From the NCBI GenBank assembly GCA_013214355.1, contig JABSSL010000027.1:1-61272 (forward strand): a stretch of 61,272 nt of DNA, read 5' to 3'. Positions 1 to 61,272 of this stretch are shown piece after piece. A program made the position numbers and the translations under genes. The notes under the pieces were generated by a model. The model made no database searches. It was not told the origin of the DNA and saw nothing but the letters and a program-made list of their open reading frames with translations. The first letter of the stretch is position 1; each line of letters starts with the position of its first letter. This DNA comes from Saprospiraceae bacterium. Lineage in GTDB: Bacteria > Bacteroidota > Bacteroidia > Chitinophagales > Saprospiraceae.

Positions 1-21
1 TAAGTAGTGCGACAAAAGAAT

Positions 22-654
22 TCATGTATTCTGAAGTTCTTTGAAATTAATGCAAAACTCAGTGCCAAAATGAGTTAATATTTCTTTGACAGCTTTGACC
101 ATTGTACGGCGAGAGAAAAAGTGTTTAGGCTTAAGCCATTCATACTTGATTTTTCGCCACAATATCTCGATCCGGTTCAAGTGAGGACTATAAGTTGGCA
201 AGAAGAAGATATAGACATCTTGTTGTTGCCAAGCCTCGATTTGTGCATACAGTAACTCACAGCGGTGAAATGGAGCATTGTCTAGTACGATCACTGTTGG
301 CTTATCTACCGTTTGGATAAAGTCATTGATACATTTACAGACAAATTCTCCATTGACATTGTCCTCCGTACAATAGCTGGTCAACCGATTGTCCAGAGCT
401 AGAAATCCTAAGACATTGAGCCGTTTAGCGTCTCGGGGAACCAAGCGAACCTGTTCTCCTTTTTGCTGCCAACCATAGGGGACACAAGGTGTCATCCCAA
501 AGCCGGTTTCGTCAGCAAAGAAAAGATCAATCAGACCACTGTTAAAGAGCTTGATGAACTGGTTAAGTATGACTAGCTTTCGTTCGTATTCTTCTGGGTC
601 TCTTCGCTTTTTAAGGCAGAGGCGAAAGCGGCGCCATCGAAAACCGCACTTTTT
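22..654 (-). CDS. IS630-family transposase, DDE catalytic frame (orfB)
   Basis: This catalytic frame is open from the slippery site at 651-657 down to the stop at 22. All three acidic residues of the DDE_3 fold are visible: D in LFFADETGFG (codon 511-513), D in VIVLDNAPFH, and E in PHLNRIEILW. The first in-frame ATG is at 493-495, downstream of the first D, so independent translation from it would give a protein lacking one catalytic residue. The active enzyme therefore requires fusion with orfA by -1 frameshifting. No internal stop or deletion is seen. Confidence 0.88.
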   Translation of the reverse strand, partial: KKCGFRWRRFRLCLKKRRDPEEYERKLVILNQFIKLFNSGLIDLFFADETGFGMTPCVPYGWQQKGEQVRLVPRDAKRLNVLGFLALDNRLTSYCTEDNVNGEFVCKCINDFIQTVDKPTVIVLDNAPFHRCELLYAQIEAWQQQDVYIFFLPTYSPHLNRIEILWRKIKYEWLKPKHFFSRRTMVKAVKEILTHFGTEFCINFKELQNT

Positions 655-1043
655 AAAAAACGCTGAAGAGTCCTTCTAGACATCTGAAGGCCAAGCTCTT
701 GTTCAAGCTCTGCTCTTATCTTATCTAGCTTTTGTCGTTCACCTTTAACCTTGCGTTTTAACAACTCAACATGTGAGGGATTATCTAAACGCAATTTAGT
801 TGGACGGCCGCTCTTAGGTTTATCCTTTAGACCTTTGATACCTTGGGATTCCCATTGATTGAACCATCCGCGAACCGTATCTCGACCAACATCGTACAGT
901 TCCATCAATTGTTTGATTTGGTATCCTTGGTAACTCAATAAGATACTTTGACAGCGGATTCGGAATCGTTTAGTCGTACCTTGTTCAAAGCCCTCTTTTA
1001 ATTCTTGTTGCTGAGCTTGTGTTAATTCCTTGATATATCGCAT
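573..1043 (-). CDS. IS630-family transposase, N-terminal frame (orfA)
   Basis: This 156-aa frame carries the DNA-binding part of the transposase. It has a helix-turn-helix region near residues 10-65 (LLSYQGYQIKQLMELY then VGRDTVRGWFNQW), a second winged region, and the sequence TLQRFLK that leads into the catalytic domain. After residue ~131 the frame reads an unrelated tail and stops at TAG 573-575. The family continuation (GFRWRRFRLCLKKRRDPEEY) lies in the -1 frame. The product alone is probably a DNA-binding truncated form, as in other two-frame IS elements. The full enzyme would be about 340 aa, the usual IS630 size. Confidence 0.9.
   Translation of the reverse strand: MRYIKELTQAQQQELKEGFEQGTTKRFRIRCQSILLSYQGYQIKQLMELYDVGRDTVRGWFNQWESQGIKGLKDKPKSGRPTKLRLDNPSHVELLKRKVKGERQKLDKIRAELEQELGLQMSRRTLQRFLKSAVFDGAAFASALKSEETQKNTNES
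651..657 (-). other. Programmed -1 frameshift heptamer in the transposase
   Basis: On the minus strand the sequence is TTTAAAA read as T TTA AAA in the orfA frame, a canonical X XXY YYZ slippery heptamer. A -1 slip gives TTT AAA and continues as AAG TGC GGT, which restores the family sequence KKCGFRWRR. The position, exactly where orfA homology ends and orfB homology begins, supports a functional site rather than a sequencing error. Confidence 0.8.
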
Positions 1044-1116
1044 TAGTATCTCTTTTGATACTGAATATACAACTTTTCTTTTGTCGCACTACTTAAAAAG
1101 CTATTATAGCAATATA

Positions 1117-1160
1117 AATTAGGGCTACTCGTCACCTGGATGAGTAGCCCTAATTTTTTT
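1117..1160. terminator. Bidirectional rho-independent terminator
   Basis: A perfect 14-bp stem (AATTAGGGCTACTC at 1117-1130 with its complement at 1142-1155) encloses an 11-nt loop and is followed by a run of T on the plus strand. It lies between the IS630 element and the minus-strand OsmC-like gene and can stop transcription of the latter before it enters the IS. Confidence 0.75.
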
Positions 1161-1293
1161 TACCAAAAACCTTAAAACAAGGCCCAATTATTCCTACACC
1201 AGCAGAAGTCAACTCCTGCTAATAAACTCTTTTTCAACGAATTGAACACTAAAACACTTCCTACAACCAAGCTCTACTAAAGCAAGCTACAGC

Positions 1294-1776
1294 CTACGCT
1301 GCAGATGCTCCTACAAACAAAGTAGCTTCATGCTTTACTGGAAAATTCATAGAATTAGCAATAAAGCACAATTCATTCGCCTTTGCATGCAAACTATGGG
1401 CTAAGGCTTCTTTGCCCTGCTCCAAGATCTGAATGGTTGGACGAAGTGTTACTTCGGTAAAACGCCCACCTCCATCGGCCGTCTCTTGCATCTGTCCTTC
1501 CGCTTGATCCTGATAACTCACTACCGTAATACCAGCTTCCGAACAAAGATGCAGATACCACAACATGTGGCAAGAAGATAGCGAAGCTACCAACTGTTCT
1601 TCTGGGTTGTAGCGAGTAGGATCTCCACGAAAGGATGGATCTGACGAAGCGGGGATGATGGGCTTCCCTTTGGCTTCAACAATATGGTCTCGGGAATAGG
1701 CACGATATCCTTTCGTACCCTTACCCAAGTTTCCGGTCCAGGTTATTTTTACCTGGTAAGCATGCACTTTTGACAT
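1294..1776 (-). CDS. OsmC/Ohr-family peroxide-reducing protein
   Basis: This 160-aa protein has the OsmC fold length and its two diagnostic cysteines: C69 in LSSCHMLW and C137 in ELCFIANS. In the family these form the peroxidatic/resolving pair that reduces organic hydroperoxides with dithiol donors in the cytoplasm. The stretch NPEEQLVASLSSCHMLW is characteristic of the family. No signal peptide is seen. The gene stands alone, with a strong terminator downstream. It could be assigned to OsmC or to a related uncharacterised subfamily; the sequence is not close enough to Ohr to give a symbol. Confidence 0.88.
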   Translation of the reverse strand: MSKVHAYQVKITWTGNLGKGTKGYRAYSRDHIVEAKGKPIIPASSDPSFRGDPTRYNPEEQLVASLSSCHMLWYLHLCSEAGITVVSYQDQAEGQMQETADGGGRFTEVTLRPTIQILEQGKEALAHSLHAKANELCFIANSMNFPVKHEATLFVGASAA

Positions 1777-2177
1777 AGATCGGGCTTTTGCACAAATGTA
1801 AAATTACTCTGTGACAATTTATATACAATAAGGCCCTACCAATACATAGTGCACGTATTGTTGAGAATGTACATGAATGAGACCATGCCTAGTATGAGAC
1901 AAAGGCAGACTGAGCCATTTTACTACAAAACGCTTGTAGCAATGGGTACAGAAACTAATAATATAGGTTTAAGTGCTGCACACACCGTCAAAATCATATT
2001 GGATGTACTGGATGACTTGAATGGGTGTTGCTATTGAAAATGCAAGGTGAGCTGACGGACGCTCTCCCATAGTATGAGGATTATAACTGTCTTAGTGGGT
2101 GTTAAGTGTCTTGGTAAATTGAGGCTGGGATTCAGAAAAGAAGAAGTAGGAGATAAGTTTTTGTTAGTGTGACTGTG
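1777..2177. other. Intergenic region without convincing gene
   Basis: About 400 bases between the OsmC-like gene and the small ORF at 2178-2279. The open frame on the plus strand (1849-2037) has no family signature, signal or supporting promoter and looks random. I see no RNA gene or repeat here. Confidence 0.5.
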
Positions 2178-2279
2178 TTAGAAGTATTTGCTTCTACCAC
2201 GTGGTGCGGTGTAATCTGCCATAAGAATAAGCCCTCCACCGACAACAAAGGCTCCCATAGTAATGTAAAGGATCAACAT
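2178..2279 (-). CDS. Possible 33-aa single-pass membrane microprotein
   Basis: This small frame starts with ATG at 2277-2279 and stops with TAA at 2178-2180. It encodes a hydrophobic helix (residues ~2-20, rich in G, V, L and I, including GAFVVGGGLILM) and a short polar tail, YTAPRGRSKYF. The architecture of one membrane helix plus a basic C-terminus is typical of real bacterial microproteins and unlikely for a random frame, but I recognise no family. CAGCAGG just upstream is at best a weak ribosome site. It is unrelated to the OsmC gene downstream. Function unknown. Confidence 0.4.
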   Translation of the reverse strand: MLILYITMGAFVVGGGLILMADYTAPRGRSKYF

Positions 2280-2583
2280 AACCTGCTGTGCTTTTGTGAA
2301 AAAAAAAGATGATAGAAGAATATCTTATGTTCATGAGGGCATTGCTAAGTTGAAAAAAATAATCAGAGTTTCAAAATTAAAAATCTCTTTTCTCAGATTT
2401 TTTTCGACCCAACAATAATTGTAATACTCAACTTCTTGAAAGTTAGAGTAGTCAATAACTGAGACCGGATAAGTAGATATTATTGTTGCAATATATATAA
2501 CATTAACTCGAATGTGTTCAGCTTTATTATGTCAAGCTGAATTTTTTTTTTGATTTTCTAATCTAACCTATAGCATACATCAT
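2280..2583. other. AT-rich intergenic region
   Basis: Roughly 300 bases between the microprotein and the anti-sigma gene. It is AT-rich, with runs of A and T (for example 2300-2310 and 2540-2552). No gene or clear terminator hairpin was found. Confidence 0.4.
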
Positions 2584-3372
2584 TTAAATCGGCTGGCTAG
2601 CCAACAAATCTTGCACGTGCGGATGCGGGCTACCTCCTGAAGGCTCTAAGGTAATATTGAGACTTTCAGCATTATTGAGATACGCGATGGGCTGTAGAGC
2701 GTTATCCTCGCCCCCTTTACCTTGCCGCAATAAACCTAAATTGATCATTTCGCCTTCCACATCTGCCCAGATCTGAAATTCCTTATCAGGATTGGGAGAG
2801 GGTGGCAAAGTAGACATATCTAAAAAGGCCAACTTTTGTTCTGGATTCCAATAGACTACCACGGCTACATCAGAACCTGTCGCCACGCCAGGGAGTGTAA
2901 TTTTCTGCGTCGCAGCATGTCCTAAAAAGGCCTGAAAACGACGAGCCTCTGCTTCACAATCGTATTGTGTTTGTGCTAGCTCCTCCTTAGCAGCCCTCAA
3001 GTCATGTCCGAGACCGTTATTTTTGACCAGGGTAAAAGCTAGTGCAATGGTAGCAGCTACGGGCCAGAGGTAAGTCGTCCAGCTTCTCCTGGCCACTTTT
3101 GGCGTACCCGTACCGTTTGGCTCTACCTGTAACAGCTGTTCTGTCCCGTTGGCTTCGATGTCCCTCATTATCTTTGAACGGAGCCCTGTTGGAGGTTTTA
3201 TTCCTTGTGCTAAGCTATACTGTTCCAATGCTTCATGCATAGCATCCACTTCCTTCTGCAAATCAGGATGTTTGCGAAGCCATTTCTCCACTACTACAGA
3301 CTCTTCTTGATCTGTCAAGCCTAGAACATATTGTTCCAACAAGCCAGATGCTAAAAATTGTTGTTTATCCAT
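2584..3372 (-). CDS. Anti-sigma factor, RskA-type
   Basis: This 262-aa protein has an N-terminal cytoplasmic sigma-binding region (residues 1-95, with LEQYVLGL and the helix EEVVVEKW-like segment typical of Bacteroidota anti-sigma factors). One membrane helix follows at about 101-117 (YLWPVAATIALAFTLV), then a coiled stretch (122-150). The C-terminal periplasmic domain resembles the RskA/anti-sigma-K domain (GSDVAVVVYWNPEQKLAFLDMSTLPPSP... FQIWADVEG). It should hold the ECF sigma factor encoded 39 bp upstream at the membrane until a periplasmic signal releases it. The two genes form an operon. Confidence 0.88.
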   Translation of the reverse strand: MDKQQFLASGLLEQYVLGLTDQEESVVVEKWLRKHPDLQKEVDAMHEALEQYSLAQGIKPPTGLRSKIMRDIEANGTEQLLQVEPNGTGTPKVARRSWTTYLWPVAATIALAFTLVKNNGLGHDLRAAKEELAQTQYDCEAEARRFQAFLGHAATQKITLPGVATGSDVAVVVYWNPEQKLAFLDMSTLPPSPNPDKEFQIWADVEGEMINLGLLRQGKGGEDNALQPIAYLNNAESLNITLEPSGGSPHPHVQDLLASQPI

Positions 3373-3411
3373 ATACTACACTTGCATGCTGCGTCTTTTC
3401 TTTCGTTCTGG

Positions 3412-4008
3412 TTAGCCTAAGGATAAGGCTAGCAACAACGTCCAAAAGAAAATCCAAATCATTACTTTGCTTTCAATAAAAAGTTTTCGGAGCTCGCGAA
3501 GTCCAATCTTTACTCGTGACTTCACCGTTCCCAGGGGTATATCTAAGTGTTTTACCACTTCTTGTTGCGTGTATCCTTGAAAGTATACCAACTCTATTAT
3601 TCGCCGGTATTTTTCGTCTAAGCCGTCAACTGCGGTTTGTAAACCGATGTGCTCGGGCTTCTGCTCAACGCGCCAATCTTCATGATCATATACGGAGAAA
3701 TCCACTTCTTGGATCTTTTGGCGTCTTTTAAAAGCAGCTGATTTTCTAGTATCTAGGGCCGTGCGCCTAGTAATATTAAGTAACCAAGTAAACAAGGTGC
3801 CTTTTTTTTCATCGAAGGATGCGGCATTCTTCCAAATCTTAACGAAGGCATCTTGCAACACATCCTCTGCCAGCACCTCTGACTCCACGATCTTTATCGC
3901 GATACCAAACAGTGCTGGTGCATATTTATCATAGATAATCGAGATGGCTCGTTTATCTTCCTGTTTTAGCAATTGAATGATATCGGTGGTACTGTACTCC
4001 ATTGACAT
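3412..4008 (-). CDS. ECF sigma factor (SigK-like) with hydrophobic C-terminal tail
   Basis: This is a 198-aa RNA polymerase sigma factor of the ECF type. Region 2 spans about residues 20-88 (ALFGIAIKIV, AEDVLQDAFVKIWKNA, GTLFTWLLNITRR). Region 4 spans about 125-176 (LDEKYRRIIELVYFQGYTQQEVVKHLDIPLGTVKSR) with its helix-turn-helix. It is co-transcribed with the anti-sigma gene. Unusually, the last 17 residues (182-198, VMIWIFFWTLLLALSLG) are strongly hydrophobic, long enough for a membrane helix, where most ECF factors end soon after region 4. The two possible ATG starts differ by two codons. CAAAGATA at 4019-4026 (TATCTTTG on the minus strand) may be a vegetative promoter giving a very short leader. 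Confidence 0.9.
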   Translation of the reverse strand: MSMEYSTTDIIQLLKQEDKRAISIIYDKYAPALFGIAIKIVESEVLAEDVLQDAFVKIWKNAASFDEKKGTLFTWLLNITRRTALDTRKSAAFKRRQKIQEVDFSVYDHEDWRVEQKPEHIGLQTAVDGLDEKYRRIIELVYFQGYTQQEVVKHLDIPLGTVKSRVKIGLRELRKLFIESKVMIWIFFWTLLLALSLG

Positions 4009-4336
4009 AGATAGCTTCCAAAGATAGGTTAGTTAAATCCTCTGGTGGGATGATTAGTGGTCGATAGCGTTCAGACAAAACTATGGCTTCGATGAACGCA
4101 AACTCTTTCTCTCCTGCCATCAGATTCGGAAAACTAACAAGCCTAATCCATAAAAGTTCAGCGCAATTCAGCTACTTAACGAAGTTAATTGCCTTAAGTC
4201 TCTCCTACTTTTAAATTTTTTTCAAAAAAAATGATCCACAAAAGATCCAAACGACTCCTCGTGTCGTAGGTATGTCGATTTCAATTTAAAACCGGACCAA
4301 GAAATGCTATGAAAAAGGTCCACAAAATGTGCTTAC
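4009..4336. other. Divergent promoter region between sigma and FAS1 genes
   Basis: This 328-base spacer must contain the divergent promoters for the sigma/anti-sigma operon and the FAS1 gene. On the minus strand a TATCTTTG element (4019-4026) sits just before the sigma start. On the plus side I see no TAnnTTTG element, which is consistent with an ECF-type promoter for the FAS1 gene. I cannot assign -35/-10 boxes with confidence. Confidence 0.4.
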
Positions 4337-4906
4337 ATGAAAAAGTTAATGTTTGTTTTGGCAAGTTTGGCGCTTACTATTTTCTCTGCTCAAGGCGTAT
4401 ACGCTCAATGCAGCTCTAACCAAGCAAAAGCAGTTAAAGCTAGCTATACTACTGGTGCAGAAAAAGATGTAGTGGATATCGCGATCGGTTCTACTGATCA
4501 TACTACACTAGTGGCTGCTGTAAAAGCTGCAGGTTTGGTAGAAACACTGAAAAGTGATGGCCCATTTACCATTTTTGCTCCCACCAATGCCGCTTTTGAC
4601 AAACTACCTGAAGGAACTGTTGCTACACTACTAAAGCCTGAGAACAAAGGACAACTAACTAGCGTCCTTACTTACCACGTAGTAAATGGAAAATTGGATT
4701 CTGGTGCTGTTGTAGATGCGATTAAGAAAGGAAATGGAAAAGTTGAAGTAACTACCATTCAAGGTGGAACCTTGACGGCTATGATGAAAGACGGTGCGGT
4801 ATGGTTGAAAGACGAGAACGGTGGAATGGCAAAAATCACAGCTGTTGATTTGGAAGGTACGAACGGTACTATCCACGTAATCGACAGTGTTGTATTGCCT
4901 AAGTAA
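4337..4906 (+). CDS. Secreted fasciclin (FAS1)-domain protein
   Basis: This 189-aa protein has a signal peptide (1-23, hydrophobic core MFVLASLALTIFSAQG, cleavage near VYA/QC). A single FAS1 domain occupies residues ~43-187 with the hallmark blocks FTIFAPTNAAFDKLP, LTYHVVNGK and GTIHVIDSVVLP. FAS1 domains mediate adhesion or surface interactions. Placement directly divergent from an ECF sigma/anti-sigma pair is recurrent in Bacteroidota and suggests that this gene is a target of that sigma factor. A Cys just after the cleavage site (QCSS) is not in a lipobox. A terminator follows at 4965-5002. Confidence 0.93.
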   Translation: MKKLMFVLASLALTIFSAQGVYAQCSSNQAKAVKASYTTGAEKDVVDIAIGSTDHTTLVAAVKAAGLVETLKSDGPFTIFAPTNAAFDKLPEGTVATLLKPENKGQLTSVLTYHVVNGKLDSGAVVDAIKKGNGKVEVTTIQGGTLTAMMKDGAVWLKDENGGMAKITAVDLEGTNGTIHVIDSVVLPK

Positions 4907-4964
4907 TTTGTAGGCTGATTTTATTTAGTGACCACAGGGGAGCAGCTCCCCAAGCCTTGCATGA

Positions 4965-5002
4965 AAATAGCCTGAGATCCTAGCCTCAGGCTATTTTTTT
5001 TT
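4965..5002. terminator. Rho-independent terminator, convergent genes
   Basis: A 12-bp stem (AAATAGCCTGAG at 4965-4976 with its complement at 4985-4996) and 8-nt loop are followed by nine or so T on the plus strand. It terminates the FAS1 gene and lies in front of the end of the minus-strand oxidoreductase gene. Confidence 0.85.
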
Positions 5003-5016
5003 GCTTTGAGCCCCAT

Positions 5017-5994
5017 CTACGCGACCATCTGCAGCACCACATTGCCCACTTTTCTACCCGTATCGACATATACATGGGCCGCTACGCCTTGATCCAATGG
5101 ATACATTTTATCCATGATTATACGCAGCTTGCCTTCTGCGGAAAGCAGCATGATATCTTTTAGCATTTCTCGAAGAATGGGAACAGGCTGTAAGCCGGTA
5201 GCAGAAAATTTGGCTTTCTTCGTCCCGAAAAAATTAGTCAACAGCATCTGCAGGAGTAGCCTCACATTCAAGACCGGAGACATATAAACTCCTTCTTTCT
5301 TTAAAGCCGGTTTACATTCCGCAAAAGAACGCTTCCCCACGGCATCATAAATCAAATCATAGGTAATCCCTGATTGGGTAAAATCTTCCGTTTTATAATT
5401 AATCACTTGATCTGCTCCCAGGGATCTCAATAAGTCATGATTCTTTGCACTAGATACCCCGGTCACCTCCGCACCAAAATGCTTGGCCAACTGCACAGCT
5501 GCCGTTCCCAAACTCCCAGAAGCTCCATTAATCAATACCTTCTGTCCTGGCTTGACCTTACCAATCTCTCGTAGGAAGTTAAAAGAAGTCAAAGGGCCAT
5601 CGCAAAGAATGGCAGCCTCTTCAAATGATAGGCCACTAGGTTTTTTCATGATCACTCCTTCTTCCTCCACCCGTACATATTCTGCGTGCGCTCCAAAATT
5701 CAAGCCCGATTCACCAAATACTTCATCACCGACTTGAAACTGTTCTACTGCTGCTCCAATAGCCTCTACCCTACCCGCAAATCCAGTACCTGGTACCGCT
5801 TGTTTAGGTTTGAACAGCCCGGTCATAAGGCGCCCAAAGTAAGGTGTGCCCTTAACCAGAAACCCGTCTGCAGCCGTCACAGAACTGGCATACACTTTAA
5901 CTAAAACATCTTTATCTCCCAGATCGGGCTTATCAATTTCTTGGACGTGTAGTACTTCTGGCGATCCGTATTGATTTCTTACTAAGGCTTTCAT
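5017..5994 (-). CDS. NAD(P)-dependent zinc-less MDR oxidoreductase (quinone reductase-like)
   Basis: This 325-aa protein of the medium-chain dehydrogenase family has an N-terminal GroES-like domain (MKALVRNQYGSPEVLHVQEIDKPDLGDKDVLVKV...) and a Rossmann domain with the nucleotide motif INGASGSLGTAAVQLAK near residues 155-172. The zinc-binding cysteines of alcohol dehydrogenases are absent, which matches the quinone oxidoreductase/zeta-crystallin branch that reduces alpha,beta-unsaturated carbonyls or quinones with NADPH. The substrate cannot be told from sequence. It is monocistronic, 95 bp from the next minus-strand gene. Confidence 0.88.
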   Translation of the reverse strand: MKALVRNQYGSPEVLHVQEIDKPDLGDKDVLVKVYASSVTAADGFLVKGTPYFGRLMTGLFKPKQAVPGTGFAGRVEAIGAAVEQFQVGDEVFGESGLNFGAHAEYVRVEEEGVIMKKPSGLSFEEAAILCDGPLTSFNFLREIGKVKPGQKVLINGASGSLGTAAVQLAKHFGAEVTGVSSAKNHDLLRSLGADQVINYKTEDFTQSGITYDLIYDAVGKRSFAECKPALKKEGVYMSPVLNVRLLLQMLLTNFFGTKKAKFSATGLQPVPILREMLKDIMLLSAEGKLRIIMDKMYPLDQGVAAHVYVDTGRKVGNVVLQMVA

Positions 5995-6089
5995 GGCAAT
6001 TACACTTTGAGTATGATTAATAATTAATTTCTTACCTCAAAGGTAGGGGCGAAACCCCGGTCAAATCGTTCCAGTTTTGAAATCCGAAC

Positions 6090-7889
6090 TTATCCGTTTA
6101 CTATTTTTTTCCAGTAGGCACTAGGTGTCATGCCCATGGATTTCTTGAAGAAGGTATTGAAAACCGTTTTGGAATTAAAGCCGCTATCAAAGGCCAAAGC
6201 CAAGATCGTGAGGTGGCGTAAGGCAGGGGTTTGGGCTCTTTCTTTAAAAGCCAGGAGCCTATAACTATTGACGAATTCGGAGAAATTTTGATCAAAGCCT
6301 TCATTCAGCAGTTGCGAAAGCTGATTGGGGGGCATATTCATTCGCTCCGCCAGGGCCCGCAAGGTTAAAGCCGGATCAAGGTAGGGTTCTTGGGCCTTCA
6401 TCAACTGCTCCAATTGCTCTTTGTGTTGCTCCACTAGGCTTGGATCCAACAGTGACTTTTTGTATTTGCGCTTTTGAAAGTCAAAGGAAGGCTTATCTCC
6501 CAATATCTGCCGCATCACAGTTTGGAAACGGGCTTCTTTATGTAGGGGCTTCAACATGGGTTCCACATAAAAATAGACAATCAGGGGCAGGTGGAACTGT
6601 ACTGCTTTTTCTAGCCAGTCCAAGGCCTGGTCAAACTTCCCTAAGGCGGTATAGCAATGGATCAAATGGTAAATCGCGCGCTCTTTTAGGGGAGAATCTA
6701 AGGCATCTTGAATGATCGATAAGTAGTGCTCTGCCTCTTTTGTTTTGCCCAGGGCGGCATAGGCCATCACCAAGCCAGCTTCCCGATTTAGATCTCCTTC
6801 CAAATGGGCTGGGAGCTGATCGAAATACCTAAGCGCCTCCTGGGTTTTTCCCGTTAAAAGGAAAACCTGTCCTTTATAGAGTACAGACACTTTGGCATCT
6901 GCTTTCAACTTCCAGACTTCCTCAAAGTCCGCCAAGGCTTCTGCATAGTTTCCCTGACAATATTGGGTAAACCCCCTCAGATGATAATTGATCGAAGAAA
7001 AAGGGTCTATTTTTATGGCCTGTTGAATATAATGCATCGCCGCCTCGTAATTACCTTCAGCTACAATGATGGACGTAAAAGTCTGATAAATATCCACCAT
7101 CGGGCGTATCTCCAGTGCTTGGTGTAAATGCTGGTATGAGGCTGGTAAATCCCAGTGGAGCAGGAAGCTATCAAAGGCCATATGCAACTGACACTCTGCT
7201 AAGTTAGGATCCAGCGCAATCGCTTGGCTCAAGAACTCCTTTCCTTTAATAAAGCTTTCCTCAGCAGGCATGAGCCCCATAGTCCCCATTAAAGTATACC
7301 CAAGATGCATTCCAAGATATACCAATGGCGAGGTGCCCCCTTGTTGGATGACCTCCTCTAGGATAGCCAGTCCACTCTGAATATCTGAGGTACTCATTTT
7401 GAGCAAATGGTACCTAGCCTTGAGATATTGTTGATATTGTTCAACGGAGAGATTGGGTTGCTTTACTAACTGATCTTTTAATTCAAAGTGCCCAAGGTGT
7501 TCTCGCAGCCGATCAGCAATCAATAGACTAATCTCATCCTGTGCTGCAAAAATATCGTCTAAATCGCGATCAAACTTTTCAGACCAGAATGGATAGTCTT
7601 CGGCCACATCAATCAGTTGGGCGCTGATTCTCATCTTTTGAGCAGAGAGCCTTACGCTACCTTCCAGAATTGCCGATACTCCCAATTGCTCGCCGATCTG
7701 TTTCAAGGGAAGTTCTTTGCCTTTAAATAAGAAAGAAGAAGTTCTGGACGTTACTCTTATACCTTGAACCTTCGAAAGCGCATTGATAATCTCCTCCGTC
7801 ATTCCATCGCTAAAGTATTCATGTTCCCCCCCTTTACTTCGATTGACGAAGGGAAGTACAGCAATAGATTTAGTTACTGGTCTCTGCAT
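6090..7889 (-). CDS. AraC-type regulator with TolB/FlgO-like N-terminus and TPR sensor
   Basis: This 599-aa cytosolic regulator has three parts. Residues ~5-125 form the adenylate-cyclase-associated/FlgO-like module (SIAVLPFVNRS, YFSDGMTEEIINALSK, GVSAILEGSVRLS, FWSEKFDRDLDDIFAAQDEI). Residues ~150-470 hold TPR repeats (for example ASYQHLHQALEI, EAMHYIQQAIKIDP-like segments). Residues ~495-597 form a DNA-binding AraC domain with two HTH motifs (LRALAERMNMPPNQLSQLLNEGF; ILALAFDSGFNSKTVFNTFFKK...GMTPSAYW). No membrane helix is seen. It lies 106 bp downstream of a TPR histidine kinase on the same strand and may act with it. The ligand of the TPR region is unknown. Confidence 0.87.
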   Translation of the reverse strand: MQRPVTKSIAVLPFVNRSKGGEHEYFSDGMTEEIINALSKVQGIRVTSRTSSFLFKGKELPLKQIGEQLGVSAILEGSVRLSAQKMRISAQLIDVAEDYPFWSEKFDRDLDDIFAAQDEISLLIADRLREHLGHFELKDQLVKQPNLSVEQYQQYLKARYHLLKMSTSDIQSGLAILEEVIQQGGTSPLVYLGMHLGYTLMGTMGLMPAEESFIKGKEFLSQAIALDPNLAECQLHMAFDSFLLHWDLPASYQHLHQALEIRPMVDIYQTFTSIIVAEGNYEAAMHYIQQAIKIDPFSSINYHLRGFTQYCQGNYAEALADFEEVWKLKADAKVSVLYKGQVFLLTGKTQEALRYFDQLPAHLEGDLNREAGLVMAYAALGKTKEAEHYLSIIQDALDSPLKERAIYHLIHCYTALGKFDQALDWLEKAVQFHLPLIVYFYVEPMLKPLHKEARFQTVMRQILGDKPSFDFQKRKYKKSLLDPSLVEQHKEQLEQLMKAQEPYLDPALTLRALAERMNMPPNQLSQLLNEGFDQNFSEFVNSYRLLAFKERAQTPALRHLTILALAFDSGFNSKTVFNTFFKKSMGMTPSAYWKKIVNG

Positions 7890-7995
7890 GAACGGGTAAC
7901 GAGTGGTTAACTTCAGGACAAGATCATCCCTCCCAAAGCTAGAAAAAAATTAGCTCCCGCAATAGTGTACGGATCCGGAATAGAAAGACAATTGA

Positions 7996-9921
7996 CTACT
8001 TCATTTGGATCTCCATAATAGGGATCTGGATTTCAACTCGGGTTCCTTGAGCTTCACCTGTCGCAGGATCCTTTAAATCAATTATCTCAACAAATAATTC
8101 CTCCTTGGAATTATGTAGGATACTAAGCCGTTCTTCAGTAATCCGCGTCCCTTTAGATCGGTGGTTTTGGAACTGTGGATCCTCCATTTTTAATTGCGCA
8201 GCCTTCTCTCGACCAATGCCATTGTCCTCCACCACACACAGGATGGTTTCCTCATCCTCCTCCCCGGAGAAAGAGAAAGTCACCGTTAACGTACCATTTT
8301 CTCTACTACGGAGTCCGTGCTCAATAGCATTTTCCACATAAGGCTGGACAATCATCGTCGGTACCCCCAGAATATCCTCTTCAATTTCGTCATCTACGAT
8401 GATTTTGTAATTGAGCTTTTCCTGAAACCGTAATTTCTCGTTGATGTAGAGGTAATTTTCCAAGAAATCAATCTCCTTTTCCAGAGAAATGATCTCCAAA
8501 TCGGAATGATCTAAACTCTGGCGCATCAGCGTCGCAAACTTGGCTAGGTATTTAGCAGCAGATGAGACGTCATTTGAGGTAATGAAGTGCTGTATGGAGT
8601 TCAAGGCATTGTACATAAAGTGCGGGTTCATCTGTGCCCGCAAAGCCTTGAGTTGAAGTTTTGTAGCCTGAAGTCGAAGCAACTCCGTCTCCTGCTTTTT
8701 CTTATCTGCCTCGTATTGAACTTCCAATTCCATCTGTTGCCGCTTATTCACTTCCTCGGAATACTGCTCTGCAAACTTATCGTGCAGCAGCTGATATTCA
8801 TAGGCATTTTTGAAGTCCTCCAATTCCGCATAAAAGGCAGCCATGTCTTTGCAGACGATGGCCATCTGCCGGGAATCTTCTGTCAGACTCGCATTTTCAT
8901 AGGCCAGTGCAAAGTGCGCGAGCGCCAAGTCCGGTTCATCAATTTCACTATACAGCCGACCTCGCCAGGATTCAATAATGGAGAAGTTGTAATAATCTTC
9001 CTCTGAGTTTTCCTTATAAAGCGACTCCGCGCGATCAAAGAGTTCCAGCGCTTCCGTATACATCTCTCGATCGAAATAACAGTAACCCAGGTTGGCATAG
9101 GCTCCCGCCCGAGCATTAGGACTGTTGTCGTCCGTAACCTCAATAGCTTTTTGAAAATAAGCTTCAGCGTTTTCCTGTTCATCCATGGCCATATAGCCAT
9201 TACCTACATTCAAGTAGTGCCAGGATAGACGAGAGCGCATTGGCATGGACTCACAGATCTCAATTACACGCAAATAGGCGCGTACACTTTTGGGGTACTC
9301 ATCATTGCGTTCATAGACACGTCCTAGACCACTATGAATAAGGGTAAGGAAGTATCGATCCTTTAAAGCTAAGGGTGGATCCAAGCGCTGAATGGTCTTT
9401 TCGGCATTGAGCAGGAGTTCAATTGCTTTAGAATAATTCTTGTAGTGTAGGTTCATAAACCCTTCTCTACAAGTCATGTAGGCGCTCAGGCGTTGATCGG
9501 GAAAGTTCTTGAGGAGTTTTGATGCCTTATCCAGCTTCTCAGCGGCCTCTTCGAGGCGCTCCAAGTTCATCAGTGTTCCCGCGTAATCAATAAAGGTCTC
9601 CGCTAGTTGTTTGACGGTTCCTCTTTCCTCGAGAATATCAATGGCGGCCAGGAAGTGCTGCTCCGCAGTATCAAAATGGTATAGCTGATTATCTAGATTA
9701 GCTCGATTGAGCTCATAGTTTAACTTAAAATCAGGGTAATCGTGGGTTTGGAAAATAACGGTTTGTTCTTCCAACAGCTCAGTAGCACGCTTGATATTAG
9801 TGAAGGTGTAGCAGTCAGTCATCTTATCGATGAGTAGGAGGCGCTGCATGGGGTCCTTCTGCTGGCTCAGTTTCAGCTCGTACTGCTGATTGATCACCAC
9901 GTTGGGTAGTGTCGTTATCAT
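7996..9921 (-). CDS. Soluble TPR-containing LytS-type sensor histidine kinase
   Basis: This 641-aa protein consists of TPR repeats over roughly residues 1-380 (e.g. SWHYLNVGNGYMAMDEQENAEAYFQKAIEV), a coiled coil (~385-425, EVNKRQQMELEVQYEADKKKQETELLRLQ), and a LytS-family kinase. The kinase has the phospho-acceptor box LRAQMNPHFMYNALNSIQHF, then an ATPase domain with N-box VQPYVENAIEHGL and G-box VVEDNGIGR. I see no transmembrane helix or signal peptide, so the signal must be sensed inside the cell. Its natural partner is the LytTR regulator at 10933-11694. Between them sits the GG-leader peptide gene. Confidence 0.92.
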   Translation of the reverse strand: MITTLPNVVINQQYELKLSQQKDPMQRLLLIDKMTDCYTFTNIKRATELLEEQTVIFQTHDYPDFKLNYELNRANLDNQLYHFDTAEQHFLAAIDILEERGTVKQLAETFIDYAGTLMNLERLEEAAEKLDKASKLLKNFPDQRLSAYMTCREGFMNLHYKNYSKAIELLLNAEKTIQRLDPPLALKDRYFLTLIHSGLGRVYERNDEYPKSVRAYLRVIEICESMPMRSRLSWHYLNVGNGYMAMDEQENAEAYFQKAIEVTDDNSPNARAGAYANLGYCYFDREMYTEALELFDRAESLYKENSEEDYYNFSIIESWRGRLYSEIDEPDLALAHFALAYENASLTEDSRQMAIVCKDMAAFYAELEDFKNAYEYQLLHDKFAEQYSEEVNKRQQMELEVQYEADKKKQETELLRLQATKLQLKALRAQMNPHFMYNALNSIQHFITSNDVSSAAKYLAKFATLMRQSLDHSDLEIISLEKEIDFLENYLYINEKLRFQEKLNYKIIVDDEIEEDILGVPTMIVQPYVENAIEHGLRSRENGTLTVTFSFSGEEDEETILCVVEDNGIGREKAAQLKMEDPQFQNHRSKGTRITEERLSILHNSKEELFVEIIDLKDPATGEAQGTRVEIQIPIMEIQMK

Positions 9922-10293
9922 AATTTCCAGGTTAACTTTATCCTAGCGTAAAAATCCCCCCTTCAAAATTGGTTGGGCTTGCTCTTGATAGGCAAGCCAT
10001 TAGTTTGTACGGCAGAGAAAAATTTTGGTTTCCCTGGTCCTTAGTAGTTTCCTTGAATAAATATGATAATCGGTCTGTAGGGCAGTCACCACGGGGCAAG
10101 ATGATCCAGTGTAGTCAGAATAGATCATCCCTTTCACCAAAGGAGCTACAGGGCTTAAACGTGCCACTGCCTAGCTTCAATAATGCGCTTTAGTGGGTTT
10201 TGCCTAAGATAGTGGAGTTTTGATTATTTGACAACTCCCAGATTAGGGAGTTAGGATTATAAGTAGATGTTACTCTATAATTGTTAGTATTGT
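9922..10293. other. Intergenic stretch between kinase and GG-peptide gene
   Basis: About 370 bases. A plus-strand open frame (9969-10193) shows no recognisable features and is probably spurious. A perfect 7-bp hairpin (AACTCCC 10233-10239 / GGGAGTT 10246-10252) lies just downstream of the peptide gene on the minus strand; without a T-run it is at most a weak terminator or an mRNA stability element. Confidence 0.4.
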
Positions 10294-10440
10294 TTATTGC
10301 GGAACAATGCCTCCACAACCATTATTCCATTTGTTTTTCTTCTTGTCGTTTTTCCCTCCGACAATCTTTTTCATGTCCTTTTTCTGCAAGGTTTTAAGGT
10401 CCTTTTTGAGATCGTCCAGACTTTTTTTCGGTTTTCCCAT
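10294..10440 (-). CDS. 48-aa double-glycine-leader peptide precursor
   Basis: This small frame starts with ATG at 10438-10440 and stops with TAA at 10294-10296. The N-terminal part is a charged amphipathic leader (MGKPKKSLDDLKKDLKTL then QKKDMKKIVGG) ending in a Gly-Gly, the cleavage signature of peptides exported by C39-peptidase ABC transporters. The predicted mature peptide is ~19 residues: a basic stretch KNDKKKNK followed by WNNGCGGIVPQ with one cysteine. Bacteroidota natural-product/bacteriocin-type precursors share this leader style. The gene lies between a LytTR response regulator and a TPR histidine kinase, all minus strand, which suggests a signalling peptide. No exporter is seen in the window. 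The peptide could instead be a bacteriocin or a modified-peptide precursor. Confidence 0.72.
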   Translation of the reverse strand: MGKPKKSLDDLKKDLKTLQKKDMKKIVGGKNDKKKNKWNNGCGGIVPQ

Positions 10441-10932
10441 AGTCTCTAATTTAGTATATCGCGGGATGAAATAGTATTATACTTGCGACTCACTTCATTG
10501 AAGTAAAAGTACAAAATTATTTAAAAGCACAAAAGAATGTAATAGCAAATGAAGGATTATTGCTTAGTACTGGTTCAGACCGAACCCTAGCATGACGTGG
10601 AGAACACAACAGACTGATTATTAACTATATACCACAAAATATTATCAGTCAACTAATAACATATAATAAAACAATTAGTTCTGTTTCCACACCACTTCTT
10701 CCTCCGGAAAGACTAACACGACAACTAAAAGTAAAACATATGGTATTTAGAAATATGTACGCATTAATCTTAAAAAGGTTGCCCTAAATTCCAATAAAAA
10801 TTAATTAAAATCCTCCGTAAATGTAATACTGGAAATGTCTTATAGCCCTTGCTTTCCATGACGGTTAAACAAGGGAAATCTAACGTTTCAAGCTACAAAA
10901 GGTCGCCGTTTTCCTTCAATGATTTCTGTATA
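10441..10932. other. Long AT-rich leader/intergenic region upstream of GG-peptide gene
   Basis: Nearly 500 bases between the peptide gene and the response regulator gene. Besides the candidate promoter near 10503-10519 I find no gene, terminator or repeat. The length suggests that the peptide gene has its own promoter rather than being read only from the regulator gene. Confidence 0.45.
10512..10519 (-). promoter_or_regulatory. Candidate -7 element of the GG-peptide gene
   Basis: On the minus strand the sequence is TAATTTTG, an exact match to the Bacteroidota -7 consensus TAnnTTTG, 72 bp before the start codon. It is directly followed by GTACTTTTAC, a 10-mer that also occurs before the LytTR regulator gene. 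The -33 TTG at ideal spacing is not obvious. Confidence 0.4.
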
Positions 10933-11694
10933 TTATAAGCCTTCCTGGAGTCTTCTCATTTGCTCCATAAAGGCGGGGCGTCTTCTTCGGCTAACTTCGA
11001 TCTTGATGTCGTCATCCATGACTAAATATCCTCCATCTCCTTTCACGAATTTGCGCATGAAATTGAGATTGATGACATGTCGTTTATGAACTCTGTAGAA
11101 ATTAAAGGGCGCTAAAAGGTCTTCGTAAGATTTTATCGTTTTGGAGGCTGTGATTCGCTCTCCACTATTGAGATATATGTGTGTATAATTATCCTCTGCT
11201 TCAAATCGTACAATATCTTTGATATTGACGAAATAGATACCATCGAGGGCCGAGATACTCATCTTGGTAAACGCATTGGGATTGCTGTAGTGATGATTGA
11301 ACAATTCATAGCGTTTGTCCATTTCACTCTCCTTCCGGGGCCGGATCCTAGAAACTGCCTCTACCAATAAATCTACGTCGATCGGCTTGATGATGTATCC
11401 GATAGAACTGTACTCGCATGCCTTGATTGCATAATCATGGTAAGCGGTAACAAATATAACTTCGAATTTGATGGGTCGTAACTGATTCAGTAATTTAAAT
11501 ACCAAACCGTCTGGCAAGCTGATATCAAGAAATGCTACGTCTGGCTTGACATCGTTGTCGCTTAGTAGTTTTTTGCCTTCTTCAATTGTTCGAGCTTCTC
11601 CTACGAGCTCAATGTTGTCGCAATGTTTGGCTAAGAGGGTTTTTAAGTTGTTTAAACCATTCAACTCATCTTCAACAATAACTGCTTTTAGCAC
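10933..11694 (-). CDS. LytTR-family response regulator
   Basis: This 253-aa protein has a receiver domain (1-~120) with the acidic pocket E8-D9, phospho-acceptor D57 (VAFLDISLPDG), T83 and K103 (IIKPID). A LytTR DNA-binding domain follows (~145-250: SALDGIYFVNIKDIVRFEAEDNYTHIYL, FYRVHKRHVINLNFMRKF). It is the expected partner of a LytS-type kinase; the nearest is encoded at 7996-9921 on the same strand, with the GG-peptide gene in between. Such regulators bind paired direct repeats. The 10-mer GTACTTTTAC occurs upstream of both this gene and the peptide gene. Confidence 0.94.
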   Translation of the reverse strand: MLKAVIVEDELNGLNNLKTLLAKHCDNIELVGEARTIEEGKKLLSDNDVKPDVAFLDISLPDGLVFKLLNQLRPIKFEVIFVTAYHDYAIKACEYSSIGYIIKPIDVDLLVEAVSRIRPRKESEMDKRYELFNHHYSNPNAFTKMSISALDGIYFVNIKDIVRFEAEDNYTHIYLNSGERITASKTIKSYEDLLAPFNFYRVHKRHVINLNFMRKFVKGDGGYLVMDDDIKIEVSRRRRPAFMEQMRRLQEGL

Positions 11695-12085
11695 ATCAAT
11701 CGGTTTTACTTTCTAAATAATTTGTAAAAGTACCTATAAGAACGAAAATACTGAAAAAAATATTGAACCGATGAGGATACGGTAGGCTCGCACTGAGATC
11801 GGTTATTTTGTGACCTATTTTGCCCTATAAAGTCTCTAAACAGTAGTAGCCAGTAAAAGTAAAGGCCACTAAAAATAGGAGGCCCATTCGGCTATTTTTG
11901 CTGCCTACTGGCCGAAAAAATGCAGCTATTACTAAGAAAATACGATATCATTAGCCCCAACTTCTCGGCTAGAGGCAAGGGGAAGAGGCAGGCCAGATAG
12001 GCTTTTTCACCTCTTTTTCTTACCGTCGACCGGGTTTATCAAAGAAGGTTGATATTTTTGAGTCATCCAGAGAAGCTAATCCATT
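11695..12085. other. Divergent intergenic region
   Basis: About 390 bases between the LytTR regulator and the potassium channel gene. It contains GTAAAAGTAC (11724-11733) and two related direct words, CAGTAAAAGTA and CACTAAAAATA, around 11850-11876 that could be regulator sites. No gene was seen. Confidence 0.4.
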
Positions 12086-12922
12086 ATGAGTAAACCGATC
12101 AAGCGTAATAAGACTAAGGAAAGAATACACGAGGTAATTTTTGAAGCAGACACGCCCATGGGGCGTACCTTTGACATTTGTCTGCTAATCGTAATCTCGA
12201 TTAGTGTACTGATTGTGATGCTGGAATCGGTCGATTATATTCAAGTAAAGTATGCATCTCTATTCTTTATCCTGGAATGGATTTTCACCATCATCTTCAC
12301 CATAGAATATGGCCTTAGACTATATGCCGTTTATCGTCCAGTAAAGTACATGACCAGCTTTTTTGGCGTGATAGATTTATTGGCTATCCTCCCAGCCTAC
12401 CTTAGTCTGTTCTTCGTGGGTACGCACTATTTTATCGTCATTCGAGCAATGCGACTCATTCGAATCTTCCGAATCTTTAAACTTGGACACTTTCTCAAAG
12501 AAGGGGCTATCATCACCAATGCTCTGAGGGCGAGCAGAGCCAAGATTTTTGTTTTCCTCATGTCAGTGACACTACTAGTTATTATTATTGGAGCCTTTAT
12601 GTACGTAGTCGAGGGGGGCAATAATGATAGCTTCTCCAGTATACCAAGAAGTATATATTGGGCAATCGTAACACTGACCACGGTGGGATATGGAGATATT
12701 GTACCTAAAACGGAATTAGGACAATTCTTTTCTGCCGTGGTAATGATCCTCGGTTATGCGATTATTGCAGTGCCCACAGGTATTGTATCGGCCGAGATGG
12801 TCAATGCTACAAACGCTACCAAGAACAACACACAAGCCTGCCGTTATTGTGGTGGGGAAGGACATGATGACGACGCAGTGCATTGTAAATACTGTGGAGA
12901 ACTCCTCAATGAAGATGATTAA
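12086..12922 (+). CDS. Voltage-gated-type potassium channel with C-terminal zinc ribbon
   Basis: This 278-aa six-helix channel of the Kv/KvAP type has helices S1-S4 within residues ~28-145. S4 carries regularly spaced arginines (IRAMRLIRIFRIFKLGHF). S5, the pore loop and S6 follow, with the K+ selectivity filter TTVGYGDIVP. After S6 (VVMILGYAIIAVPTGIVSAEM) comes a short cytosolic tail with two CxxC knuckles, CRYCGGEGHDDDAVHCKYCGE, a zinc-ribbon-like element. This suggests metal or redox control of gating or assembly, but that is inference. The gene is convergent with the GIY-YIG gene, 7 bp apart. Confidence 0.93.
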   Translation: MSKPIKRNKTKERIHEVIFEADTPMGRTFDICLLIVISISVLIVMLESVDYIQVKYASLFFILEWIFTIIFTIEYGLRLYAVYRPVKYMTSFFGVIDLLAILPAYLSLFFVGTHYFIVIRAMRLIRIFRIFKLGHFLKEGAIITNALRASRAKIFVFLMSVTLLVIIIGAFMYVVEGGNNDSFSSIPRSIYWAIVTLTTVGYGDIVPKTELGQFFSAVVMILGYAIIAVPTGIVSAEMVNATNATKNNTQACRYCGGEGHDDDAVHCKYCGELLNEDD

Positions 12923-12929
12923 GCAGATG

Positions 12930-13289
12930 CTATCGCCTTTTTGAGACTCGGTGATAGCCACGCTCATCGTAAGGGGTGAGTTTCTCCAGGTAGAACTCCT
13001 CTAGCAAACTAAGCTCTTCAGAATAGTCTGAAGTGTCATCGCGATGTGGTAGCTCTTCTAGAATTTCAAATACGAAGTTCTCCTCCTTACCTGTATTCCA
13101 ATCCTTTTGCAATAGCTTGTTTCTATGACTTCCCATATTGAGCTGAAAGCGATGTCGGTTCCAAATGGCGCTGAGGTTAGGGCTACTTCCGATTAATAGC
13201 TTCCCATTGGAAAGATTGCGGATTTGGAAGGCTCCCATCTTGAATTTCATTTCCTTGTAGGCGGACTTATGGGCTTTGCGGTCTTTCAT
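12930..13289 (-). CDS. GIY-YIG-fold family protein with degenerate motif
   Basis: This 119-aa protein is recognisable as the Bacteroidota GIY-YIG branch by GAFQIRNLSNGKLLIGSS, IWNRHRFQLNMGSHRNKLLQKDW and LLEEFYLEKL. The two name-giving tyrosines are changed: GIY reads GAF (residues 19-21) and YIG reads LIG (33-35). Classical members use these tyrosines with an Arg and a Glu to cut DNA. Here catalysis is therefore doubtful and a binding or structural role is possible. An alternative start is at M14 or M18. Confidence 0.8.
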   Translation of the reverse strand: MKDRKAHKSAYKEMKFKMGAFQIRNLSNGKLLIGSSPNLSAIWNRHRFQLNMGSHRNKLLQKDWNTGKEENFVFEILEELPHRDDTSDYSEELSLLEEFYLEKLTPYDERGYHRVSKRR

Positions 13290-13373
13290 AAATGGATAGG
13301 CAGGTGAAATGATCAGTTCATTGTTGTGTCGACAGGAACAACCCCTTCAGTCTTGCAAAAGTTCCTCATTCCC

Positions 13374-13670
13374 CTATTCCACCACCGCCAATACTTCCAC
13401 ACTCCAAGCTTGTGGTTTATCACTAAAAAGAGCCTTGGTGTCCGCCCACGTAGATTGGAATAGATCAGAGTAACGATACGCATTCAATGCATCTTCATCC
13501 TCCCAATAACTGTAGGTAAAGAAAATCTCTGGCCGATTAATATCTCTAAACAACTCAAGATGATGGCAGCCCGGAAAGCTTCGGATATGCTGTTTCTTTT
13601 CTGTAAAGATGTCAATAAAGGTATCAACCTGATCCCTTTGGAAGGTCATTTTGACAATGCGTTTAATCAT
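13374..13670 (-). CDS. Antibiotic biosynthesis monooxygenase (ABM)-domain protein
   Basis: This 98-aa single-domain protein has the dimeric ferredoxin-like ABM fold: an opening strand IKRIVKMTFQRDQVDTFIDIF, then SFPGCHHLELFRDINRPEIFFTYSYWEDEDALNAYRYSDLFQSTW. This matches the YgiN/ABM family pattern of quinol or other small-molecule monooxygenases. The substrate cannot be predicted. It starts 15 bp after the SAM-hydrolase stop on the same strand and is probably co-transcribed with it. Confidence 0.87.
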   Translation of the reverse strand: MIKRIVKMTFQRDQVDTFIDIFTEKKQHIRSFPGCHHLELFRDINRPEIFFTYSYWEDEDALNAYRYSDLFQSTWADTKALFSDKPQAWSVEVLAVVE

Positions 13671-13684
13671 TGATGTATAGTAGA

Positions 13685-14461
13685 TTAAGTCGTGCGGAAA
13701 TCAATTTGTACTGTGTCCTCCACCTTCAAACCAAACAAGCTACTTGCTTTCCCCATATTAACAGCAATCTCCAACAAATCAGCAGAATTAAAAAGGCAGA
13801 GAATTTCTCCTACCTCCACATCCTGGTATTGTTCGGAAAGAGAAGTAATTGGATCGTGACGTTTGAAGAATAGGCTGAAGGCTCTCCCCTGCCCTACTTG
13901 CTCAAAAACCGCTTTACTGATGTTAAGGATCACGTTCTCAAACTGATCTACGTGAATCACAGATCCTCGAATTTGAGAATGGCTTTGCACAGGAGTAAAG
14001 GTGATTCGCTGCACTAGATCTTTGACCGGAGATCCTATCTCTTGAATAGGTTTACCTGCCGCTAAATGTCCAATAGCCGTGGCGTATACTTCAGCCAAAG
14101 GGAAACGCGCCTCAGGCTTACTTTCTAGTTGGTAAACGGATTGGGGAACAGCGCCAAAAATGAGCGAGAAGACACCATTATCGGGGCCTATAAAGAAATG
14201 ATTTTCATGTGCAATGGCCACAAATCCCTTATCCTTTTCCTCCGGATAATCATTTACACTGATGAGATGAATTGTACCCGCTGGAAAGCTTTGCCAGCAA
14301 TTCTTAAAGATAAAGGCCGCCTGTACGATATCGTAATTGGGAATATCATGGGCCAGATCCACCAATTGAATCTGCTCGTTTTTACAAAGGATAGCCCCTT
14401 TAATCATTGGGAGATAATAGTCTTTCCAGCCGAAATCACTTGTCAGGGTTACGATAGGCAT
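13685..14461 (-). CDS. SAM hydroxide adenosyltransferase (DUF62 family)
   Basis: This 258-aa protein starts with the family hallmark VTLTSDFGWKDYYLPMIKGAIL. It continues with LVDLAHDIPNYDIVQAAFIF, the conserved HLISVNDYP segment and FFIGPDNGVFSLIF. The C-terminal beta-barrel carries VIHVDQFENVILNI. Members split S-adenosylmethionine into adenosine and methionine using water/hydroxide; related fluorinases use halide. Length and motifs are complete. It is divergent from the phoH region with a candidate small RNA in between. Confidence 0.92.
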   Translation of the reverse strand: MPIVTLTSDFGWKDYYLPMIKGAILCKNEQIQLVDLAHDIPNYDIVQAAFIFKNCWQSFPAGTIHLISVNDYPEEKDKGFVAIAHENHFFIGPDNGVFSLIFGAVPQSVYQLESKPEARFPLAEVYATAIGHLAAGKPIQEIGSPVKDLVQRITFTPVQSHSQIRGSVIHVDQFENVILNISKAVFEQVGQGRAFSLFFKRHDPITSLSEQYQDVEVGEILCLFNSADLLEIAVNMGKASSLFGLKVEDTVQIDFRTT

Positions 14462-14652
14462 AGCTCATGGATCGCTGTTGTGCTCGCAAATATACAAGGA
14501 TTTCCGCTTTTCCTGTATGTCGGTACCGTATACTTGTTCTTCTTGTTTCCGACCCACTAAGCAGGCTGATCCACGGCTCCGTCCTACGAAGAACTGCTGT
14601 TAGCATCCGCTTTTTTGTCTTCCCTTAGCACAAAAGCTGCTTGAATAATAGC
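14462..14652. other. Intergenic region upstream of candidate RNA
   Basis: The first part of the 446-bp gap before phoH. It must hold the promoter of the minus-strand SAM-transferase gene. I see no gene here. The rest of the gap is covered by the RNA and promoter entries. Confidence 0.4.
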
Positions 14653-14660
14653 TATCTTTG
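14653..14660 (+). promoter_or_regulatory. Candidate promoter of small RNA (TATCTTTG)
   Basis: TATCTTTG exactly matches the Bacteroidota -7 consensus TAnnTTTG. It lies directly before the structured segment 14661-14765, so transcription would start near 14666. A clean TTG at -33 is not seen (TTA about 22 bases upstream). Confidence 0.5.
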
Positions 14661-14765
14661 TACAGCGGGAACGAAAGTCCCGTTCTCAGTGTTTTATTAT
14701 TGCTCCCGCAGCATTTGTGTTTTACGCTGCAAACACTTAGTCGGAGCAGGGTTTTAATTTATATT
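14661..14765 (+). ncRNA. Candidate structured small RNA upstream of phoH
   Basis: This ~100-nt segment directly follows a TAnnTTTG promoter and has no open frame. It can fold into nested helices: CCC...CTC (14679-14687) with GAG...GGG (14744-14751); AGTGTTT (14688-14694 region) with AAACACT; and GCAGC with GCTGC as the apical stem. An alternative 5' hairpin, CGGGA/TCCCG around an ACGAAAG loop, competes for the same CCC. The 3' side runs into GGGTTTTAATTTATATTT, a terminator-like tail. It could be an independent sRNA, a 6S-type RNA or the leader of phoH; I cannot assign a family. Confidence 0.45.
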
Positions 14766-14776
14766 TAACCCGATAA

Positions 14777-14809
14777 TTGAGCTTCTCAACCGAAGTTCAG
14801 TTATATTTG
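14777..14809 (+). promoter_or_regulatory. Candidate phoH promoter
   Basis: TTG at 14777-14779 and TATATTTG at 14802-14809, separated by 22 bases, fit the Bacteroidota -33/-7 promoter pattern. The predicted start near 14816 would give a leader of about 90 nt. It contains a purine-rich AAAAGGAGA (14825-14833) and an imperfect hairpin ending in six T (14847-14887). Confidence 0.5.
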
Positions 14810-14846
14810 ATCAACAAGTGGGCTAAAAGGAGATATTTTCTTCAAG

Positions 14847-14887
14847 TAGCTCATATTCTAGGCGCGCAATGTCTAGAGCTATTTTTT
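14847..14887 (+). promoter_or_regulatory. Possible attenuator-like hairpin in phoH leader
   Basis: TAGCTC (14847-14852) can pair with GAGCTA (14876-14881), with extra pairs inside, followed by TTTTTT at 14882-14887. It sits 20 bp before the phoH start codon, so a terminator here would act on the phoH transcript. The stem has bulges, so this is a tentative call. Confidence 0.3.
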
Positions 14888-14907
14888 CATCTAATCGAAT
14901 CTAAGTA

Positions 14908-15957
14908 TTGAGCGAAATTATTTTAAGTGTAGAGGGAATAGATCCGTTACAACTATACGGAGAGAATAATACCAAACTGAATCTTTTGCGCGAGGCTTTT
15001 CCTGAAGTCACCATTACTTCCCGCGGCAGTAATCTAAAAATAAAAGGCGAAAAGAAATTTACTCAAAAGGCTAAGTCCAAGTTTGAGTTAATGGTCCGTC
15101 TTTTGCGTGAGCATAAGGAGCTACCCACACGAATGGTTCAGGACCTGCTAAGCGGTAGCAACCCGTTTGAACATCAGATTAGCAATGGAAAAGCTAAGAC
15201 CATCGTACACGGTAGAGATGGGAAGGCCATCAAAGCTAAGACGGTTAACCAGAAGAAACTGGTCGACGCCGCAGAGAATAATGATATTGTATTTGCTATC
15301 GGGCCCGCAGGTACGGGTAAAACCTATACCGCGGTAGCTATGGCCGTACGTGCCTTAAAAAACCGGCAAGTCAAGAAGATCATCCTAACTCGCCCAGCGG
15401 TAGAAGCAGGCGAAAGCCTAGGCTTTTTGCCTGGTGACTTGAAAGATAAAGTAGATCCCTATCTACGTCCCTTATATGATGCTTTGGACGACATGATTCC
15501 AGCTGAAAAGCTGGCGCAATTCATGGCCAATCGCACGATCGAGATCGCACCACTAGCTTTTATGCGTGGACGAACCCTTGATAATGCCTTTATTATCCTA
15601 GATGAAGCACAAAACTGCTCTACCCTCCAGCTGAAGATGTTCCTTACGAGGCTAGGGCCAACTGCACAGTGTATCATCACGGGTGACCTATCACAGGTTG
15701 ACCTTCCGTACCACCAGAAATCTGGTTTGCGTAGAGCTATTGATCTCTTGGCAGGTTTAGAGGGTATTACGGCCGTTAATTTAACTGCAGACGACGTAGT
15801 AAGACACCGTTTGGTAAAGGCAATCATACAAGCTTACGAACGCTCTGACGAGGATAGAAGAAACCGAAGAAGTGAATCAGAGGGCAAACGCTTGAATGGT
15901 AAGTACAAGACTTCTAGTCAACCCTCCGAAAGTAAATCCTCGGAAGAAGAAGAATAA
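14908..15957 (+). CDS. phoH: PhoH family ATPase
   Basis: This 349-aa protein has the PhoH-like layout: a short N-terminal KH-like part (residues 1-100, SEIILSVEGIDPLQLYG...) and a P-loop NTPase domain with Walker A GPAGTGKTYTA (~132-142) and Walker B FIILDEAQNC. The family motifs LTRPAVEAGESLGFLPGDL and ITGDLSQVDLP are present. The cytoplasmic ATPase is linked to RNA metabolism and helicase-like activity in the family. The start is TTG 14908-14910; an in-frame stop just upstream excludes a longer start, and the next Met is far inside the domain. The C-terminal tail is rich in Ser, Lys and Glu. A strong terminator follows. Confidence 0.94.
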   Translation: MSEIILSVEGIDPLQLYGENNTKLNLLREAFPEVTITSRGSNLKIKGEKKFTQKAKSKFELMVRLLREHKELPTRMVQDLLSGSNPFEHQISNGKAKTIVHGRDGKAIKAKTVNQKKLVDAAENNDIVFAIGPAGTGKTYTAVAMAVRALKNRQVKKIILTRPAVEAGESLGFLPGDLKDKVDPYLRPLYDALDDMIPAEKLAQFMANRTIEIAPLAFMRGRTLDNAFIILDEAQNCSTLQLKMFLTRLGPTAQCIITGDLSQVDLPYHQKSGLRRAIDLLAGLEGITAVNLTADDVVRHRLVKAIIQAYERSDEDRRNRRSESEGKRLNGKYKTSSQPSESKSSEEEE

Positions 15958-15960
15958 ATA

Positions 15961-15996
15961 AAGGCCCAGTTGCGTCTGTAACTGGGCCTTCTTCCT
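15961..15996 (+). terminator. Rho-independent terminator after phoH
   Basis: A perfect 11-bp stem (AAGGCCCAGTT 15961-15971 / AACTGGGCCTT 15980-15990) with an 8-nt loop follows the phoH stop codon and is followed by CTTCCT. It separates phoH from aroA. Confidence 0.8.
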
Positions 15997-16032
15997 ACTA
16001 ATAATCCCCCTGATCTCTATTTAATTTTATCC

Positions 16033-16040
16033 TATCTTTG
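16033..16040 (+). promoter_or_regulatory. Candidate aroA promoter -7 element
   Basis: TATCTTTG matches TAnnTTTG and lies 100 bp before the aroA ATG, directly downstream of the phoH terminator. A TTA/TTG-like -33 region lies in the AT-rich stretch 16010-16030. Confidence 0.5.
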
Positions 16041-16139
16041 CCCACCACCAGATAAGACCTACCAATATCATGACTGGAGTGGCATGAAAAGATCAAGCCG
16101 CATTTTCCCCCGTTTACCTTTTTGAACATAAGTACCAAC

Positions 16140-17393
16140 ATGACGACCTATCAATTGCATAAACCAGATCGGAAGATCCAAGGTCAACTTAGATTGACCG
16201 GCTCTAAGAGTATTAGCAATCGAGCATTAATCATTCGCGCCCTCAGTGGCCAAGACTTCCCCATTGATCACTTGGCCAAAGCCAATGATACCGACCTGAT
16301 GATGGAACTCCTAGCTAGCAATGAGGAAGTGCGCGATGCAGGACCTGCAGGCACGACCTTCCGCTTCCTAACCGCTTACCTAGCTATGCAACCTGGTAGC
16401 CAAATACTTACTGGCACTGAGCGCATGAAACAACGGCCGATTGGAGTATTGGTTGAAGCCTTGAAGCAGTTAGGCGCCAATATCGAATATCTGGGCAAAG
16501 CGGGTTATCCGCCCTTACGCATCGGCGAGCCTAAGCAGCTCGGTAAAACGAACGAATTAAGTATTAGTGCCGGTACGAGTAGTCAATTTATCTCTGCGCT
16601 ATTGATGATTGCTCCCGTCTTACCCAATGGATTGAAGTTGAACCTGCAAGGTAAAATCGTATCACGATCCTACATCGAAATGACCTTAGGATTGATGAAA
16701 AAGTTTGGGGTAGATCACGAATGGGAAGGACAAACTATTGCGATTGCTCCACAGTCCTACGAGGCCAAACCCTTTGTCGCTGAAGCGGATTGGTCTGCCG
16801 CCTCCTATCATTATGCCTTAGCCGCTTTTGCTGATGAATTGGATCTGCAACTGGATGGATTATTCCCCAATAGTTTCCAAGGGGATGCGGCCTTGGTGGA
16901 GATCATGGAGCAGTTTGGCGTACATACAGAATTCAATGAAACGGGCATTCGATTGACCAAGAACGGAAAGCCACTCCCCCCCATGTTCGAATGGGATTTC
17001 ATTCTCTGCCCAGATATCGCGCAGACTATGGCCGTTATTTGTGCTGGTCTTGGCGTACAAGGTCTATTTACGGGCCTAGAAACCCTGAGCATCAAGGAAA
17101 CCGATCGCATTCAAGCCCTAAAGAACGAATTGGGAAAGGTGCAGGCCTTTTTATCCAAATTACCGGCTCGCTTTTCGCCTAAATCTACCAAGGAGTACTT
17201 CACCGTTGAAGGCAAGGCTGATCTTGCTACAACCCCCACCTTTGCCACCTACGAAGATCACAGAATGGCCATGGCCTTCGCCCCCTTGGCCATGTTTGGA
17301 AAGATCAAGATCGACGAACCGATGGTCGTGATTAAGTCTTATCCCGCCTTTTATGAGGATTTGGAATTGTTGGGTTTTGTGGTGGAGAAGTGA
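16140..17393 (+). CDS. aroA: 3-phosphoshikimate 1-carboxyvinyltransferase (EPSP synthase)
   Basis: This enzyme catalyses the sixth step of the shikimate pathway, joining PEP to shikimate-3-phosphate. The sequence shows the substrate-binding motifs GSKSISNRALIIRAL near the N-terminus, GPAGTTFRFLTAYLA, RMKQRPIGVLVEALKQLGA, SAGTSSQFISALLM, and in the second lobe ETLSIKETDRIQALKNEL and TYEDHRMAMAFAPLA. I chose ATG 16140 (417 aa); an in-frame TTG at 16122 would add six residues that do not match the family. Length is slightly short, as is usual in Bacteroidota. The gene stands alone. Confidence 0.95.
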   Translation: MTTYQLHKPDRKIQGQLRLTGSKSISNRALIIRALSGQDFPIDHLAKANDTDLMMELLASNEEVRDAGPAGTTFRFLTAYLAMQPGSQILTGTERMKQRPIGVLVEALKQLGANIEYLGKAGYPPLRIGEPKQLGKTNELSISAGTSSQFISALLMIAPVLPNGLKLNLQGKIVSRSYIEMTLGLMKKFGVDHEWEGQTIAIAPQSYEAKPFVAEADWSAASYHYALAAFADELDLQLDGLFPNSFQGDAALVEIMEQFGVHTEFNETGIRLTKNGKPLPPMFEWDFILCPDIAQTMAVICAGLGVQGLFTGLETLSIKETDRIQALKNELGKVQAFLSKLPARFSPKSTKEYFTVEGKADLATTPTFATYEDHRMAMAFAPLAMFGKIKIDEPMVVIKSYPAFYEDLELLGFVVEK

Positions 17394-17461
17394 GGTGAGA
17401 TGTAAAAGGTTAGTAATAAGAGGATAGAAATGAGAGTATACAAGGGCTATCGACTAGTCGG

Positions 17462-17510
17462 TGGGTCGATGGTCCATGGTTATCGGTCCATGGTTGATAA
17501 TCTGAATAGG
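17462..17510. repeat. CCATGGACC-type repeat, left of IS3 remnant
   Basis: This segment contains two copies of GGTCCATGGTT separated by a few bases (17470-17500) and the word GGTCGATGGTCC. The reverse complement of this segment closely resembles 18000-18040 on the other side of the IS3 remnant, making an imperfect inverted repeat of about 35 bp around it. Confidence 0.55.
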
Positions 17511-17950
17511 ACAAAGTGACAAGCGATAATTCTTTGGCTGTATAAGTCCATGATCATACTGATATAATAGTAGGTTTAACCGATTCGGTAGTAGGTAATA
17601 TCTGTGACCCAAATTTGGTAGATATCGACAAAACGTTAATCTGCCAATAAGTTCTGATAGGGAATTACTCGAGCTACTTTCCAGCTTAGACTAGGCTGAC
17701 CCTCCAGGCAATAGCCATAGGCTTTACCTAGCTGTTCAAAGGCTTCTCGCCCAATGTCTGCTGGCAAGTACAAGTGGTAGATCTTTGCCAAACCGATAGA
17801 CTTGGTCGATACACCATACAATCAACTTAACTCTAGCACGGTGTACAAGCCTTGTTCTATTTCTTTTACTTTTTGGCGCTTAAACGTTTCACTGAATATG
17901 CGCCGACCACGAAGCTGACTTGACGTTTTTGATGACTTTTTCATCTTCAT
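17475..17950 (-). pseudogene. Decayed IS3-family transposase remnant with internal deletion
   Basis: Reading the minus strand from 17950 gives an OrfA-like N-terminus (RRIFSETFKRQKVKEIEQGL, then YTVLELS, an in-frame TGA, LYGVSTKSI). This is joined directly to an OrfB segment (GLAKIYHLYLPADIGREAFE). After a TAA at 17636-17638 the same frame continues as RFVDIYQIWVTDITYYRIG, another stop, then TYYYISMIMDLYSQRIIACH. The WVTDITYY block holds the first D of the IS3 DDE domain. Three stop codons and loss of the orfA/orfB middle and the C-terminal catalytic part show it is dead. CCATGGACC-type repeats flank it on both sides. Confidence 0.82.
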
Positions 17951-17997
17951 CACATTTAAAAAACGTCAACTTTTTCCAGTATAAAACAAGTTTAAAT

Positions 17998-18055
17998 AAA
18001 CCATGGACCATGGACCATCGACCAAAAAACCATCAACCCCATCCACCCACCGTCG
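17998..18055. repeat. CCATGGACC-type repeat, right of IS3 remnant
   Basis: Tandem words ACCATGGACCATGGACCATCGACC then AAAAAACCATCAACCCCATCCACCCACC are seen in pieces here. It is the inverted counterpart of 17462-17510. Such low-complexity CCATGGACC strings appear to be a local intergenic repeat family. No gene is present in 17951-18090. Confidence 0.5.
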
Positions 18056-18090
18056 AATTTCTGACCTCTATTCTCTGTCCTCTAAAACCC

Positions 18091-20871
18091 CTAATTACTC
18101 AGCCCCCAAACCTTGACCACCTCCACATAAAAGATGAGGTCAGAACTGGGTGGAATAACCGGTGGAGACCCCCTTTCCCCGTAGCCCATATGACTAGGTA
18201 CAAAGATCGTGGCCTTATCTCCCTCTCTCAGCAATTGGAAACCTTGGTCCCAGCCATCGATCACTCGTCCACGGCCGAGCGGGAACAAGAAGTATTGTCC
18301 TCTTTGAAAAGAGTTATCGAACATCGTTCCATCAGGAAGCACACCATAGTAATTTACTTCCACTGTTCTTCCTGCCTCAGCAATCTGGCCGGTGCCTTGC
18401 TCATGAATAATATAGTCTAATCCTCGATCTGTTTTGACCTGATCGTCCAACTCACCGGCTTTGTATTGCTTGAGCATATCCTGTACAAAGGAAGCAACCT
18501 CCTTTTCTCTGGCCTGTAATACTCGACGTGTCTTCGCATCCGATAGGCGCTTCTCCATCTCATTCAACTGATGTTCCGTTTCGCTGACGATGTCCGTCAC
18601 GGTAAGCGTGAAGTAAAGGTAATCGGAGTTTTCAAACCCTGGAGGTTTGGAGGGTAAGGTATCCAGCGCTATTGTTATCGTAATGCTGTCTCCTAAAGCC
18701 AAATCGGGAAGAATATCTTGTACTGGATTGGCTGGCTTTGTATCCGACTTAGGGATCTGATAAAAAGGAGTAGCTCCAGCACTTCGACTTGAACTTACTA
18801 CTCTACTTTCACTGGAAGTACGGGCGTGAAAGTAGACGTAATCGCCCTTCTGTGCGGGCTTGCCACCGGAGGAGTAATCCAGTCGATAATTGGTACCATT
18901 AGAAGAGATCAGCTCCTTGGGCTCGAAGTTCGCCGGCGGAACGGCTTCGGATTTTCGATCCAGTGACTCATACAGCGCCGTATGGATTCGCGGCCGGATA
19001 TTAAGCCGATAGATCTTCGGATTATTCCGCGTTGGATAGACCCGGTTGGAAAAGAAGATATATAGAAGATCCGTTTCTGGATCTGCCCATACAAATGTTC
19101 CAGTATATCCAGAATGACCAAAACTCGCCGGACTAGCTTGCTCTGCTACGGAACTGGAAGATTTATCGTATTCAATCAGGGGCTTATCAAAGCCTAATCC
19201 GCGTCGATTTCCCTCTTCACAATATTGGCATTTGGTGAATTCCTGTAGCGCTTTGGCTGCAATCAGCTGTTCTCCTCCATAACTACCCTCTTTAAGGTAC
19301 ATTTGGAACAACTTGGCTAGGTCATTGGCAGAACCAAATAAACCGGCATTGGCAGATACCCCGCCCATCATGGCTGCTCCCTCATCATGTACTGTTCCGT
19401 GTAATTGAGTCAAACGAAAGAAGGTATCTTTTTCAGTGGGAACAATTCTGTCCTTCGGGTAGAAGCGCATAGGGTTATAGCGTAGGGTATGTGCTCCCAT
19501 CTTATCATAAAGATTCTTGTACAGATAGGTTTCGTAATCTTCGTTTGTCAGACCGGAAACGATATCCGGTAGGAGATAAAACAGCAGGCCTGAATATACA
19601 TACTCTTTATCCTCTCGCAGCGGCGATTTCTTAATCGCTTTCATCATCTTCTTGCGGAATCCCTTGTGTTGATACAAATCATCCGTAATTTTCACACTAT
19701 AATCAGCGGAGGGAGTCGAGCTGAAGGTCCTAGCTCGATAACGTCCGTCATTAATCCGGTTGGTATCCCATTTCTTCTGCCAGGGATATTTCGCATTCCC
19801 TTTCAAGGTTCCTTGCCAATAGGGGATCCACGGCCTGAGTCTAGCATAGTGGGCTAGCATCTCTCGGTAGGTCAAATTGGCTTTGTTGGACCCCGAAAAA
19901 TAGGGAGCGTAAGTCTTTAATGGAGCATCGAGATCAAACTTATCTTCCCCGTACAATTTCATTACGGCAGGTAGGGCACTCGTCACCTTCGACACAGAAG
20001 CAAAGTCATAGATATCTGTCAGATCCACAGCTCGGCTACTGTCATACGTGTGATAGCCAAAGGCTTTATGGTATACTACTGCTCCATCTTTAGCCACTAA
20101 GACTTGTGCTCCTGGAAAAGCGCCCTCTCGGATCCCCTCCTCCACGATACTTTTAACCTGCTGATCGAGATAATAGCCATCGATTCCCAACACGGCTGGA
20201 GGCATGTACGATAAGCGAGCCTTACCTGTGGACACAAAAGTGCGGCCCTTTTTGAATTCATCGCTAAAGTCTTCGCTCATCTCTCCCCTAGCTCCTAAGG
20301 CCCCGAAAATAATCTGGGCAGCTACCGATTCACCCCATACGGTTGAGGGAGGCACCTGTACCAAAGCCTTGATTCCGGGAGGCACTTTTAGGGTATTGGG
20401 ACCTGTATTTCTGGCAACTACAATCACCTTGGCCACCTTACTTAAGGCCTCTAAATCAGCATAATAACTATCGTCCGCCATTCTGATGTTGCCCTGATCA
20501 TCTAGGATTCCATCCTGCAAGCCAACGATAAAAAGACTGTACTTTTTCGTCCAAGTCTCTATCTCAGGCTTTCCCATATTGAGGGTGTCAATATGCGTAT
20601 ACTTCCGCAAGACAGTTAGGAGATCATTCCCCTCTTGCAAAGCTGGGATGACGGTATTGTCCTCGAATTCGTGTTGTAAATAAGCTATTTTCTGCTCTTC
20701 CAATCCCATGACAGGGATAATTTCCCCATCGTTTTTGAGCAAACAAACACGATTTCGGGCGGCTTCAAATAGCTCAATGGTTTTGCTATCTCGCAAAGTT
20801 TGGGCTGTCAGTGATCCCATTCCAATTACGAGGGTAAGGATTAAGCCTATAAATTGGGTAATCTGTCTCAT
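18091..20871 (-). CDS. Secreted GH3-like / serine beta-lactamase-like / double FKBP fusion
   Basis: A very long protein (926 aa from the chosen start). It has a signal peptide (MRQITQFIGLILTLVIGMGS...AQ). A region resembling the C-terminal domain of GH3 glycosidases follows (about residues 35-205, lacking the GH3 catalytic barrel). Next is a class-C beta-lactamase/DD-peptidase-like domain (about 220-660) with SVSK (SxxK), YVYSGLLFY where Y-x-N is expected, and GHSGYTG as the third motif. Last are two FKBP-like domains: a divergent one (KGDYVYFHAR...YLYFTLTVTD) and a canonical one (EVNYYGVLPDGTMFDNSF...VIDGWDQGFQLL). The upstream in-frame ATG (20901) would add 10 polar residues before the signal peptide, so I prefer ATG 20869-20871. 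Confidence 0.82.
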   Translation of the reverse strand: MRQITQFIGLILTLVIGMGSLTAQTLRDSKTIELFEAARNRVCLLKNDGEIIPVMGLEEQKIAYLQHEFEDNTVIPALQEGNDLLTVLRKYTHIDTLNMGKPEIETWTKKYSLFIVGLQDGILDDQGNIRMADDSYYADLEALSKVAKVIVVARNTGPNTLKVPPGIKALVQVPPSTVWGESVAAQIIFGALGARGEMSEDFSDEFKKGRTFVSTGKARLSYMPPAVLGIDGYYLDQQVKSIVEEGIREGAFPGAQVLVAKDGAVVYHKAFGYHTYDSSRAVDLTDIYDFASVSKVTSALPAVMKLYGEDKFDLDAPLKTYAPYFSGSNKANLTYREMLAHYARLRPWIPYWQGTLKGNAKYPWQKKWDTNRINDGRYRARTFSSTPSADYSVKITDDLYQHKGFRKKMMKAIKKSPLREDKEYVYSGLLFYLLPDIVSGLTNEDYETYLYKNLYDKMGAHTLRYNPMRFYPKDRIVPTEKDTFFRLTQLHGTVHDEGAAMMGGVSANAGLFGSANDLAKLFQMYLKEGSYGGEQLIAAKALQEFTKCQYCEEGNRRGLGFDKPLIEYDKSSSSVAEQASPASFGHSGYTGTFVWADPETDLLYIFFSNRVYPTRNNPKIYRLNIRPRIHTALYESLDRKSEAVPPANFEPKELISSNGTNYRLDYSSGGKPAQKGDYVYFHARTSSESRVVSSSRSAGATPFYQIPKSDTKPANPVQDILPDLALGDSITITIALDTLPSKPPGFENSDYLYFTLTVTDIVSETEHQLNEMEKRLSDAKTRRVLQAREKEVASFVQDMLKQYKAGELDDQVKTDRGLDYIIHEQGTGQIAEAGRTVEVNYYGVLPDGTMFDNSFQRGQYFLFPLGRGRVIDGWDQGFQLLREGDKATIFVPSHMGYGERGSPPVIPPSSDLIFYVEVVKVWGLSN

Positions 20872-20962
20872 TTTGGTATTTTCATCCGGATTTGTACGCA
20901 TTAAAACGCTGAGAAGTTAATTGAATTTAACAATCTGGTTTTGTTATGACTCTTTTTCCGCC

Positions 20963-21030
20963 ACTTTTTGGCTTTTTTTCGTCACATAGCGCTGCTATCT
21001 TCCTTAAAAAGAGCCTCAATTGACAAAAAA
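20963..21030. repeat. Short copy of TAGCGCTGCTA palindromic repeat
   Basis: Contains CTTTTTGGCT (20964-20973), CATAGCGCTGCTAT with self-complementary arms (20985-20998), and GAGCCTCAATTGAC (21011-21024). The same three blocks, in the same order, occur in the larger element at 36440-36647. It lies between two divergent genes, upstream of both. Confidence 0.6.
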
Positions 21031-21095
21031 ATTGCCTATAACAAATTCCAAAAGCCAAATTCAATCAACTTCTAATTAACGCAAAGTATTAAACC

Positions 21096-22442
21096 TTGAG
21101 CAAAAAGTTACTGAATAATTGTGTAATCGGACTTTGTCTCTGCTTCTTGGGCTGTTCCTCAGCAAAGATTCTCAGTCCAAAAAACACTAAAACGCTTCAA
21201 TCTCTCCTGAAAGAATCTCCCGTTTTTTCCAAGAGTTTCACCGGCTTTATGCTGTATGACCCAACTAGTAAAAAGACGCTGTACAGCCAAGAAGCTGATA
21301 AATACTTCACTCCCGCTTCCAATACGAAGATTTTTACGTTGTATACAGCCACGCAATTTCTAGGAGACTCTTTACCTATCCTGAATTATCAGCTGCGTGG
21401 GGATAGTCTTTATTTCTGGGGGACAGGAAATCCTATTTTCCTGCATCCATACCTCCCTCAAAATGGGCGCATTATTAATTTACTAAAGCAGCATAAGGGT
21501 CCCTTGCTGTACGCTGTTCACAATTATCAAGATCAGTCCTTCGGGCCAGGGTGGGCTTGGGATGATTACACCTATGCTTTCCAGGCTGAGAAATCTTCTT
21601 TCCCAATTTTCGGTAATGTCGTTACTTTTAGCCGTGACACCCTACAAATGCTGAATACGGTAGAGGTAATGCCACCTTATTTTGCACAGCAGCTACAGCG
21701 AAACCCCTCCTTTTACGAGGATTCCCCCTATTTTCGACGCCAGGTCACAAGTAATACTTTTGAACATAATTCATTAGCCCTCACGGATACCGCTTATCAA
21801 ATCGAAAAGCCCTTTATGGTAAGCCCAAATCTGATCGCTCAGCTCCTTACGGATACCTTGCATCGGCCCGTAGAATTATCCACGCTTCCTGCGGAGGCTT
21901 TGGACCAAGGCAAAACACTATCGATTCCTTTTCCGGACACCGTTTATCAATTATTGATGAAGGACAGTGATAATTTCATCGCTGAACAGTTGCTATTGAT
22001 GGCTGCTGATCGGCAGCTAGGATTCATCGAAACCGCTCCTTTGATCGAAAAAGCCAAAGAAGACCTTTTTGCTGACGCCCCCGACGAGTTGCTTTGGCGT
22101 GATGGCTCCGGATTAACTCGATATAATATGTTCACACCTAGAACGGTCGTATACGTACTAGAAAAGTTATACAATACCTTTGAGCCCGAATGGCTATATT
22201 CCATCTTCCCAGGCGGAGGACAGGCAGGGACGATAAGCCGATGGTACGGCCATGTCGAAAAACCTTATGTATATGCCAAAACGGGCACCTTAAGCAACAA
22301 GCATTGCCTAAGTGGATACCTTTTAACTGATAGTGGTAAAACCTTAATCTTCAGCTTTATGCATAACAATTTTCCGACTGGCTCCGAGCCCCTGAAAAAA
22401 GAAATGGAAAAGGTTTTACGCTGGATGAAGCGGGAGTTATAA
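21096..22442 (+). CDS. dacB: D-alanyl-D-alanine carboxypeptidase/endopeptidase (PBP4 type, S13)
   Basis: This 448-aa lipoprotein has a signal peptide ending in a lipobox (LCLCFLGC) that exists only if the TTG at 21096-21098 is the start. The catalytic triad motifs of peptidase S13 are all present: S-N-T-K in TPASNTKIFTLY, S-D-N in MKDSDNFIAEQLL, and K-T-G in VYAKTGTLSNKHCLSG. It should trim peptidoglycan cross-links in the periplasm. It is divergent from the beta-lactamase/FKBP fusion and 24 bp ahead of the YbaK gene, so possibly an operon. Confidence 0.92.
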   Translation: MSKKLLNNCVIGLCLCFLGCSSAKILSPKNTKTLQSLLKESPVFSKSFTGFMLYDPTSKKTLYSQEADKYFTPASNTKIFTLYTATQFLGDSLPILNYQLRGDSLYFWGTGNPIFLHPYLPQNGRIINLLKQHKGPLLYAVHNYQDQSFGPGWAWDDYTYAFQAEKSSFPIFGNVVTFSRDTLQMLNTVEVMPPYFAQQLQRNPSFYEDSPYFRRQVTSNTFEHNSLALTDTAYQIEKPFMVSPNLIAQLLTDTLHRPVELSTLPAEALDQGKTLSIPFPDTVYQLLMKDSDNFIAEQLLLMAADRQLGFIETAPLIEKAKEDLFADAPDELLWRDGSGLTRYNMFTPRTVVYVLEKLYNTFEPEWLYSIFPGGGQAGTISRWYGHVEKPYVYAKTGTLSNKHCLSGYLLTDSGKTLIFSFMHNNFPTGSEPLKKEMEKVLRWMKREL

Positions 22443-22466
22443 TGGGCGCTACAAAAGACGATTCGG

Positions 22467-22946
22467 ATGAGCACACCTACTTTTACAAAGATTAATAATT
22501 GGTTAGAAGACAAAGGCGTATCCAAACGCGTGTTACATCACGAACCCACCCCCACTTCCGAGGATTCTGCTAGAGTTCGGGGAGAGGATATTGCCATCGG
22601 AGGCAAAGCCTTACTATTGAAATGTGATCAAGATTTTCACCTTTTCGTAATCAGTGCTGCCAAAAGACTAGATAGCAAAGCTATTCGGAAATATATCGGC
22701 GTAAAAAAGGTGAGATTTGCCACAGCGGAGGAATTAATGGAGAGAACGGGGCTCATCCCTGGTTCTGTACCGCCCTTCGGGCGCCCCATTCTGGATTTCC
22801 AGCTTTACATCGACACTTCGGTTGCCGAAAATCCAAGAATCGCCTTCAATGCGGGATCCATTACCGATTCGATTATTCTAGATATAAAGGATTACCTAGA
22901 GGTCGCCCAGGGAGAGGTCTTTCAATTCTCGAAAACAGAACACTAA
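22467..22946 (+). CDS. YbaK/EbsC-family aminoacyl-tRNA deacylase
   Basis: This 159-aa single-domain protein has the trans-editing deacylase fold. Blocks seen are VLHHEPTPTSEDSARVRG, the lysine-containing GGKALLLKCDQDFHLFVISAAKRLD, and TGLIPGSVPPFG with the GxxPPFG loop, then FNAGSITDSIILD. Family members hydrolyse mischarged tRNA (Cys/Ala-tRNAPro and others); the exact substrate is not clear. It follows the PBP4-type gene closely and overlaps the convergent NUDIX regulator gene by 4 bp at its stop. Confidence 0.88.
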   Translation: MSTPTFTKINNWLEDKGVSKRVLHHEPTPTSEDSARVRGEDIAIGGKALLLKCDQDFHLFVISAAKRLDSKAIRKYIGVKKVRFATAEELMERTGLIPGSVPPFGRPILDFQLYIDTSVAENPRIAFNAGSITDSIILDIKDYLEVAQGEVFQFSKTEH

Positions 22947-23680
22947 GAAGCGCTAGTACTCACTCTCATCCGGCTTTTGCTTTTGCTTTCCTTCACCTCA
23001 AAATTGAAGCCGTCAGATAGGAACTCTTGATATTTGCCTTTGTCGAAACTAAATAAGCGGGCAGGGCGATGCGCCACGCCTTCCTGGCTTTCATTTAAAT
23101 CAATGAGCAGATTCATAGATAGAATCTTCTTTCGAAAGTTACGCTTGTCCAAGGAAACCTCGAGGATGGATTCATACAAGTGTTGCAATTCCGTAAGCGT
23201 AAACTTAGGAGGTAACAACTCAAAGCCCACCGGTCTGGTACGTACCAAGCGTTTCAGCATTTCAAAACAAGCCTCCAGGATATCGCTGTGGTCAAAAGGA
23301 AGATTGGTTACTTCCGAAATGGGAACCCATTTAGCTTTCTTGGCTATACCAGCTGGTTGTAGCTTGTAGTCCGCAATTTTAATCAAGGAAAAGTAGGCTA
23401 CGGTAATCACTCGTCCGAAAGGGTGGCGATTTGCCTCACCGAAAGTGTGTACTTGTTCTAGAAAAACGTTATGCAGGCCAGTCATCTCTTCGAGTACGCG
23501 AACAGCGGCGTTTTCCAGGTCTTCTGAAGGGTATACAAAGTGCCCAGGCAACGCCCATTCATCACTAAAAGGTTCTTCCCCCCGCTTAATCAATAGGATT
23601 TTGAGATCACCTTCATCAAAACCAAAAATCACATTATCTACGGTACAAGCCGCTCCAAAAAATTCTTGTAATTTCGCCAT
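22943..23680 (-). CDS. NUDIX-domain transcriptional regulator (NrtR/AraR-like)
   Basis: This 245-aa protein joins an N-terminal NUDIX fold (~10-150) to a C-terminal winged helix (~160-225, FTLTELQHLYESILEVSLDKRNFRKKI). The NUDIX box reads GHFVYPSEDLENAAVRVLEE then MTGL. Against GX5EX7REUXEEXGU the leading G is H and two of the catalytic acidic positions are V and M. This fits the NrtR/AraR regulators, which use the domain as a ligand sensor (ADP-ribose, phosphorylated sugars) rather than as a hydrolase. The target is unknown. It is probably autoregulated or controls a sugar or NAD pathway elsewhere. Confidence 0.87.
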   Translation of the reverse strand: MAKLQEFFGAACTVDNVIFGFDEGDLKILLIKRGEEPFSDEWALPGHFVYPSEDLENAAVRVLEEMTGLHNVFLEQVHTFGEANRHPFGRVITVAYFSLIKIADYKLQPAGIAKKAKWVPISEVTNLPFDHSDILEACFEMLKRLVRTRPVGFELLPPKFTLTELQHLYESILEVSLDKRNFRKKILSMNLLIDLNESQEGVAHRPARLFSFDKGKYQEFLSDGFNFEVKESKSKSRMRVSTSAS

Positions 23681-23974
23681 TGTTTTCTGCTACTGAAGCA
23701 ATGTAATATGCTGTTAGGGAGCAAGTTAATTATTTTAGTGCAGGAAGCAGGTATAATTAGTGTATTTTTTACAATATCCACCCCTTTGAAGCCCCTTGTA
23801 GGCCTATTTTCAGACCAAGTTTTTAGCTGCCCAATTTTTTCAAGAGAAAAGAAGTCGTTTTACATTAAAAAAAATACTCCTATATTTAGAAGGTAATTCA
23901 AGCTAAAATTGGAACCACATAACAAGTAAGCATTCGCTCAATCTTGCTTGTAATCGCTCTCTAAATCAAATCAT

Positions 23975-26047
23975 ATGACGCTCAACTGGCGCGCTGCTCC
24001 CTTCGTACGCCTACTCCCGAGTTTAGGATTGGGAATTGGCTTGGCTTCCTTTACATCCTTTCCAATCAGTATTTGGACCTTAGTTATTCTTTTAGGACTG
24101 CTAGTCCTACTGCACTCACGAAAGCTGTCACCTCATCAACAGTGGTGGTTTGGGGCTACCCTCTACGGCTTTCTCTTTTGCGTAGGCTACCTATTGCATC
24201 AAGAGCAGATTGCTCGGGTTTACCCAAAAGAGTTACAGCAAAAAGTAGGCGAAAATCTACAGGCTAGAGGTAAGATTCTACGCGCGGAACCAGGGACTCG
24301 GTTTACTCGAATTGGCTTACAACTGAATGCTGTGGACGGGAATCCATATCCTTTAGATGGTCGCTTATTGCTCTATCTGCCAGATACTATAACGCATTTC
24401 CAAGTTGGTGATCAACTGGAATTTGCAGGAATATTGCAACGGATCCCCGGGCCAAAGAACCCAAAGGCCTTTGACTTCGCCGCTTACATGCAGCATCAGG
24501 GTTATTATCTGCAGTCCTTTGTGAAAGAAAAACATTGGAGACATTTACCCCATCCTACAGGTCTGTCTTTAGCCAGCTCCACTCAGCGATTAAAAGCCTA
24601 TTGTTTAGGGGTTTTGCAGCAGCATCTGCCTACTATTGAAACCTATGCTATTGGTGCGGCCCTGATCACCGGTCATCGTGAGGATCTATCCCCCGCGCTT
24701 AGAAATAGTTATGCTAATACGGGAGCTATGCATGTATTGGCGGTATCGGGCTTACATGTAGGTCTTATCTATTTAGGCTTACAATTTTTACTTGGTTTCA
24801 TGGCCAATTGGTATGGGTATTGGAAGTGGCTAAAGGTGGGGTTGCTACTATTGGGCGTCTGGGGCTTTGTCTACTTTACGGGGGCAACAGCTTCGGTCGT
24901 GCGGGCGGGCTGCATGTTTTCTTTCATCATTGTTGGACAAGCGCTCAAACGTTACACTAATATCTATAATACGATTGCCGCATCAGCCTTCTGCATGCTC
25001 CTAGTTAATCCACGGCTTCTGTTTAATATTGGATTTCAACTATCCTATTTGGCTTTAGTCGGTATTATCTTTTTCCAGCCCTTTATCTACCGGGTCTTCT
25101 ATCTTCGATCCCGCTGGCTTGATTACGGTTGGAAGTTATCCAGTGTAGCTTTGGCTGCGCAACTTACCACCTTACCCATTAGCCTATTCTATTTTCATCA
25201 ATTCCCCGTCTATTTCTTGCTCTCGGGCTTGATCGTAGTCCCCGCGGCTATGGCTATCCTGAGCATCGGACTCAGTTTGTTTGTTTTTGCAGGCGTACCT
25301 TATTTGGGAGCCTTATTGGGAAAGGGGTTGTTCTTGATTATAAAAGCGATGAATGCGGTCATCTTTTTTTTGGAAGATTTGCCATACAGCACCCTTACAG
25401 ATATTTGGCTACCTCTTGGAGCCGTAATCTGTCTGTTCCTACTGATCATCTGCTTAGCAGCCTATTTACTCCAACCCACAGAAAGATTGACTTATGTCTT
25501 TTGTGGCACTTTTCTGGTTCTCTGCCTACAGCTATCATGGCAGTCTTGGCAACAGTTCAATCGAAGAGCACTCGTAGTGTATCAAATTAAGGGGCAGACG
25601 GTGATAGACTGTATCAGTGGCCATCATTGCCTGAGAATTATTGATCAAGAAACCGAAGAAGAAGCCAGGGCTTGGGCAACGGATAACTACCTGAGCTATT
25701 TGGGTATCCATCAGTTGGAAATCGTCCATTGGCAAGATTCTAGCAGTGGCCGGGAATGGCACTTTCAAGATGGATTCCTACAGTTTCAAGACTTTCGACT
25801 AGCGATACTTCAGGACTTACCGAAGCGGACTCATCCCCTTCCGCTTTTCGATCTTGTTCTTTTGCATGACAATCCAGACTTTGCGCTCACTGCATTAATT
25901 GACCGGATCTCCCTCAAGCAATTGGCGTGGGATGGGTCCAATTCCTATTACAGGAGTAAGCAATGGAACGAAACTTGTCAAGCCTTAGGCGTGAAGGGGT
26001 ATGATGTTCGGGAGCATGGGGCTTTGGTGATTGATGTTGGTCGTTAG
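23975..26047 (+). CDS. comEC: ComEC/Rec2-family DNA uptake channel
   Basis: This 690-aa polytopic membrane protein has N-terminal helices, a DUF4131-like OB domain (residues ~60-190: GENLQARGKILRAEPGTRFTRIGLQL), then the competence domain (~215-500) with ALITGHREDLSPALRNSYANTGAMHVLAVSGLHVGLIYLG. Multiple transmembrane helices follow, ending in a short C-terminal region instead of a full metallo-beta-lactamase domain. It imports single-stranded DNA during natural transformation. A ComEA-like HhH protein is encoded 2.3 kb downstream, so parts of a competence apparatus are present. A hairpin overlaps the stop codon. Confidence 0.92.
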   Translation: MTLNWRAAPFVRLLPSLGLGIGLASFTSFPISIWTLVILLGLLVLLHSRKLSPHQQWWFGATLYGFLFCVGYLLHQEQIARVYPKELQQKVGENLQARGKILRAEPGTRFTRIGLQLNAVDGNPYPLDGRLLLYLPDTITHFQVGDQLEFAGILQRIPGPKNPKAFDFAAYMQHQGYYLQSFVKEKHWRHLPHPTGLSLASSTQRLKAYCLGVLQQHLPTIETYAIGAALITGHREDLSPALRNSYANTGAMHVLAVSGLHVGLIYLGLQFLLGFMANWYGYWKWLKVGLLLLGVWGFVYFTGATASVVRAGCMFSFIIVGQALKRYTNIYNTIAASAFCMLLVNPRLLFNIGFQLSYLALVGIIFFQPFIYRVFYLRSRWLDYGWKLSSVALAAQLTTLPISLFYFHQFPVYFLLSGLIVVPAAMAILSIGLSLFVFAGVPYLGALLGKGLFLIIKAMNAVIFFLEDLPYSTLTDIWLPLGAVICLFLLIICLAAYLLQPTERLTYVFCGTFLVLCLQLSWQSWQQFNRRALVVYQIKGQTVIDCISGHHCLRIIDQETEEEARAWATDNYLSYLGIHQLEIVHWQDSSSGREWHFQDGFLQFQDFRLAILQDLPKRTHPLPLFDLVLLHDNPDFALTALIDRISLKQLAWDGSNSYYRSKQWNETCQALGVKGYDVREHGALVIDVGR

Positions 26048-26110
26048 TCGGAGACTAACGACAACTGAGGATCGGAGACTAATGACCAACTGAGAGACTA
26101 ACGACAACTG
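26042..26110. repeat. GAGACTAACGACAACTG tandem repeats
   Basis: Three imperfect copies of GAGACTAACGACAACTG start at 26051, 26075 and 26094. The first is preceded by its partner CGTTAGTC, making a perfect 8-bp hairpin with GACTAACG (26042-26049/26053-26060) over the comEC stop codon. It looks like one of several low-complexity intergenic repeats in this genome. Confidence 0.6.
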
Positions 26111-26181
26111 TAGGATGCACATAAACTAAAGACAGGATTGGGATGTTTTGATGAAATAGACCATTAAAATGCCCAGATCCT

Positions 26182-27069
26182 ATGGCCTTTGCTACTACTC
26201 AGCATTTCACATATAAAGAACCCTTGGCGGGGCCGAATCCTCCATTTTTTGAGTTAAAGGCAATTGAGGTGGCTACCAGTTGTAGCACTAACACCAATCA
26301 TCGCTCGGACCATTACACCATATTTTATATGGAGGAGGGCACTGGAGATTATTGGGTTGACTTCAACTCTTTTCAGATTAAGGGTGCAGGCATCTTCTTT
26401 CTATCTCCTGGACAAGTACTGACGGTTGAGGCGGAGTCGATGAAGAAAGGGTATGAGATAAACTTCGATAGAGAATTCTACTGCGTGGAAACGCACGGCA
26501 AGGAAATAGCTTGTAATGGCGTCTTATTTAACAACATGCATCGGGCCACCTTCATCCCCCTTGAAACAGATGATCTTACTACCTTCCAGCACTTAATTAG
26601 ACAGATGGTCCAGGAATTAGAAAGTCCTGGTCAGGCACATCGAGATATGTTAGATGCTTATCTGCGCATGTTCCTCATTGAAGCATTACGTCGAAACGAT
26701 AAAAAAGCTAGTCCCCGCAGTGATGAACGCGATGATCCCAACCGTCTGGTTGGAGATTTCATTGCCTTAGTGGATAAACACTTCCGGAAGGTTCATGCCA
26801 TTGCGGATTATGCCGAAATGCTTCACGTTTCTCCGAAGTCGATCGCCAAGCGGCTCAATGCGACTGGCTATAAAACGCCAACTGAGATCATACGAGATCG
26901 CATTGTATTGGAGGCCAAGCGTGATCTACGCTTCACGCAGAAATCTGTTAAAGAGATTGCCTTTGACCTTGGCTTTGATGATCCAGCCTATTTTACTCGT
27001 TACTTCAAAAAGTCGGAGCAAGAATCTCCGCAAGCTTACCGCGCTGCCTACCTGGAAAATGGGCAGTAA
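26182..27069 (+). CDS. AraC-family transcriptional regulator
   Basis: This 295-aa regulator has an N-terminal cupin-like ligand domain (~20-130: HYTIFYMEEGTGDYWVDFNSFQIKGAGIFFLSPGQVLTVEA) and a C-terminal AraC DNA-binding domain (~190-292). The HTH helices are HAIADYAEMLHVSPKSIAKRLN and VKEIAFDLGFDDPAYFTRYFKK. It lies directly upstream of two transcription units, thioredoxin and the CPNC/Grx-like pair. Each unit is preceded by two copies of a GGAACTTyTGTCCA site spaced 21 bp apart. This regulator is the obvious candidate to bind them. Confidence 0.92.
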   Translation: MAFATTQHFTYKEPLAGPNPPFFELKAIEVATSCSTNTNHRSDHYTIFYMEEGTGDYWVDFNSFQIKGAGIFFLSPGQVLTVEAESMKKGYEINFDREFYCVETHGKEIACNGVLFNNMHRATFIPLETDDLTTFQHLIRQMVQELESPGQAHRDMLDAYLRMFLIEALRRNDKKASPRSDERDDPNRLVGDFIALVDKHFRKVHAIADYAEMLHVSPKSIAKRLNATGYKTPTEIIRDRIVLEAKRDLRFTQKSVKEIAFDLGFDDPAYFTRYFKKSEQESPQAYRAAYLENGQ

Positions 27070-27129
27070 ACAGGCAAAACACCCCCATTCTACAGTCATT
27101 TTCACCTTCCAAACAGCATAAAATCAATG

Positions 27130-27168
27130 GTTGGGAACTTCTGTCCAAGTGTTGGGAACTTCTGTCCA
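27130..27168 (+). promoter_or_regulatory. Tandem operator upstream of thioredoxin gene
   Basis: Two identical 18-bp direct repeats GTTGGGAACTTCTGTCCA at 27130-27147 and 27151-27168 have a 21-bp period, i.e. two helical turns. They end 23 bp before a TATCTTTG -7 element (27192-27199), the position expected for an activator touching RNA polymerase. Two degenerate copies with the same period lie before 27832. Confidence 0.8.
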
Positions 27169-27191
27169 TTCTATTCGGACAGCCCCTCCCC

Positions 27192-27199
27192 TATCTTTG
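27192..27199 (+). promoter_or_regulatory. Thioredoxin promoter -7 element
   Basis: TATCTTTG matches the Bacteroidota consensus TAnnTTTG. The -33 region (27171-27178) lacks TTG, consistent with dependence on an activator bound at the adjacent tandem repeats. Confidence 0.6.
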
Positions 27200-27277
27200 T
27201 AGTGTCAATAAGAAATGGTAACAGATGAAGACCAAAACTAAAAGATTAGCCAAGTACTTCATCACAAATCCTATAAC

Positions 27278-27601
27278 ATGAGAGAGATTAAAAATGTCAG
27301 CGAATTCCAAGCTATTGCAGCACAAAATAAACCTGTATTGCTAGACTTTTATGCCGATTGGTGTGGACCTTGTCGTGTACAATTACCCATCGTTGAGCAA
27401 TTGGCTGACAAGTACAGTGATGAGTTCATCATCGCCAAAGTAAATGTAGATAATGTAGGTGAACTCGCACAAGAGTTTGGTGTGCGAAGTATTCCTAGCT
27501 TGTTCTTTCTACAAGGCAATGAGGTGAAGGAAAGATTAGTGGGTATCCAATCAGCTGCTACTTTAGAAAAGAAGATCGAAAGCTACACAGTTACTGCATA
27601 A
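27278..27601 (+). CDS. Thioredoxin
   Basis: This 107-aa cytosolic thioredoxin has the active site DWCGPCRVQ (WCGPC), FYADWC strand-helix, the cis-proline loop VRSIPSLFFLQG and no signal peptide. It reduces protein disulfides. The transcription unit is monocistronic: operators and promoter upstream, a terminator at 27664-27698 downstream. It is likely controlled by the AraC regulator encoded just upstream. The long leader (about 70 nt) shows no clear RNA switch. Confidence 0.94.
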   Translation: MREIKNVSEFQAIAAQNKPVLLDFYADWCGPCRVQLPIVEQLADKYSDEFIIAKVNVDNVGELAQEFGVRSIPSLFFLQGNEVKERLVGIQSAATLEKKIESYTVTA

Positions 27602-27662
27602 GCAATAAGCATCATTAGCGCGGCTAATGATTTACTATAAGGCGTAGATTATCGTAACGTAT

Positions 27663-27698
27663 GGCCGGCTATCACTACAATGTGGTAGCCGGTCTTTT
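27663..27698 (+). terminator. Rho-independent terminator after thioredoxin gene
   Basis: The stem GCCGGCTATCAC with GTGGTAGCCGGT (one mismatch, loop TACAAT) is followed by CTTTTTG. It separates the thioredoxin unit from the CPNC gene, which has its own operator copies. Confidence 0.75.
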
Positions 27699-27735
27699 TG
27701 TTGCCAGGTATTCATTCCTGGTGCTTTGGAAAGAA

Positions 27736-27769
27736 GGAAAATTGTCCACATAGCAGGAACTTTTGTCCA
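27736..27769 (+). promoter_or_regulatory. Second tandem operator (degenerate) upstream of CPNC gene
   Basis: GGAAAATTGTCCA (27736-27748) and GGAACTTTTGTCCA (27756-27769) resemble the GGAACTTCTGTCCA core found before the thioredoxin gene. Their TGTCCA ends are exactly 21 bp apart, the same spacing. They lie 63 bp before the start of the gene at 27832. Confidence 0.65.
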
Positions 27770-27831
27770 TTTATTACCGGCGCAAAACTGAGCAACTTGC
27801 TACTATCATTAACCCATAAATCAAGATAGTT

Positions 27832-28032
27832 ATGCTACTTCAAAAAATTCTTCAACAACTGAATCAAAACACTTCTCCCGTTACCGTACAAGCTTGCCCG
27901 AACTGTTGGGGTTTCTCTGAGTGGGAAGATAAAAATTGTGACACCCAATTTGACCTCGATAAGGGCCAGCAGTCTGAGGTCTGGAGTCGAAATGGATTTA
28001 TTCGTAGATTTGTAAAAAGGGTAATAGGATGA
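27832..28032 (+). CDS. Small CPNC-motif protein
   Basis: This 66-aa protein has the central motif VQACPNCWGFSEWEDK (CxxC at about residues 22-25) and a basic C-terminus (RNGFIRRFVKRVIG). The CxxC followed by WG is reminiscent of a small recurrent Bacteroidota family found near thioredoxins. The motif may bind a metal or be a redox dithiol. Its stop overlaps the start of the next gene (ATGA), so the two are translationally coupled. It carries tandem operator-like repeats upstream. Function unknown. Confidence 0.72.
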   Translation: MLLQKILQQLNQNTSPVTVQACPNCWGFSEWEDKNCDTQFDLDKGQQSEVWSRNGFIRRFVKRVIG

Positions 28033-28247
28033 TCACCTTACAATATGCAGAACGCAATGCACAAGTCGAGGAAGTGGAAGATAGATTGAAGAGCCTTTCC
28101 TTGGCTTTCGAAAGCAGGACCGCCGCACAATCGGTTAACTTACAACTCATTGATGGAAGCAAACAGATTCAAGGTTTAACAGCTATCCAAGCCCACTTGG
28201 ACGAGCTGAGCCAGGAGCTACATCAATGGTACTATTGCAACTGCTAA
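28029..28247 (+). CDS. Glutaredoxin-like small protein with C-terminal CxC
   Basis: This 72-aa protein opens like glutaredoxins (MITLQYAERNAQVEEVEDRLKSLSLAFES), but the usual CxxC after the first strand is absent (ERNAQVEE). It has a later strand-turn QLIDGSKQIQGLTAIQAHLDEL resembling the cis-Pro/GSH region, and ends in WYYCNC. The only two cysteines are therefore at the very C-terminus. It overlaps the CPNC gene by 4 bp. It may be an adaptor or metal-binding partner of the CPNC protein and thioredoxin. Confidence 0.7.
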   Translation: MITLQYAERNAQVEEVEDRLKSLSLAFESRTAAQSVNLQLIDGSKQIQGLTAIQAHLDELSQELHQWYYCNC

Positions 28248-28360
28248 AACATATGTTGTTTATGTTGTGTGTAGTTTTGAAGCTACGCACAACATAAAAA
28301 GCCTCTCCTTCGGTTACCTTTTGCCTTCCTATACTATTAATAGTAGAAATCAATGGAAGG

Positions 28361-29482
28361 ATGAAAAAACTTCTCCAAACTATCTACTACTACACTCGAA
28401 CAGAAAGAATCGGTATTCTGGTTCTTTGCCTGTTATCGTTGGTGGTGCTGTATCTACCACGACTTTTCCCGCTGATCCGCCCTCCGCAGAATTATGATTT
28501 CACCGATTTTCAAGCGCAGATTGCAGCCCTACAGCCCACAGCTGAAGCTACTCCTACTCAAATAGAAAGATTCCCTTTTGACCCTAACACGATCGAGCTC
28601 GAAAAATGGCAGCAGCTAGGCGTAAGTCGAAAGGTGGCCCAAACCATCCTCAACTTCAGAAAGAAGGGAGGACGTTTTTATAAAAAACAAGATTTGCAAA
28701 AAATCTACGGGCTATCGCCAGCGACTTATGATAGCTTGGCGAACTATATTAAGATTCCAACTCCATCCTCCCCTCTTGCAGCTACCTTTCCTATAAAAGA
28801 TAAATCCCCTACTCGATTTCCCTTTGATCCAAATACCGTATCGAAAGAAGAGCTACTGCAACTGGGGCTGTCCAAGAAAGTCGCTTCGACCTGGGTGAAC
28901 TTCCGAAATAAAGGGGGCGTTTTCCAAAAGCTACATGATGTAAAAAAGATCTACGGCCTCAGCGAAAAACAGTACCAAGCGCTCAAGCCTTTGATCACGC
29001 TACCAGAACCTGCTGGCCGTGACACGGGGCAGGCCAATGCAAATATTCCGATAGAAGCTATCCCTATATCCTACGAGCGCCCAACTATTGCGATAGACAT
29101 CAATCAAGCTGAGGCAACGGATTGGGAGCAACTGAGGGGGATAGGTCCAGCTTATGCTCGTCGGATAATGAACTTTCGAGAAAAGTTAGGCGGATTTATC
29201 TCAATAGATCAAGTGGCAGAGACCTATCAACTCCCCGAAAGCACTTTTCAAGCCATACGTCCCTTTTTAAGAAGTTCTCCGATTAAGCAGCCCATAAAGA
29301 TTAACCATGCAGATGCTAAAACACTACAATCACACCCTTTCTTAAATTGGAAGGAAGCCAAGGCAATCGTCAACTACAGATTTCAGCATGGAAAGTTCAG
29401 TCAAGTAGATGACCTACACGCACTCCATGCTCTTTCTAAGGAGACAATCCTCAGAATCGGTCCGTACCTTAGCTTTGAATAA
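28361..29482 (+). CDS. ComEA-like helix-hairpin-helix protein, membrane anchored
   Basis: This 373-aa protein has an N-terminal membrane helix (IGILVLCLLSLVVLYLPRLF) and four repeated helix-hairpin-helix units: FPFDPNTIELEKWQQLGVSRKVAQTI, FPFDPNTVSKEELLQLGLSKKVAST, IDINQAEATDWEQLRGIGPAYARRI, and INHADAKTLQSHPFLNWKEAKAI. HhH units of this sort bind double-stranded DNA non-specifically in ComEA-type competence receptors. The larger number of units is typical of Bacteroidota. ComEC is encoded upstream, which supports a role in DNA uptake. Confidence 0.88.
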   Translation: MKKLLQTIYYYTRTERIGILVLCLLSLVVLYLPRLFPLIRPPQNYDFTDFQAQIAALQPTAEATPTQIERFPFDPNTIELEKWQQLGVSRKVAQTILNFRKKGGRFYKKQDLQKIYGLSPATYDSLANYIKIPTPSSPLAATFPIKDKSPTRFPFDPNTVSKEELLQLGLSKKVASTWVNFRNKGGVFQKLHDVKKIYGLSEKQYQALKPLITLPEPAGRDTGQANANIPIEAIPISYERPTIAIDINQAEATDWEQLRGIGPAYARRIMNFREKLGGFISIDQVAETYQLPESTFQAIRPFLRSSPIKQPIKINHADAKTLQSHPFLNWKEAKAIVNYRFQHGKFSQVDDLHALHALSKETILRIGPYLSFE

Positions 29483-29515
29483 CATCAGGAAATTATTTCC
29501 CCCAAGAAACGCCTA

Positions 29516-29679
29516 AGTTCATGTTTAAAATTAATCCTTTCACTACTATAAACGCCTCTCTTTGCCAGGCTTCAGCTAATTTTTGGGCCGTATCTTCCAG
29601 ATATGCCCCAAAAATGGAGCTTCGCGTGGCTGTGAGATCCATTTCATATTACCAGAAAAACTAAATTTAAACATGAACT
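29516..29679. mobile_element. MITE-like palindromic element
   Basis: A 164-bp non-coding segment is bounded by a perfect 14-bp inverted repeat, AGTTCATGTTTAAA (29516-29529) and TTTAAACATGAACT (29666-29679). Its middle holds a long hairpin (29574-29621): TTTTTGGG with CCCCAAAAA, then TATCT with AGATA around a TCC loop. There is no open frame. Size, ends and structure resemble a miniature inverted-repeat element or an RNA/REP-like element. Confidence 0.6.
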
Positions 29680-29686
29680 AATAAAC

Positions 29687-30061
29687 ATGGCCAGCCATAA
29701 CGATCTAGGAAAAAAAGGTGAACAACTCGCCCGCAGCTATTTAGAGCACAAAGGATATCGCGTCTTGCTTAGCAACTGGCGGCACGGCCGGGCTGAGGTT
29801 GATCTCATTACCGAATTTGAGGATACACTCATTTTTGTGGAAGTAAAAACCAGAAGAAGTAGCCATTTCGGCCAACCCGATGAGTTTGTCGGTCTCAAAA
29901 AGGAGCAACAACTAGCGAAAGCAGCTTGTGCCTATATGGATCAGGTTCGCTATCACGGTGAAATTCGATTCGATATTATTGCCATTATTTTTCCACCAGA
30001 AGCAACACCAGAATTGAACCACATCAAAGATGCCTTCTTTCCCGGTGTAGGATGGGACTGA
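29687..30061 (+). CDS. YraN/UPF0102 family nuclease-fold protein
   Basis: This 124-aa protein has the PD-(D/E)xK-like endonuclease core: NDLGKKGEQLARSYLEHKGYRVL, AEVDLITEFEDTLIFVEVKTRRS (D...ExK motif) and a C-terminal RFDIIAI strand. The family is conserved across bacteria and related to Holliday junction resolvases, but its cellular role is not settled. The length is standard. A MITE-like element lies directly upstream and may carry part of the promoter region. Confidence 0.9.
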   Translation: MASHNDLGKKGEQLARSYLEHKGYRVLLSNWRHGRAEVDLITEFEDTLIFVEVKTRRSSHFGQPDEFVGLKKEQQLAKAACAYMDQVRYHGEIRFDIIAIIFPPEATPELNHIKDAFFPGVGWD

Positions 30062-30316
30062 AGACTAGCGGCTAATATTGCAGGTTAGGCTCACTTTTCT
30101 TCTCAGGATCTCACATGGCCATTTACTAGCATTTTACTGATTAAGGTTAGGAATCAGCTTCATAATGAAAGCCTGCCAATGCATAGTCTTTTGGGGCATT
30201 CCTGCTAAACTGAACAGCACCAACCAATAAGAGCTTGTTTCCGTTAAACCATTACTATTTTTTCGTTTAGTTTTGACACAGGCAACTACATTTCATTCGA
30301 ATACAAAGCACTCATT

Positions 30317-30826
30317 ATGTTCAAATATCATTTCTTGGTACTAATCCTTTGCTGTCTAGGAAGCACATTCACGCCTGCTTTGGCACAGGATACCGATCTC
30401 CTCACTACCGTTATTTTTGTGCGACATGCAGAGAAGGCAGATGACGGAACCCGGAATCCGCCCTTGAATATCTATGGCCAAGAGCGAGCTGCACGTCTGG
30501 CACAACTTTTCCATCTTTCCGGATTAGCGGGTATCTATTCTACCCCTTTCCATAGAACACAGCAAACGGTAGACCCCTTAGCCAAAGCCCTAGGACTAGA
30601 GGTAATGGAATACCCGCCGCTCAAACTAGAAGCCCTTGATCAGTTGGTAAAAGATCAAAAAGGGAAGACCATTCTAATTGTGGGACATTCTAATACAGTA
30701 CCCGCCATGGTCAACCATTTGCTGGGCGAAGAAAAACTGGAACAGTTAAGTGAAAATGAATATGACAAGATATTCATGGTGCAAATCACTGATAATCAAA
30801 CTCAACTGCTGCAATTGAGCTTCTAG
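30317..30826 (+). CDS. Secreted histidine phosphatase (phosphoglycerate mutase-like)
   Basis: This 169-aa protein has a signal peptide (YHFLVLILCCLGSTFTPALAQ) and a histidine phosphatase domain. The catalytic RHAEK motif is in TTVIFVRHAEKADDG, the second basic site in IYSTPFHRTQQTVDPLA, and the second His in TILIVGHSNTVPAMV. It probably dephosphorylates a small molecule or phosphoprotein in the periplasm. TAGTTTTG at 30268-30275 could be its -7 element. A strong hairpin follows at 30834-30874. Confidence 0.9.
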   Translation: MFKYHFLVLILCCLGSTFTPALAQDTDLLTTVIFVRHAEKADDGTRNPPLNIYGQERAARLAQLFHLSGLAGIYSTPFHRTQQTVDPLAKALGLEVMEYPPLKLEALDQLVKDQKGKTILIVGHSNTVPAMVNHLLGEEKLEQLSENEYDKIFMVQITDNQTQLLQLSF

Positions 30827-30833
30827 TCACCTT

Positions 30834-30874
30834 TTTGACACCTCCGAAGTCTTTGAGACTTCGCAGGTGTCAAA
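30834..30874. terminator. CCTCCGAAGT hairpin, terminator-like repeat
   Basis: The stem TTTGACACCT-C-CGAAGTC pairs with GACTTCG-C-AGGTGTCAAA around TTTGA, with one mismatch. It lies just after the phosphatase gene. The arm shares the word CCTCCGAAGT with the hairpin at 50905-50954, so it belongs to a repeat family that may serve as terminator or mRNA end. Confidence 0.65.
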
Positions 30875-31170
30875 GGTCCGCTCCCTTCTTTTTGGCATGC
30901 TTTATGCAATTTCCTTATACGTCTATCCCATTCTCCCATTACCCGTGTGATTTTTGTCTGCTCCACAACCCTCGTTCCTTAAAAAATCGTTAAAGGTAGG
31001 CCAAAAGCGGAATTATTTTGCTTTTCAGAACATATATAGAATAGAGGTGTTTATTAGTCGATAATTGTGGCGATGAATCGCAAAAACAAACAATTTATTG
31101 ACCAATAGAAAACCATAACCTTAAGCCTATCGAAGCAGAGACATACTTTTTTTAACCTAAATTTTGCCCC
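30875..31170. other. Intergenic region before small conserved gene
   Basis: About 300 bases with no recognisable gene. A/T-rich stretches before 31171 probably hold the promoter of the 61-aa gene, but I find no exact TAnnTTTG element. Confidence 0.4.
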
Positions 31171-31356
31171 ATGAAAAAGCATTTTTCAAACAGACTCGAA
31201 GCCATCGATTGGATCGCTGAAAAAGCAGAAAATGAAAGCCAATTTGAAGTGATGCGCGAGCAATTGAACTTCAACTACATCTATACTGGTCAATATTTCG
31301 TAGAGCTTGGCAAAGAAGAAGGCGAGGTAGCTTGGTTAGAAGAAACTGCTTTTTGA
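31171..31356 (+). CDS. Small conserved-looking protein, 61 aa
   Basis: An acidic soluble protein (MKKHFSNRLEAIDWIAEKAE..., ending in GEVAWLEETAF) with good codon structure and an isolated position. It shows an amphipathic helical N-terminus and a beta-rich middle (FNYIYTGQYFVEL). I do not recognise a named domain. The length and composition, with no repeats, suggest a genuine gene; function unknown. Confidence 0.65.
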   Translation: MKKHFSNRLEAIDWIAEKAENESQFEVMREQLNFNYIYTGQYFVELGKEEGEVAWLEETAF

Positions 31357-31778
31357 TCGGCTCGAAACACTCCCATTTAATTAAATAGTATTGGTGATTA
31401 CTCACCTTCTCCCCCCTCCTGTCTGCTAGTCTTTTGTCCTAATTCTCGCTTACTTCTACCGTTTCCTTTAGTTAGCTGTCTTTTCTTTATTACTTTTGTA
31501 CCAGCAAGAAATCTATCAAAGCTATAACGACTTTAGTCTCTAAGTAATCCCTACTGCTGAAGCTCTTAGCACTTAAACTCAGCCATGCTAACCTATATAA
31601 ACAGTTTTGTCAGTCTAGCCATTAAATAGCTTCTTCAGCAGAATATCTATGTTCAAGCCACTATTAATAGAAATACTTTTAGTTGAAAATACCTGTAACG
31701 CAGGTCTCTTACTGCGGTAAATACTTCTAGTGCAATAGATAGATTTCTCCATACACACTTTATAAATCTAAATTAGTT
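31357..31778. other. Long leader region of the Oar-like receptor gene
   Basis: TACTTTTG at 31491-31498 fits the -7 consensus, giving a leader of about 275 nt. The leader contains a 5-bp hairpin (ACCTG/CAGGT, 31691-31705) flanked by near-identical words AAATACTTTTAGT (31671-31683) and AAATACTTCTAGT (31719-31731), 48 bp apart. It does not match a riboswitch I know. Confidence 0.45.
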
Positions 31779-34700
31779 ATGAACTTAAGTCGATTACTCA
31801 CTGTAATCGTGGGTTTGCTCTTTGTGAGTACACTTCACGCTCAAGTCACCACAGCGACGCTTACCGGCGTAGTTTTGGATGACAGTGGTACCCCCCTAAT
31901 CGGTGCCAACGTGGTGGCGATCCATGAACCTTCTGGTACACAGTATGGAACAACCACGAGGGAAGGGGGTCGTTATACCATTCCTAACCTTCGTGTTGGT
32001 GGTCCATACACTATCCAATCCAGCTACATTGGTTTTGACGGACAAAAGGAAGAGAATATCTTCTTGAGCTTGGCTCAGAAATTAAAGCTAGACTTCGGCA
32101 TGCAGTCTGGAGCAGTCGAATTATCGGGCGTAGAGATCATTGCTAAGTCCGATCCTATACTCAACAGTGAAAGAACTGGTGCAGAGACTAATATTGGTTC
32201 TCAGCAAATTACTCGTCTTCCTACCATTTCTCGATCCGCGTCTGATTATACGCGTCTGACTCCATCCGCTAGTGGGAACTCTTTCGGCGGTAGAAATGAT
32301 CAGTTTAACAACTTCAGTTTGGACGGATCAATTTTCAACAATCCATTCGGTTTGGATGCGGCCACACCGGGTGGCCAAACCAGTGCACAGCCCATTTCCC
32401 TGGATGCAATCGATCAGATTCAAGTTTCCTTGGCTCCCTACGATGTGACCCAAGCCGGTTTTACAGGTGCTGCGGTGAATGCGGTAACCAAGTCAGGTAC
32501 CAATGAATTCACGGGTACGGTCTTTGGCTTCTACCGCAACCAAGGATTGACAGGTTCCCGGGTAAGCGGCAATAAGATCTTTGTTCCAGATTTGACCCAG
32601 TTCCAAACTGGATTCAGTTTGGGTGGCCCGATCATCAAGGACAAACTCTTCTTCTTCGTTAACGCAGAAATTGAAAGAAGAGAAGACCTTGGATCTAACT
32701 TTATTGCTGCCGCAGCAGGACGTAGTGGTGAACAAGTTTCACGGGTAGAAGTGGCGGATTTGGAAGCAGTATCTAATGCGCTTCGCAATAGATTCGGGTA
32801 CGAAACAGGTGCCTATGAAGGCTACATTCACGATACCGATAACCAAAAGGGCATCTTCAAGTTGGACTGGAACGTAAACAAAAATCATACAGTGACAGCT
32901 ACTTACAACTTCCTGGACGCCTTGAAGCACAATAATGCGCACCCCTCGGCACTAGGTCGCCGGGGACCAGATGCTACCACACTGCAATTCCGAAACTCCG
33001 GCTACCAAATCAACAACAAGTTACAATCTGGTATCATTGAAGTGAAATCTATCTTTGGCAACCAAGCTTCTAACAAGTTCCAGGCTGGTTTCACCTCATT
33101 CCGCGACTCCCGAGATCCATTCTCCGAGCCCATTCCTGTAATCAATATCAACCGAGATGGTATTCGCTATATCGTAGCAGGTCATGAGCCTTTCTCCATC
33201 CATAATCGATTAGATCAGGATGTATTTCAAGTCACAAATAATTTCAACATCTACGCTGGTAGCCATACGATCACAATTGGTTCTAGCCTGGAACGCTTCA
33301 ACTTCAATAATTCATTCAACCTCGGGGTGTATGATCCTTTCACCTACGGCGGTGGTTCTTTTGGACCTGGTTTCCCAAGCGTACAAGCTTTTGTAGATAG
33401 TGTTTCAACGGGTGCCTTTGACGATGAGTTTGCCTTCGCTGAAAATGTATTCAAAACCAATGGAGGAGATGATGGAGTTGAAGGAGAAGGTTGGGCGTTA
33501 GCTGAGACCAATCTGGGTCAATGGGCTTTCTACTTGCAAGATGAATGGGCAGTTTCTGATAACTTCAATCTAACTTACGGCTTGCGTTTTGACGTGCCAT
33601 TATACTTTGATACAGAAACTAAGATCCAAGAAGTTATTGACCGCAACTGCTGCCACGTTCCTGGCTTAACGTGGAGTGATGAGGATGGTAACAATATTAT
33701 TTTCGATCATACCCAACTACCCGATCAGAAGGTATTGATTTCGCCTCGAGTAGGTTTTAATTGGGATGTGAAAGGAGATAACTCACAGCGACTACGTGGC
33801 GGATCAGGTCTATTCACTGGTCGTTTTCCATTTGTATGGATCGGCAACCATGTGGCCAATCCCAACATCTTCTTCTATAATGTTACTCGTCCTGACTTCC
33901 AGTTTCCACAGGTATGGAGAACGAATTTAGGATACGATCAAAGCTTCAAAGGTGGTTGGACCCTTTCCGCGGACTTCATCTACACTGAGGATGTGAATGC
34001 TATGATGGTACGTAACTACGGTTTACGTCCGCCGACAGCTAGACTACAAGGTGTGGACTCCCGTCTAATCTACGGGCCAAATGACAGAGTGGAAAATGGC
34101 AACAATGCCTATGTATTCACCAATACGAACGTCGGCCGGTCCACCAATATCAGTTTGCAATTGCAGCGCCAGTGGTCGAATGGGCTCTTCACTAGCATTG
34201 GCTATAACTTCCTGGACGCACAGGACGCCAGTTCTATTGAGGCGGAGATTTCTAGTGATGCTTATGACAGAAACCCAGCGATTGGTCATGTGAATGAGGC
34301 CGTGTTGGCTCCTTCTCTATACGGAAATCGTCATAGAGTAATCGGTTCTGCTCACAAACAGTGGGTATATGGACCTTGGGCTACAACTTTTGGTTTAGTA
34401 TTTGAATATGCACAAGGCAACCGTTTCTCCTACACTTATTCCGGAGATATAAACGGAGATGGATCTGGTCTTAATGACTTGTTGTATATCCCAACTTCTG
34501 GAGAAATTGGACAAATGCAGTTCTCTGGGGATGCTGCTCAGCAGACCGCTCAAAGAACTGCATTCGAAGCTTTCATTCAGCAGGATGATTATTTGAGTGA
34601 CAACCGAGGTTCTTACGTCGAGAAGTATGGTATCCTTAGCCCATGGTTCTCCACTTGGGATCTCCGGATATTACAAGATTACAGCTTTGCCTCCGGCGAT

Positions 34701-34928
34701 AAAACACAGACCATCCAATTGAGTATTGACATTTTGAACTTTGGAAACCTGATCAGCAGTAACTGGGGTGTTCGTCAGTTCGTTACCAACACACAGCCAG
34801 TAGGGGTAAGTGTGGCCGATGGCGTTCCTACTTACAGCTTCGACACGAGTTTACAAAACACATTTGTGGATGATTTCAGCTTGCTATCTCGTTGGCAGTT
34901 GCAATTTGGTCTACGATACATCTTCTAG
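31779..34928 (+). CDS. Oar-like TonB-dependent outer-membrane receptor
   Basis: This 1049-aa protein has a signal peptide (SRLLTVIVGLLFVSTLHAQ), then a carboxypeptidase regulatory-like domain (~24-110: ATLTGVVLDDSGTPLIGANVVAIHEPSG). A plug domain follows (~125-240, GGRNDQFNNFSLDGS, SLAPYDVTQAGFTGAAVNAVTKSGTNEFTG), and then a long beta-barrel ending in an aromatic LQFGLRYIF. This is the Oar family layout: TonB-linked uptake or adhesion/protein transport across the outer membrane. The ligand is unknown. A long leader and a separate terminator mark it as a single-gene unit. Confidence 0.93.
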   Translation: MNLSRLLTVIVGLLFVSTLHAQVTTATLTGVVLDDSGTPLIGANVVAIHEPSGTQYGTTTREGGRYTIPNLRVGGPYTIQSSYIGFDGQKEENIFLSLAQKLKLDFGMQSGAVELSGVEIIAKSDPILNSERTGAETNIGSQQITRLPTISRSASDYTRLTPSASGNSFGGRNDQFNNFSLDGSIFNNPFGLDAATPGGQTSAQPISLDAIDQIQVSLAPYDVTQAGFTGAAVNAVTKSGTNEFTGTVFGFYRNQGLTGSRVSGNKIFVPDLTQFQTGFSLGGPIIKDKLFFFVNAEIERREDLGSNFIAAAAGRSGEQVSRVEVADLEAVSNALRNRFGYETGAYEGYIHDTDNQKGIFKLDWNVNKNHTVTATYNFLDALKHNNAHPSALGRRGPDATTLQFRNSGYQINNKLQSGIIEVKSIFGNQASNKFQAGFTSFRDSRDPFSEPIPVININRDGIRYIVAGHEPFSIHNRLDQDVFQVTNNFNIYAGSHTITIGSSLERFNFNNSFNLGVYDPFTYGGGSFGPGFPSVQAFVDSVSTGAFDDEFAFAENVFKTNGGDDGVEGEGWALAETNLGQWAFYLQDEWAVSDNFNLTYGLRFDVPLYFDTETKIQEVIDRNCCHVPGLTWSDEDGNNIIFDHTQLPDQKVLISPRVGFNWDVKGDNSQRLRGGSGLFTGRFPFVWIGNHVANPNIFFYNVTRPDFQFPQVWRTNLGYDQSFKGGWTLSADFIYTEDVNAMMVRNYGLRPPTARLQGVDSRLIYGPNDRVENGNNAYVFTNTNVGRSTNISLQLQRQWSNGLFTSIGYNFLDAQDASSIEAEISSDAYDRNPAIGHVNEAVLAPSLYGNRHRVIGSAHKQWVYGPWATTFGLVFEYAQGNRFSYTYSGDINGDGSGLNDLLYIPTSGEIGQMQFSGDAAQQTAQRTAFEAFIQQDDYLSDNRGSYVEKYGILSPWFSTWDLRILQDYSFASGDKTQTIQLSIDILNFGNLISSNWGVRQFVTNTQPVGVSVADGVPTYSFDTSLQNTFVDDFSLLSRWQLQFGLRYIF

Positions 34929-34955
34929 TTTCGTCGAACTAAACTGAACTTTTTC

Positions 34956-35000
34956 AAAGGCGTAGAGTTGATAATTTATAGAAGCTCTGCGCCTTTTTTT
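34956..35000 (+). terminator. Rho-independent terminator after Oar-like gene
   Basis: AAAGGCGTAGAG (34956-34967) pairs with CTCTGCGCCTTT (34985-34996) with one G-T wobble, and is followed by a T-run. Confidence 0.8.
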
Positions 35001-35035
35001 GGGCAATCTATTGTTGGTGAGAAAAAAATCATGCT

Positions 35036-35470
35036 ATGCGTTCATTCCTGGTCATTTTCTTCCTCATATTTTCTTATTCTACAAGTATGGCCCAATCCCT
35101 TAAACAGCACCAATGGAAAGATCGCATCATACTCATCTTTGCAGAAAGTACAGCGCATCCTCTTTATCAAGAGCAGCAAAAGCTGCTGCAATCAAACGAG
35201 ATAGAACTTAAAGATCGGGATCTTGTAGTTTACCGGTTATTCAAGCAGAAGGCCATTGAACCGGGAGGAGAGGTAATGACACGCAAGTGGGCGGATCAAG
35301 TTACCAAGAAATATAATCGAGCTAAAAAACCATTCTTTTTCGTCTTGCTCGGGAAAGATGGAGGCATGAAGTTGCTTAGTGATGAGGTAGTGGCCATGCA
35401 ACAACTCTTTGGATTAATCGACAGCATGCCCATGAGAAGAGCAGAAATGAAGGAGAAAGGGAATAAATGA
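35036..35470 (+). CDS. DUF4174 domain-containing secreted protein
   Basis: This 144-aa protein has a signal peptide (RSFLVIFFLIFSYSTSMAQ). A thioredoxin-like DUF4174 domain follows: HQWKDRIILIFAESTAHPLYQEQQKLL, RDLVVYRLF, and FFFVLLGKDGGMKLLSDEVVAMQQLFGLIDSMPMR. The redox cysteines are absent, as is usual in this family. It follows the Oar-like gene after its terminator. The role is not known; members are found in Bacteroidota and Proteobacteria. Confidence 0.85.
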   Translation: MRSFLVIFFLIFSYSTSMAQSLKQHQWKDRIILIFAESTAHPLYQEQQKLLQSNEIELKDRDLVVYRLFKQKAIEPGGEVMTRKWADQVTKKYNRAKKPFFFVLLGKDGGMKLLSDEVVAMQQLFGLIDSMPMRRAEMKEKGNK

Positions 35471-35538
35471 AAAGGAAAAAGGAAACCTTAACAGCTTCCT
35501 TTCCCCCTTTCGCACTAAACTTTAGCCACTATTAGTTC

Positions 35539-35751
35539 TTATGCTCGTTTGGATTTTTTCTTAAGCTTGGCAATTTTTGCCGTCTTCTTACCCTTAGGCT
35601 TTTTAGCAACTTTCGCCTTGGCCTTCGCTTTGCTCTTCTTGGCTGCTGCTTTAGCCTCTTGCTTTTTGGCTTTCTTTAATTCACTTTTCAAGCCTGATAC
35701 CTTACTCTGCATCTTCTTGATGCTCTTTTTCAACTTCGAAACTCTGCTCAT
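35539..35751 (-). CDS. Lysine-rich histone H1-like protein
   Basis: This 70-aa protein is almost entirely Lys, Ala and Ser, with an initial predicted coiled helix (MSRVSKLKKSIKKMQSKVSG) and a tail of AKKSKAKAKAKVAKKPKGKK-type repeats. This composition matches the bacterial H1-like/Hc1-type DNA-binding proteins that compact the nucleoid. The basic pattern could also suit RNA or ribosome binding. It is a stand-alone gene. Confidence 0.75.
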   Translation of the reverse strand: MSRVSKLKKSIKKMQSKVSGLKSELKKAKKQEAKAAAKKSKAKAKAKVAKKPKGKKTAKIAKLKKKSKRA

Positions 35752-35810
35752 AGCACGGAGAGATTAATGTTTAGTTAATAATAAGTTTACACAAACTTAA
35801 CACACCCTAA

Positions 35811-35875
35811 ATAAAAAAACCGGATTTCAATGTTAAGTTTTCACTTTTGGGGTAAAACTTAACATTGGAATCCGG
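35811..35875 (-). terminator. Strong terminator for the cupin gene (minus strand)
   Basis: A 22-bp stem (CCGGATTTCAATGTTAAG... at 35820-35841 with 35854-35875, one G-T wobble) and 12-nt loop are followed, on the minus strand, by TTTTTTTATTT (35811-35819). It ends transcripts from the cupin gene before the histone-like gene. Confidence 0.8.
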
Positions 35876-36028
35876 GGCAATTTATCGACCCAAGACACAA
35901 CAACCCCGCAAACCGCTAATTATCAACCAGTTGCTAACTCCTCTAATTAGCACTCTAGGCATGAAGTATAGTATTTAGACTCCATGCCATAGATCATTAC
36001 CCAGTTTTTTCAAAAATGTCAAAGCGAG

Positions 36029-36418
36029 CTAGCGCAGACTATTCCAAGGCGGCTGGTCATACACCTCCACTAATTCATATCCTTCCTCTCCTATCGATGG
36101 ACTTAAGATGGCCAAGACCTTGGCGTCGGTGGTACCGACATTAAAGGAGGCGTGAACACCATCGGCGGGGATGAAGACACTGTCGCCTGGCTGGAGCATA
36201 CGCTTCTCCTCTCCTACCCATTGTTCAATCTCTCCTTCGATAACATAAATCACTTCTTCTTGTTGGGGGTGCTTGTGGAAGTTGTGGCCATTCCCTGGAG
36301 TAATGTTAACCTCAATAACCACTAGTTTATCAGCCTTTGTTTTTTGTGGGCCGCTTAGGCGAAAAAGGGTTCCCCAGTCTAGGACCTCTTCTTGGCGTTC
36401 TTTGTCTGTGATGAACAT
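36029..36418 (-). CDS. Cupin-domain protein
   Basis: This 129-aa protein has the conserved cupin motifs. Motif 1 is GNGHNFHKHPQQEEVIYVIEGEIEQWVGEE, with three metal-ligand-like histidines and a Glu. Motif 2 is MLQPGDSVFIPADGVHASFNVG. A metal-dependent or sugar-binding function is possible; the exact reaction cannot be predicted. A MITE-like element follows on its promoter side (36440-36647). Confidence 0.86.
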   Translation of the reverse strand: MFITDKERQEEVLDWGTLFRLSGPQKTKADKLVVIEVNITPGNGHNFHKHPQQEEVIYVIEGEIEQWVGEEKRMLQPGDSVFIPADGVHASFNVGTTDAKVLAILSPSIGEEGYELVEVYDQPPWNSLR

Positions 36419-36439
36419 GTTTGTACTGCTTTATAAATG

Positions 36440-36647
36440 GAAGTTGTTTAAAAATGTCTCACTGGCCGTGATGTAGCTCTTTTTGGCTCACTATTCGGTT
36501 TCCTGCCGGCCGAGCAGGCGGGTTTATCGCCACGTAGCGCTGCTATGTAGCCTGCCTGGCTGTCGCCAACAGACAGGCTCAAAAAAAGCCTCAATTGAGT
36601 CAAAAATCTTCTCCATTTCGACTCAGCGGACATTCTTAAACAACTTC
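36440..36647. mobile_element. MITE-like element with 19-bp terminal inverted repeats
   Basis: A 208-bp segment has ends GAAGTTGTTTAAAAATGTC (36440-36458) and, inverted, GAAGTTGTTTAAGAATGTC (36629-36647), one mismatch apart. ATG flanks both sides as a possible 3-bp target duplication. Inside are CTTTTTGGCT (36479-36488), the palindrome GTAGCGCTGCTATGTAG and GCCTCAATTGAG. These blocks also occur at 20963-21030. There is no coding capacity, so it would need a transposase in trans. Confidence 0.65.
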
Positions 36648-36682
36648 ATGGAATGAGAAGATTCTATTGTTGAATTCTCCTT

Positions 36683-39600
36683 TTAGTCGTCCGTAGCGGA
36701 AGACACTGGTACCTGACTCTCCGTCCTCAAATAAGCTACTAGATCTAGAACATCCTGATCAGAAAGGGTCTGCAACAATCCCTCTGGCATTAGTGAAACA
36801 TTACTCACTTCTCGCGATTGGATATTACTAAGGTTGATCTTTACGGGATCTTGCCCGACCACTCGTAAGATTAGTTGCCGATCATTCTCAGCAATGACAT
36901 TCCCCATGTAAGTGCGTCCATCCCGAGTAGTTAAAACCACCATTTTATAGTCATCCTGAATTTCTTCATTGGGGTAAATCATATTACTCAAGAGGTAAGC
37001 CAGATTGGAGCGATTGGAACCCGTTAAATCTGGTCCGATTTCTCCCCCTTCCTCATACATTTTATGACAAGCCCCACAGGTGGTATTGAAAAGTAAACGG
37101 CCATGGCTAGGGTCGGCTGCTGCAATCGATTCATTGGTCAATAAGGTCTGATAGCGCTGATAACTAGCCTCCTTATTGCCCTCTACTTGATCAATCGGGC
37201 CCCATACCTCCACAAAACCATTGCCTACCACGCGCCGCAGTTGACGAGCGGCATATGCAGGAATATCGCTGTTGGCAATCGTTTCGCGCTTTAGCGCCTC
37301 CGTCAGTAATTGGCCGTAGAGACTTCGAGCAGACAAGGATTGGATAGCTAATTGCTGATCAGCCGTATTGAAATCAGGGTATCTTTCAAGCAAGAGTTTT
37401 CCTAATTCCGCTTCTTCAAAATGGGCTATCGCCTTAATAGTCTCTGCTCGTAGGGCTGGATCCTCGAGTAAATTCGGAAGGATAGCTCGTAGAGGGTCCC
37501 ACTGTTCTTCCGCTAGCGCCTGCAGGGCTTCCAGGTGCTGTGCGGTAGCTGCTGACTTATCTTGCAAGCGAGCCATATACTGCTGCGCGGCTTCCGCATT
37601 GCCAAAGCGCTGGGCAATGGCCAGGGCGTGAGGAGCTAAGCGTTTGTTTCTCTTGAGTTTTTTGTACACTTTTTCCCAATTGTCTGGTGGAGTGAGTGAG
37701 GATTGACCTTCCAGCGCAGCTCGCAGGCCAGTCAAAAGGTGCTCCTGTGCGGGGCTTTTTTGCGACAGATGAGCAATTACTTGATCCATGGCCCCAGCAT
37801 CGACTACCCGGCGAGCAATACATTCAGCCACGAAAGGGATTTTACTTTGTTGGGCGAGTTGGAGGGCGCGCTGTGGGTTCTCTGCTACCAATGCCTCAAT
37901 ACCATACCAGATCATTTTTGGAATATTATGATCTGCTGCGTCCACGGTCTGCTGCGTCAGTGCTTCGGCGATGGACCAGCGATCGTCAAACTCCATGCGT
38001 TGCAAAGCAGCGGCCAAGTATAGCCTGACAACAGGAGATGGATCTTCCTTGGCCATCTTTTCAAAGAAAACAAAGGCCTCCAAGGGAGGGGAATTGTCTT
38101 CACAAAGCATTTGGATACTCCAGGCCCTGATATACTCATCTCTATCTTGTGTCATTCCCCAAATCTGCCACTCCTCGAGCGCTTGCATCAGGTGCAAGGC
38201 CCACAGGGCTTTGAGTCGATGATCTTGATTTGTGCTGTCCAAGAGGATGGATCTTGCCTTTTTAACAGCCTTGGTATCTATAGCTTGTTTTGCAGCACGC
38301 CCTTGTAAAATCACGCGCGCTCGTCGAGCATGCCAGTCACTAGGGCTAGTTTGCAGCTCCACCAGGGCTACATCCGATAAGGCTCCTAAATCACCATATC
38401 TACCTTCCCAGTCCTCAGCCTGGGATTCCTCGGGGCTAAGTCGAAAGATTCTTCCCGTCTCTTTGTTGACCACCTCTTTACCACAGATGTCTGCATCATG
38501 CCAATCCAATACATATAGCGCCCCCTCAGGTCCAATTTCAAGACTAAAACCGATCCACTGCGCATTATTGGCCTGTAGGATTGCTTCTCCATCAGAAGCA
38601 ATGAAACCAGAGCCCTTTGGCACCAAAATATCAGATAAAATAGCATGTTCATGGATATTGGCCATGTATATTAATCCTTCTTGATCATCAGGAAAGGCAT
38701 CCGACTGATAAACCCTAGCCCCACCATGCGCCGAACGATGACGGTGATCGACTATGGTACGAATATCGCTATAGACGTAAGGGTTAAAATGCTTCCCTCC
38801 TTGTCGATGGTAGATGCCTCCAGGAATAACATGGAAGAGATGGGGTATTACACAAGCAGTAATGAAAAGTTGCCCTTTCGCATCATAATCAATTCCCCAG
38901 GGGTTGCTGAAGCCATGTGCTACCACTTCAAAGCGGTCCTTTACAGGATGATAACGCCATACACCCCCATTGATATCCACGCCCTCGGCTTGTAGTAAAT
39001 CTTCTGGGAAGGGATCCTTGTGTTTATACAGTTTACCCTTCCCCTCGGGTTTTCGAATCTTTGAAGAGGTGGCGAAACCTTCTAAACCATAAAGCCATCC
39101 ATCAGGACCCCAATGCAAACTATTAATCGTTTCATGTCGATCTCGGATCCCCCATCCAGTTAACCGCACTTCAATATCTTCCATATCCGCTCGATCATCA
39201 CCATCCTTATCCGGTACGAAGAGTAAATTCGGAGGGGCGCCCAGGAATAGTCCATCAAAGCCCACCGCTATACCTGCTGGGAAAGGAATCCCTTCTAGAA
39301 ATACTTTGCGGCTATCCGCCTTCCCATCTCGATCTGTGTCTTCCAAAATTACAATTCTGCTATCTCCAGAATTTGAAAATCCATGCCCCCTCGACTCATA
39401 ATCTCGGTTCTCGGCCACCCATAAGCGGCCCTTATCATCCCAGCAAAAGGCCATGGGCTGAGTGATCATCGGTTCAGCGGCCCAGGCATCTACTTGATAG
39501 CCGGATTTGACACTCATAGCAGCTACAGCCTCTTCCGGTTCCAAGAATCGAGCATCATGACCTTCTTCTTGCGCTAAGCCCCAAAGCGAGGCGGTAGCGT

Positions 39601-40543
39601 AGGTAGCTTCTTTACCACTATAATTACTCCAATGACTAGTTAACTCTAGATTGTTCAACTTGCCAGTATAGACCTGTAATTGATGCCGAATCACCTCTAT
39701 GGTACCCTTAGGAATCGTCCAGTCGCCCAAACGGGCCCGTACCGGTCCCACTCCCAGCTGGCCGTCAACGCGCCAGGGCAAGGGGAAGTCTTTATTATCC
39801 GGATGATCAAAAATGGCAATATGGGCCAGATCCTCTCTCCCTGCTACTTGCATGCCAACATCCACCCACATGGCTCGCTGCCCTTCTGCTTTCTCATTAC
39901 GTTGTCTCGCGGCATTGATTACCTCTCCATTGATCCCTTCCTTCCAAGGCATCCTTAGAAATAGACCACCATAGTCATATTCCCCAATGGTTACATCTAC
40001 AAGACCTTCTCCTCTCCATTCCAGGTTCAGGATATAACGCTGCTCAATCTCTTCCATAGTCCATATCTGCGTTTCCGCTAGAATGGGATCGCCTTCCTCA
40101 TTCAGGAGATGATACTGAGTCTGCCATTTCACTTTGGTTCCTGCACTATCGATGACAGAAAGTCCAGTTCGCCTCCAATAAGTCTCCTCCGGATGATGGA
40201 AATAATCCCTGCCGTTCACGCGGGTAAATCCCCAATACAAGCCCGTTTGATGCTTATGATGGCCAGGGCTATATTCTGTCAATTCCCCTTTGCCATCTGG
40301 AGCCATGATTGGGTGTAGGTAGGGCCGAAAGTTGGGGCGAGCATGTTGTGTGACAAGGGCTGTCTTCTCTCCTTTCCGAAAGATAGATATGGTGTGATCC
40401 GCTGGATTTTGAACAGCAATCAAGGGTGTAGCCATGACAACTTCCAGTTCCGCTGCTGGTTTATCAGCTCTTTGACAGGAGGAAAAAATCAGGAGTAGGA
40501 CAGTGAAGTAGAGACAGGCCACAGATTGTTGTCGGCTTAGCAT
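36683..40543 (-). CDS. Lipoprotein: PmoA-like / membrane-bound dehydrogenase / HEAT / cytochrome c fusion
   Basis: This is a 1286-aa multidomain lipoprotein (lipobox LLLIFSSC). The N-terminal third (~30-330) resembles the PmoA/DUF6807 family (HKHQTGLYWGFTRVNGRDYFHHP, TIGEYDYGGLFLRMPW). Next is a PVC-type membrane-bound dehydrogenase beta-propeller (~345-700: MAFCWDDKGRLWVAENRDYE, LHWGPDGWLYGLEGF). HEAT-like repeats cover ~730-1090. A C-terminal heme c domain (~1140-1280) has CGACH and the TSLMPEGLLQTL-type region with its Met. It probably acts as a periplasmic, electron-transferring dehydrogenase of carbohydrate or similar compounds. Confidence 0.85.
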   Translation of the reverse strand: MLSRQQSVACLYFTVLLLIFSSCQRADKPAAELEVVMATPLIAVQNPADHTISIFRKGEKTALVTQHARPNFRPYLHPIMAPDGKGELTEYSPGHHKHQTGLYWGFTRVNGRDYFHHPEETYWRRTGLSVIDSAGTKVKWQTQYHLLNEEGDPILAETQIWTMEEIEQRYILNLEWRGEGLVDVTIGEYDYGGLFLRMPWKEGINGEVINAARQRNEKAEGQRAMWVDVGMQVAGREDLAHIAIFDHPDNKDFPLPWRVDGQLGVGPVRARLGDWTIPKGTIEVIRHQLQVYTGKLNNLELTSHWSNYSGKEATYATASLWGLAQEEGHDARFLEPEEAVAAMSVKSGYQVDAWAAEPMITQPMAFCWDDKGRLWVAENRDYESRGHGFSNSGDSRIVILEDTDRDGKADSRKVFLEGIPFPAGIAVGFDGLFLGAPPNLLFVPDKDGDDRADMEDIEVRLTGWGIRDRHETINSLHWGPDGWLYGLEGFATSSKIRKPEGKGKLYKHKDPFPEDLLQAEGVDINGGVWRYHPVKDRFEVVAHGFSNPWGIDYDAKGQLFITACVIPHLFHVIPGGIYHRQGGKHFNPYVYSDIRTIVDHRHRSAHGGARVYQSDAFPDDQEGLIYMANIHEHAILSDILVPKGSGFIASDGEAILQANNAQWIGFSLEIGPEGALYVLDWHDADICGKEVVNKETGRIFRLSPEESQAEDWEGRYGDLGALSDVALVELQTSPSDWHARRARVILQGRAAKQAIDTKAVKKARSILLDSTNQDHRLKALWALHLMQALEEWQIWGMTQDRDEYIRAWSIQMLCEDNSPPLEAFVFFEKMAKEDPSPVVRLYLAAALQRMEFDDRWSIAEALTQQTVDAADHNIPKMIWYGIEALVAENPQRALQLAQQSKIPFVAECIARRVVDAGAMDQVIAHLSQKSPAQEHLLTGLRAALEGQSSLTPPDNWEKVYKKLKRNKRLAPHALAIAQRFGNAEAAQQYMARLQDKSAATAQHLEALQALAEEQWDPLRAILPNLLEDPALRAETIKAIAHFEEAELGKLLLERYPDFNTADQQLAIQSLSARSLYGQLLTEALKRETIANSDIPAYAARQLRRVVGNGFVEVWGPIDQVEGNKEASYQRYQTLLTNESIAAADPSHGRLLFNTTCGACHKMYEEGGEIGPDLTGSNRSNLAYLLSNMIYPNEEIQDDYKMVVLTTRDGRTYMGNVIAENDRQLILRVVGQDPVKINLSNIQSREVSNVSLMPEGLLQTLSDQDVLDLVAYLRTESQVPVSSATDD

Positions 40544-40797
40544 TTCGTCTAGTTTTGATGGCTCTTAGATAAAGCTTGCATTCAATGACGCCCAAACATG
40601 AAATTCAAGACCTTACTAACTGTATTCACCAGTAGTGCCTAATCATTTCCTAATAAGATTGTCCCCAAGATTTACCTAAGAAGGATTTTGATGAAGGATA
40701 TCTAGGTTTATGAATATAGGGAAAAGTCTAGAGAATACTTCGGCTTCCTCTAAAACTAAGCATACCATTGATGGGTAGAGGTGTAGCTTTGGGTAGA

Positions 40798-41397
40798 TCA
40801 GCTTTCAACTCCTTTCCGTTTAAGTAGTAGCTGTGTTTCAATCACGTCCTCAAGAAAAGGTCTGCATTTACGGTAATTGAGATGGTGTAAAATGAAGAAG
40901 GATATGTCGTGGATTAACAAGTAAACGCCTTGTAGCAAAATGGCATATCCAAAGCCTAACCATAAGCCCGGAAACTCTTCTGCAATCCAGGTGGACATAA
41001 ATAGTCCGACCATACAATAGCTAATGTCAAGGCCAATGTTTAAGGCCAACATCTTCTCCACGTGCTGTTGGATTTGAAAGCGCCTATAAACGTTTCCCTT
41101 CCTAAACCGTCGATGATAGATATGATCGTATAATTTGAAGACAATCCAGAGATTGATAAGGGCCCAGCTGATGTTCATGGTAGCAAAATACCAGAGCCAA
41201 CCACTACTCCAGAGGAGCATCGGCACACCAATGATCAAATGAAGGAAGCACCACCAAGCCAATACCGCCAAATGCTTATTGAGTATCATCAGAAAACGTG
41301 CATCAAAATCTCGAACTTCATCGACTATTTCTTCGATGGGCAAATCAACAATCAGTTTTTCCCAAAAGAACCGAAACGGCACGATTTTCATGGTCAA
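40798..41397 (-). CDS. Four-helix membrane protein of unknown function (DUF6992-like)
   Basis: This 199-aa protein has about four transmembrane helices: HLAVLAWWCFLHLIIGVPMLLW, YFATMNISWALINLWIVF, ISYCMVGLFMSTWIAEEF and WLGFGYAILLQGVYLLIHDISFFIL. Short polar loops join them, and the C-terminus is charged. The layout is like the DUF6992 family known from Bacteroidota, but I am not certain of the assignment. It is monocistronic, convergent with nothing, and separated from the cytochrome genes by a divergent promoter region. Confidence 0.7.
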   Translation of the reverse strand: MTMKIVPFRFFWEKLIVDLPIEEIVDEVRDFDARFLMILNKHLAVLAWWCFLHLIIGVPMLLWSSGWLWYFATMNISWALINLWIVFKLYDHIYHRRFRKGNVYRRFQIQQHVEKMLALNIGLDISYCMVGLFMSTWIAEEFPGLWLGFGYAILLQGVYLLIHDISFFILHHLNYRKCRPFLEDVIETQLLLKRKGVES

Positions 41398-41612
41398 TTT
41401 TTCCTACAAACTGCAAAAGTCATCTCTTTTTGGCAATGATTTTCCTCAGTTGCCAATGGTTCCAACATCCTTGCAAAACCATGACACTTAAAGCCTTGAC
41501 CTCGAGCATTTTTCTTTGTAAATTATAACAAAATGAAGTCAGCTATAGCCCTGATATTCAAACAATAAAGTAGTCTTCTGGAGCAAGGTTTTCATCACTA
41601 AAACTCCATCAT

Positions 41613-42092
41613 ATGCGCCTCTTTCAACTTCTAATTTACATGCTAGCCCTAACGATCGGGGGCTGCCTCGCTTTTCAACATAATATTCAATTTCCACATC
41701 GATCTCCGAAGCAATTAAAGTACATCGAAAAGACAGCTGAATCCTCCCCTGGGCCAGCTGCGGCACTGACAGCTGCGGCAAGTAGCCACCCAACGCTCAA
41801 CAACCAAGGTAAAGCCCTCTTTAAGACCAATTGTGCTTCTTGTCATAACAAGAATATGAAGGATGATCTAGTAGGGCCAGCTCTTAGTGGAGTAACCGAA
41901 CGATGGAATGACTTTCCAAAGGAAGATCTCTACGAGTGGATAAGAAATGCTCAGAGATTAGTAGAAGCAGAGCATCCGAGGGCATTGGCTATTTGGAAGG
42001 AATGGAATAAAGCTGTCATGACTCCCTTTCCAAACCTAACAGATGAGGACATTGAAGCTATCCTATTCTATATTAAAGAAACGTCTAGCTAG
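41613..42092 (+). CDS. Small cytochrome c (first of three paralogs)
   Basis: This 159-aa protein has an N-terminal membrane/lipoprotein-type signal (LLIYMLALTIGGCLAF, possible lipobox) and a class I cytochrome c domain. The heme site is NCASCHNK. The downstream PKEDLYEWIRNAQRLVEAEHPRALAIWKEW and MTPFPNLTDEDIEAILFYI contain the axial Met (M in AVMTPFPNL). It is the first of three paralogs in this locus (also 42179-42610 and 44839-45264) and may shuttle electrons to or from the periplasmic dehydrogenase proteins nearby. Confidence 0.9.
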   Translation: MRLFQLLIYMLALTIGGCLAFQHNIQFPHRSPKQLKYIEKTAESSPGPAAALTAAASSHPTLNNQGKALFKTNCASCHNKNMKDDLVGPALSGVTERWNDFPKEDLYEWIRNAQRLVEAEHPRALAIWKEWNKAVMTPFPNLTDEDIEAILFYIKETSS

Positions 42093-42178
42093 CATAACCC
42101 GTCTTGGACGCCCTTCTTTTATGCAGGCTCGAGACAGGTATTAGCGAAATTCAGCTTTTTCAACTTAAACTCCCTTGT

Positions 42179-42610
42179 ATGCGCCTCTATTTCGTAAGAA
42201 TATTTCCTATGCTTTTTGCCATAGGTATTATTTATCATCTGCAGTTAATTGACCGTATAGAGGAAGTTCCCTACACGGAAATTCATTGGCGAAAAGATTT
42301 ACAAAAGCAGGACTCCCTCCGACTACAAGGGAAAGCGCTTTTTCGGCAATACTGCTCGGCTTGTCATCCCTACAAGATCAAGCATCGAATGCCCGCTTCC
42401 GACCTGAAAGGGGTACAAAAACGATGGAGTATCTATCCAGCAAATGATCTAGTACAATTTATCCGGACTCCAGACAGTCTTTTACAAAATCAGCACCCTA
42501 GAGCGGTGGAACTACTGGAGGGTACTTACTCAAAACCTGGCTTCCCTGAATTAGATAATCAACAAATCGAAAGCATCCTGTATTTTCTCGATCAGGAGGT
42601 AGATCCATAG
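42179..42610 (+). CDS. Small cytochrome c lacking the expected Met ligand (second paralog)
   Basis: This 143-aa protein from the ATG at 42179 has an uncleaved or cleaved N-terminal helix (MRLYFVRIFPMLFAIGIIYHL) and the heme site QYCSACHPY. An in-frame TTG 25 codons upstream gives no better signal. It aligns with the neighbouring paralogs up to FIRTPDSLLQNQHPRAVELLEGTY, but where these have AVMTPFPNL or GVMTAYPSL it reads YSKPGFPEL. The axial methionine is replaced, so the heme may be five-coordinate or use another ligand. It starts 87 bp after the first cytochrome gene. Confidence 0.85.
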   Translation: MRLYFVRIFPMLFAIGIIYHLQLIDRIEEVPYTEIHWRKDLQKQDSLRLQGKALFRQYCSACHPYKIKHRMPASDLKGVQKRWSIYPANDLVQFIRTPDSLLQNQHPRAVELLEGTYSKPGFPELDNQQIESILYFLDQEVDP

Positions 42611-42697
42611 CAGAAGAAAGATGGCCGGGGAGGTCTATCACCGCTTACGAAAAAGCTCGTTTTTAGTATATTTAGGATCAGCTAATCCTTGCGCTCT

Positions 42698-44779
42698 ATG
42701 TATTTACCAATAAGCTTCTCCAAAATGCTCAATGAAGTTGGGATAAAAAGGCTACTGACCCTCTTGGTGTTTTACAGTTCCGTGCAGTTTTCCTCTATTT
42801 ATGCTCAATCGTATATTGACATAACAGGACAAGTCATGGATCAAGTAGAGGGCAACCCTTTAGCATTTGCCCACGTCACCGTACTAAATGGCAGCTTGGG
42901 TACCACCACTAACATGGATGGTTTCTTTCGCCTAAGAATTCCCGAAGGCTATGAAGCGGATTCTTTAAAAGTGAGCTACCTAAGTTATCAGTCCAAACAC
43001 TTATCCGTACGTGATCTCAGCAGAGGAGACAACCTTATTGCCCTGAGCAGAGAAGGTATAGATCTGCAAGAAATTGTGGTAAGGCCCGATAACATAGACG
43101 CTATTGAGTTGGTGGAAGCCATGCGGCAACAAGTGAGAAAAAATTATCCACAAAAGCCTACCAACATAAGTGGTTTTTTTAGAGAGACTATCCACCTCAA
43201 CACCTCCAGTCAACAAGAGATTCTATACGCAGAAGGCGTACTGGAGTTTTACAAAACCGCTTACCGAGGTAACCCAGACAGGCGCGATGCCGTACGGGTA
43301 GTCAAGGGCTATCGAAAGCCCCTTTTCTATGGCTACCAATATAGAGAAGATACGCTTTCACTTCCTGCCATCTCTCAAGGTTCACATCTTGGTATTATGG
43401 GAGACATCGCTAAAGCTCCACCAGATTTTATAGGGCCTCGTTTCAAAAAGCGATACCAATATCAACACTTAGGCTATACCAATATTGACACCTTCACTTT
43501 ACATATTATCAGCTTTAAACCACTACCCGGAAAGAACAATGGTCAACTGGAAGGAAAGCTTTACATAGACACCAAGAGTTTAGCCCTGGTCAAAGCGGCT
43601 TTCGTAGTAACCCAGCCTGGTTTAGACAACTACAATGAATATCATACTCAAGAAAAAGAACTTCCCATCCGTCTGATCAGTAGGAAACTAGAAGTCAATT
43701 ATAGTAATCACAATGGCCGGTGGTATCTACAATCAGGCCATGTGCGCAACCGATATACGGATGTTAGGACAAACCTGCCTTTCATGAATAAAATGGATGT
43801 CATCATTACGGAGATAAAACCAGGTAGGGGCAAACCATTACCTCCGCAGGAAACCGTCCACAGAGAAAGTGTCTTCGCTATTCAAGCCGGGAAACTTTCT
43901 GCTGATTACTGGGAAGGCTTCAATGTAATAGCCAGTACTCCTCTGAAACCCATTTCTCCTCAACCCGTACCTGCACCATCTCCCAAAAAGGAGCTCATCA
44001 CTTTGGAAGGAACAGATTGGATTAATTCTCTCGAGGTGGCAAAAACACTAGCCAAAAGGGAAAATAAGCTAATTCTAATTGACTTCTGGGCAGGCTGGTG
44101 TGGCCCCTGTATTAGAATGGATAGAGAGGTTTGGAGTAAGCCCGACATACAGGCATTAAAAATGAATTATATCCCCGTCAAAATTGATGTAGATATAGAT
44201 CAGCCTACTGCTAGAGCACTGAATGTCAAACTGCTACCTACAGTCATGATCATTGACCCTTGGGATGACATTTACTTACTAGAGGAAGGCTATAAGAACA
44301 AAGAGCAATTAAAGACTTTACTCAAGGTATTTCCCAGCGACGTGGAGCGCCTCTACCTCGCTGTTGAGGAATATCAGGCAGAAGAGCACCCGAAGTACCT
44401 GAGTGAAGTAGTTCGAAACCTAAATCTTTACGCCACCACGCATACAGGGAATGCCAAAATTGCCTTTGTTAAAAAGGCAATTCAGCATTTGAAAAAGCTC
44501 CGTAAAGCAGATTCCCGTGCTAAGGAGTCAGAATGGCTATCTGAAGTTGACTGGCTCGACATCTGGCTCGCCTCCTTACGAGGACAAAAGTCTAAAGCCC
44601 TACACTTGCTGGAAGAAGCGATAGAAGGGGAGATTCCGCCAGATCATCAGCCATTGGCCTATTTTCTGGCCGTCCAGATTTATCGGGGAGCAGGGAAAAA
44701 AGAAGAGGCAAGTGCTTATCTGCAGCAACTAAGGCAGTCGAGCAACCCTCAACCCTATCTTGCCATATTGACAAATTGA
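42698..44779 (+). CDS. Carboxypeptidase-like regulatory domain / thioredoxin fusion protein
   Basis: This secreted protein (693 aa from ATG 42698) has a signal peptide (LLTLLVFYSSVQFSSIYAQ). A carboxypeptidase-regulatory-like domain follows (~42-135, DITGQVMDQVEGNPLAFAHVTVLNGS). Next is a ~250-aa region like the middle of DUF5686 proteins (KNYPQKPTNISGFFRETIH...). A thioredoxin domain (~430-550) has the active site FWAGWCGPCIRM, and the C-terminal tail is helical. The upstream TTG start adds only three residues. It may mature the neighbouring c-type cytochromes or other periplasmic thiols. Confidence 0.85.
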   Translation: MYLPISFSKMLNEVGIKRLLTLLVFYSSVQFSSIYAQSYIDITGQVMDQVEGNPLAFAHVTVLNGSLGTTTNMDGFFRLRIPEGYEADSLKVSYLSYQSKHLSVRDLSRGDNLIALSREGIDLQEIVVRPDNIDAIELVEAMRQQVRKNYPQKPTNISGFFRETIHLNTSSQQEILYAEGVLEFYKTAYRGNPDRRDAVRVVKGYRKPLFYGYQYREDTLSLPAISQGSHLGIMGDIAKAPPDFIGPRFKKRYQYQHLGYTNIDTFTLHIISFKPLPGKNNGQLEGKLYIDTKSLALVKAAFVVTQPGLDNYNEYHTQEKELPIRLISRKLEVNYSNHNGRWYLQSGHVRNRYTDVRTNLPFMNKMDVIITEIKPGRGKPLPPQETVHRESVFAIQAGKLSADYWEGFNVIASTPLKPISPQPVPAPSPKKELITLEGTDWINSLEVAKTLAKRENKLILIDFWAGWCGPCIRMDREVWSKPDIQALKMNYIPVKIDVDIDQPTARALNVKLLPTVMIIDPWDDIYLLEEGYKNKEQLKTLLKVFPSDVERLYLAVEEYQAEEHPKYLSEVVRNLNLYATTHTGNAKIAFVKKAIQHLKKLRKADSRAKESEWLSEVDWLDIWLASLRGQKSKALHLLEEAIEGEIPPDHQPLAYFLAVQIYRGAGKKEEASAYLQQLRQSSNPQPYLAILTN

Positions 44780-44838
44780 GCAAACGCAACAAACACTAGG
44801 TTGCATTCATTTGATCAAATCTCTAAAATAGAATTGTT

Positions 44839-45264
44839 ATGTTACCTTATTGCTCGTTCATTGCCAGCATTTTATTCCTGGGGATCTCCTTGCATCACCC
44901 GCCCCCAAAATCCCTGAAGACTACTACCACTTTAGTTTCCCAAAACCTACAAGACACCCTATTCGCTCAAGGGCAGGCTCTATACAAAACAAATTGCGTA
45001 GCCTGTCACACTTCTTCCCCCAAAGGAGGTGCCGGCCCTGCTCCAAATTTAGTCGGCGTACAAATGCGTTGGAAGGATTATCCTAAAGAAGATCTATTCA
45101 ATTTCATCCGCAATTCCCAAAGGATGATCAAGGAAGGGCACCCTAAGGCGGTGAAAGTGAGTAAACAATGGGATGGTGTGATGACGGCCTATCCAAGTCT
45201 ATCTGATGAGGAGATTCAAAGCATGCTGTATTTCGTTGATAAGGAGGCCTATCAAAAGGAATAA
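44839..45264 (+). CDS. Small cytochrome c (third paralog)
   Basis: This 141-aa protein has an N-terminal signal (MLPYCSFIASILFLGISL), the heme site NCVACHTS, and the shared paralog pattern: WKDYPKEDLFNFIRNSQRMIKEGHPKAV and GVMTAYPSLSDEEIQSMLYFV with its axial Met. It lies 60 bp after the thioredoxin fusion gene and 72 bp before the PSCyt/PSD1 gene, probably in the same transcript. It may act as electron acceptor for that protein. Confidence 0.9.
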   Translation: MLPYCSFIASILFLGISLHHPPPKSLKTTTTLVSQNLQDTLFAQGQALYKTNCVACHTSSPKGGAGPAPNLVGVQMRWKDYPKEDLFNFIRNSQRMIKEGHPKAVKVSKQWDGVMTAYPSLSDEEIQSMLYFVDKEAYQKE

Positions 45265-45336
45265 ACTGCTATAAATCATCTTTCCCGGATTCGATTTTTA
45301 GCGTCAAAAAAGAAATGTTATTTTGGAAAGAAAAAC

Positions 45337-48171
45337 ATGTTCTTGCTTTCCTCCCACTGGCTATTGGAATTAGGTGGTAAACTCCACCCACTCTTGGTTC
45401 ACTTCCCCATCGGACTATTGGTTGGGGCATGGTTATTGGAAAGCTGGAAGCATTGGAGGCAGGGATCTCAGGATTATCGCCAGATGGTTTACCTGGGAGC
45501 CTTTTTTGCAGTTTGTTCTGTGATTGGGGGAGCCCTGCTAAAGGCTTCGGGGGACTATGCAGGAGAAACGATCCGTTGGCATGAGATCAGTGGATACCTT
45601 ACGGCGGGCCTGGCTATACTTACAGCCCTTTATTACAAATATCGATCTGATCAATTTCCAGGCAGAGCTTATCTCTTACTCAGCATCAGTTGTATAAGTC
45701 TAACCTTTGCTGGCCACTGGGGAGCAAGTCTTACGCATGGGGCTGATTACCTATCTTCTATCTGGACTTCTACCGACCAACAAGATCAAGTGAACCTTGC
45801 CCATTGGCAATCCCTCTCTTCGGCAGACTCCTTTCCAGAAGATCAATTGAATCGCTTAAACGTAGAGGTACGAGCCCTTTTTGCCCATCGTTGTTATCAA
45901 TGCCACAGTGAAGCAAAGCGAAAAGGAGGCTTGGCACTAGATCACAAAGAAGGCGTCTTTGCGGGAGGAGATGGTGGTGCCATATTAGTAGCTGGAGCGC
46001 CAGAAGAAAGTGAGATTATCCGACGATTAAAGCTTCCACGGTCTGACGAGGAAGCGATGCCTACCAAGGGGAAATTATTGAGTGAAGGAGAAATTGATCT
46101 CATAGCCCTTTGGATTGAACAAGGCGCACCCTGGGCAGATACGACCTTAAAAGTATTCCGTGAAGCCCCTCTCGCCCTCAAACGTCCAGCACTTCCCAAT
46201 ACACCAGCTGAGATCAAGCATCCCATTGATAAGTTTGTACACGTCTATTTCCAGGAACAAGGAATCGAATGGCCGAACTTAATTGATGATCGACAGTTTA
46301 TTCGCAGAGCGTTCCTTGATATTACTGGGCTCCTACCAAAACCAGCAGCAATAAAGCAGTTTGAAGAGAACCCCTCCACCAACAAGCGGCAAGAACTGAT
46401 TAAACACCTACTATCAGATAAAGAGAATTACACCCTACACTGGCTCAGTTTTTGGAATGATCTGCTACGTAATGATTATTCAGGTACGGGCTTCATTACA
46501 GGTGGACGAAAGCAGGTTACGGACTGGCTCTATCGTACCCTTATCGAAGATAAACCTTACAATCAGATGGCGAAGGAACTCATTAATCCTTCTAAAGAAT
46601 CAGCCGGTTTCATCAAAGGGATTCAATGGAGAGGAGTGGTGAATGCAAGTCAACGAACCGAGCTACAAGCTGCACAAAATATATCCCAATCCCTCCTTGG
46701 CATCAATCTTAAGTGTGCCTCCTGCCATAATAGTTTCATCAATAATCTGACCCTGGAACAAGCCTACAGCTTTGCCAATATATTCGCGGAAGAACCTTTA
46801 GAGATCCATCGTTGTGATAAACCTATCGGTAAATTTACGGCTCCAGGTTTTCTGTACCCAAGCTTAGGAGAAGTAGTGGGCGATAGTTTGAAGGAGCGTT
46901 TAGCTTCGCTAGCCGAGGTAGTTGTTCAGCCCGCCAATGGTCGCTTATACCGGAACATTGTTAATCGATTCTGGCAGCAACTGTTTGGTCGGGGTATCAT
47001 CACGCCGGTTGATGAATTGGATAACCTCCCCTGGAGTCAAGATCTATTGGACTGGATGGCAGCAGAATTTATCCAAAACGACTACAGTCTTGCTCAACTT
47101 TTGGCAGATATAATGAGTTCGCAGACCTATCAATTACCGGCTGTTAACTACTCCTCCCCAGCCTTTGTTGCTTCCGAAGAATTCGTTTTCAGGGGCCCCT
47201 TAATCAAGCGCCTAAGTGCTGAGCAATTCGTAGATGCTTTTGCGCAGGTGGTGCAACCGTTTTATCACAGTCGCTCTTATGATCCAGATAGTCTTGAAAT
47301 GGACTGCGAGTGGATTTGGCACGAAGAGATTGAAGTAGAGCGCAGAGTATTACCTAAGCCGGGTATCCGCCGTTTTCGAAAGTCTTTTTCTTTACCAATC
47401 GGTCAGCAGATCAGCAAAGCACAATTACTCATGACTGCCGACGATGCCTACAGCTTATTCATCAATGGACAGAAGCTATTGGAAGGAGAGGATTGGCAAC
47501 AGGTACAACAGTTGGACCTACCCATAGATATTTTACGAAAGAATAATCAAATTGCAATCGAAGGGACCAATGAAGGGATCATTGCCAATCCAGCAGGTCT
47601 ATTATTTTCCTTGCGCATGGAACTGGAATCCGGCGATACGCTATTTGTCCATTCCGACCGCAGTTGGAAAACGACCAAGGACACCTCCGATCTAGACTGG
47701 ACCGCCTTAACGTATGATGATTCTGATTGGGGAGGCGCATGGAGAGCAGGTCGCTTCGAAAAAAGTTTTTGGGGTGTACTTCCCTCCTTTAATTTCGAAT
47801 CTACGGATACCGCTCTTTTTGTAAGGGCAGCTCTAGTAAAGCAGGATGATTTCATGAAGACTTTAGGGCGGCCTGTACGGGAAAACGTTACCTCCCAAAG
47901 AAGTACCACCTCCACCCTACTCCAATCGCTTTTACTAACCAATAGTGCACTCTTTCATGACAAAATAAAGGAAGCCGCACAAGCCTGGCTTGCAGCTGGT
48001 CAACCCCCTATGGAGGCCGTTGAAGAACTGTATGTACAGGCGCTTGGGAGGCAGCCCAACCCACGTGAAAAGCGCATTTTGCGTAAGCAACTTAAATCCG
48101 CAGAACCGGAGGAGTTCCTGGAAGATGTAATTTGGTCACTGGTGCTACTCCCTGAATTTCAATTGATTTAA
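45337..48171 (+). CDS. Planctomycete-type PSCyt1/DUF1549/DUF1553 protein with DUF2231 membrane part
   Basis: This 944-aa protein starts with a DUF2231-like membrane domain (~10-140: KLHPLLVHFPIGLLVGAWLLE and further helices). PSCyt1 follows (~180-270) with heme site YQCH in HRCYQCHSEAKRKGGLALD and Met in EEAMPTKGKL. DUF1549/PSCyt2 (~300-500) contains a second heme site CASCHNSFIN. An inserted carbohydrate-binding-like beta-sandwich spans ~660-830 (KAQLLMTADDAYSLFINGQKLLEG). The DUF1553/PSD1 C-terminus includes VTSQRSTTSTLLQSLLLTN. Such proteins are abundant in Planctomycetes and seldom characterised. It is coupled to the DUF1501 gene, 9 bp downstream. Confidence 0.87.
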   Translation: MFLLSSHWLLELGGKLHPLLVHFPIGLLVGAWLLESWKHWRQGSQDYRQMVYLGAFFAVCSVIGGALLKASGDYAGETIRWHEISGYLTAGLAILTALYYKYRSDQFPGRAYLLLSISCISLTFAGHWGASLTHGADYLSSIWTSTDQQDQVNLAHWQSLSSADSFPEDQLNRLNVEVRALFAHRCYQCHSEAKRKGGLALDHKEGVFAGGDGGAILVAGAPEESEIIRRLKLPRSDEEAMPTKGKLLSEGEIDLIALWIEQGAPWADTTLKVFREAPLALKRPALPNTPAEIKHPIDKFVHVYFQEQGIEWPNLIDDRQFIRRAFLDITGLLPKPAAIKQFEENPSTNKRQELIKHLLSDKENYTLHWLSFWNDLLRNDYSGTGFITGGRKQVTDWLYRTLIEDKPYNQMAKELINPSKESAGFIKGIQWRGVVNASQRTELQAAQNISQSLLGINLKCASCHNSFINNLTLEQAYSFANIFAEEPLEIHRCDKPIGKFTAPGFLYPSLGEVVGDSLKERLASLAEVVVQPANGRLYRNIVNRFWQQLFGRGIITPVDELDNLPWSQDLLDWMAAEFIQNDYSLAQLLADIMSSQTYQLPAVNYSSPAFVASEEFVFRGPLIKRLSAEQFVDAFAQVVQPFYHSRSYDPDSLEMDCEWIWHEEIEVERRVLPKPGIRRFRKSFSLPIGQQISKAQLLMTADDAYSLFINGQKLLEGEDWQQVQQLDLPIDILRKNNQIAIEGTNEGIIANPAGLLFSLRMELESGDTLFVHSDRSWKTTKDTSDLDWTALTYDDSDWGGAWRAGRFEKSFWGVLPSFNFESTDTALFVRAALVKQDDFMKTLGRPVRENVTSQRSTTSTLLQSLLLTNSALFHDKIKEAAQAWLAAGQPPMEAVEELYVQALGRQPNPREKRILRKQLKSAEPEEFLEDVIWSLVLLPEFQLI

Positions 48172-48180
48172 CCCCCTGTT

Positions 48181-49620
48181 ATGTTAAACGACATCGAAAC
48201 ACGAAGAACCTTCCTACGAAAAATGCAACAGGCTAGTATGGCTGCGATGGCGGTAAGCCTGCCCAGCGCGTCCTTCCTGTCAAGCTGCAGCAAAGCCAAA
48301 ACATCCCAGGCTAGGGCGGATAGCGTCATTTTACTTTGGATGGCCGGCGGCATGTGTCATACCGAGACTTTTGACCCTAAAACTTACACACCTTTTGAAA
48401 AGGGAATGGAAAGCAAAGCCGTAGTGAGTACTTTCCCATCCAGTCCTACCGTGCTTGATGGGATCCATTTCTCTGAAGGCTTAGAAGGTATTGGAAGTGT
48501 AATGGATCGGGGTACCTTGATCCGCTCCTACCGAGCAGCAGATCTAGGACACATTCTGCATACGCGCCATCAATACCATTGGCACACCTGCTACGAACCT
48601 CCGCAATCCGTACAGCCGCCTCATATTGGTGCTTGGATTGCTAAGGAATTAGGGCCCGTAAATCCCGTCATTCCCCCTTTCATTGATATTGGCCAGCGAT
48701 TTACGGTTGGCGAGGGGGAAGAACTCAAAGCCTTTCATTCGGCTGGATTTCTCGGATCGGCGTTTGGCCCTTTCTTCATTCCCGACCCTGCTCAAGGCCT
48801 AGAGAGCGTACGCCCTCCAAAAGGGATGGATCTCAAGCGATTTGAGAGTCGTAACAAATTGTATCGTGACTTAGTAAAGAGTAGTGCCTTTGGAGAATAT
48901 GGAAGCAGCTACCAGCAGGAATCCTACCTGAGGTCCATGGAGCAAGCTTACCAGCTCCTAAAGTCACCAGAAGCTCAGGCCTTCGATCTCTCCCAAGAGC
49001 CCAAAGAAGTATATGATCTGTACAATACGGGGCGCTTCGGACTAGGATGTCTCTTGGCTAGACGACTGGTAGAAAGTGGCGCTCGTTTCATCAGTGTTAC
49101 TACCGAATATGAACCTTTCTTGGGCTGGGACACCCATGAAAACGGGCACACCCGCCTGAAAGGAATGAAAGCCCAAATTGATCGTCCTATCCAGCAACTA
49201 ATTCTGGATCTAGAAGAACGAGGATTGCTAGATCGCACCCTAGTTGTGCTAGCTAGCGAGTTCAGCAGAGATATGCTGATGGAGGGACGTCCTGGTGCTA
49301 ATGTAAGGGATCAGGTCAAGGTACCAGATCAGGTCGAAACACTCAAACACTATGGTATGCATCGGCACTTCACCGACGGTTGCTCCATGCTAATGTGGGG
49401 GGGTGGAGTCAGAAAAGGATTTGTACTTGGGGAAACCGCAGCTGAACGCCCCTTCAAGGCCATCACAGAACCTATTGTCATTGACCAAGTGCATCAAAGC
49501 ATTTACCATGCTTTGGGCATTCCTCCAGAAACCCAGTATACTATAGAACAACGCCCTTTCTATACCACTCCAGATGGGACCGGAGAAGTTATTACAGATC
49601 TTTTCACTCCAACTATATGA
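48181..49620 (+). CDS. DUF1501 (sulfatase-like) Tat-exported protein
   Basis: This 479-aa protein has a twin-arginine signal (RRTFLRKMQQASMAAM...) and a DUF1501 domain of the alkaline-phosphatase/sulfatase fold: SVILLWMAGGMCHTETFDPK, SVMDRGTLIRSYRAADLGHILHTRHQ, LGWDTHENGHTR and LVVLASEFSRDMLMEG. Partner proteins of DUF1549/DUF1553 type are nearly always encoded next to it, as here. The catalytic activity is not known. Its stop codon overlaps the ATG of the FG-GAP gene (ATGA, 49617-49620). Confidence 0.87.
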   Translation: MLNDIETRRTFLRKMQQASMAAMAVSLPSASFLSSCSKAKTSQARADSVILLWMAGGMCHTETFDPKTYTPFEKGMESKAVVSTFPSSPTVLDGIHFSEGLEGIGSVMDRGTLIRSYRAADLGHILHTRHQYHWHTCYEPPQSVQPPHIGAWIAKELGPVNPVIPPFIDIGQRFTVGEGEELKAFHSAGFLGSAFGPFFIPDPAQGLESVRPPKGMDLKRFESRNKLYRDLVKSSAFGEYGSSYQQESYLRSMEQAYQLLKSPEAQAFDLSQEPKEVYDLYNTGRFGLGCLLARRLVESGARFISVTTEYEPFLGWDTHENGHTRLKGMKAQIDRPIQQLILDLEERGLLDRTLVVLASEFSRDMLMEGRPGANVRDQVKVPDQVETLKHYGMHRHFTDGCSMLMWGGGVRKGFVLGETAAERPFKAITEPIVIDQVHQSIYHALGIPPETQYTIEQRPFYTTPDGTGEVITDLFTPTI

Positions 49621-50795
49621 TCAGAAAGTTACTCCTGGGTGGAATCACTCTTCCGATTCTACTGCTTAGTTGTACCCAGAAAACCATTCCTACTGAGGGT
49701 CTAAGTAAGGCCTCTCCTATTCAATTTGAAAAACATCAAATTACGGATCAGTTTCTCGCAGAAGGGGTGGCTACGGGTGATGTAGATCAAGATGGAGATC
49801 TAGATATCCTAACGGGATTTCATTGGTTTGAAGCCCCAGACTGGCAACGGCATGACATCCAAGCTCCAGTTGTATTTGACTACGCTACGGCCTATAGTTC
49901 TACCTTCCTCAACTTTGCCATGGATGTAAACGAAGATGGCCGCGTGGATCTCATCCGTATTGATACGCCAGGGGAAGGGGTGAGTTGGTATGAAAACCCC
50001 GGCTCCTCGGAGGGCTACTGGACCGAGCACTTTATCGACAGCAGTGCCTGTAACGAATCCCCCATGCATGTCGACATCGATCTAGATGGTCGAAAAGATC
50101 TAGTTTTCGCCCATGAAGATAAAGGAATACTATATTGCTTCAGGGCACCCAAGAAGGGGGTGCGAGAAGACTGGGAGGCCCTACCCTTGAGTGCTCCTGG
50201 CGCTGCGGGCACCAATCGCTATGCGCATGGCCTCGGATATGGCGACGTCAATGGTGATGGACGGCGTGATATCCTAGTTCGCCAGGGCTGGTGGGAGGCT
50301 CCTGCGGATCCGTTGCAAGTGCCTTGGACCTTTCACGAAGTCAAGTTGGGCGAGCCTTGCGTGCAAATGTTTGCCTTAGACCTGGATCAGGATGGTGACT
50401 CTGATATTCTTTCCACCTCTGCCCACAACTTTGGGATCTGGTGGCATGAACAAACAGATGATAGTGCTTTCCAAACGCATCTGATCTCTAAGGCCTTTTC
50501 TCAAACACATGCCGTCGAAATGGCTGATCTCAATGGAAACGGATTACCCGACTTCGTTACCGGCAAACGCTTCTATGCGCACAATGGGAAGGACCCCGGA
50601 GGAAAGGATGCTGCTGTCTTGTATTGGTTTGAGATGAAGCGAGAGGCTTCGGGATCGCCCCAGTGGATACCGCATCAGATTGATGACAATTCTGGTGTGG
50701 GTTTGCAGGTAGTGGTGGAGGATTTGAATGGGGATGGGAAATTGGATATTGTTAGTTCCAATAAGAAGGGGGTGCATTGTTTTTTGCAGTTGTGA
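49617..50795 (+). CDS. FG-GAP/VCBS-repeat lipoprotein
   Basis: This 392-aa lipoprotein (LPILLLSCTQK) is built of FG-GAP-like beta-propeller repeats with calcium-loop signatures DxDxDGxxD, for example GDVDQDGDLDILTGF, DVNEDGRVDLIRI, DIDLDGRKDLVFA, DVNGDGRRDILV, DLDQDGDSDIL, DLNGNGLPDF and DLNGDGKLDIV. About seven repeats are visible, enough for one propeller. It probably binds surface polysaccharide or protein. It is translationally coupled to the DUF1501 gene and completes the cytochrome/PSCyt/DUF1501 operon. Confidence 0.87.
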   Translation: MIRKLLLGGITLPILLLSCTQKTIPTEGLSKASPIQFEKHQITDQFLAEGVATGDVDQDGDLDILTGFHWFEAPDWQRHDIQAPVVFDYATAYSSTFLNFAMDVNEDGRVDLIRIDTPGEGVSWYENPGSSEGYWTEHFIDSSACNESPMHVDIDLDGRKDLVFAHEDKGILYCFRAPKKGVREDWEALPLSAPGAAGTNRYAHGLGYGDVNGDGRRDILVRQGWWEAPADPLQVPWTFHEVKLGEPCVQMFALDLDQDGDSDILSTSAHNFGIWWHEQTDDSAFQTHLISKAFSQTHAVEMADLNGNGLPDFVTGKRFYAHNGKDPGGKDAAVLYWFEMKREASGSPQWIPHQIDDNSGVGLQVVVEDLNGDGKLDIVSSNKKGVHCFLQL

Positions 50796-50904
50796 TATGC
50801 GTTTTGTGTTGTATTCTGCGGGCAGGAGCCCGCGTCGGTCGTTGGTGGACGAACGGAGCTCGTCACCTACTTGGCGGGGAAGGCCTCGGCCAGGGCGCCA
50901 GCTA

Positions 50905-50954
50905 AAACCTCCGAAGTTTCAATAGACACGTCCAAGGATAAACTTCGGAGGTTT
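50905..50954. terminator. Bidirectional terminator, CCTCCGAAGT hairpin family
   Basis: A perfect 15-bp inverted repeat AAACCTCCGAAGTTT (50905-50919) with its complement (50940-50954) encloses a 20-nt loop between convergent genes. The arm shares CCTCCGAAGT with the hairpin at 30834-30874. Confidence 0.7.
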
Positions 50955-50964
50955 GAGTCAAGCT

Positions 50965-53289
50965 TTATTTCATTCGATTCAGGTACTCATCAACATCTCG
51001 ATTCTGATAGCCGGAATCTGAAATCTTCCCAAAGGCGTACCGAATCGATAGCCCAAGGGTGCGCCGATCTATAAGGTACAGCGTTCTTGTATCGATTTGA
51101 TTAATGCGATAGCCTTCTCGCAGTTTCATGGCACGGAAAAGGTCATCAAAGTGAACACCTATCTGCAGTCCCTTCGGAAATTGCTTATTCAGGGATCCAC
51201 CCAACACCCAATAGGGGTCTCGCTCAAAAATGCCTTGGAACTGACGGCTTAAGCCCCAGGCATACAAGCCCAGGGTCCATTTCTTGGGCAGGCGGAATTG
51301 ATGGTTGGAGTAGTAATAAAAATACGGTCTGCTGTTTCCCAATTGAGCTCGCTGGTCTCGCACTTTAACTTGTGTTAGCATGAGAAAATTAGTCATGCTC
51401 CAGAACTTGTAATTAAACGGGCTGGTAAGGCGGATATCAAAGCCATTCTCTCCCGCTAAGTTTTCAGGAGATTGCACCAATCGTCCCTGTACTTCATCAT
51501 ACGCTACCGTGACATATACGGGTAATTGCCGATTGAAACGGGAGATGCTGATGGAATGATTTTTATACTGATAGTTGATGGAATATTCTTCGTTGATCGT
51601 TGGCTGTAAATTGGCGTTTCGGGTATACTCCAAAAACGGGTGTACAAAAGTGGAGATGGAACTGGCATTAAGGTAATCTGGACGTTGTACTGTTTTGGCG
51701 TAGTTAAAGGAGAGGGTTTGGAAAGTATCTAGCTGCCAATTGAAAGTTAGTTTAGGAAAAAGGATGGTTTGATCGCGATCTATTAGTAGCCCCACTTCCT
51801 CCCGAAAGCCCCCCTCCACAGTAGTGGTTTCCGATCGCAGCCCCAGCGTGTAATCCCATTTGTTTCCTTCCCCGACGAATTGAGTATACCCAGCATAAGT
51901 TCTTTCCTCATAATCATAATTCGACAGCACAGGCGGAGCAGCACCTAAAAAATCAAAATCCAGGAAAGCATCTGCCGTCGCATGATAGTAGCTCAACCCC
52001 GCCTCCCAGCGATGGTCCTGGGCAAGCTTTCTCTCAAAGTCAAGCCGAGCCGCATAGACGTCAATCGTGTACTTCTGATATCGTTCCTGCGAAAACTCGG
52101 AACCCTGCTCATTGTAATCATTAAAGATTTGATTGCTTAAGTCTCGAAGATAACTTGAATACTGAAGACCTAGAAACAGATTACCCTTGCCATCAGAGAG
52201 TTGTTTGTTATAGTTAAAATTGCTGCTGAAAAAGGAGCGGTTTTCAAAGGCTTCTACAAAGGATGTTATGTCATCCAATTGTGTTCCTTGTAGCAAAGTA
52301 GAATGGGTCGTGATGGGCGCCTCTGTGGTATGGGTTCTGAGATTGGTGTTGGCTGATAGGTACTCACCTTTCCCAATTTGATAATAAAAACCACCTCCTA
52401 TGATAAACTGAGGGCGAGGGCCGGTTGAGACCGAGGATTGATTTAGAGCAGCGGGAAGATCGGGGATAGTCAGTTCATTGTTTACATTCTCCCAAATACC
52501 AATCTGGTTGTAGCTAAAATTAGCCTTCCATTCCCACCGTTTCTTCTTCAATGCAGCGTTGAAGGTTGCATAGCTGTTGAATCGTCGGCGTAAGGCGATC
52601 ACCTCCGAGAGATCCATTCTAATGCCATCGGAGAAGTTGAGGCGGCGCGTAACCAGCACCACCACTCTTCCATTTGCCTCGTAGCGGGCAGATGGGTTAT
52701 TAATGATCTCGATACTTTTGATGCTTTCAATAGGGAGCGCGTTGAGATCATCCATGGTAATCCGTTGGTTTTCCAAATAAATCAACGGGTTTCCTTTACC
52801 GATAATGCTGATGGATTGTCGATCGTTGCTCAGTTGTACGCCCGGCAAGAGGGCTAAGACATCCATAGTGGAGCCCGGATTGACGAAAGTAGAATGATCA
52901 ATGGTGAACTTAAGGTTTCCGTTTTTATTGACTACGGTATTCCTTTTGCCGACCACCGTCACTTCATTCAATAAGGCAACGTCCCGTTTTAGGGAGATAC
53001 CTAGTTGGAGATGGTTATCTAGTTGGATAGTTTGGCGATAGTTAGTAAATCCAAGTGCACGAACTTCCAATTGATATACCCCACCTATCGTCGGTGCCAG
53101 CTCAAAGCCCCCCGCTTCAATACTAGTAAAGCTCACCAAGTTGGAATCGGAAGCTTGCCATAGCAAGACCTCCCCGAAACTTAAGGGGGCTTCTTGATCA
53201 TCGAGTACAGTCCCCTTAATCAGGAAGGATTCTTGGGCCATAATTGGCCAGCTTAAGAGAGCGATGAGGAGTGTATATATAACTTTCAT
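50965..53289 (-). CDS. Outer-membrane beta-barrel family protein (TonB receptor-like)
   Basis: From ATG 53287-53289 the protein has a signal peptide (MKVIYTLLIALLSWPIMAQ). A carboxypeptidase-regulatory-like domain follows (~20-105: LIKGTVLDDQEAPLSFGEVLLWQ). A plug region spans ~115-210 (NEVTVVGKRNTVVNKNGNLKFTID, LALLPGVQLS, ESIKSIEIINNPSARYEANGR). The remainder is a 14-like-stranded barrel (DLSEVIALRRRFNSYATF...NYQLRYQ-like pattern). It is of the OMP_b-brl_3 type, common in Bacteroidota. The ATG at 53307 adds six residues before the signal peptide and is less likely. It is divergent from the FGE gene, so regulation may be shared. Confidence 0.88.
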   Translation of the reverse strand: MKVIYTLLIALLSWPIMAQESFLIKGTVLDDQEAPLSFGEVLLWQASDSNLVSFTSIEAGGFELAPTIGGVYQLEVRALGFTNYRQTIQLDNHLQLGISLKRDVALLNEVTVVGKRNTVVNKNGNLKFTIDHSTFVNPGSTMDVLALLPGVQLSNDRQSISIIGKGNPLIYLENQRITMDDLNALPIESIKSIEIINNPSARYEANGRVVVLVTRRLNFSDGIRMDLSEVIALRRRFNSYATFNAALKKKRWEWKANFSYNQIGIWENVNNELTIPDLPAALNQSSVSTGPRPQFIIGGGFYYQIGKGEYLSANTNLRTHTTEAPITTHSTLLQGTQLDDITSFVEAFENRSFFSSNFNYNKQLSDGKGNLFLGLQYSSYLRDLSNQIFNDYNEQGSEFSQERYQKYTIDVYAARLDFERKLAQDHRWEAGLSYYHATADAFLDFDFLGAAPPVLSNYDYEERTYAGYTQFVGEGNKWDYTLGLRSETTTVEGGFREEVGLLIDRDQTILFPKLTFNWQLDTFQTLSFNYAKTVQRPDYLNASSISTFVHPFLEYTRNANLQPTINEEYSINYQYKNHSISISRFNRQLPVYVTVAYDEVQGRLVQSPENLAGENGFDIRLTSPFNYKFWSMTNFLMLTQVKVRDQRAQLGNSRPYFYYYSNHQFRLPKKWTLGLYAWGLSRQFQGIFERDPYWVLGGSLNKQFPKGLQIGVHFDDLFRAMKLREGYRINQIDTRTLYLIDRRTLGLSIRYAFGKISDSGYQNRDVDEYLNRMK

Positions 53290-53430
53290 AGCTTGGGAAT
53301 AGGGCAAACAGAAACGAGATACAGGTGTTTTGATAAATTCCTTTGCTCATACACCAAGTTTTGGTAAGGGTTCAAGAAAAAGCCTTAACTTATCTTAATC
53401 ATTGTGCAGTTTATCTGAGGAAGTATCAAA

Positions 53431-54375
53431 ATGAAGAACCTACGCCTAATCACTGTTTTTGCGACAGCTTTCCTGCTATTCCTTTCTTGTGAAAGCGATT
53501 CAATTCAACAGCCCATTCGCCAAATACCGGGTATGCAATTGATTCCAGAGCAGCAGCGCTCCACCACTAATAATCAAGTAAGGCCCCTTCCCATTGCGGC
53601 TTTTTTTCTAGATCAAAAAGAAGTGACTAATGCAGATTTCCAGGCCTTCGTAGAGGCTACTGGCTATTTGACGACCGCCGAAAAAAACCTGGATTGGGAA
53701 CAGATTAAAGGACAGTTCCCTCCCAACACCCCTCCGCCACCTGATTCTCTACTCAAAGCAGGAGCCTTGGTTTTTCAACCTAATCTCCAGACAATTGATC
53801 TTCAAAACGAGCTCAGCTGGTGGCATTGGGAAAGAGGGGCCAATTGGAAGCAACCGGAAGGTACAAATAGCACGATTGAAGGTTTAGAAAATCACCCGGT
53901 GGTACAGATCAGTCATTCCGATGCCCGCGCTTACTGTAGATGGAAGGGAAAACGTCTGCCCACAGAAGCGGAATGGGAGTGGGCGGCTCAAGGTGGTCAT
54001 CCCTCGGCCGTTTATCCTTGGGGGGATGAATCTCCTAATTCAGCCAGCGATAAAGCCAATTTTTGGCAAGGTCCTTTCCCTTGGGAAAACCAAGTGCTAG
54101 ATGGTTTTGCTGGAACTTCTCCAGTGGCGCATTATCCGCCCAATGGATATGGCTTATATGACATGGCCGGTAACGTCTGGGAATGGTGTGTGAATCCCTA
54201 TCAAGAGTCTCCTGATAGCCCAGTCATCACTAATCACTTTGTAATTCGTGGCGGTTCTTTCCTTTGTGCTGAGAATTATTGTAGTGGCTACCGAACGCGA
54301 AATCGCTTAGCTGCTGACGGGCAGATTGGATCCAATCACACCGGCTGCCGCTGTGCCATGGATATTCCAGATTAA
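53431..54375 (+). CDS. Formylglycine-generating enzyme-family lipoprotein
   Basis: This 314-aa lipoprotein (LLFLSCESD) has the SUMF1/FGE fold: PGMQLIPEQQ, FFLDQKEVTNADFQAFVEATGY, HPVVQISHSDARAYCRWKGKRLPTEAEWEWAAQGG and YGLYDMAGNVWEWCVNPYQ. At the C-terminus it has the catalytic cysteine pair pattern RGGSFLCAENYCSGYRTRNR. FGE oxidises the sulfatase cysteine to formylglycine. The sulfatase gene starts 40 bp downstream, and both proteins are exported, so maturation in the periplasm or during export is plausible. Confidence 0.9.
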   Translation: MKNLRLITVFATAFLLFLSCESDSIQQPIRQIPGMQLIPEQQRSTTNNQVRPLPIAAFFLDQKEVTNADFQAFVEATGYLTTAEKNLDWEQIKGQFPPNTPPPPDSLLKAGALVFQPNLQTIDLQNELSWWHWERGANWKQPEGTNSTIEGLENHPVVQISHSDARAYCRWKGKRLPTEAEWEWAAQGGHPSAVYPWGDESPNSASDKANFWQGPFPWENQVLDGFAGTSPVAHYPPNGYGLYDMAGNVWEWCVNPYQESPDSPVITNHFVIRGGSFLCAENYCSGYRTRNRLAADGQIGSNHTGCRCAMDIPD

Positions 54376-54414
54376 ACTTTAATAATTTATAAATCATAAC
54401 GAAAACCAACACCA

Positions 54415-55776
54415 ATGAAATTTGTGCTTAAAAACAGCTTAGTCCTTTTCAGCTTATGCCTCTTGATAAGTTGTACAACTGACAAGCCGGCCGAATCCGA
54501 TGATCAGCCCAACATAGTTTTAATCCTTTCCGATGACCAGGCTTGGGGCGATTACAGCTTTATGGGGCATGAAATCGTCCAAACGCCCAACCTTGACCGC
54601 CTAGCCTCAGAAAGTGTCGTGTTCAAACGAGGTTATGTGCCCACTGCTATCTGCCGGCCTTCTCTCATGACCTTAGTGACCGGACTCTATCCGCATCAGC
54701 ATCACATCACAGGCAACGATCCAGCAGGAGGGTTCAGGGAGGCCCGGTATCCTCGAGAGGACCGGCGAGCCAATATCGCCTCCTTAGCCAAGTTACCCGC
54801 CCTACTTGGAGAGGCGGGTTATTTGTCCCATCAATCGGGTAAATGGTGGGAGGGCCATTACAGCCGCGGTGGTTTTACTGATGGAATGACGCAAGGTCGC
54901 CGTCATGGAGATGAGGGACTCACCATCGGAAGAGAAGGAATGCAGCCGATCTACAATTTCATCGATACGGCTCGGGCACAGGAAAAACCCTTCTTCGTTT
55001 GGTATGCCCCTTTTTTACCGCACACGCCTCACACGCCACCTGAGCGATTGCTTTCGAAGTATACTGCGATGGATCTCCCATTAACCATTGCTAAGTACTA
55101 TGCTATGATAGAATGGTTTGATGAAACCTGTGGAGATCTGGTCAATTACCTGGACGAAAATAATCTGCGAGATAACACCCTCATCTATTACCTCTGCGAC
55201 AACGGCTGGATCCAAAAACCGGATAAGAACGGCTTTGATGTGGGTTCCAAACAAAGCCCCATGGACGGTGGAGTGCGCACCCCGATTCTATTCTCCTGGC
55301 CTGGTCAGCTGGCGCCCGCAGAACGCAGTGAATTTATATCAAGTATCGACCTGTTTCCCACTATACTCGAGGCTGCTGGCATCCCCTCGCCAGGTCCTCG
55401 CCCTGGCCTAAACCTATGGAATAACCTAAAGGAAGGCACTCCCATTGAAAGGGAAATGATCTTTGGCGAAGGCTATGGTCACAACATGATGGACAACAGT
55501 GATCCGGAAGCATCTCTGGCCTACCGCTGGTGCATTCAAGAACCTTGGAAATTAATCCTTTGCTATGATGGGGAACTGGAAGGCTACGGCTCGGGCACCC
55601 ATGAGGATATGCGTTCGGAAGCCGTTCGCCTCTACAATATCATCGAGGATCCCAATGAAAAAACAAACCTGGCAGGCCAGCAGCCAGAGATAGTACAGCG
55701 ATTAAGGACTGCTATTGAGGACTGGTATCCGCTGGAAAAAAGGAAGGTACTGGCTTCTAGCGATGGGAATGATTGA
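54415..55776 (+). CDS. Sulfatase, lipoprotein
   Basis: This 453-aa lipoprotein (LCLLISCTTD) is of the alkaline phosphatase/sulfatase superfamily. The metal and substrate motifs NIVLILSDDQAWGDYSFMG, QTPNLDRLASESVVFKRGY and GLYPHQHHITGNDP are present, and NTLIYYLCDNGW occupies the second metal site. The formylglycine motif reads CRPSLMTLVTG, so the canonical CxPxR has Leu instead of Arg. A dedicated FGE-type gene lies directly upstream. It probably desulfates a sulfated polysaccharide or glycoside in the periplasm. Confidence 0.9.
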   Translation: MKFVLKNSLVLFSLCLLISCTTDKPAESDDQPNIVLILSDDQAWGDYSFMGHEIVQTPNLDRLASESVVFKRGYVPTAICRPSLMTLVTGLYPHQHHITGNDPAGGFREARYPREDRRANIASLAKLPALLGEAGYLSHQSGKWWEGHYSRGGFTDGMTQGRRHGDEGLTIGREGMQPIYNFIDTARAQEKPFFVWYAPFLPHTPHTPPERLLSKYTAMDLPLTIAKYYAMIEWFDETCGDLVNYLDENNLRDNTLIYYLCDNGWIQKPDKNGFDVGSKQSPMDGGVRTPILFSWPGQLAPAERSEFISSIDLFPTILEAAGIPSPGPRPGLNLWNNLKEGTPIEREMIFGEGYGHNMMDNSDPEASLAYRWCIQEPWKLILCYDGELEGYGSGTHEDMRSEAVRLYNIIEDPNEKTNLAGQQPEIVQRLRTAIEDWYPLEKRKVLASSDGND

Positions 55777-55910
55777 AAGAAGTTTATTTTTGTGGGGCTG
55801 AGGGGGCTGGGGATTGTTGGTCGAAAATCTATCTGGCTAGCTAGACAGGGACCAACAATGGGCTGGGGGGCTGAGGGTTTGAAATCTTATTTTCAATATA
55901 TCATTCAACT
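55777..55910. repeat. GGGGCTGAGGG repeat with ATTGTTGGTC inverted repeat
   Basis: GGGGCTGAGGG occurs on both sides of a perfect 10-bp inverted repeat ATTGTTGGTC (55813-55822) / GACCAACAAT (55850-55859). It resembles the other low-complexity intergenic strings of this genome and may act as a terminator after the sulfatase gene. Confidence 0.5.
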
Positions 55911-56759
55911 ATGAAAAAATATTTCTTATTCATTGCGTGCTGCTTGACAGTAAATTTCTTGACCGCACAGATCAAAATGCCGGCTGCAAGTCCGAAATTT
56001 GAGCTAAAAGGTACAGTAGGTTTAGCTGAGGTGAAGGTTGTTTATTCTCGGCCTAGTGCTAAAGGCAGAAAGGTAGTTGGCAATCTTATCCGAAACGGAG
56101 AAATCTGGCGAACGGGTGCCAACGCGTCCACCAAAATTAGCTTTAGTGAGGGTGTGAAGATCAACGGCAAAGATCTTGCAGCTGGGGAATATGCCTTGTA
56201 TACCATCTTCACAGAAGAAACGGCTACCGTTATCTTCAATAAAAACCTCAAACTTTGGGGAGCAGCTGGGTATAATGAGGCAGAAGATGCCCTAAGAATC
56301 GAAGTACCGGTAAAGCATCCTTCCAGTCATTATGAGACCTTCACCATCAGTTTCTCGGATTTCACTACAAATAGTGCCAATCTAAACATGAAGTGGGAAC
56401 ATACCAAAGCTATGTTTAAAATTGAGGCAGAGGTTGACAGCAAGGTGATGGCGGATATTAAGGCACAGTTGATTGATTCGGACCCTACCAATATGGGTAC
56501 CTATTACCAAGCAGCTTCCTACTATTACGAAACGGATCGAAACCCCAAACTCGCTTTGAAGTGGATCACCAAGGGGATCAAGGGTAGCGAAAAGGAGCAA
56601 TATTGGATGTATCACCTAAAGGCTAAACTGCTGGCTAAGGTAGGCAAGAACAAAAAGGCCTACGCAGCGGCAACGAAATCCATTGAGCTGGCTAAAACCG
56701 CTCAGAATCCAGACTATGTACGTTTGAATGAGCAATTGATTGCTTCTTGGAAGAAATAA
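55911..56759 (+). CDS. DUF2911 domain-containing secreted protein
   Basis: This 282-aa protein has a signal peptide (MKKYFLFIACCLTVNFLTAQ) and an N-terminal DUF2911 domain (~20-170) with the family segments GLAEVKVVYSRPSAKGRKVVGNLIRNGEIWRTGANASTKI, GKDLAAGEYALYTIF and LNMKWEHTKAMFKIE. A helical, TPR-like C-terminus follows (KALKWITKGIKGSEKEQYWMYHLKAKLLAKVG). The family is common in Bacteroidota and of unknown function. Confidence 0.9.
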   Translation: MKKYFLFIACCLTVNFLTAQIKMPAASPKFELKGTVGLAEVKVVYSRPSAKGRKVVGNLIRNGEIWRTGANASTKISFSEGVKINGKDLAAGEYALYTIFTEETATVIFNKNLKLWGAAGYNEAEDALRIEVPVKHPSSHYETFTISFSDFTTNSANLNMKWEHTKAMFKIEAEVDSKVMADIKAQLIDSDPTNMGTYYQAASYYYETDRNPKLALKWITKGIKGSEKEQYWMYHLKAKLLAKVGKNKKAYAAATKSIELAKTAQNPDYVRLNEQLIASWKK

Positions 56760-56797
56760 GCCTTGGTGGTTTTAATCCGCCTATGCAGGACTAGTTT

Positions 56798-57742
56798 ATG
56801 AACAAATTTGATCGAGTATTTTCCATCTTGGTCCTTTTGCAAACCAAAAGGATAATCAAAGCGAAGACTATTGCCGAGCGATTCGGCATTAGTCTTCGCA
56901 CGATTTATCGAGATATTCGAACGCTTAAGAATGCAGGGATTCCCATCAGTGGTGATCCTGGGATTGGCTATTCTATTATGGAGGGGTATCGACTTCCCCC
57001 CTTGATGTTCAACGAAGGAGAGGCTGCCGCCCTCTTGACAGCCGAGAAGTTCATTGGTAAGCTTACTGATAAGGAAACGCAGGCCTACTACTCGAACGCG
57101 ATGGTGAAGATCAAAGCGATTTTGAGAAGCACGGAGAAACGTGCCTTGGAGGTTTTGGATAATTCGATAGTTACCACGAATCAGCAGAATGGAGCGGATA
57201 GCATCTACCTACAAGAGATCTTCAGAAGTGTCGCTGCTAAGCAGCTACTTAAGATGGAATATAGGAAAGCTGACAATAGTAGCTCAGAGCGAAAAGTTGA
57301 ACCCATTGGTTGTTATCGACACCGAGATAGATGGTACCTAGTCGCCTTTTGTCAACTCAAAAAAGGATATCGAACTTTTAAGCTGAACCGAATTGTCAGC
57401 TTACGCCTCCTAGAACAGAAATTTGATACGGAACACATCGGGCTGCAGGATTATATCGATCAGCAAGATAAAGCCTGGAAAAAGGAACATCCTTTCCACA
57501 CCATCGAGATTGCCTTTGCGCCGTCTCTCCTTGAATATGCCGAAAGTCGGAAGTATTACTTTGGCTTTATCGAACAAAGCACCCGGGGCAACATGGTGCA
57601 TATGAAATTCCTACATGCCTCACTAGAAATCATAGCGCGCTGGCTCCTGCAATTCGGAGATCAAGCTACCGTCATCGCACCTGCAGCATTGAAAGAACGC
57701 ATGACAACGCTCGCCGCTCAACTCTATAGACATTATCAATAG
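56798..57742 (+). CDS. WYL-domain transcriptional regulator (YafY-like)
   Basis: This 314-aa protein has an N-terminal DeoR-type HTH (KAKTIAERFGISLRTIYRDIRTL then NAGIPISGDPGIGYSIM). A WYL domain (~140-220) carries the GCYRHRDRWYLVAFCQLKKGYRTFKLNRI segment, and the C-terminal WCX-like region ends the protein. WYL regulators bind nucleic acid or small-molecule ligands and control stress or metabolic genes. It starts 38 bp after the DUF2911 gene. Its target is not obvious. Confidence 0.9.
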   Translation: MNKFDRVFSILVLLQTKRIIKAKTIAERFGISLRTIYRDIRTLKNAGIPISGDPGIGYSIMEGYRLPPLMFNEGEAAALLTAEKFIGKLTDKETQAYYSNAMVKIKAILRSTEKRALEVLDNSIVTTNQQNGADSIYLQEIFRSVAAKQLLKMEYRKADNSSSERKVEPIGCYRHRDRWYLVAFCQLKKGYRTFKLNRIVSLRLLEQKFDTEHIGLQDYIDQQDKAWKKEHPFHTIEIAFAPSLLEYAESRKYYFGFIEQSTRGNMVHMKFLHASLEIIARWLLQFGDQATVIAPAALKERMTTLAAQLYRHYQ

Positions 57743-57752
57743 GCTCCGTGAA

Positions 57753-57847
57753 GGCGGAAAGAGGAATTTAGAGCCATGTCTTTCCCATTTGCAAAGGCGG
57801 AAGGACGAAGGCGGAATGGGGAATCCAGAGCCATGTATTTCCCATTT
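57753..57847. repeat. 38-bp direct repeat pair in intergenic region
   Basis: Two copies (57753-57790 and 57810-57847, 57 bp apart) share the pattern GGCGGAA...GGAAT..AGAGCCATGT.TTTCCCATTT. A further fragment TTCCGATTTCCCATTTT lies at 57852-57868. No open frame is present. Confidence 0.6.
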
Positions 57848-57968
57848 CTCACTTCCGATTTCCCATTTTACAAAAACTTACTGACACACCCTTGTCATAA
57901 GCCCTCTCTATTTTTGCCTCAGGAACAGGAAAGGAGTTCCCAATTATTCATCTTTAAAACCATCGATC

Positions 57969-58346
57969 ATGACCACCCAAGAAGTAGCCAACCGATTAGT
58001 AAGTCTATGCCGAGAAGGCAAGCATGAACAAGTTGTTAAAGAATTATACGCACCCGATATCGTCTCCATCGAACCTGAAGGAGCACCGAATCGGATCGCA
58101 AAAGGATTAGAAGCCATCATTGCCAAAGGAGAACAATTTGATAGTAGAATAGAGAAAGTGAACACTAGCTTCATCTCTGATCCTGTGGTAGCTGACAATT
58201 TCTTCTCCTGCTCCATGCTCATGAATGTAAACATGAAAGGTGTACCTGTCCCAGTGGATATGAATGAGGTTTGCCTCTACACCGTGAATGAGGGCAAGAT
58301 TGTGCAGGAACAATTTTTCTACACTCCCCAGCCTCAAGAGGCTTAG
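57969..58346 (+). CDS. NTF2-like/SnoaL-like protein
   Basis: This 125-aa single-domain protein of the cystatin-like NTF2 fold has an N-terminal helix (QEVANRLVSLCREGKHEQVVKELYAPDIVSIEPEG), then alternating strands ending in DMNEVCLYTVNEGKIVQEQFFYTP. SnoaL-like proteins include isomerases, hydrolases and ligand carriers; no catalytic residues can be assigned here. Stand-alone gene preceded by the 38-bp repeat region. Confidence 0.85.
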   Translation: MTTQEVANRLVSLCREGKHEQVVKELYAPDIVSIEPEGAPNRIAKGLEAIIAKGEQFDSRIEKVNTSFISDPVVADNFFSCSMLMNVNMKGVPVPVDMNEVCLYTVNEGKIVQEQFFYTPQPQEA

Positions 58347-58486
58347 GATTGAGGTTTTTAAGGAGGGTATGCGACGTGCTGGTGATTTTTGTGGGTGCCT
58401 AGAAGATAGTGGTGTTTTTAACGCGCCGCTCTGGCCTAAAGGAGTTGGATAAAAAATCAGCAGCATGGCCGCATACTGATTGTAGA

Positions 58487-58987
58487 ATGCAAAATGAAAG
58501 AAACATGCTTGATTTAAAATTTAAGAGAAAAATCAATAAACCCATCGAGGAAGTGTGGAGGGTTGTAGTAGATGAATTCCATAATGCACACGAATGGGCT
58601 ACAGGAACGCCTCATTGTAGGAAGGGCGAGCCCTCTGAAGATTTTGACCGAGTCTGTGAAACAGAGTCGGGGAGATTAATGGATAAAATCACAAAAATTG
58701 ATACTGAAAACCATGTGCTTGAGTTTTCAGTGACGGGCTTGCCCTTTTTTGTTCGCTCGGTGGTGAGCACTTGGACACTAAATCCCGTCTCTAATACTGA
58801 AACTGAACTTACCATGGGACCTCGTATAGAAGTGATGCCCATTATCGGTACCATTTTACAGATTCCCATGAAATCAGCACTTAAAACACTCTATCCAGGA
58901 TTGCTGGATGATTTGGCCATCTATGTTGAAACAGGTAAAGCTTCAGCAAGAAAACAGGAGGAGCAAAGAAAACTGGAAACAAGTTAA
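58487..58987 (+). CDS. SRPBCC (START-like) family protein
   Basis: This protein has the typical helix-grip start LDLKFKRKINKPIEEVWRVVVDEFHNAHEWAT, a mid-sheet segment and the long C-terminal helix (LKTLYPGLLDDLAIYVETGKASARK). It probably binds a hydrophobic ligand in its cavity. I chose ATG 58487 (166 aa); the frame is open from a GTG at 58409, but that part is unlike the family, and ATG 58505 is also possible. It may be part of a unit with the SDR-AraC genes 70 bp downstream. Confidence 0.82.
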   Translation: MQNERNMLDLKFKRKINKPIEEVWRVVVDEFHNAHEWATGTPHCRKGEPSEDFDRVCETESGRLMDKITKIDTENHVLEFSVTGLPFFVRSVVSTWTLNPVSNTETELTMGPRIEVMPIIGTILQIPMKSALKTLYPGLLDDLAIYVETGKASARKQEEQRKLETS

Positions 58988-59057
58988 GAGAAACAGTAAT
59001 TCCGTTTAGCATTAGACTTAGGATCACGCCAACTTTGCCCTATAAAATCTATCAATT

Positions 59058-60041
59058 ATGGCAAACAAAAATGTAATATGGTGTGATCCCGCCAATTTCT
59101 CAAAAGATCTCAGTGGTAAAACTTACATCATAACGGGGGCTAATTCTGGAGTTGGATTTGAAACAACGAAGCAACTGGTAAAGCAAGGAGCCCACGTGGT
59201 GATGGCCTGCCGAAGAGTGGAGGCAGGAGAAGATGCGGCGAAATCATTTAATGGCCTGGCAGGAAGTGCTGAAGTCATTGCTTGTGACTTGGCCGATCTA
59301 CAATCAGTAAGAGCATTCGTAGGTTCGTTTTTAGCAAAACATGACCGCCTAGATGGATTGGTTTGCAACGCCGGGATGGTAAATATGGACAATAAACCCA
59401 AATACACGAAAGATGGGTTTGAGATTACCATGGCAGCCAGTTTCTTTGGTCATTTCCTCATGACAGAGCTGCTCTTGAAAACACTCCGTAGCACCCCCGC
59501 TTCTCGGATGGTAATTCTTTCTTCGGTAGTTCATGCCGGAAGTCCAAAAAATAGATACAAAGTACATCTAGAAGACTTGCATTGGAAGAATCGCAAGTAC
59601 AACAATTTTGATGCTTACGGAGAGGCAAAAGTAGCTTCTGTACAATACGCACTGGAACTGGCCGATAGACTGAAAGATAGTGATGTAACGACTTACTCTG
59701 TTCATCCAGGATGGGCTAGGTCCAATTTTGGTGGCGGTGGAAATGCTTTGATGAAAGTAGCCATGACTATCACCAAACCGATATTCGCAGCATTAAATTT
59801 TAGCGATAGTAGTTGGGAGTCAGCCCAAGCCTCACTACATTGCCTATTGTCTAATGAAGCTCCTCAATACTCCGGTCAATATTTCAGCCAACACAGTATT
59901 CTTTATCGGGATAAAGAATGCAAGAAAGGAGGTTTCCCGATGCCATCCCCAAACCCTCATGCGATGGACTTGGAAGCCGCTAGGAAGTTGGTGGAGCAAA
60001 GTAGAAAATTGGTTGGGCTTGAACTAAGGACAAAAGCGTAG
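59058..60041 (+). CDS. Short-chain dehydrogenase/reductase
   Basis: This 327-aa SDR has the cofactor motif TGANSGVGFET (TGxxxGxG), the NNAG-equivalent VCNAGMV and the catalytic YxxxK in YGEAK, with the conserved Ser in MVILSSVVHA. It resembles the retinol dehydrogenase/protochlorophyllide reductase-like group by length and C-terminal extension (QYFSQHSILYRDKECKKGGFPMP). It ends 2 bp before the AraC regulator ATG, so the two are an operon and the regulator probably controls this gene. Confidence 0.9.
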   Translation: MANKNVIWCDPANFSKDLSGKTYIITGANSGVGFETTKQLVKQGAHVVMACRRVEAGEDAAKSFNGLAGSAEVIACDLADLQSVRAFVGSFLAKHDRLDGLVCNAGMVNMDNKPKYTKDGFEITMAASFFGHFLMTELLLKTLRSTPASRMVILSSVVHAGSPKNRYKVHLEDLHWKNRKYNNFDAYGEAKVASVQYALELADRLKDSDVTTYSVHPGWARSNFGGGGNALMKVAMTITKPIFAALNFSDSSWESAQASLHCLLSNEAPQYSGQYFSQHSILYRDKECKKGGFPMPSPNPHAMDLEAARKLVEQSRKLVGLELRTKA

Positions 60042-60043
60042 CG

Positions 60044-60964
60044 ATGAAAGAGATATTTAGGATAAAAAGCATTTCACAGTTTCACGAAATCTTAGGACTA
60101 GCTCGGCCGCTTCATCCTTTGATTTCCTTAATTGAGGATAGAGATGCCATCAAAAAACCTAACTTGGACGATAAGCTATTCAACATCAGGTTCTCTTCCG
60201 ATCTGTATTCCATAATGTATAAGGATAAGATCAGTGGTTCAATTGGTTATGGCAGAAACACCTACGATTTTCAAGAGGGCACCATCATCTTTTCAAGCCC
60301 GGGTCAAGTATTTACCTCGCCTGGCAAGGAGGACCTAAAGGGGAAGCAAGGATGGACTTTACTCTTTCATCCAGATTTGATCAGAAAATCTGTTCTCGGG
60401 GAAAAAATTGACAGCTATTCCTTCTTCTCCTATGAGGTAAACGAAGCATTACATCTAGCTCCAAAAGAGGAAAAATTCTTATTTGAATTAATTCGAAAAA
60501 TCCAAGAAGAATATTCCCAAAACATAGACCAACATAGCCAAACCCTGATCATCTCCAACCTCGAACTTCTACTCAACTATTGTATGAGGTTTTACGATCG
60601 GCAGTTCTACACACGAAGCAACTTCAACAAAGACTTCGTAGCGGAATTTGAGCTAGCTCTTAGACAATATTTCACCTCAAAAAAGATGGAAACGGAGGGC
60701 TTACCTTCTGCCCCCTACTTCGGAAGAAAACTCAATATGTCAACCAACTATTTGAGTGATATGCTAAAGAAAGAAACCGGACGAAGTATCAAGGAACATA
60801 TAGACGGCTACATTATCGATCGGGCTAAATCCGTGTTGCTGAGTACCAATAAAAAGGTAAGTGAGATTGCTTATGATCTAGGCTTTAATTATCCTCAAAG
60901 CTTCACCCGCCTGTTCAAGAGTAAAACAGGAATGAGTCCAGCAGAATATCGAAATGTCAATTGA
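60044..60964 (+). CDS. AraC-family transcriptional regulator
   Basis: This 306-aa protein has an N-terminal cupin-like sensing domain (~25-140: GYGRNTYDFQEGTIIFSSPGQVFTSPGKEDLKGKQGWTLLFHPD). The C-terminal AraC domain (~205-305) has MSTNYLSDMLKKETGRSIKEHI and KVSEIAYDLGFNYPQSFTRLFKSKTGMSPAEYRN. It is co-transcribed with the SDR gene just upstream. The effector is unknown. Similar regulators often sit next to the reductase they control. Confidence 0.92.
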   Translation: MKEIFRIKSISQFHEILGLARPLHPLISLIEDRDAIKKPNLDDKLFNIRFSSDLYSIMYKDKISGSIGYGRNTYDFQEGTIIFSSPGQVFTSPGKEDLKGKQGWTLLFHPDLIRKSVLGEKIDSYSFFSYEVNEALHLAPKEEKFLFELIRKIQEEYSQNIDQHSQTLIISNLELLLNYCMRFYDRQFYTRSNFNKDFVAEFELALRQYFTSKKMETEGLPSAPYFGRKLNMSTNYLSDMLKKETGRSIKEHIDGYIIDRAKSVLLSTNKKVSEIAYDLGFNYPQSFTRLFKSKTGMSPAEYRNVN

Positions 60965-61272
60965 GACCTCCTTCGATTAGCGAAAGTCTTCGGCTTTAAC
61001 GGAAAGAGCACCAAGCCATTCATAGTCTAAGGAGAAGGAGAAATAGTGATTGTATTAGGCGCTTCATTTTGCGTTTTTATAGGATGATAACACCATTTTG
61101 AGCTCCTTAATTCCCTGAAACACCTGATAATTGGGGCGACACTTACGAAGTGGATTGGTCGAAATTTTGGCAATCTGGAAGTTCGGTATTCTCCAAAAAT
61201 GGATGGTTCATATATCGTACATAAATGCCTACGGTTTATACACAAATCATGGGTCCTTAATTAAATCCTGAA
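60965..61272. other. Right-end region without clear gene
   Basis: The last 308 bases contain only short frames with no recognisable features. A minus-strand frame (61027-61245) looks like a shadow without family content. The window ends before any further gene can be seen. Confidence 0.4.

Follow-up and report, generated by a model that had tools for sequence, protein, structure and literature searches.

Does a short open frame lodged between the genes of a LytTR response regulator and a LytS-type histidine kinase encode a signal peptide and, if so, where would that peptide be read? The frame lies in a 61,272-nucleotide stretch of DNA from a Saprospiraceae bacterium (the whole stretch is called the window here), which corresponds to contig C145 of an 11.19-Mb genome in 224 contigs. 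Double-glycine (GG) peptides associated with two-component systems are known as a form of Gram-positive communication, and the receptors of GG pheromones in Firmicutes, streptococci among them, are polytopic membrane kinases; GG leaders and C39 exporters, for their part, most often serve bacteriocins. A sequence-only reading of the window had proposed that the frame is a GG-leader peptide gene attached to exactly the class of two-component system found at Firmicutes GG-pheromone loci. The features that bear on this proposal are the following.

10294..10440, minus strand: GG-leader peptide gene, 48 aa (tblastn, profile search, codon changes)
10354..10440, minus strand: double-glycine leader, residues 1-29, ending IVGG (pattern examined over 88 distinct sequences)
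10297..10329, minus strand: C-terminal tail WNNGCGGIVPQ, anchored at the stop codon and proposed as the ligand (alignment; tail end kept in leaderless forms)
10933..11694, minus strand: receiver-LytTR response regulator (Pfam; linkage)
7996..9921, minus strand: TPR-LytS-type histidine kinase, soluble, 641 aa, proposed receptor (Pfam, hydropathy, AlphaFold model)
8824..9906, minus strand: 18-helix TPR superhelix formed by kinase residues 6-366 (AlphaFold; Foldseek)
10503..10521, minus strand: promoter-like conserved block AATAATTTTGTACTTTTAC with a TAnnTTTG element at 10512-10519 (10-sequence alignment)
10232..10253, minus strand: stable hairpin after the peptide gene, without a U-run; terminator role uncertain

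The peptide gene, its leader and its tail

On re-reading of the sequence, the frame, its coordinates, its GG site and both neighbours were as the sequence-only reading had described them. The frame opens with an ATG at 10440, closes with a stop codon ending at 10294, and encodes MGKPKKSLDDLKKDLKTLQKKDMKKIVGGKNDKKKNKWNNGCGGIVPQ. It is present as a single copy in its genome, one further match (E=1.04) lying within a 941-aa frame. In a tblastn search of 60 genomes, matches were found in 14 at E<=1e-4 and in 25 at E<=1, the window's own genome included in both counts, while a fragmentary congener, G003 (80% complete), gave none. With a profile of 14 sequences, the peptide was detected at E<=1e-5 in 110 of the 298 family members and at E<=0.1 in 130. 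The peptide is conserved in one family: the named relatives are Saprospiraceae, with labels over 30 loci that include Saprospiraceae, Lewinella, Phaeodactylibacter, Flavilitoribacter and similar ones, and the gene is present in the named strains Flavilitoribacter nigricans DSM 23189 and Phaeodactylibacter xiamenensis KD52. A search across the phylum (40-sequence profile, 395 genomes) returned nine genomes at E<=0.01, three of them of the same family, including the window's own; the nine matches in the six other genomes, all of which were translated, are GG-leader peptides from which the conserved tail is absent.

That the frame might be open merely by chance is suggested by its shortness and by the lack of any curated family model that recognizes it at its cut-off. 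Codon changes and synteny nevertheless lead to the rejection of this explanation, whose probability is negligible. Changes are mostly synonymous, with a pooled pS of 0.665 and a pN of 0.062 over 81 pairs of equal length and more than 75% identity (pairs that are not independent of one another); for several listed pairs dS is saturated and dN is 0.02-0.06. The gene is moreover present in more than a hundred genomes, at a conserved position. The sequence-only reading had named failing conservation, frameshifts and missing linkage as grounds for abandoning it; what was found instead is a conserved frame and GG site, linked to the two-component genes.

The leader was characterized over 88 distinct sequences, counted after the weak-match loci L051 and L052 had been dropped; since these sequences were collected with a profile, the search itself partly selects for leader and tail. 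GG is present in all 88, hydrophobic residues occupy positions -4, -7, -12 and -15 in 97, 92, 99 and 86%, respectively, and position -8 is acidic in 88%; median lengths are 30 residues for the leader and 18 for the core. Judged by sequence, the leader is of the kind cut by C39 exporters, the window peptide having GG at -2/-1 and hydrophobic residues at all four positions. The nearest curated models, which describe RiPP and bacteriocin leaders, are not reached at their cut-offs. The window peptide scores 15.6 bits against 15.7 with TIGR01847 (bacteriocin-type leader), a miss of 0.1 bit, and 19 bits, or 18 in the genome search, against 25 with TIGR04149 (GG_sam_targ_CFB), membership of which is rejected; no NCBIfam model is reached at its cut-off, and Pfam gave no match at E<=1. 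When 40 members were searched, leader models were the commonest matches, with TIGR04149, for example, in 16 of the 40 at E<=0.1.

The tail has the consensus WNxGCGGI[VLI]PQ and is anchored at the stop codon. PQ forms the final two residues in 76 of the 88 sequences, the penultimate residue is P in 86, and the sixth from the end is G in 79. The cysteine in the WNxGCGG motif of the sequence-only reading is not essential: the seventh residue from the end is C in 61 sequences only, and otherwise L (11), F (5), W (3) or others. A modified RiPP with an essential cysteine was considered and is unlikely, given the replacement of this residue in 27 of 88 sequences and the absence of a maturation enzyme among the 10 neighbours scanned.

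When 10 upstream sequences are aligned, conservation is highest at AATAATTTTGTACTTTTAC, and the TAnnTTTG element is found in 48 of the 96 regions upstream of the gene, where Markov shuffles predict 18.2; the conserved block and the excess of the element suggest that the peptide gene probably has a promoter of its own. The stable hairpin that follows the gene has no U-run and is a doubtful terminator.

A two-component partner with a cytoplasmic sensor

The regulator lies upstream of the peptide and a TPR-His_kinase-HATPase protein downstream, all on the minus strand, and the identity of the pair is confirmed by matches over the Pfam cut-offs to His_kinase (PF06580) plus HATPase in one protein and receiver plus LytTR in the other. 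Linkage was examined in 96 loci, drawn from 95 of the 110 genomes that pass E<=1e-5 (the 15 left out are in many cases congeners of sampled ones), neighbours being accepted if they lay on the same strand, within 1 kb, with a model score >150. Regulator and kinase are both present in 69 loci, the regulator alone in 15, the kinase alone in 6, and neither in 6. Among the 88 untruncated loci, with at least 1.5 kb on either side, the sequence-only reading's suggested test of linkage comes out in its favour: the peptide stands between both genes in 67 and beside the regulator only in 11, the kinase only in 5, and neither in 5, so that at least one of the two adjoins it on the same strand in 83.

The reverse search, starting from the kinase, detected its TPR half in 143 of 298 genomes at E<=1e-20, of which 115 have a peptide match at E<=1e-3. 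In the other 28, reading of the stretch upstream of the kinase revealed a diverged GG peptide in 14 (G071, G084, G086, G097, G136, whose tail falls outside the signature, G146, G178, G180, G220, G240, G258, G283, G314 and G319), a shortened GG frame in one (G245), leaderless frames in six, and no recognizable peptide in seven (G013, G017, G030, G088, G156, G242 and G274). Among the last, G017 has, at another site in its genome, a copy next to a regulator, G030 has a copy elsewhere in its genome, and the G242 stretch runs into a contig edge.

Several observations concern the wider neighbourhood. A scan of 10 neighbours in the window found neither a maturation enzyme nor an exporter gene; the scan covers proteins with a common model, which immunity proteins do not have. 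Directly after the kinase gene, positions 6090-7889 (minus strand) encode a protein of 599 aa that combines TPRs with an AraC-type HTH at its C-terminus and was seen among the fetched loci in the same genus only. At locus L213 (G071), the space between regulator and kinase holds a tandem of two distinct GG peptides, and G035 has two strong copies (L047, L049), one beside a regulator and one beside neither gene.

The kinase departs from the sequence-only reading's expectation that it would belong to exactly the Firmicutes class, as it has no membrane segment and begins with a TPR superhelix. Its maximal 19-residue hydropathy is 0.9, and a value above 1.6 is reached in one of 93 orthologues. The AlphaFold model (21 sequences; mean pLDDT 84, pTM 0.61) places an 18-helix TPR superhelix first, followed by a long helix and by a less certain kinase half. 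With this layout, the kinase cannot directly read a peptide outside the cell. Foldseek found designed TPRs and LGN complexes as the best solved structures for the TPR part, natural bacterial proteins among the top 50 being RapI, Rap with CSF, RapF, phage Rap and NprR; in the model, the likeness to Rap and NprR is generic to TPR superhelices and says nothing about peptide binding. For the kinase half, GanS was the natural bacterial protein among the top 50. With FimS (NF053520) the kinase scores 41.9 bits against a curated cut-off of 600 and is thus not a member. A read-through chain of L248, in which the peptide, a 74-residue linker (stops read as G or S) and the kinase were modelled as one, gave a tail pLDDT of 33-37 and no docking, a null that is weak evidence because the linker blocks the free C-terminus of the tail. 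In the window's genome, 78 matches to the LytS-type kinase were detected, all but a few over the kinase half only, which represents a large expansion of LytS-type kinases in one genome.

Exporters and leaderless relatives

The C39 exporter that the sequence-only reading had proposed seeking elsewhere in the genome has counterparts at three C39 loci. C172 encodes a 729-aa C39-ABC protein with an HlyD partner, and the C222 locus is similar. At C201 (L155:7656-9848, G000), a C39 frame of 161 aa lies beside an ABC exporter frame, with an HlyD gene after it; this exporter is possibly broken or naturally split. The 15-16 kb around each of the three loci contain no short frame with the leader pattern. 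Among 15 fetched genomes with a single C39 match, the C39 gene was nearest C172 in 13 (one of them a 187-aa fragment) and C222 in 2, and five hand-picked genes from genomes with two or three C39 matches were nearest C172 as well, which points to C172 as the candidate exporter of the peptide.

Across the family, PF03412 (C39) occurs in 180 of 298 genomes, and in raw counts that ignore kinship it is present in 108 of 110 peptide-bearing genomes versus 72 of 188 peptide-less ones. The two peptide-bearing genomes in which it was undetected, G209 and G251, may have assembly gaps, since their congeners have C39. The 143 genomes with the kinase divide into 135 with C39, of which about 129 have the GG form, and 8 without, of which 2 have it, the figure of 129 combining 113 profile matches, not each inspected, with 16 cases read by eye, including G245 and G017 and leaving the G030 copy uncounted.

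The leaderless frames fall in two genera. In g26 (G028, G155, G226 and G272; 95-100% complete), no C39 was detected in any of the four genomes, and in all four a basic, Ser/Thr/Asn/Gly-rich frame of 40-50 aa, counted from an MRK start, lies directly upstream of the kinase and ends in TYCGVSTPQ, SYCGTTTPQ, TFCGMPTPQ or TYCGSPTPQ (CGxxTPQ). These frames have no GG-leader pattern, the GG dipeptide of G272 being inside a Gly/Ser stretch. In g101 (G104 and G193), where C39 is present, the frame between regulator and kinase has no GG and ends in KWNSRCGDLLPH. In G013 (87% complete, without C39), regulator and kinase nearly touch and no peptide lies between them. As the GG form tracks C39 and the leaderless forms keep the tail beside the kinase, the pattern across these genomes indicates that the leader goes with the exporter and the tail with the kinase. 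In the kinase tree (93 rows), the two leaderless genera are found on long branches and the deep forks are unsupported, so that the tree does not set the direction of the leader change.

Signal, secreted product or gauge, and known systems

What stands of the sequence-only reading is a GG peptide conserved with a LytTR/TPR-kinase pair in a genome that has C39; the kinase class does not stand. With this amendment, we consider it moderately probable that the peptide is the cognate signal of the flanking two-component system and that its tail is the putative ligand of the cytoplasmic TPR sensor. According to this proposal, a C39 ABC exporter encoded elsewhere in the genome would cut after GG and export the peptide, and the tail, with its free C-terminal end, would bind the TPR superhelix of the kinase, altering its activity and, through it, the LytTR regulator. 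The tail could meet the kinase in the cytoplasm as an unexported pool, in which case the kinase would gauge synthesis versus export, or it could return into the cell in an RRNPP-like manner. There is a slight lean towards the unexported pool because leaderless lineages, one genus of them without detected C39, keep the tail by the kinase; to judge from these same relatives, the tail may be able to act intracellularly. Together with the uniformity of the tail, they favour reading inside the cell, or a signal in common, rather than pheromones specific to a strain. Several observations stand against the proposal: neither gene is adjacent to the peptide in 5 of 88 loci, no peptide was found in 7 of the 28 kinase loci read, the fragmentary congener G003 gave no match, the read-through chain showed no docking, the TPR likeness is generic, the C39 counts ignore kinship, and g101 lost the leader despite having C39.

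The main rival to the peptide as input is that it is a secreted product, bacteriocin- or RiPP-like, controlled by the pair while the kinase senses something else. The general use of GG leaders and C39 exporters for bacteriocins, the RiPP and bacteriocin leaders that are the nearest curated models, and the peptide's own promoter-like element would all suit a product; yet the conserved part is the tail rather than a toxic core, no maturation enzyme was found among the 10 neighbours scanned in the window, and it would be odd for leaderless forms without detected C39 to stay beside the kinase, which together make this explanation unlikely. A further alternative, a sub-case of the cognate-signal proposal and one that we regard as possible, if somewhat doubtful, is that of an intracellular regulator or export gauge, in which the precursor would bind kinase or regulator, removal by C39 would end the signal, and the peptide would never be an extracellular pheromone. 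It agrees with the existence of leaderless forms, with a cytoplasmic sensor, and with a tail that is near-uniform across the family, unlike fast-diverging pherotypes. The GG leader, however, is clearly constrained in most lineages and tracks C39, and therefore export and cutting matter in those lineages.

Set beside known systems, the cognate-signal proposal combines two known kinds, namely GG-peptide/LytTR systems and TPR-receptor peptide systems. With the streptococcal ComC-ComD-ComE and BlpC-BlpH-BlpR systems it has in common a GG peptide, a C39 exporter, a histidine kinase and a LytTR regulator; in those, a polytopic membrane kinase receives the peptide from outside, whereas here the kinase is soluble and carries a TPR superhelix, and no exporter gene is among the 10 scanned neighbours. 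RRNPP peptides bear an N-terminal export signal, while the peptide here bears a GG leader. As in RRNPP systems (Rap, NprR, PlcR, PrgX and Rgg; PMC10075063), a small peptide gene lies by a cytoplasmic TPR receptor, which in this case is joined to a LytS-type kinase and not to a Rap/NprR-type output, and which belongs to another phylum; the TPR part resembles Rap and NprR in fold, a likeness generic to such superhelices. TIGR04149 and other Bacteroidota GG-leader RiPP precursors share the GG leader, the window peptide differing in its score below the TIGR04149 cut-off, in the lack of a maturation enzyme among its 10 neighbours and in a cysteine that is not essential. The regulatory peptide PatS has the tail RGSGR. 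PatS and HetN of Nostoc, for which export by the C39 exporter HetC is suggested in PMC10986499, also represent regulatory peptides in a Gram-negative, with unrelated sequence and no kinase partner; the HetC substrate is not identified in that paper (2024), which considers it probable that in Gram-negatives these exporters do more than export toxins, but says that evidence for this is lacking. No prior description of such a system was found among the matches listed, a coverage mostly outside subscription journals and preprints. The nearest described case, in PMC10352776, is that of signalling genes near some Bacteroidales RiPP precursors, where BGC5 has a histidine kinase and a regulator near GG precursors and a signalling role is suggested. 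Tentatively, the present system can be viewed as a distinct Gram-negative peptide-signalling architecture, widespread in Saprospiraceae, in which a GG peptide would be handled by C39 while a soluble LytS-type kinase would use its TPR superhelix to read the free tail in the cytoplasm; in some lineages leader and exporter are absent, yet tail and kinase stay together. If true, peptide signalling of this form would be unusual among these bacteria, and named strains offer a candidate system in which peptide, receptor and regulator are defined and an exporter is proposed, and the natural leaderless lineages of which make action inside the cell versus between cells directly testable.
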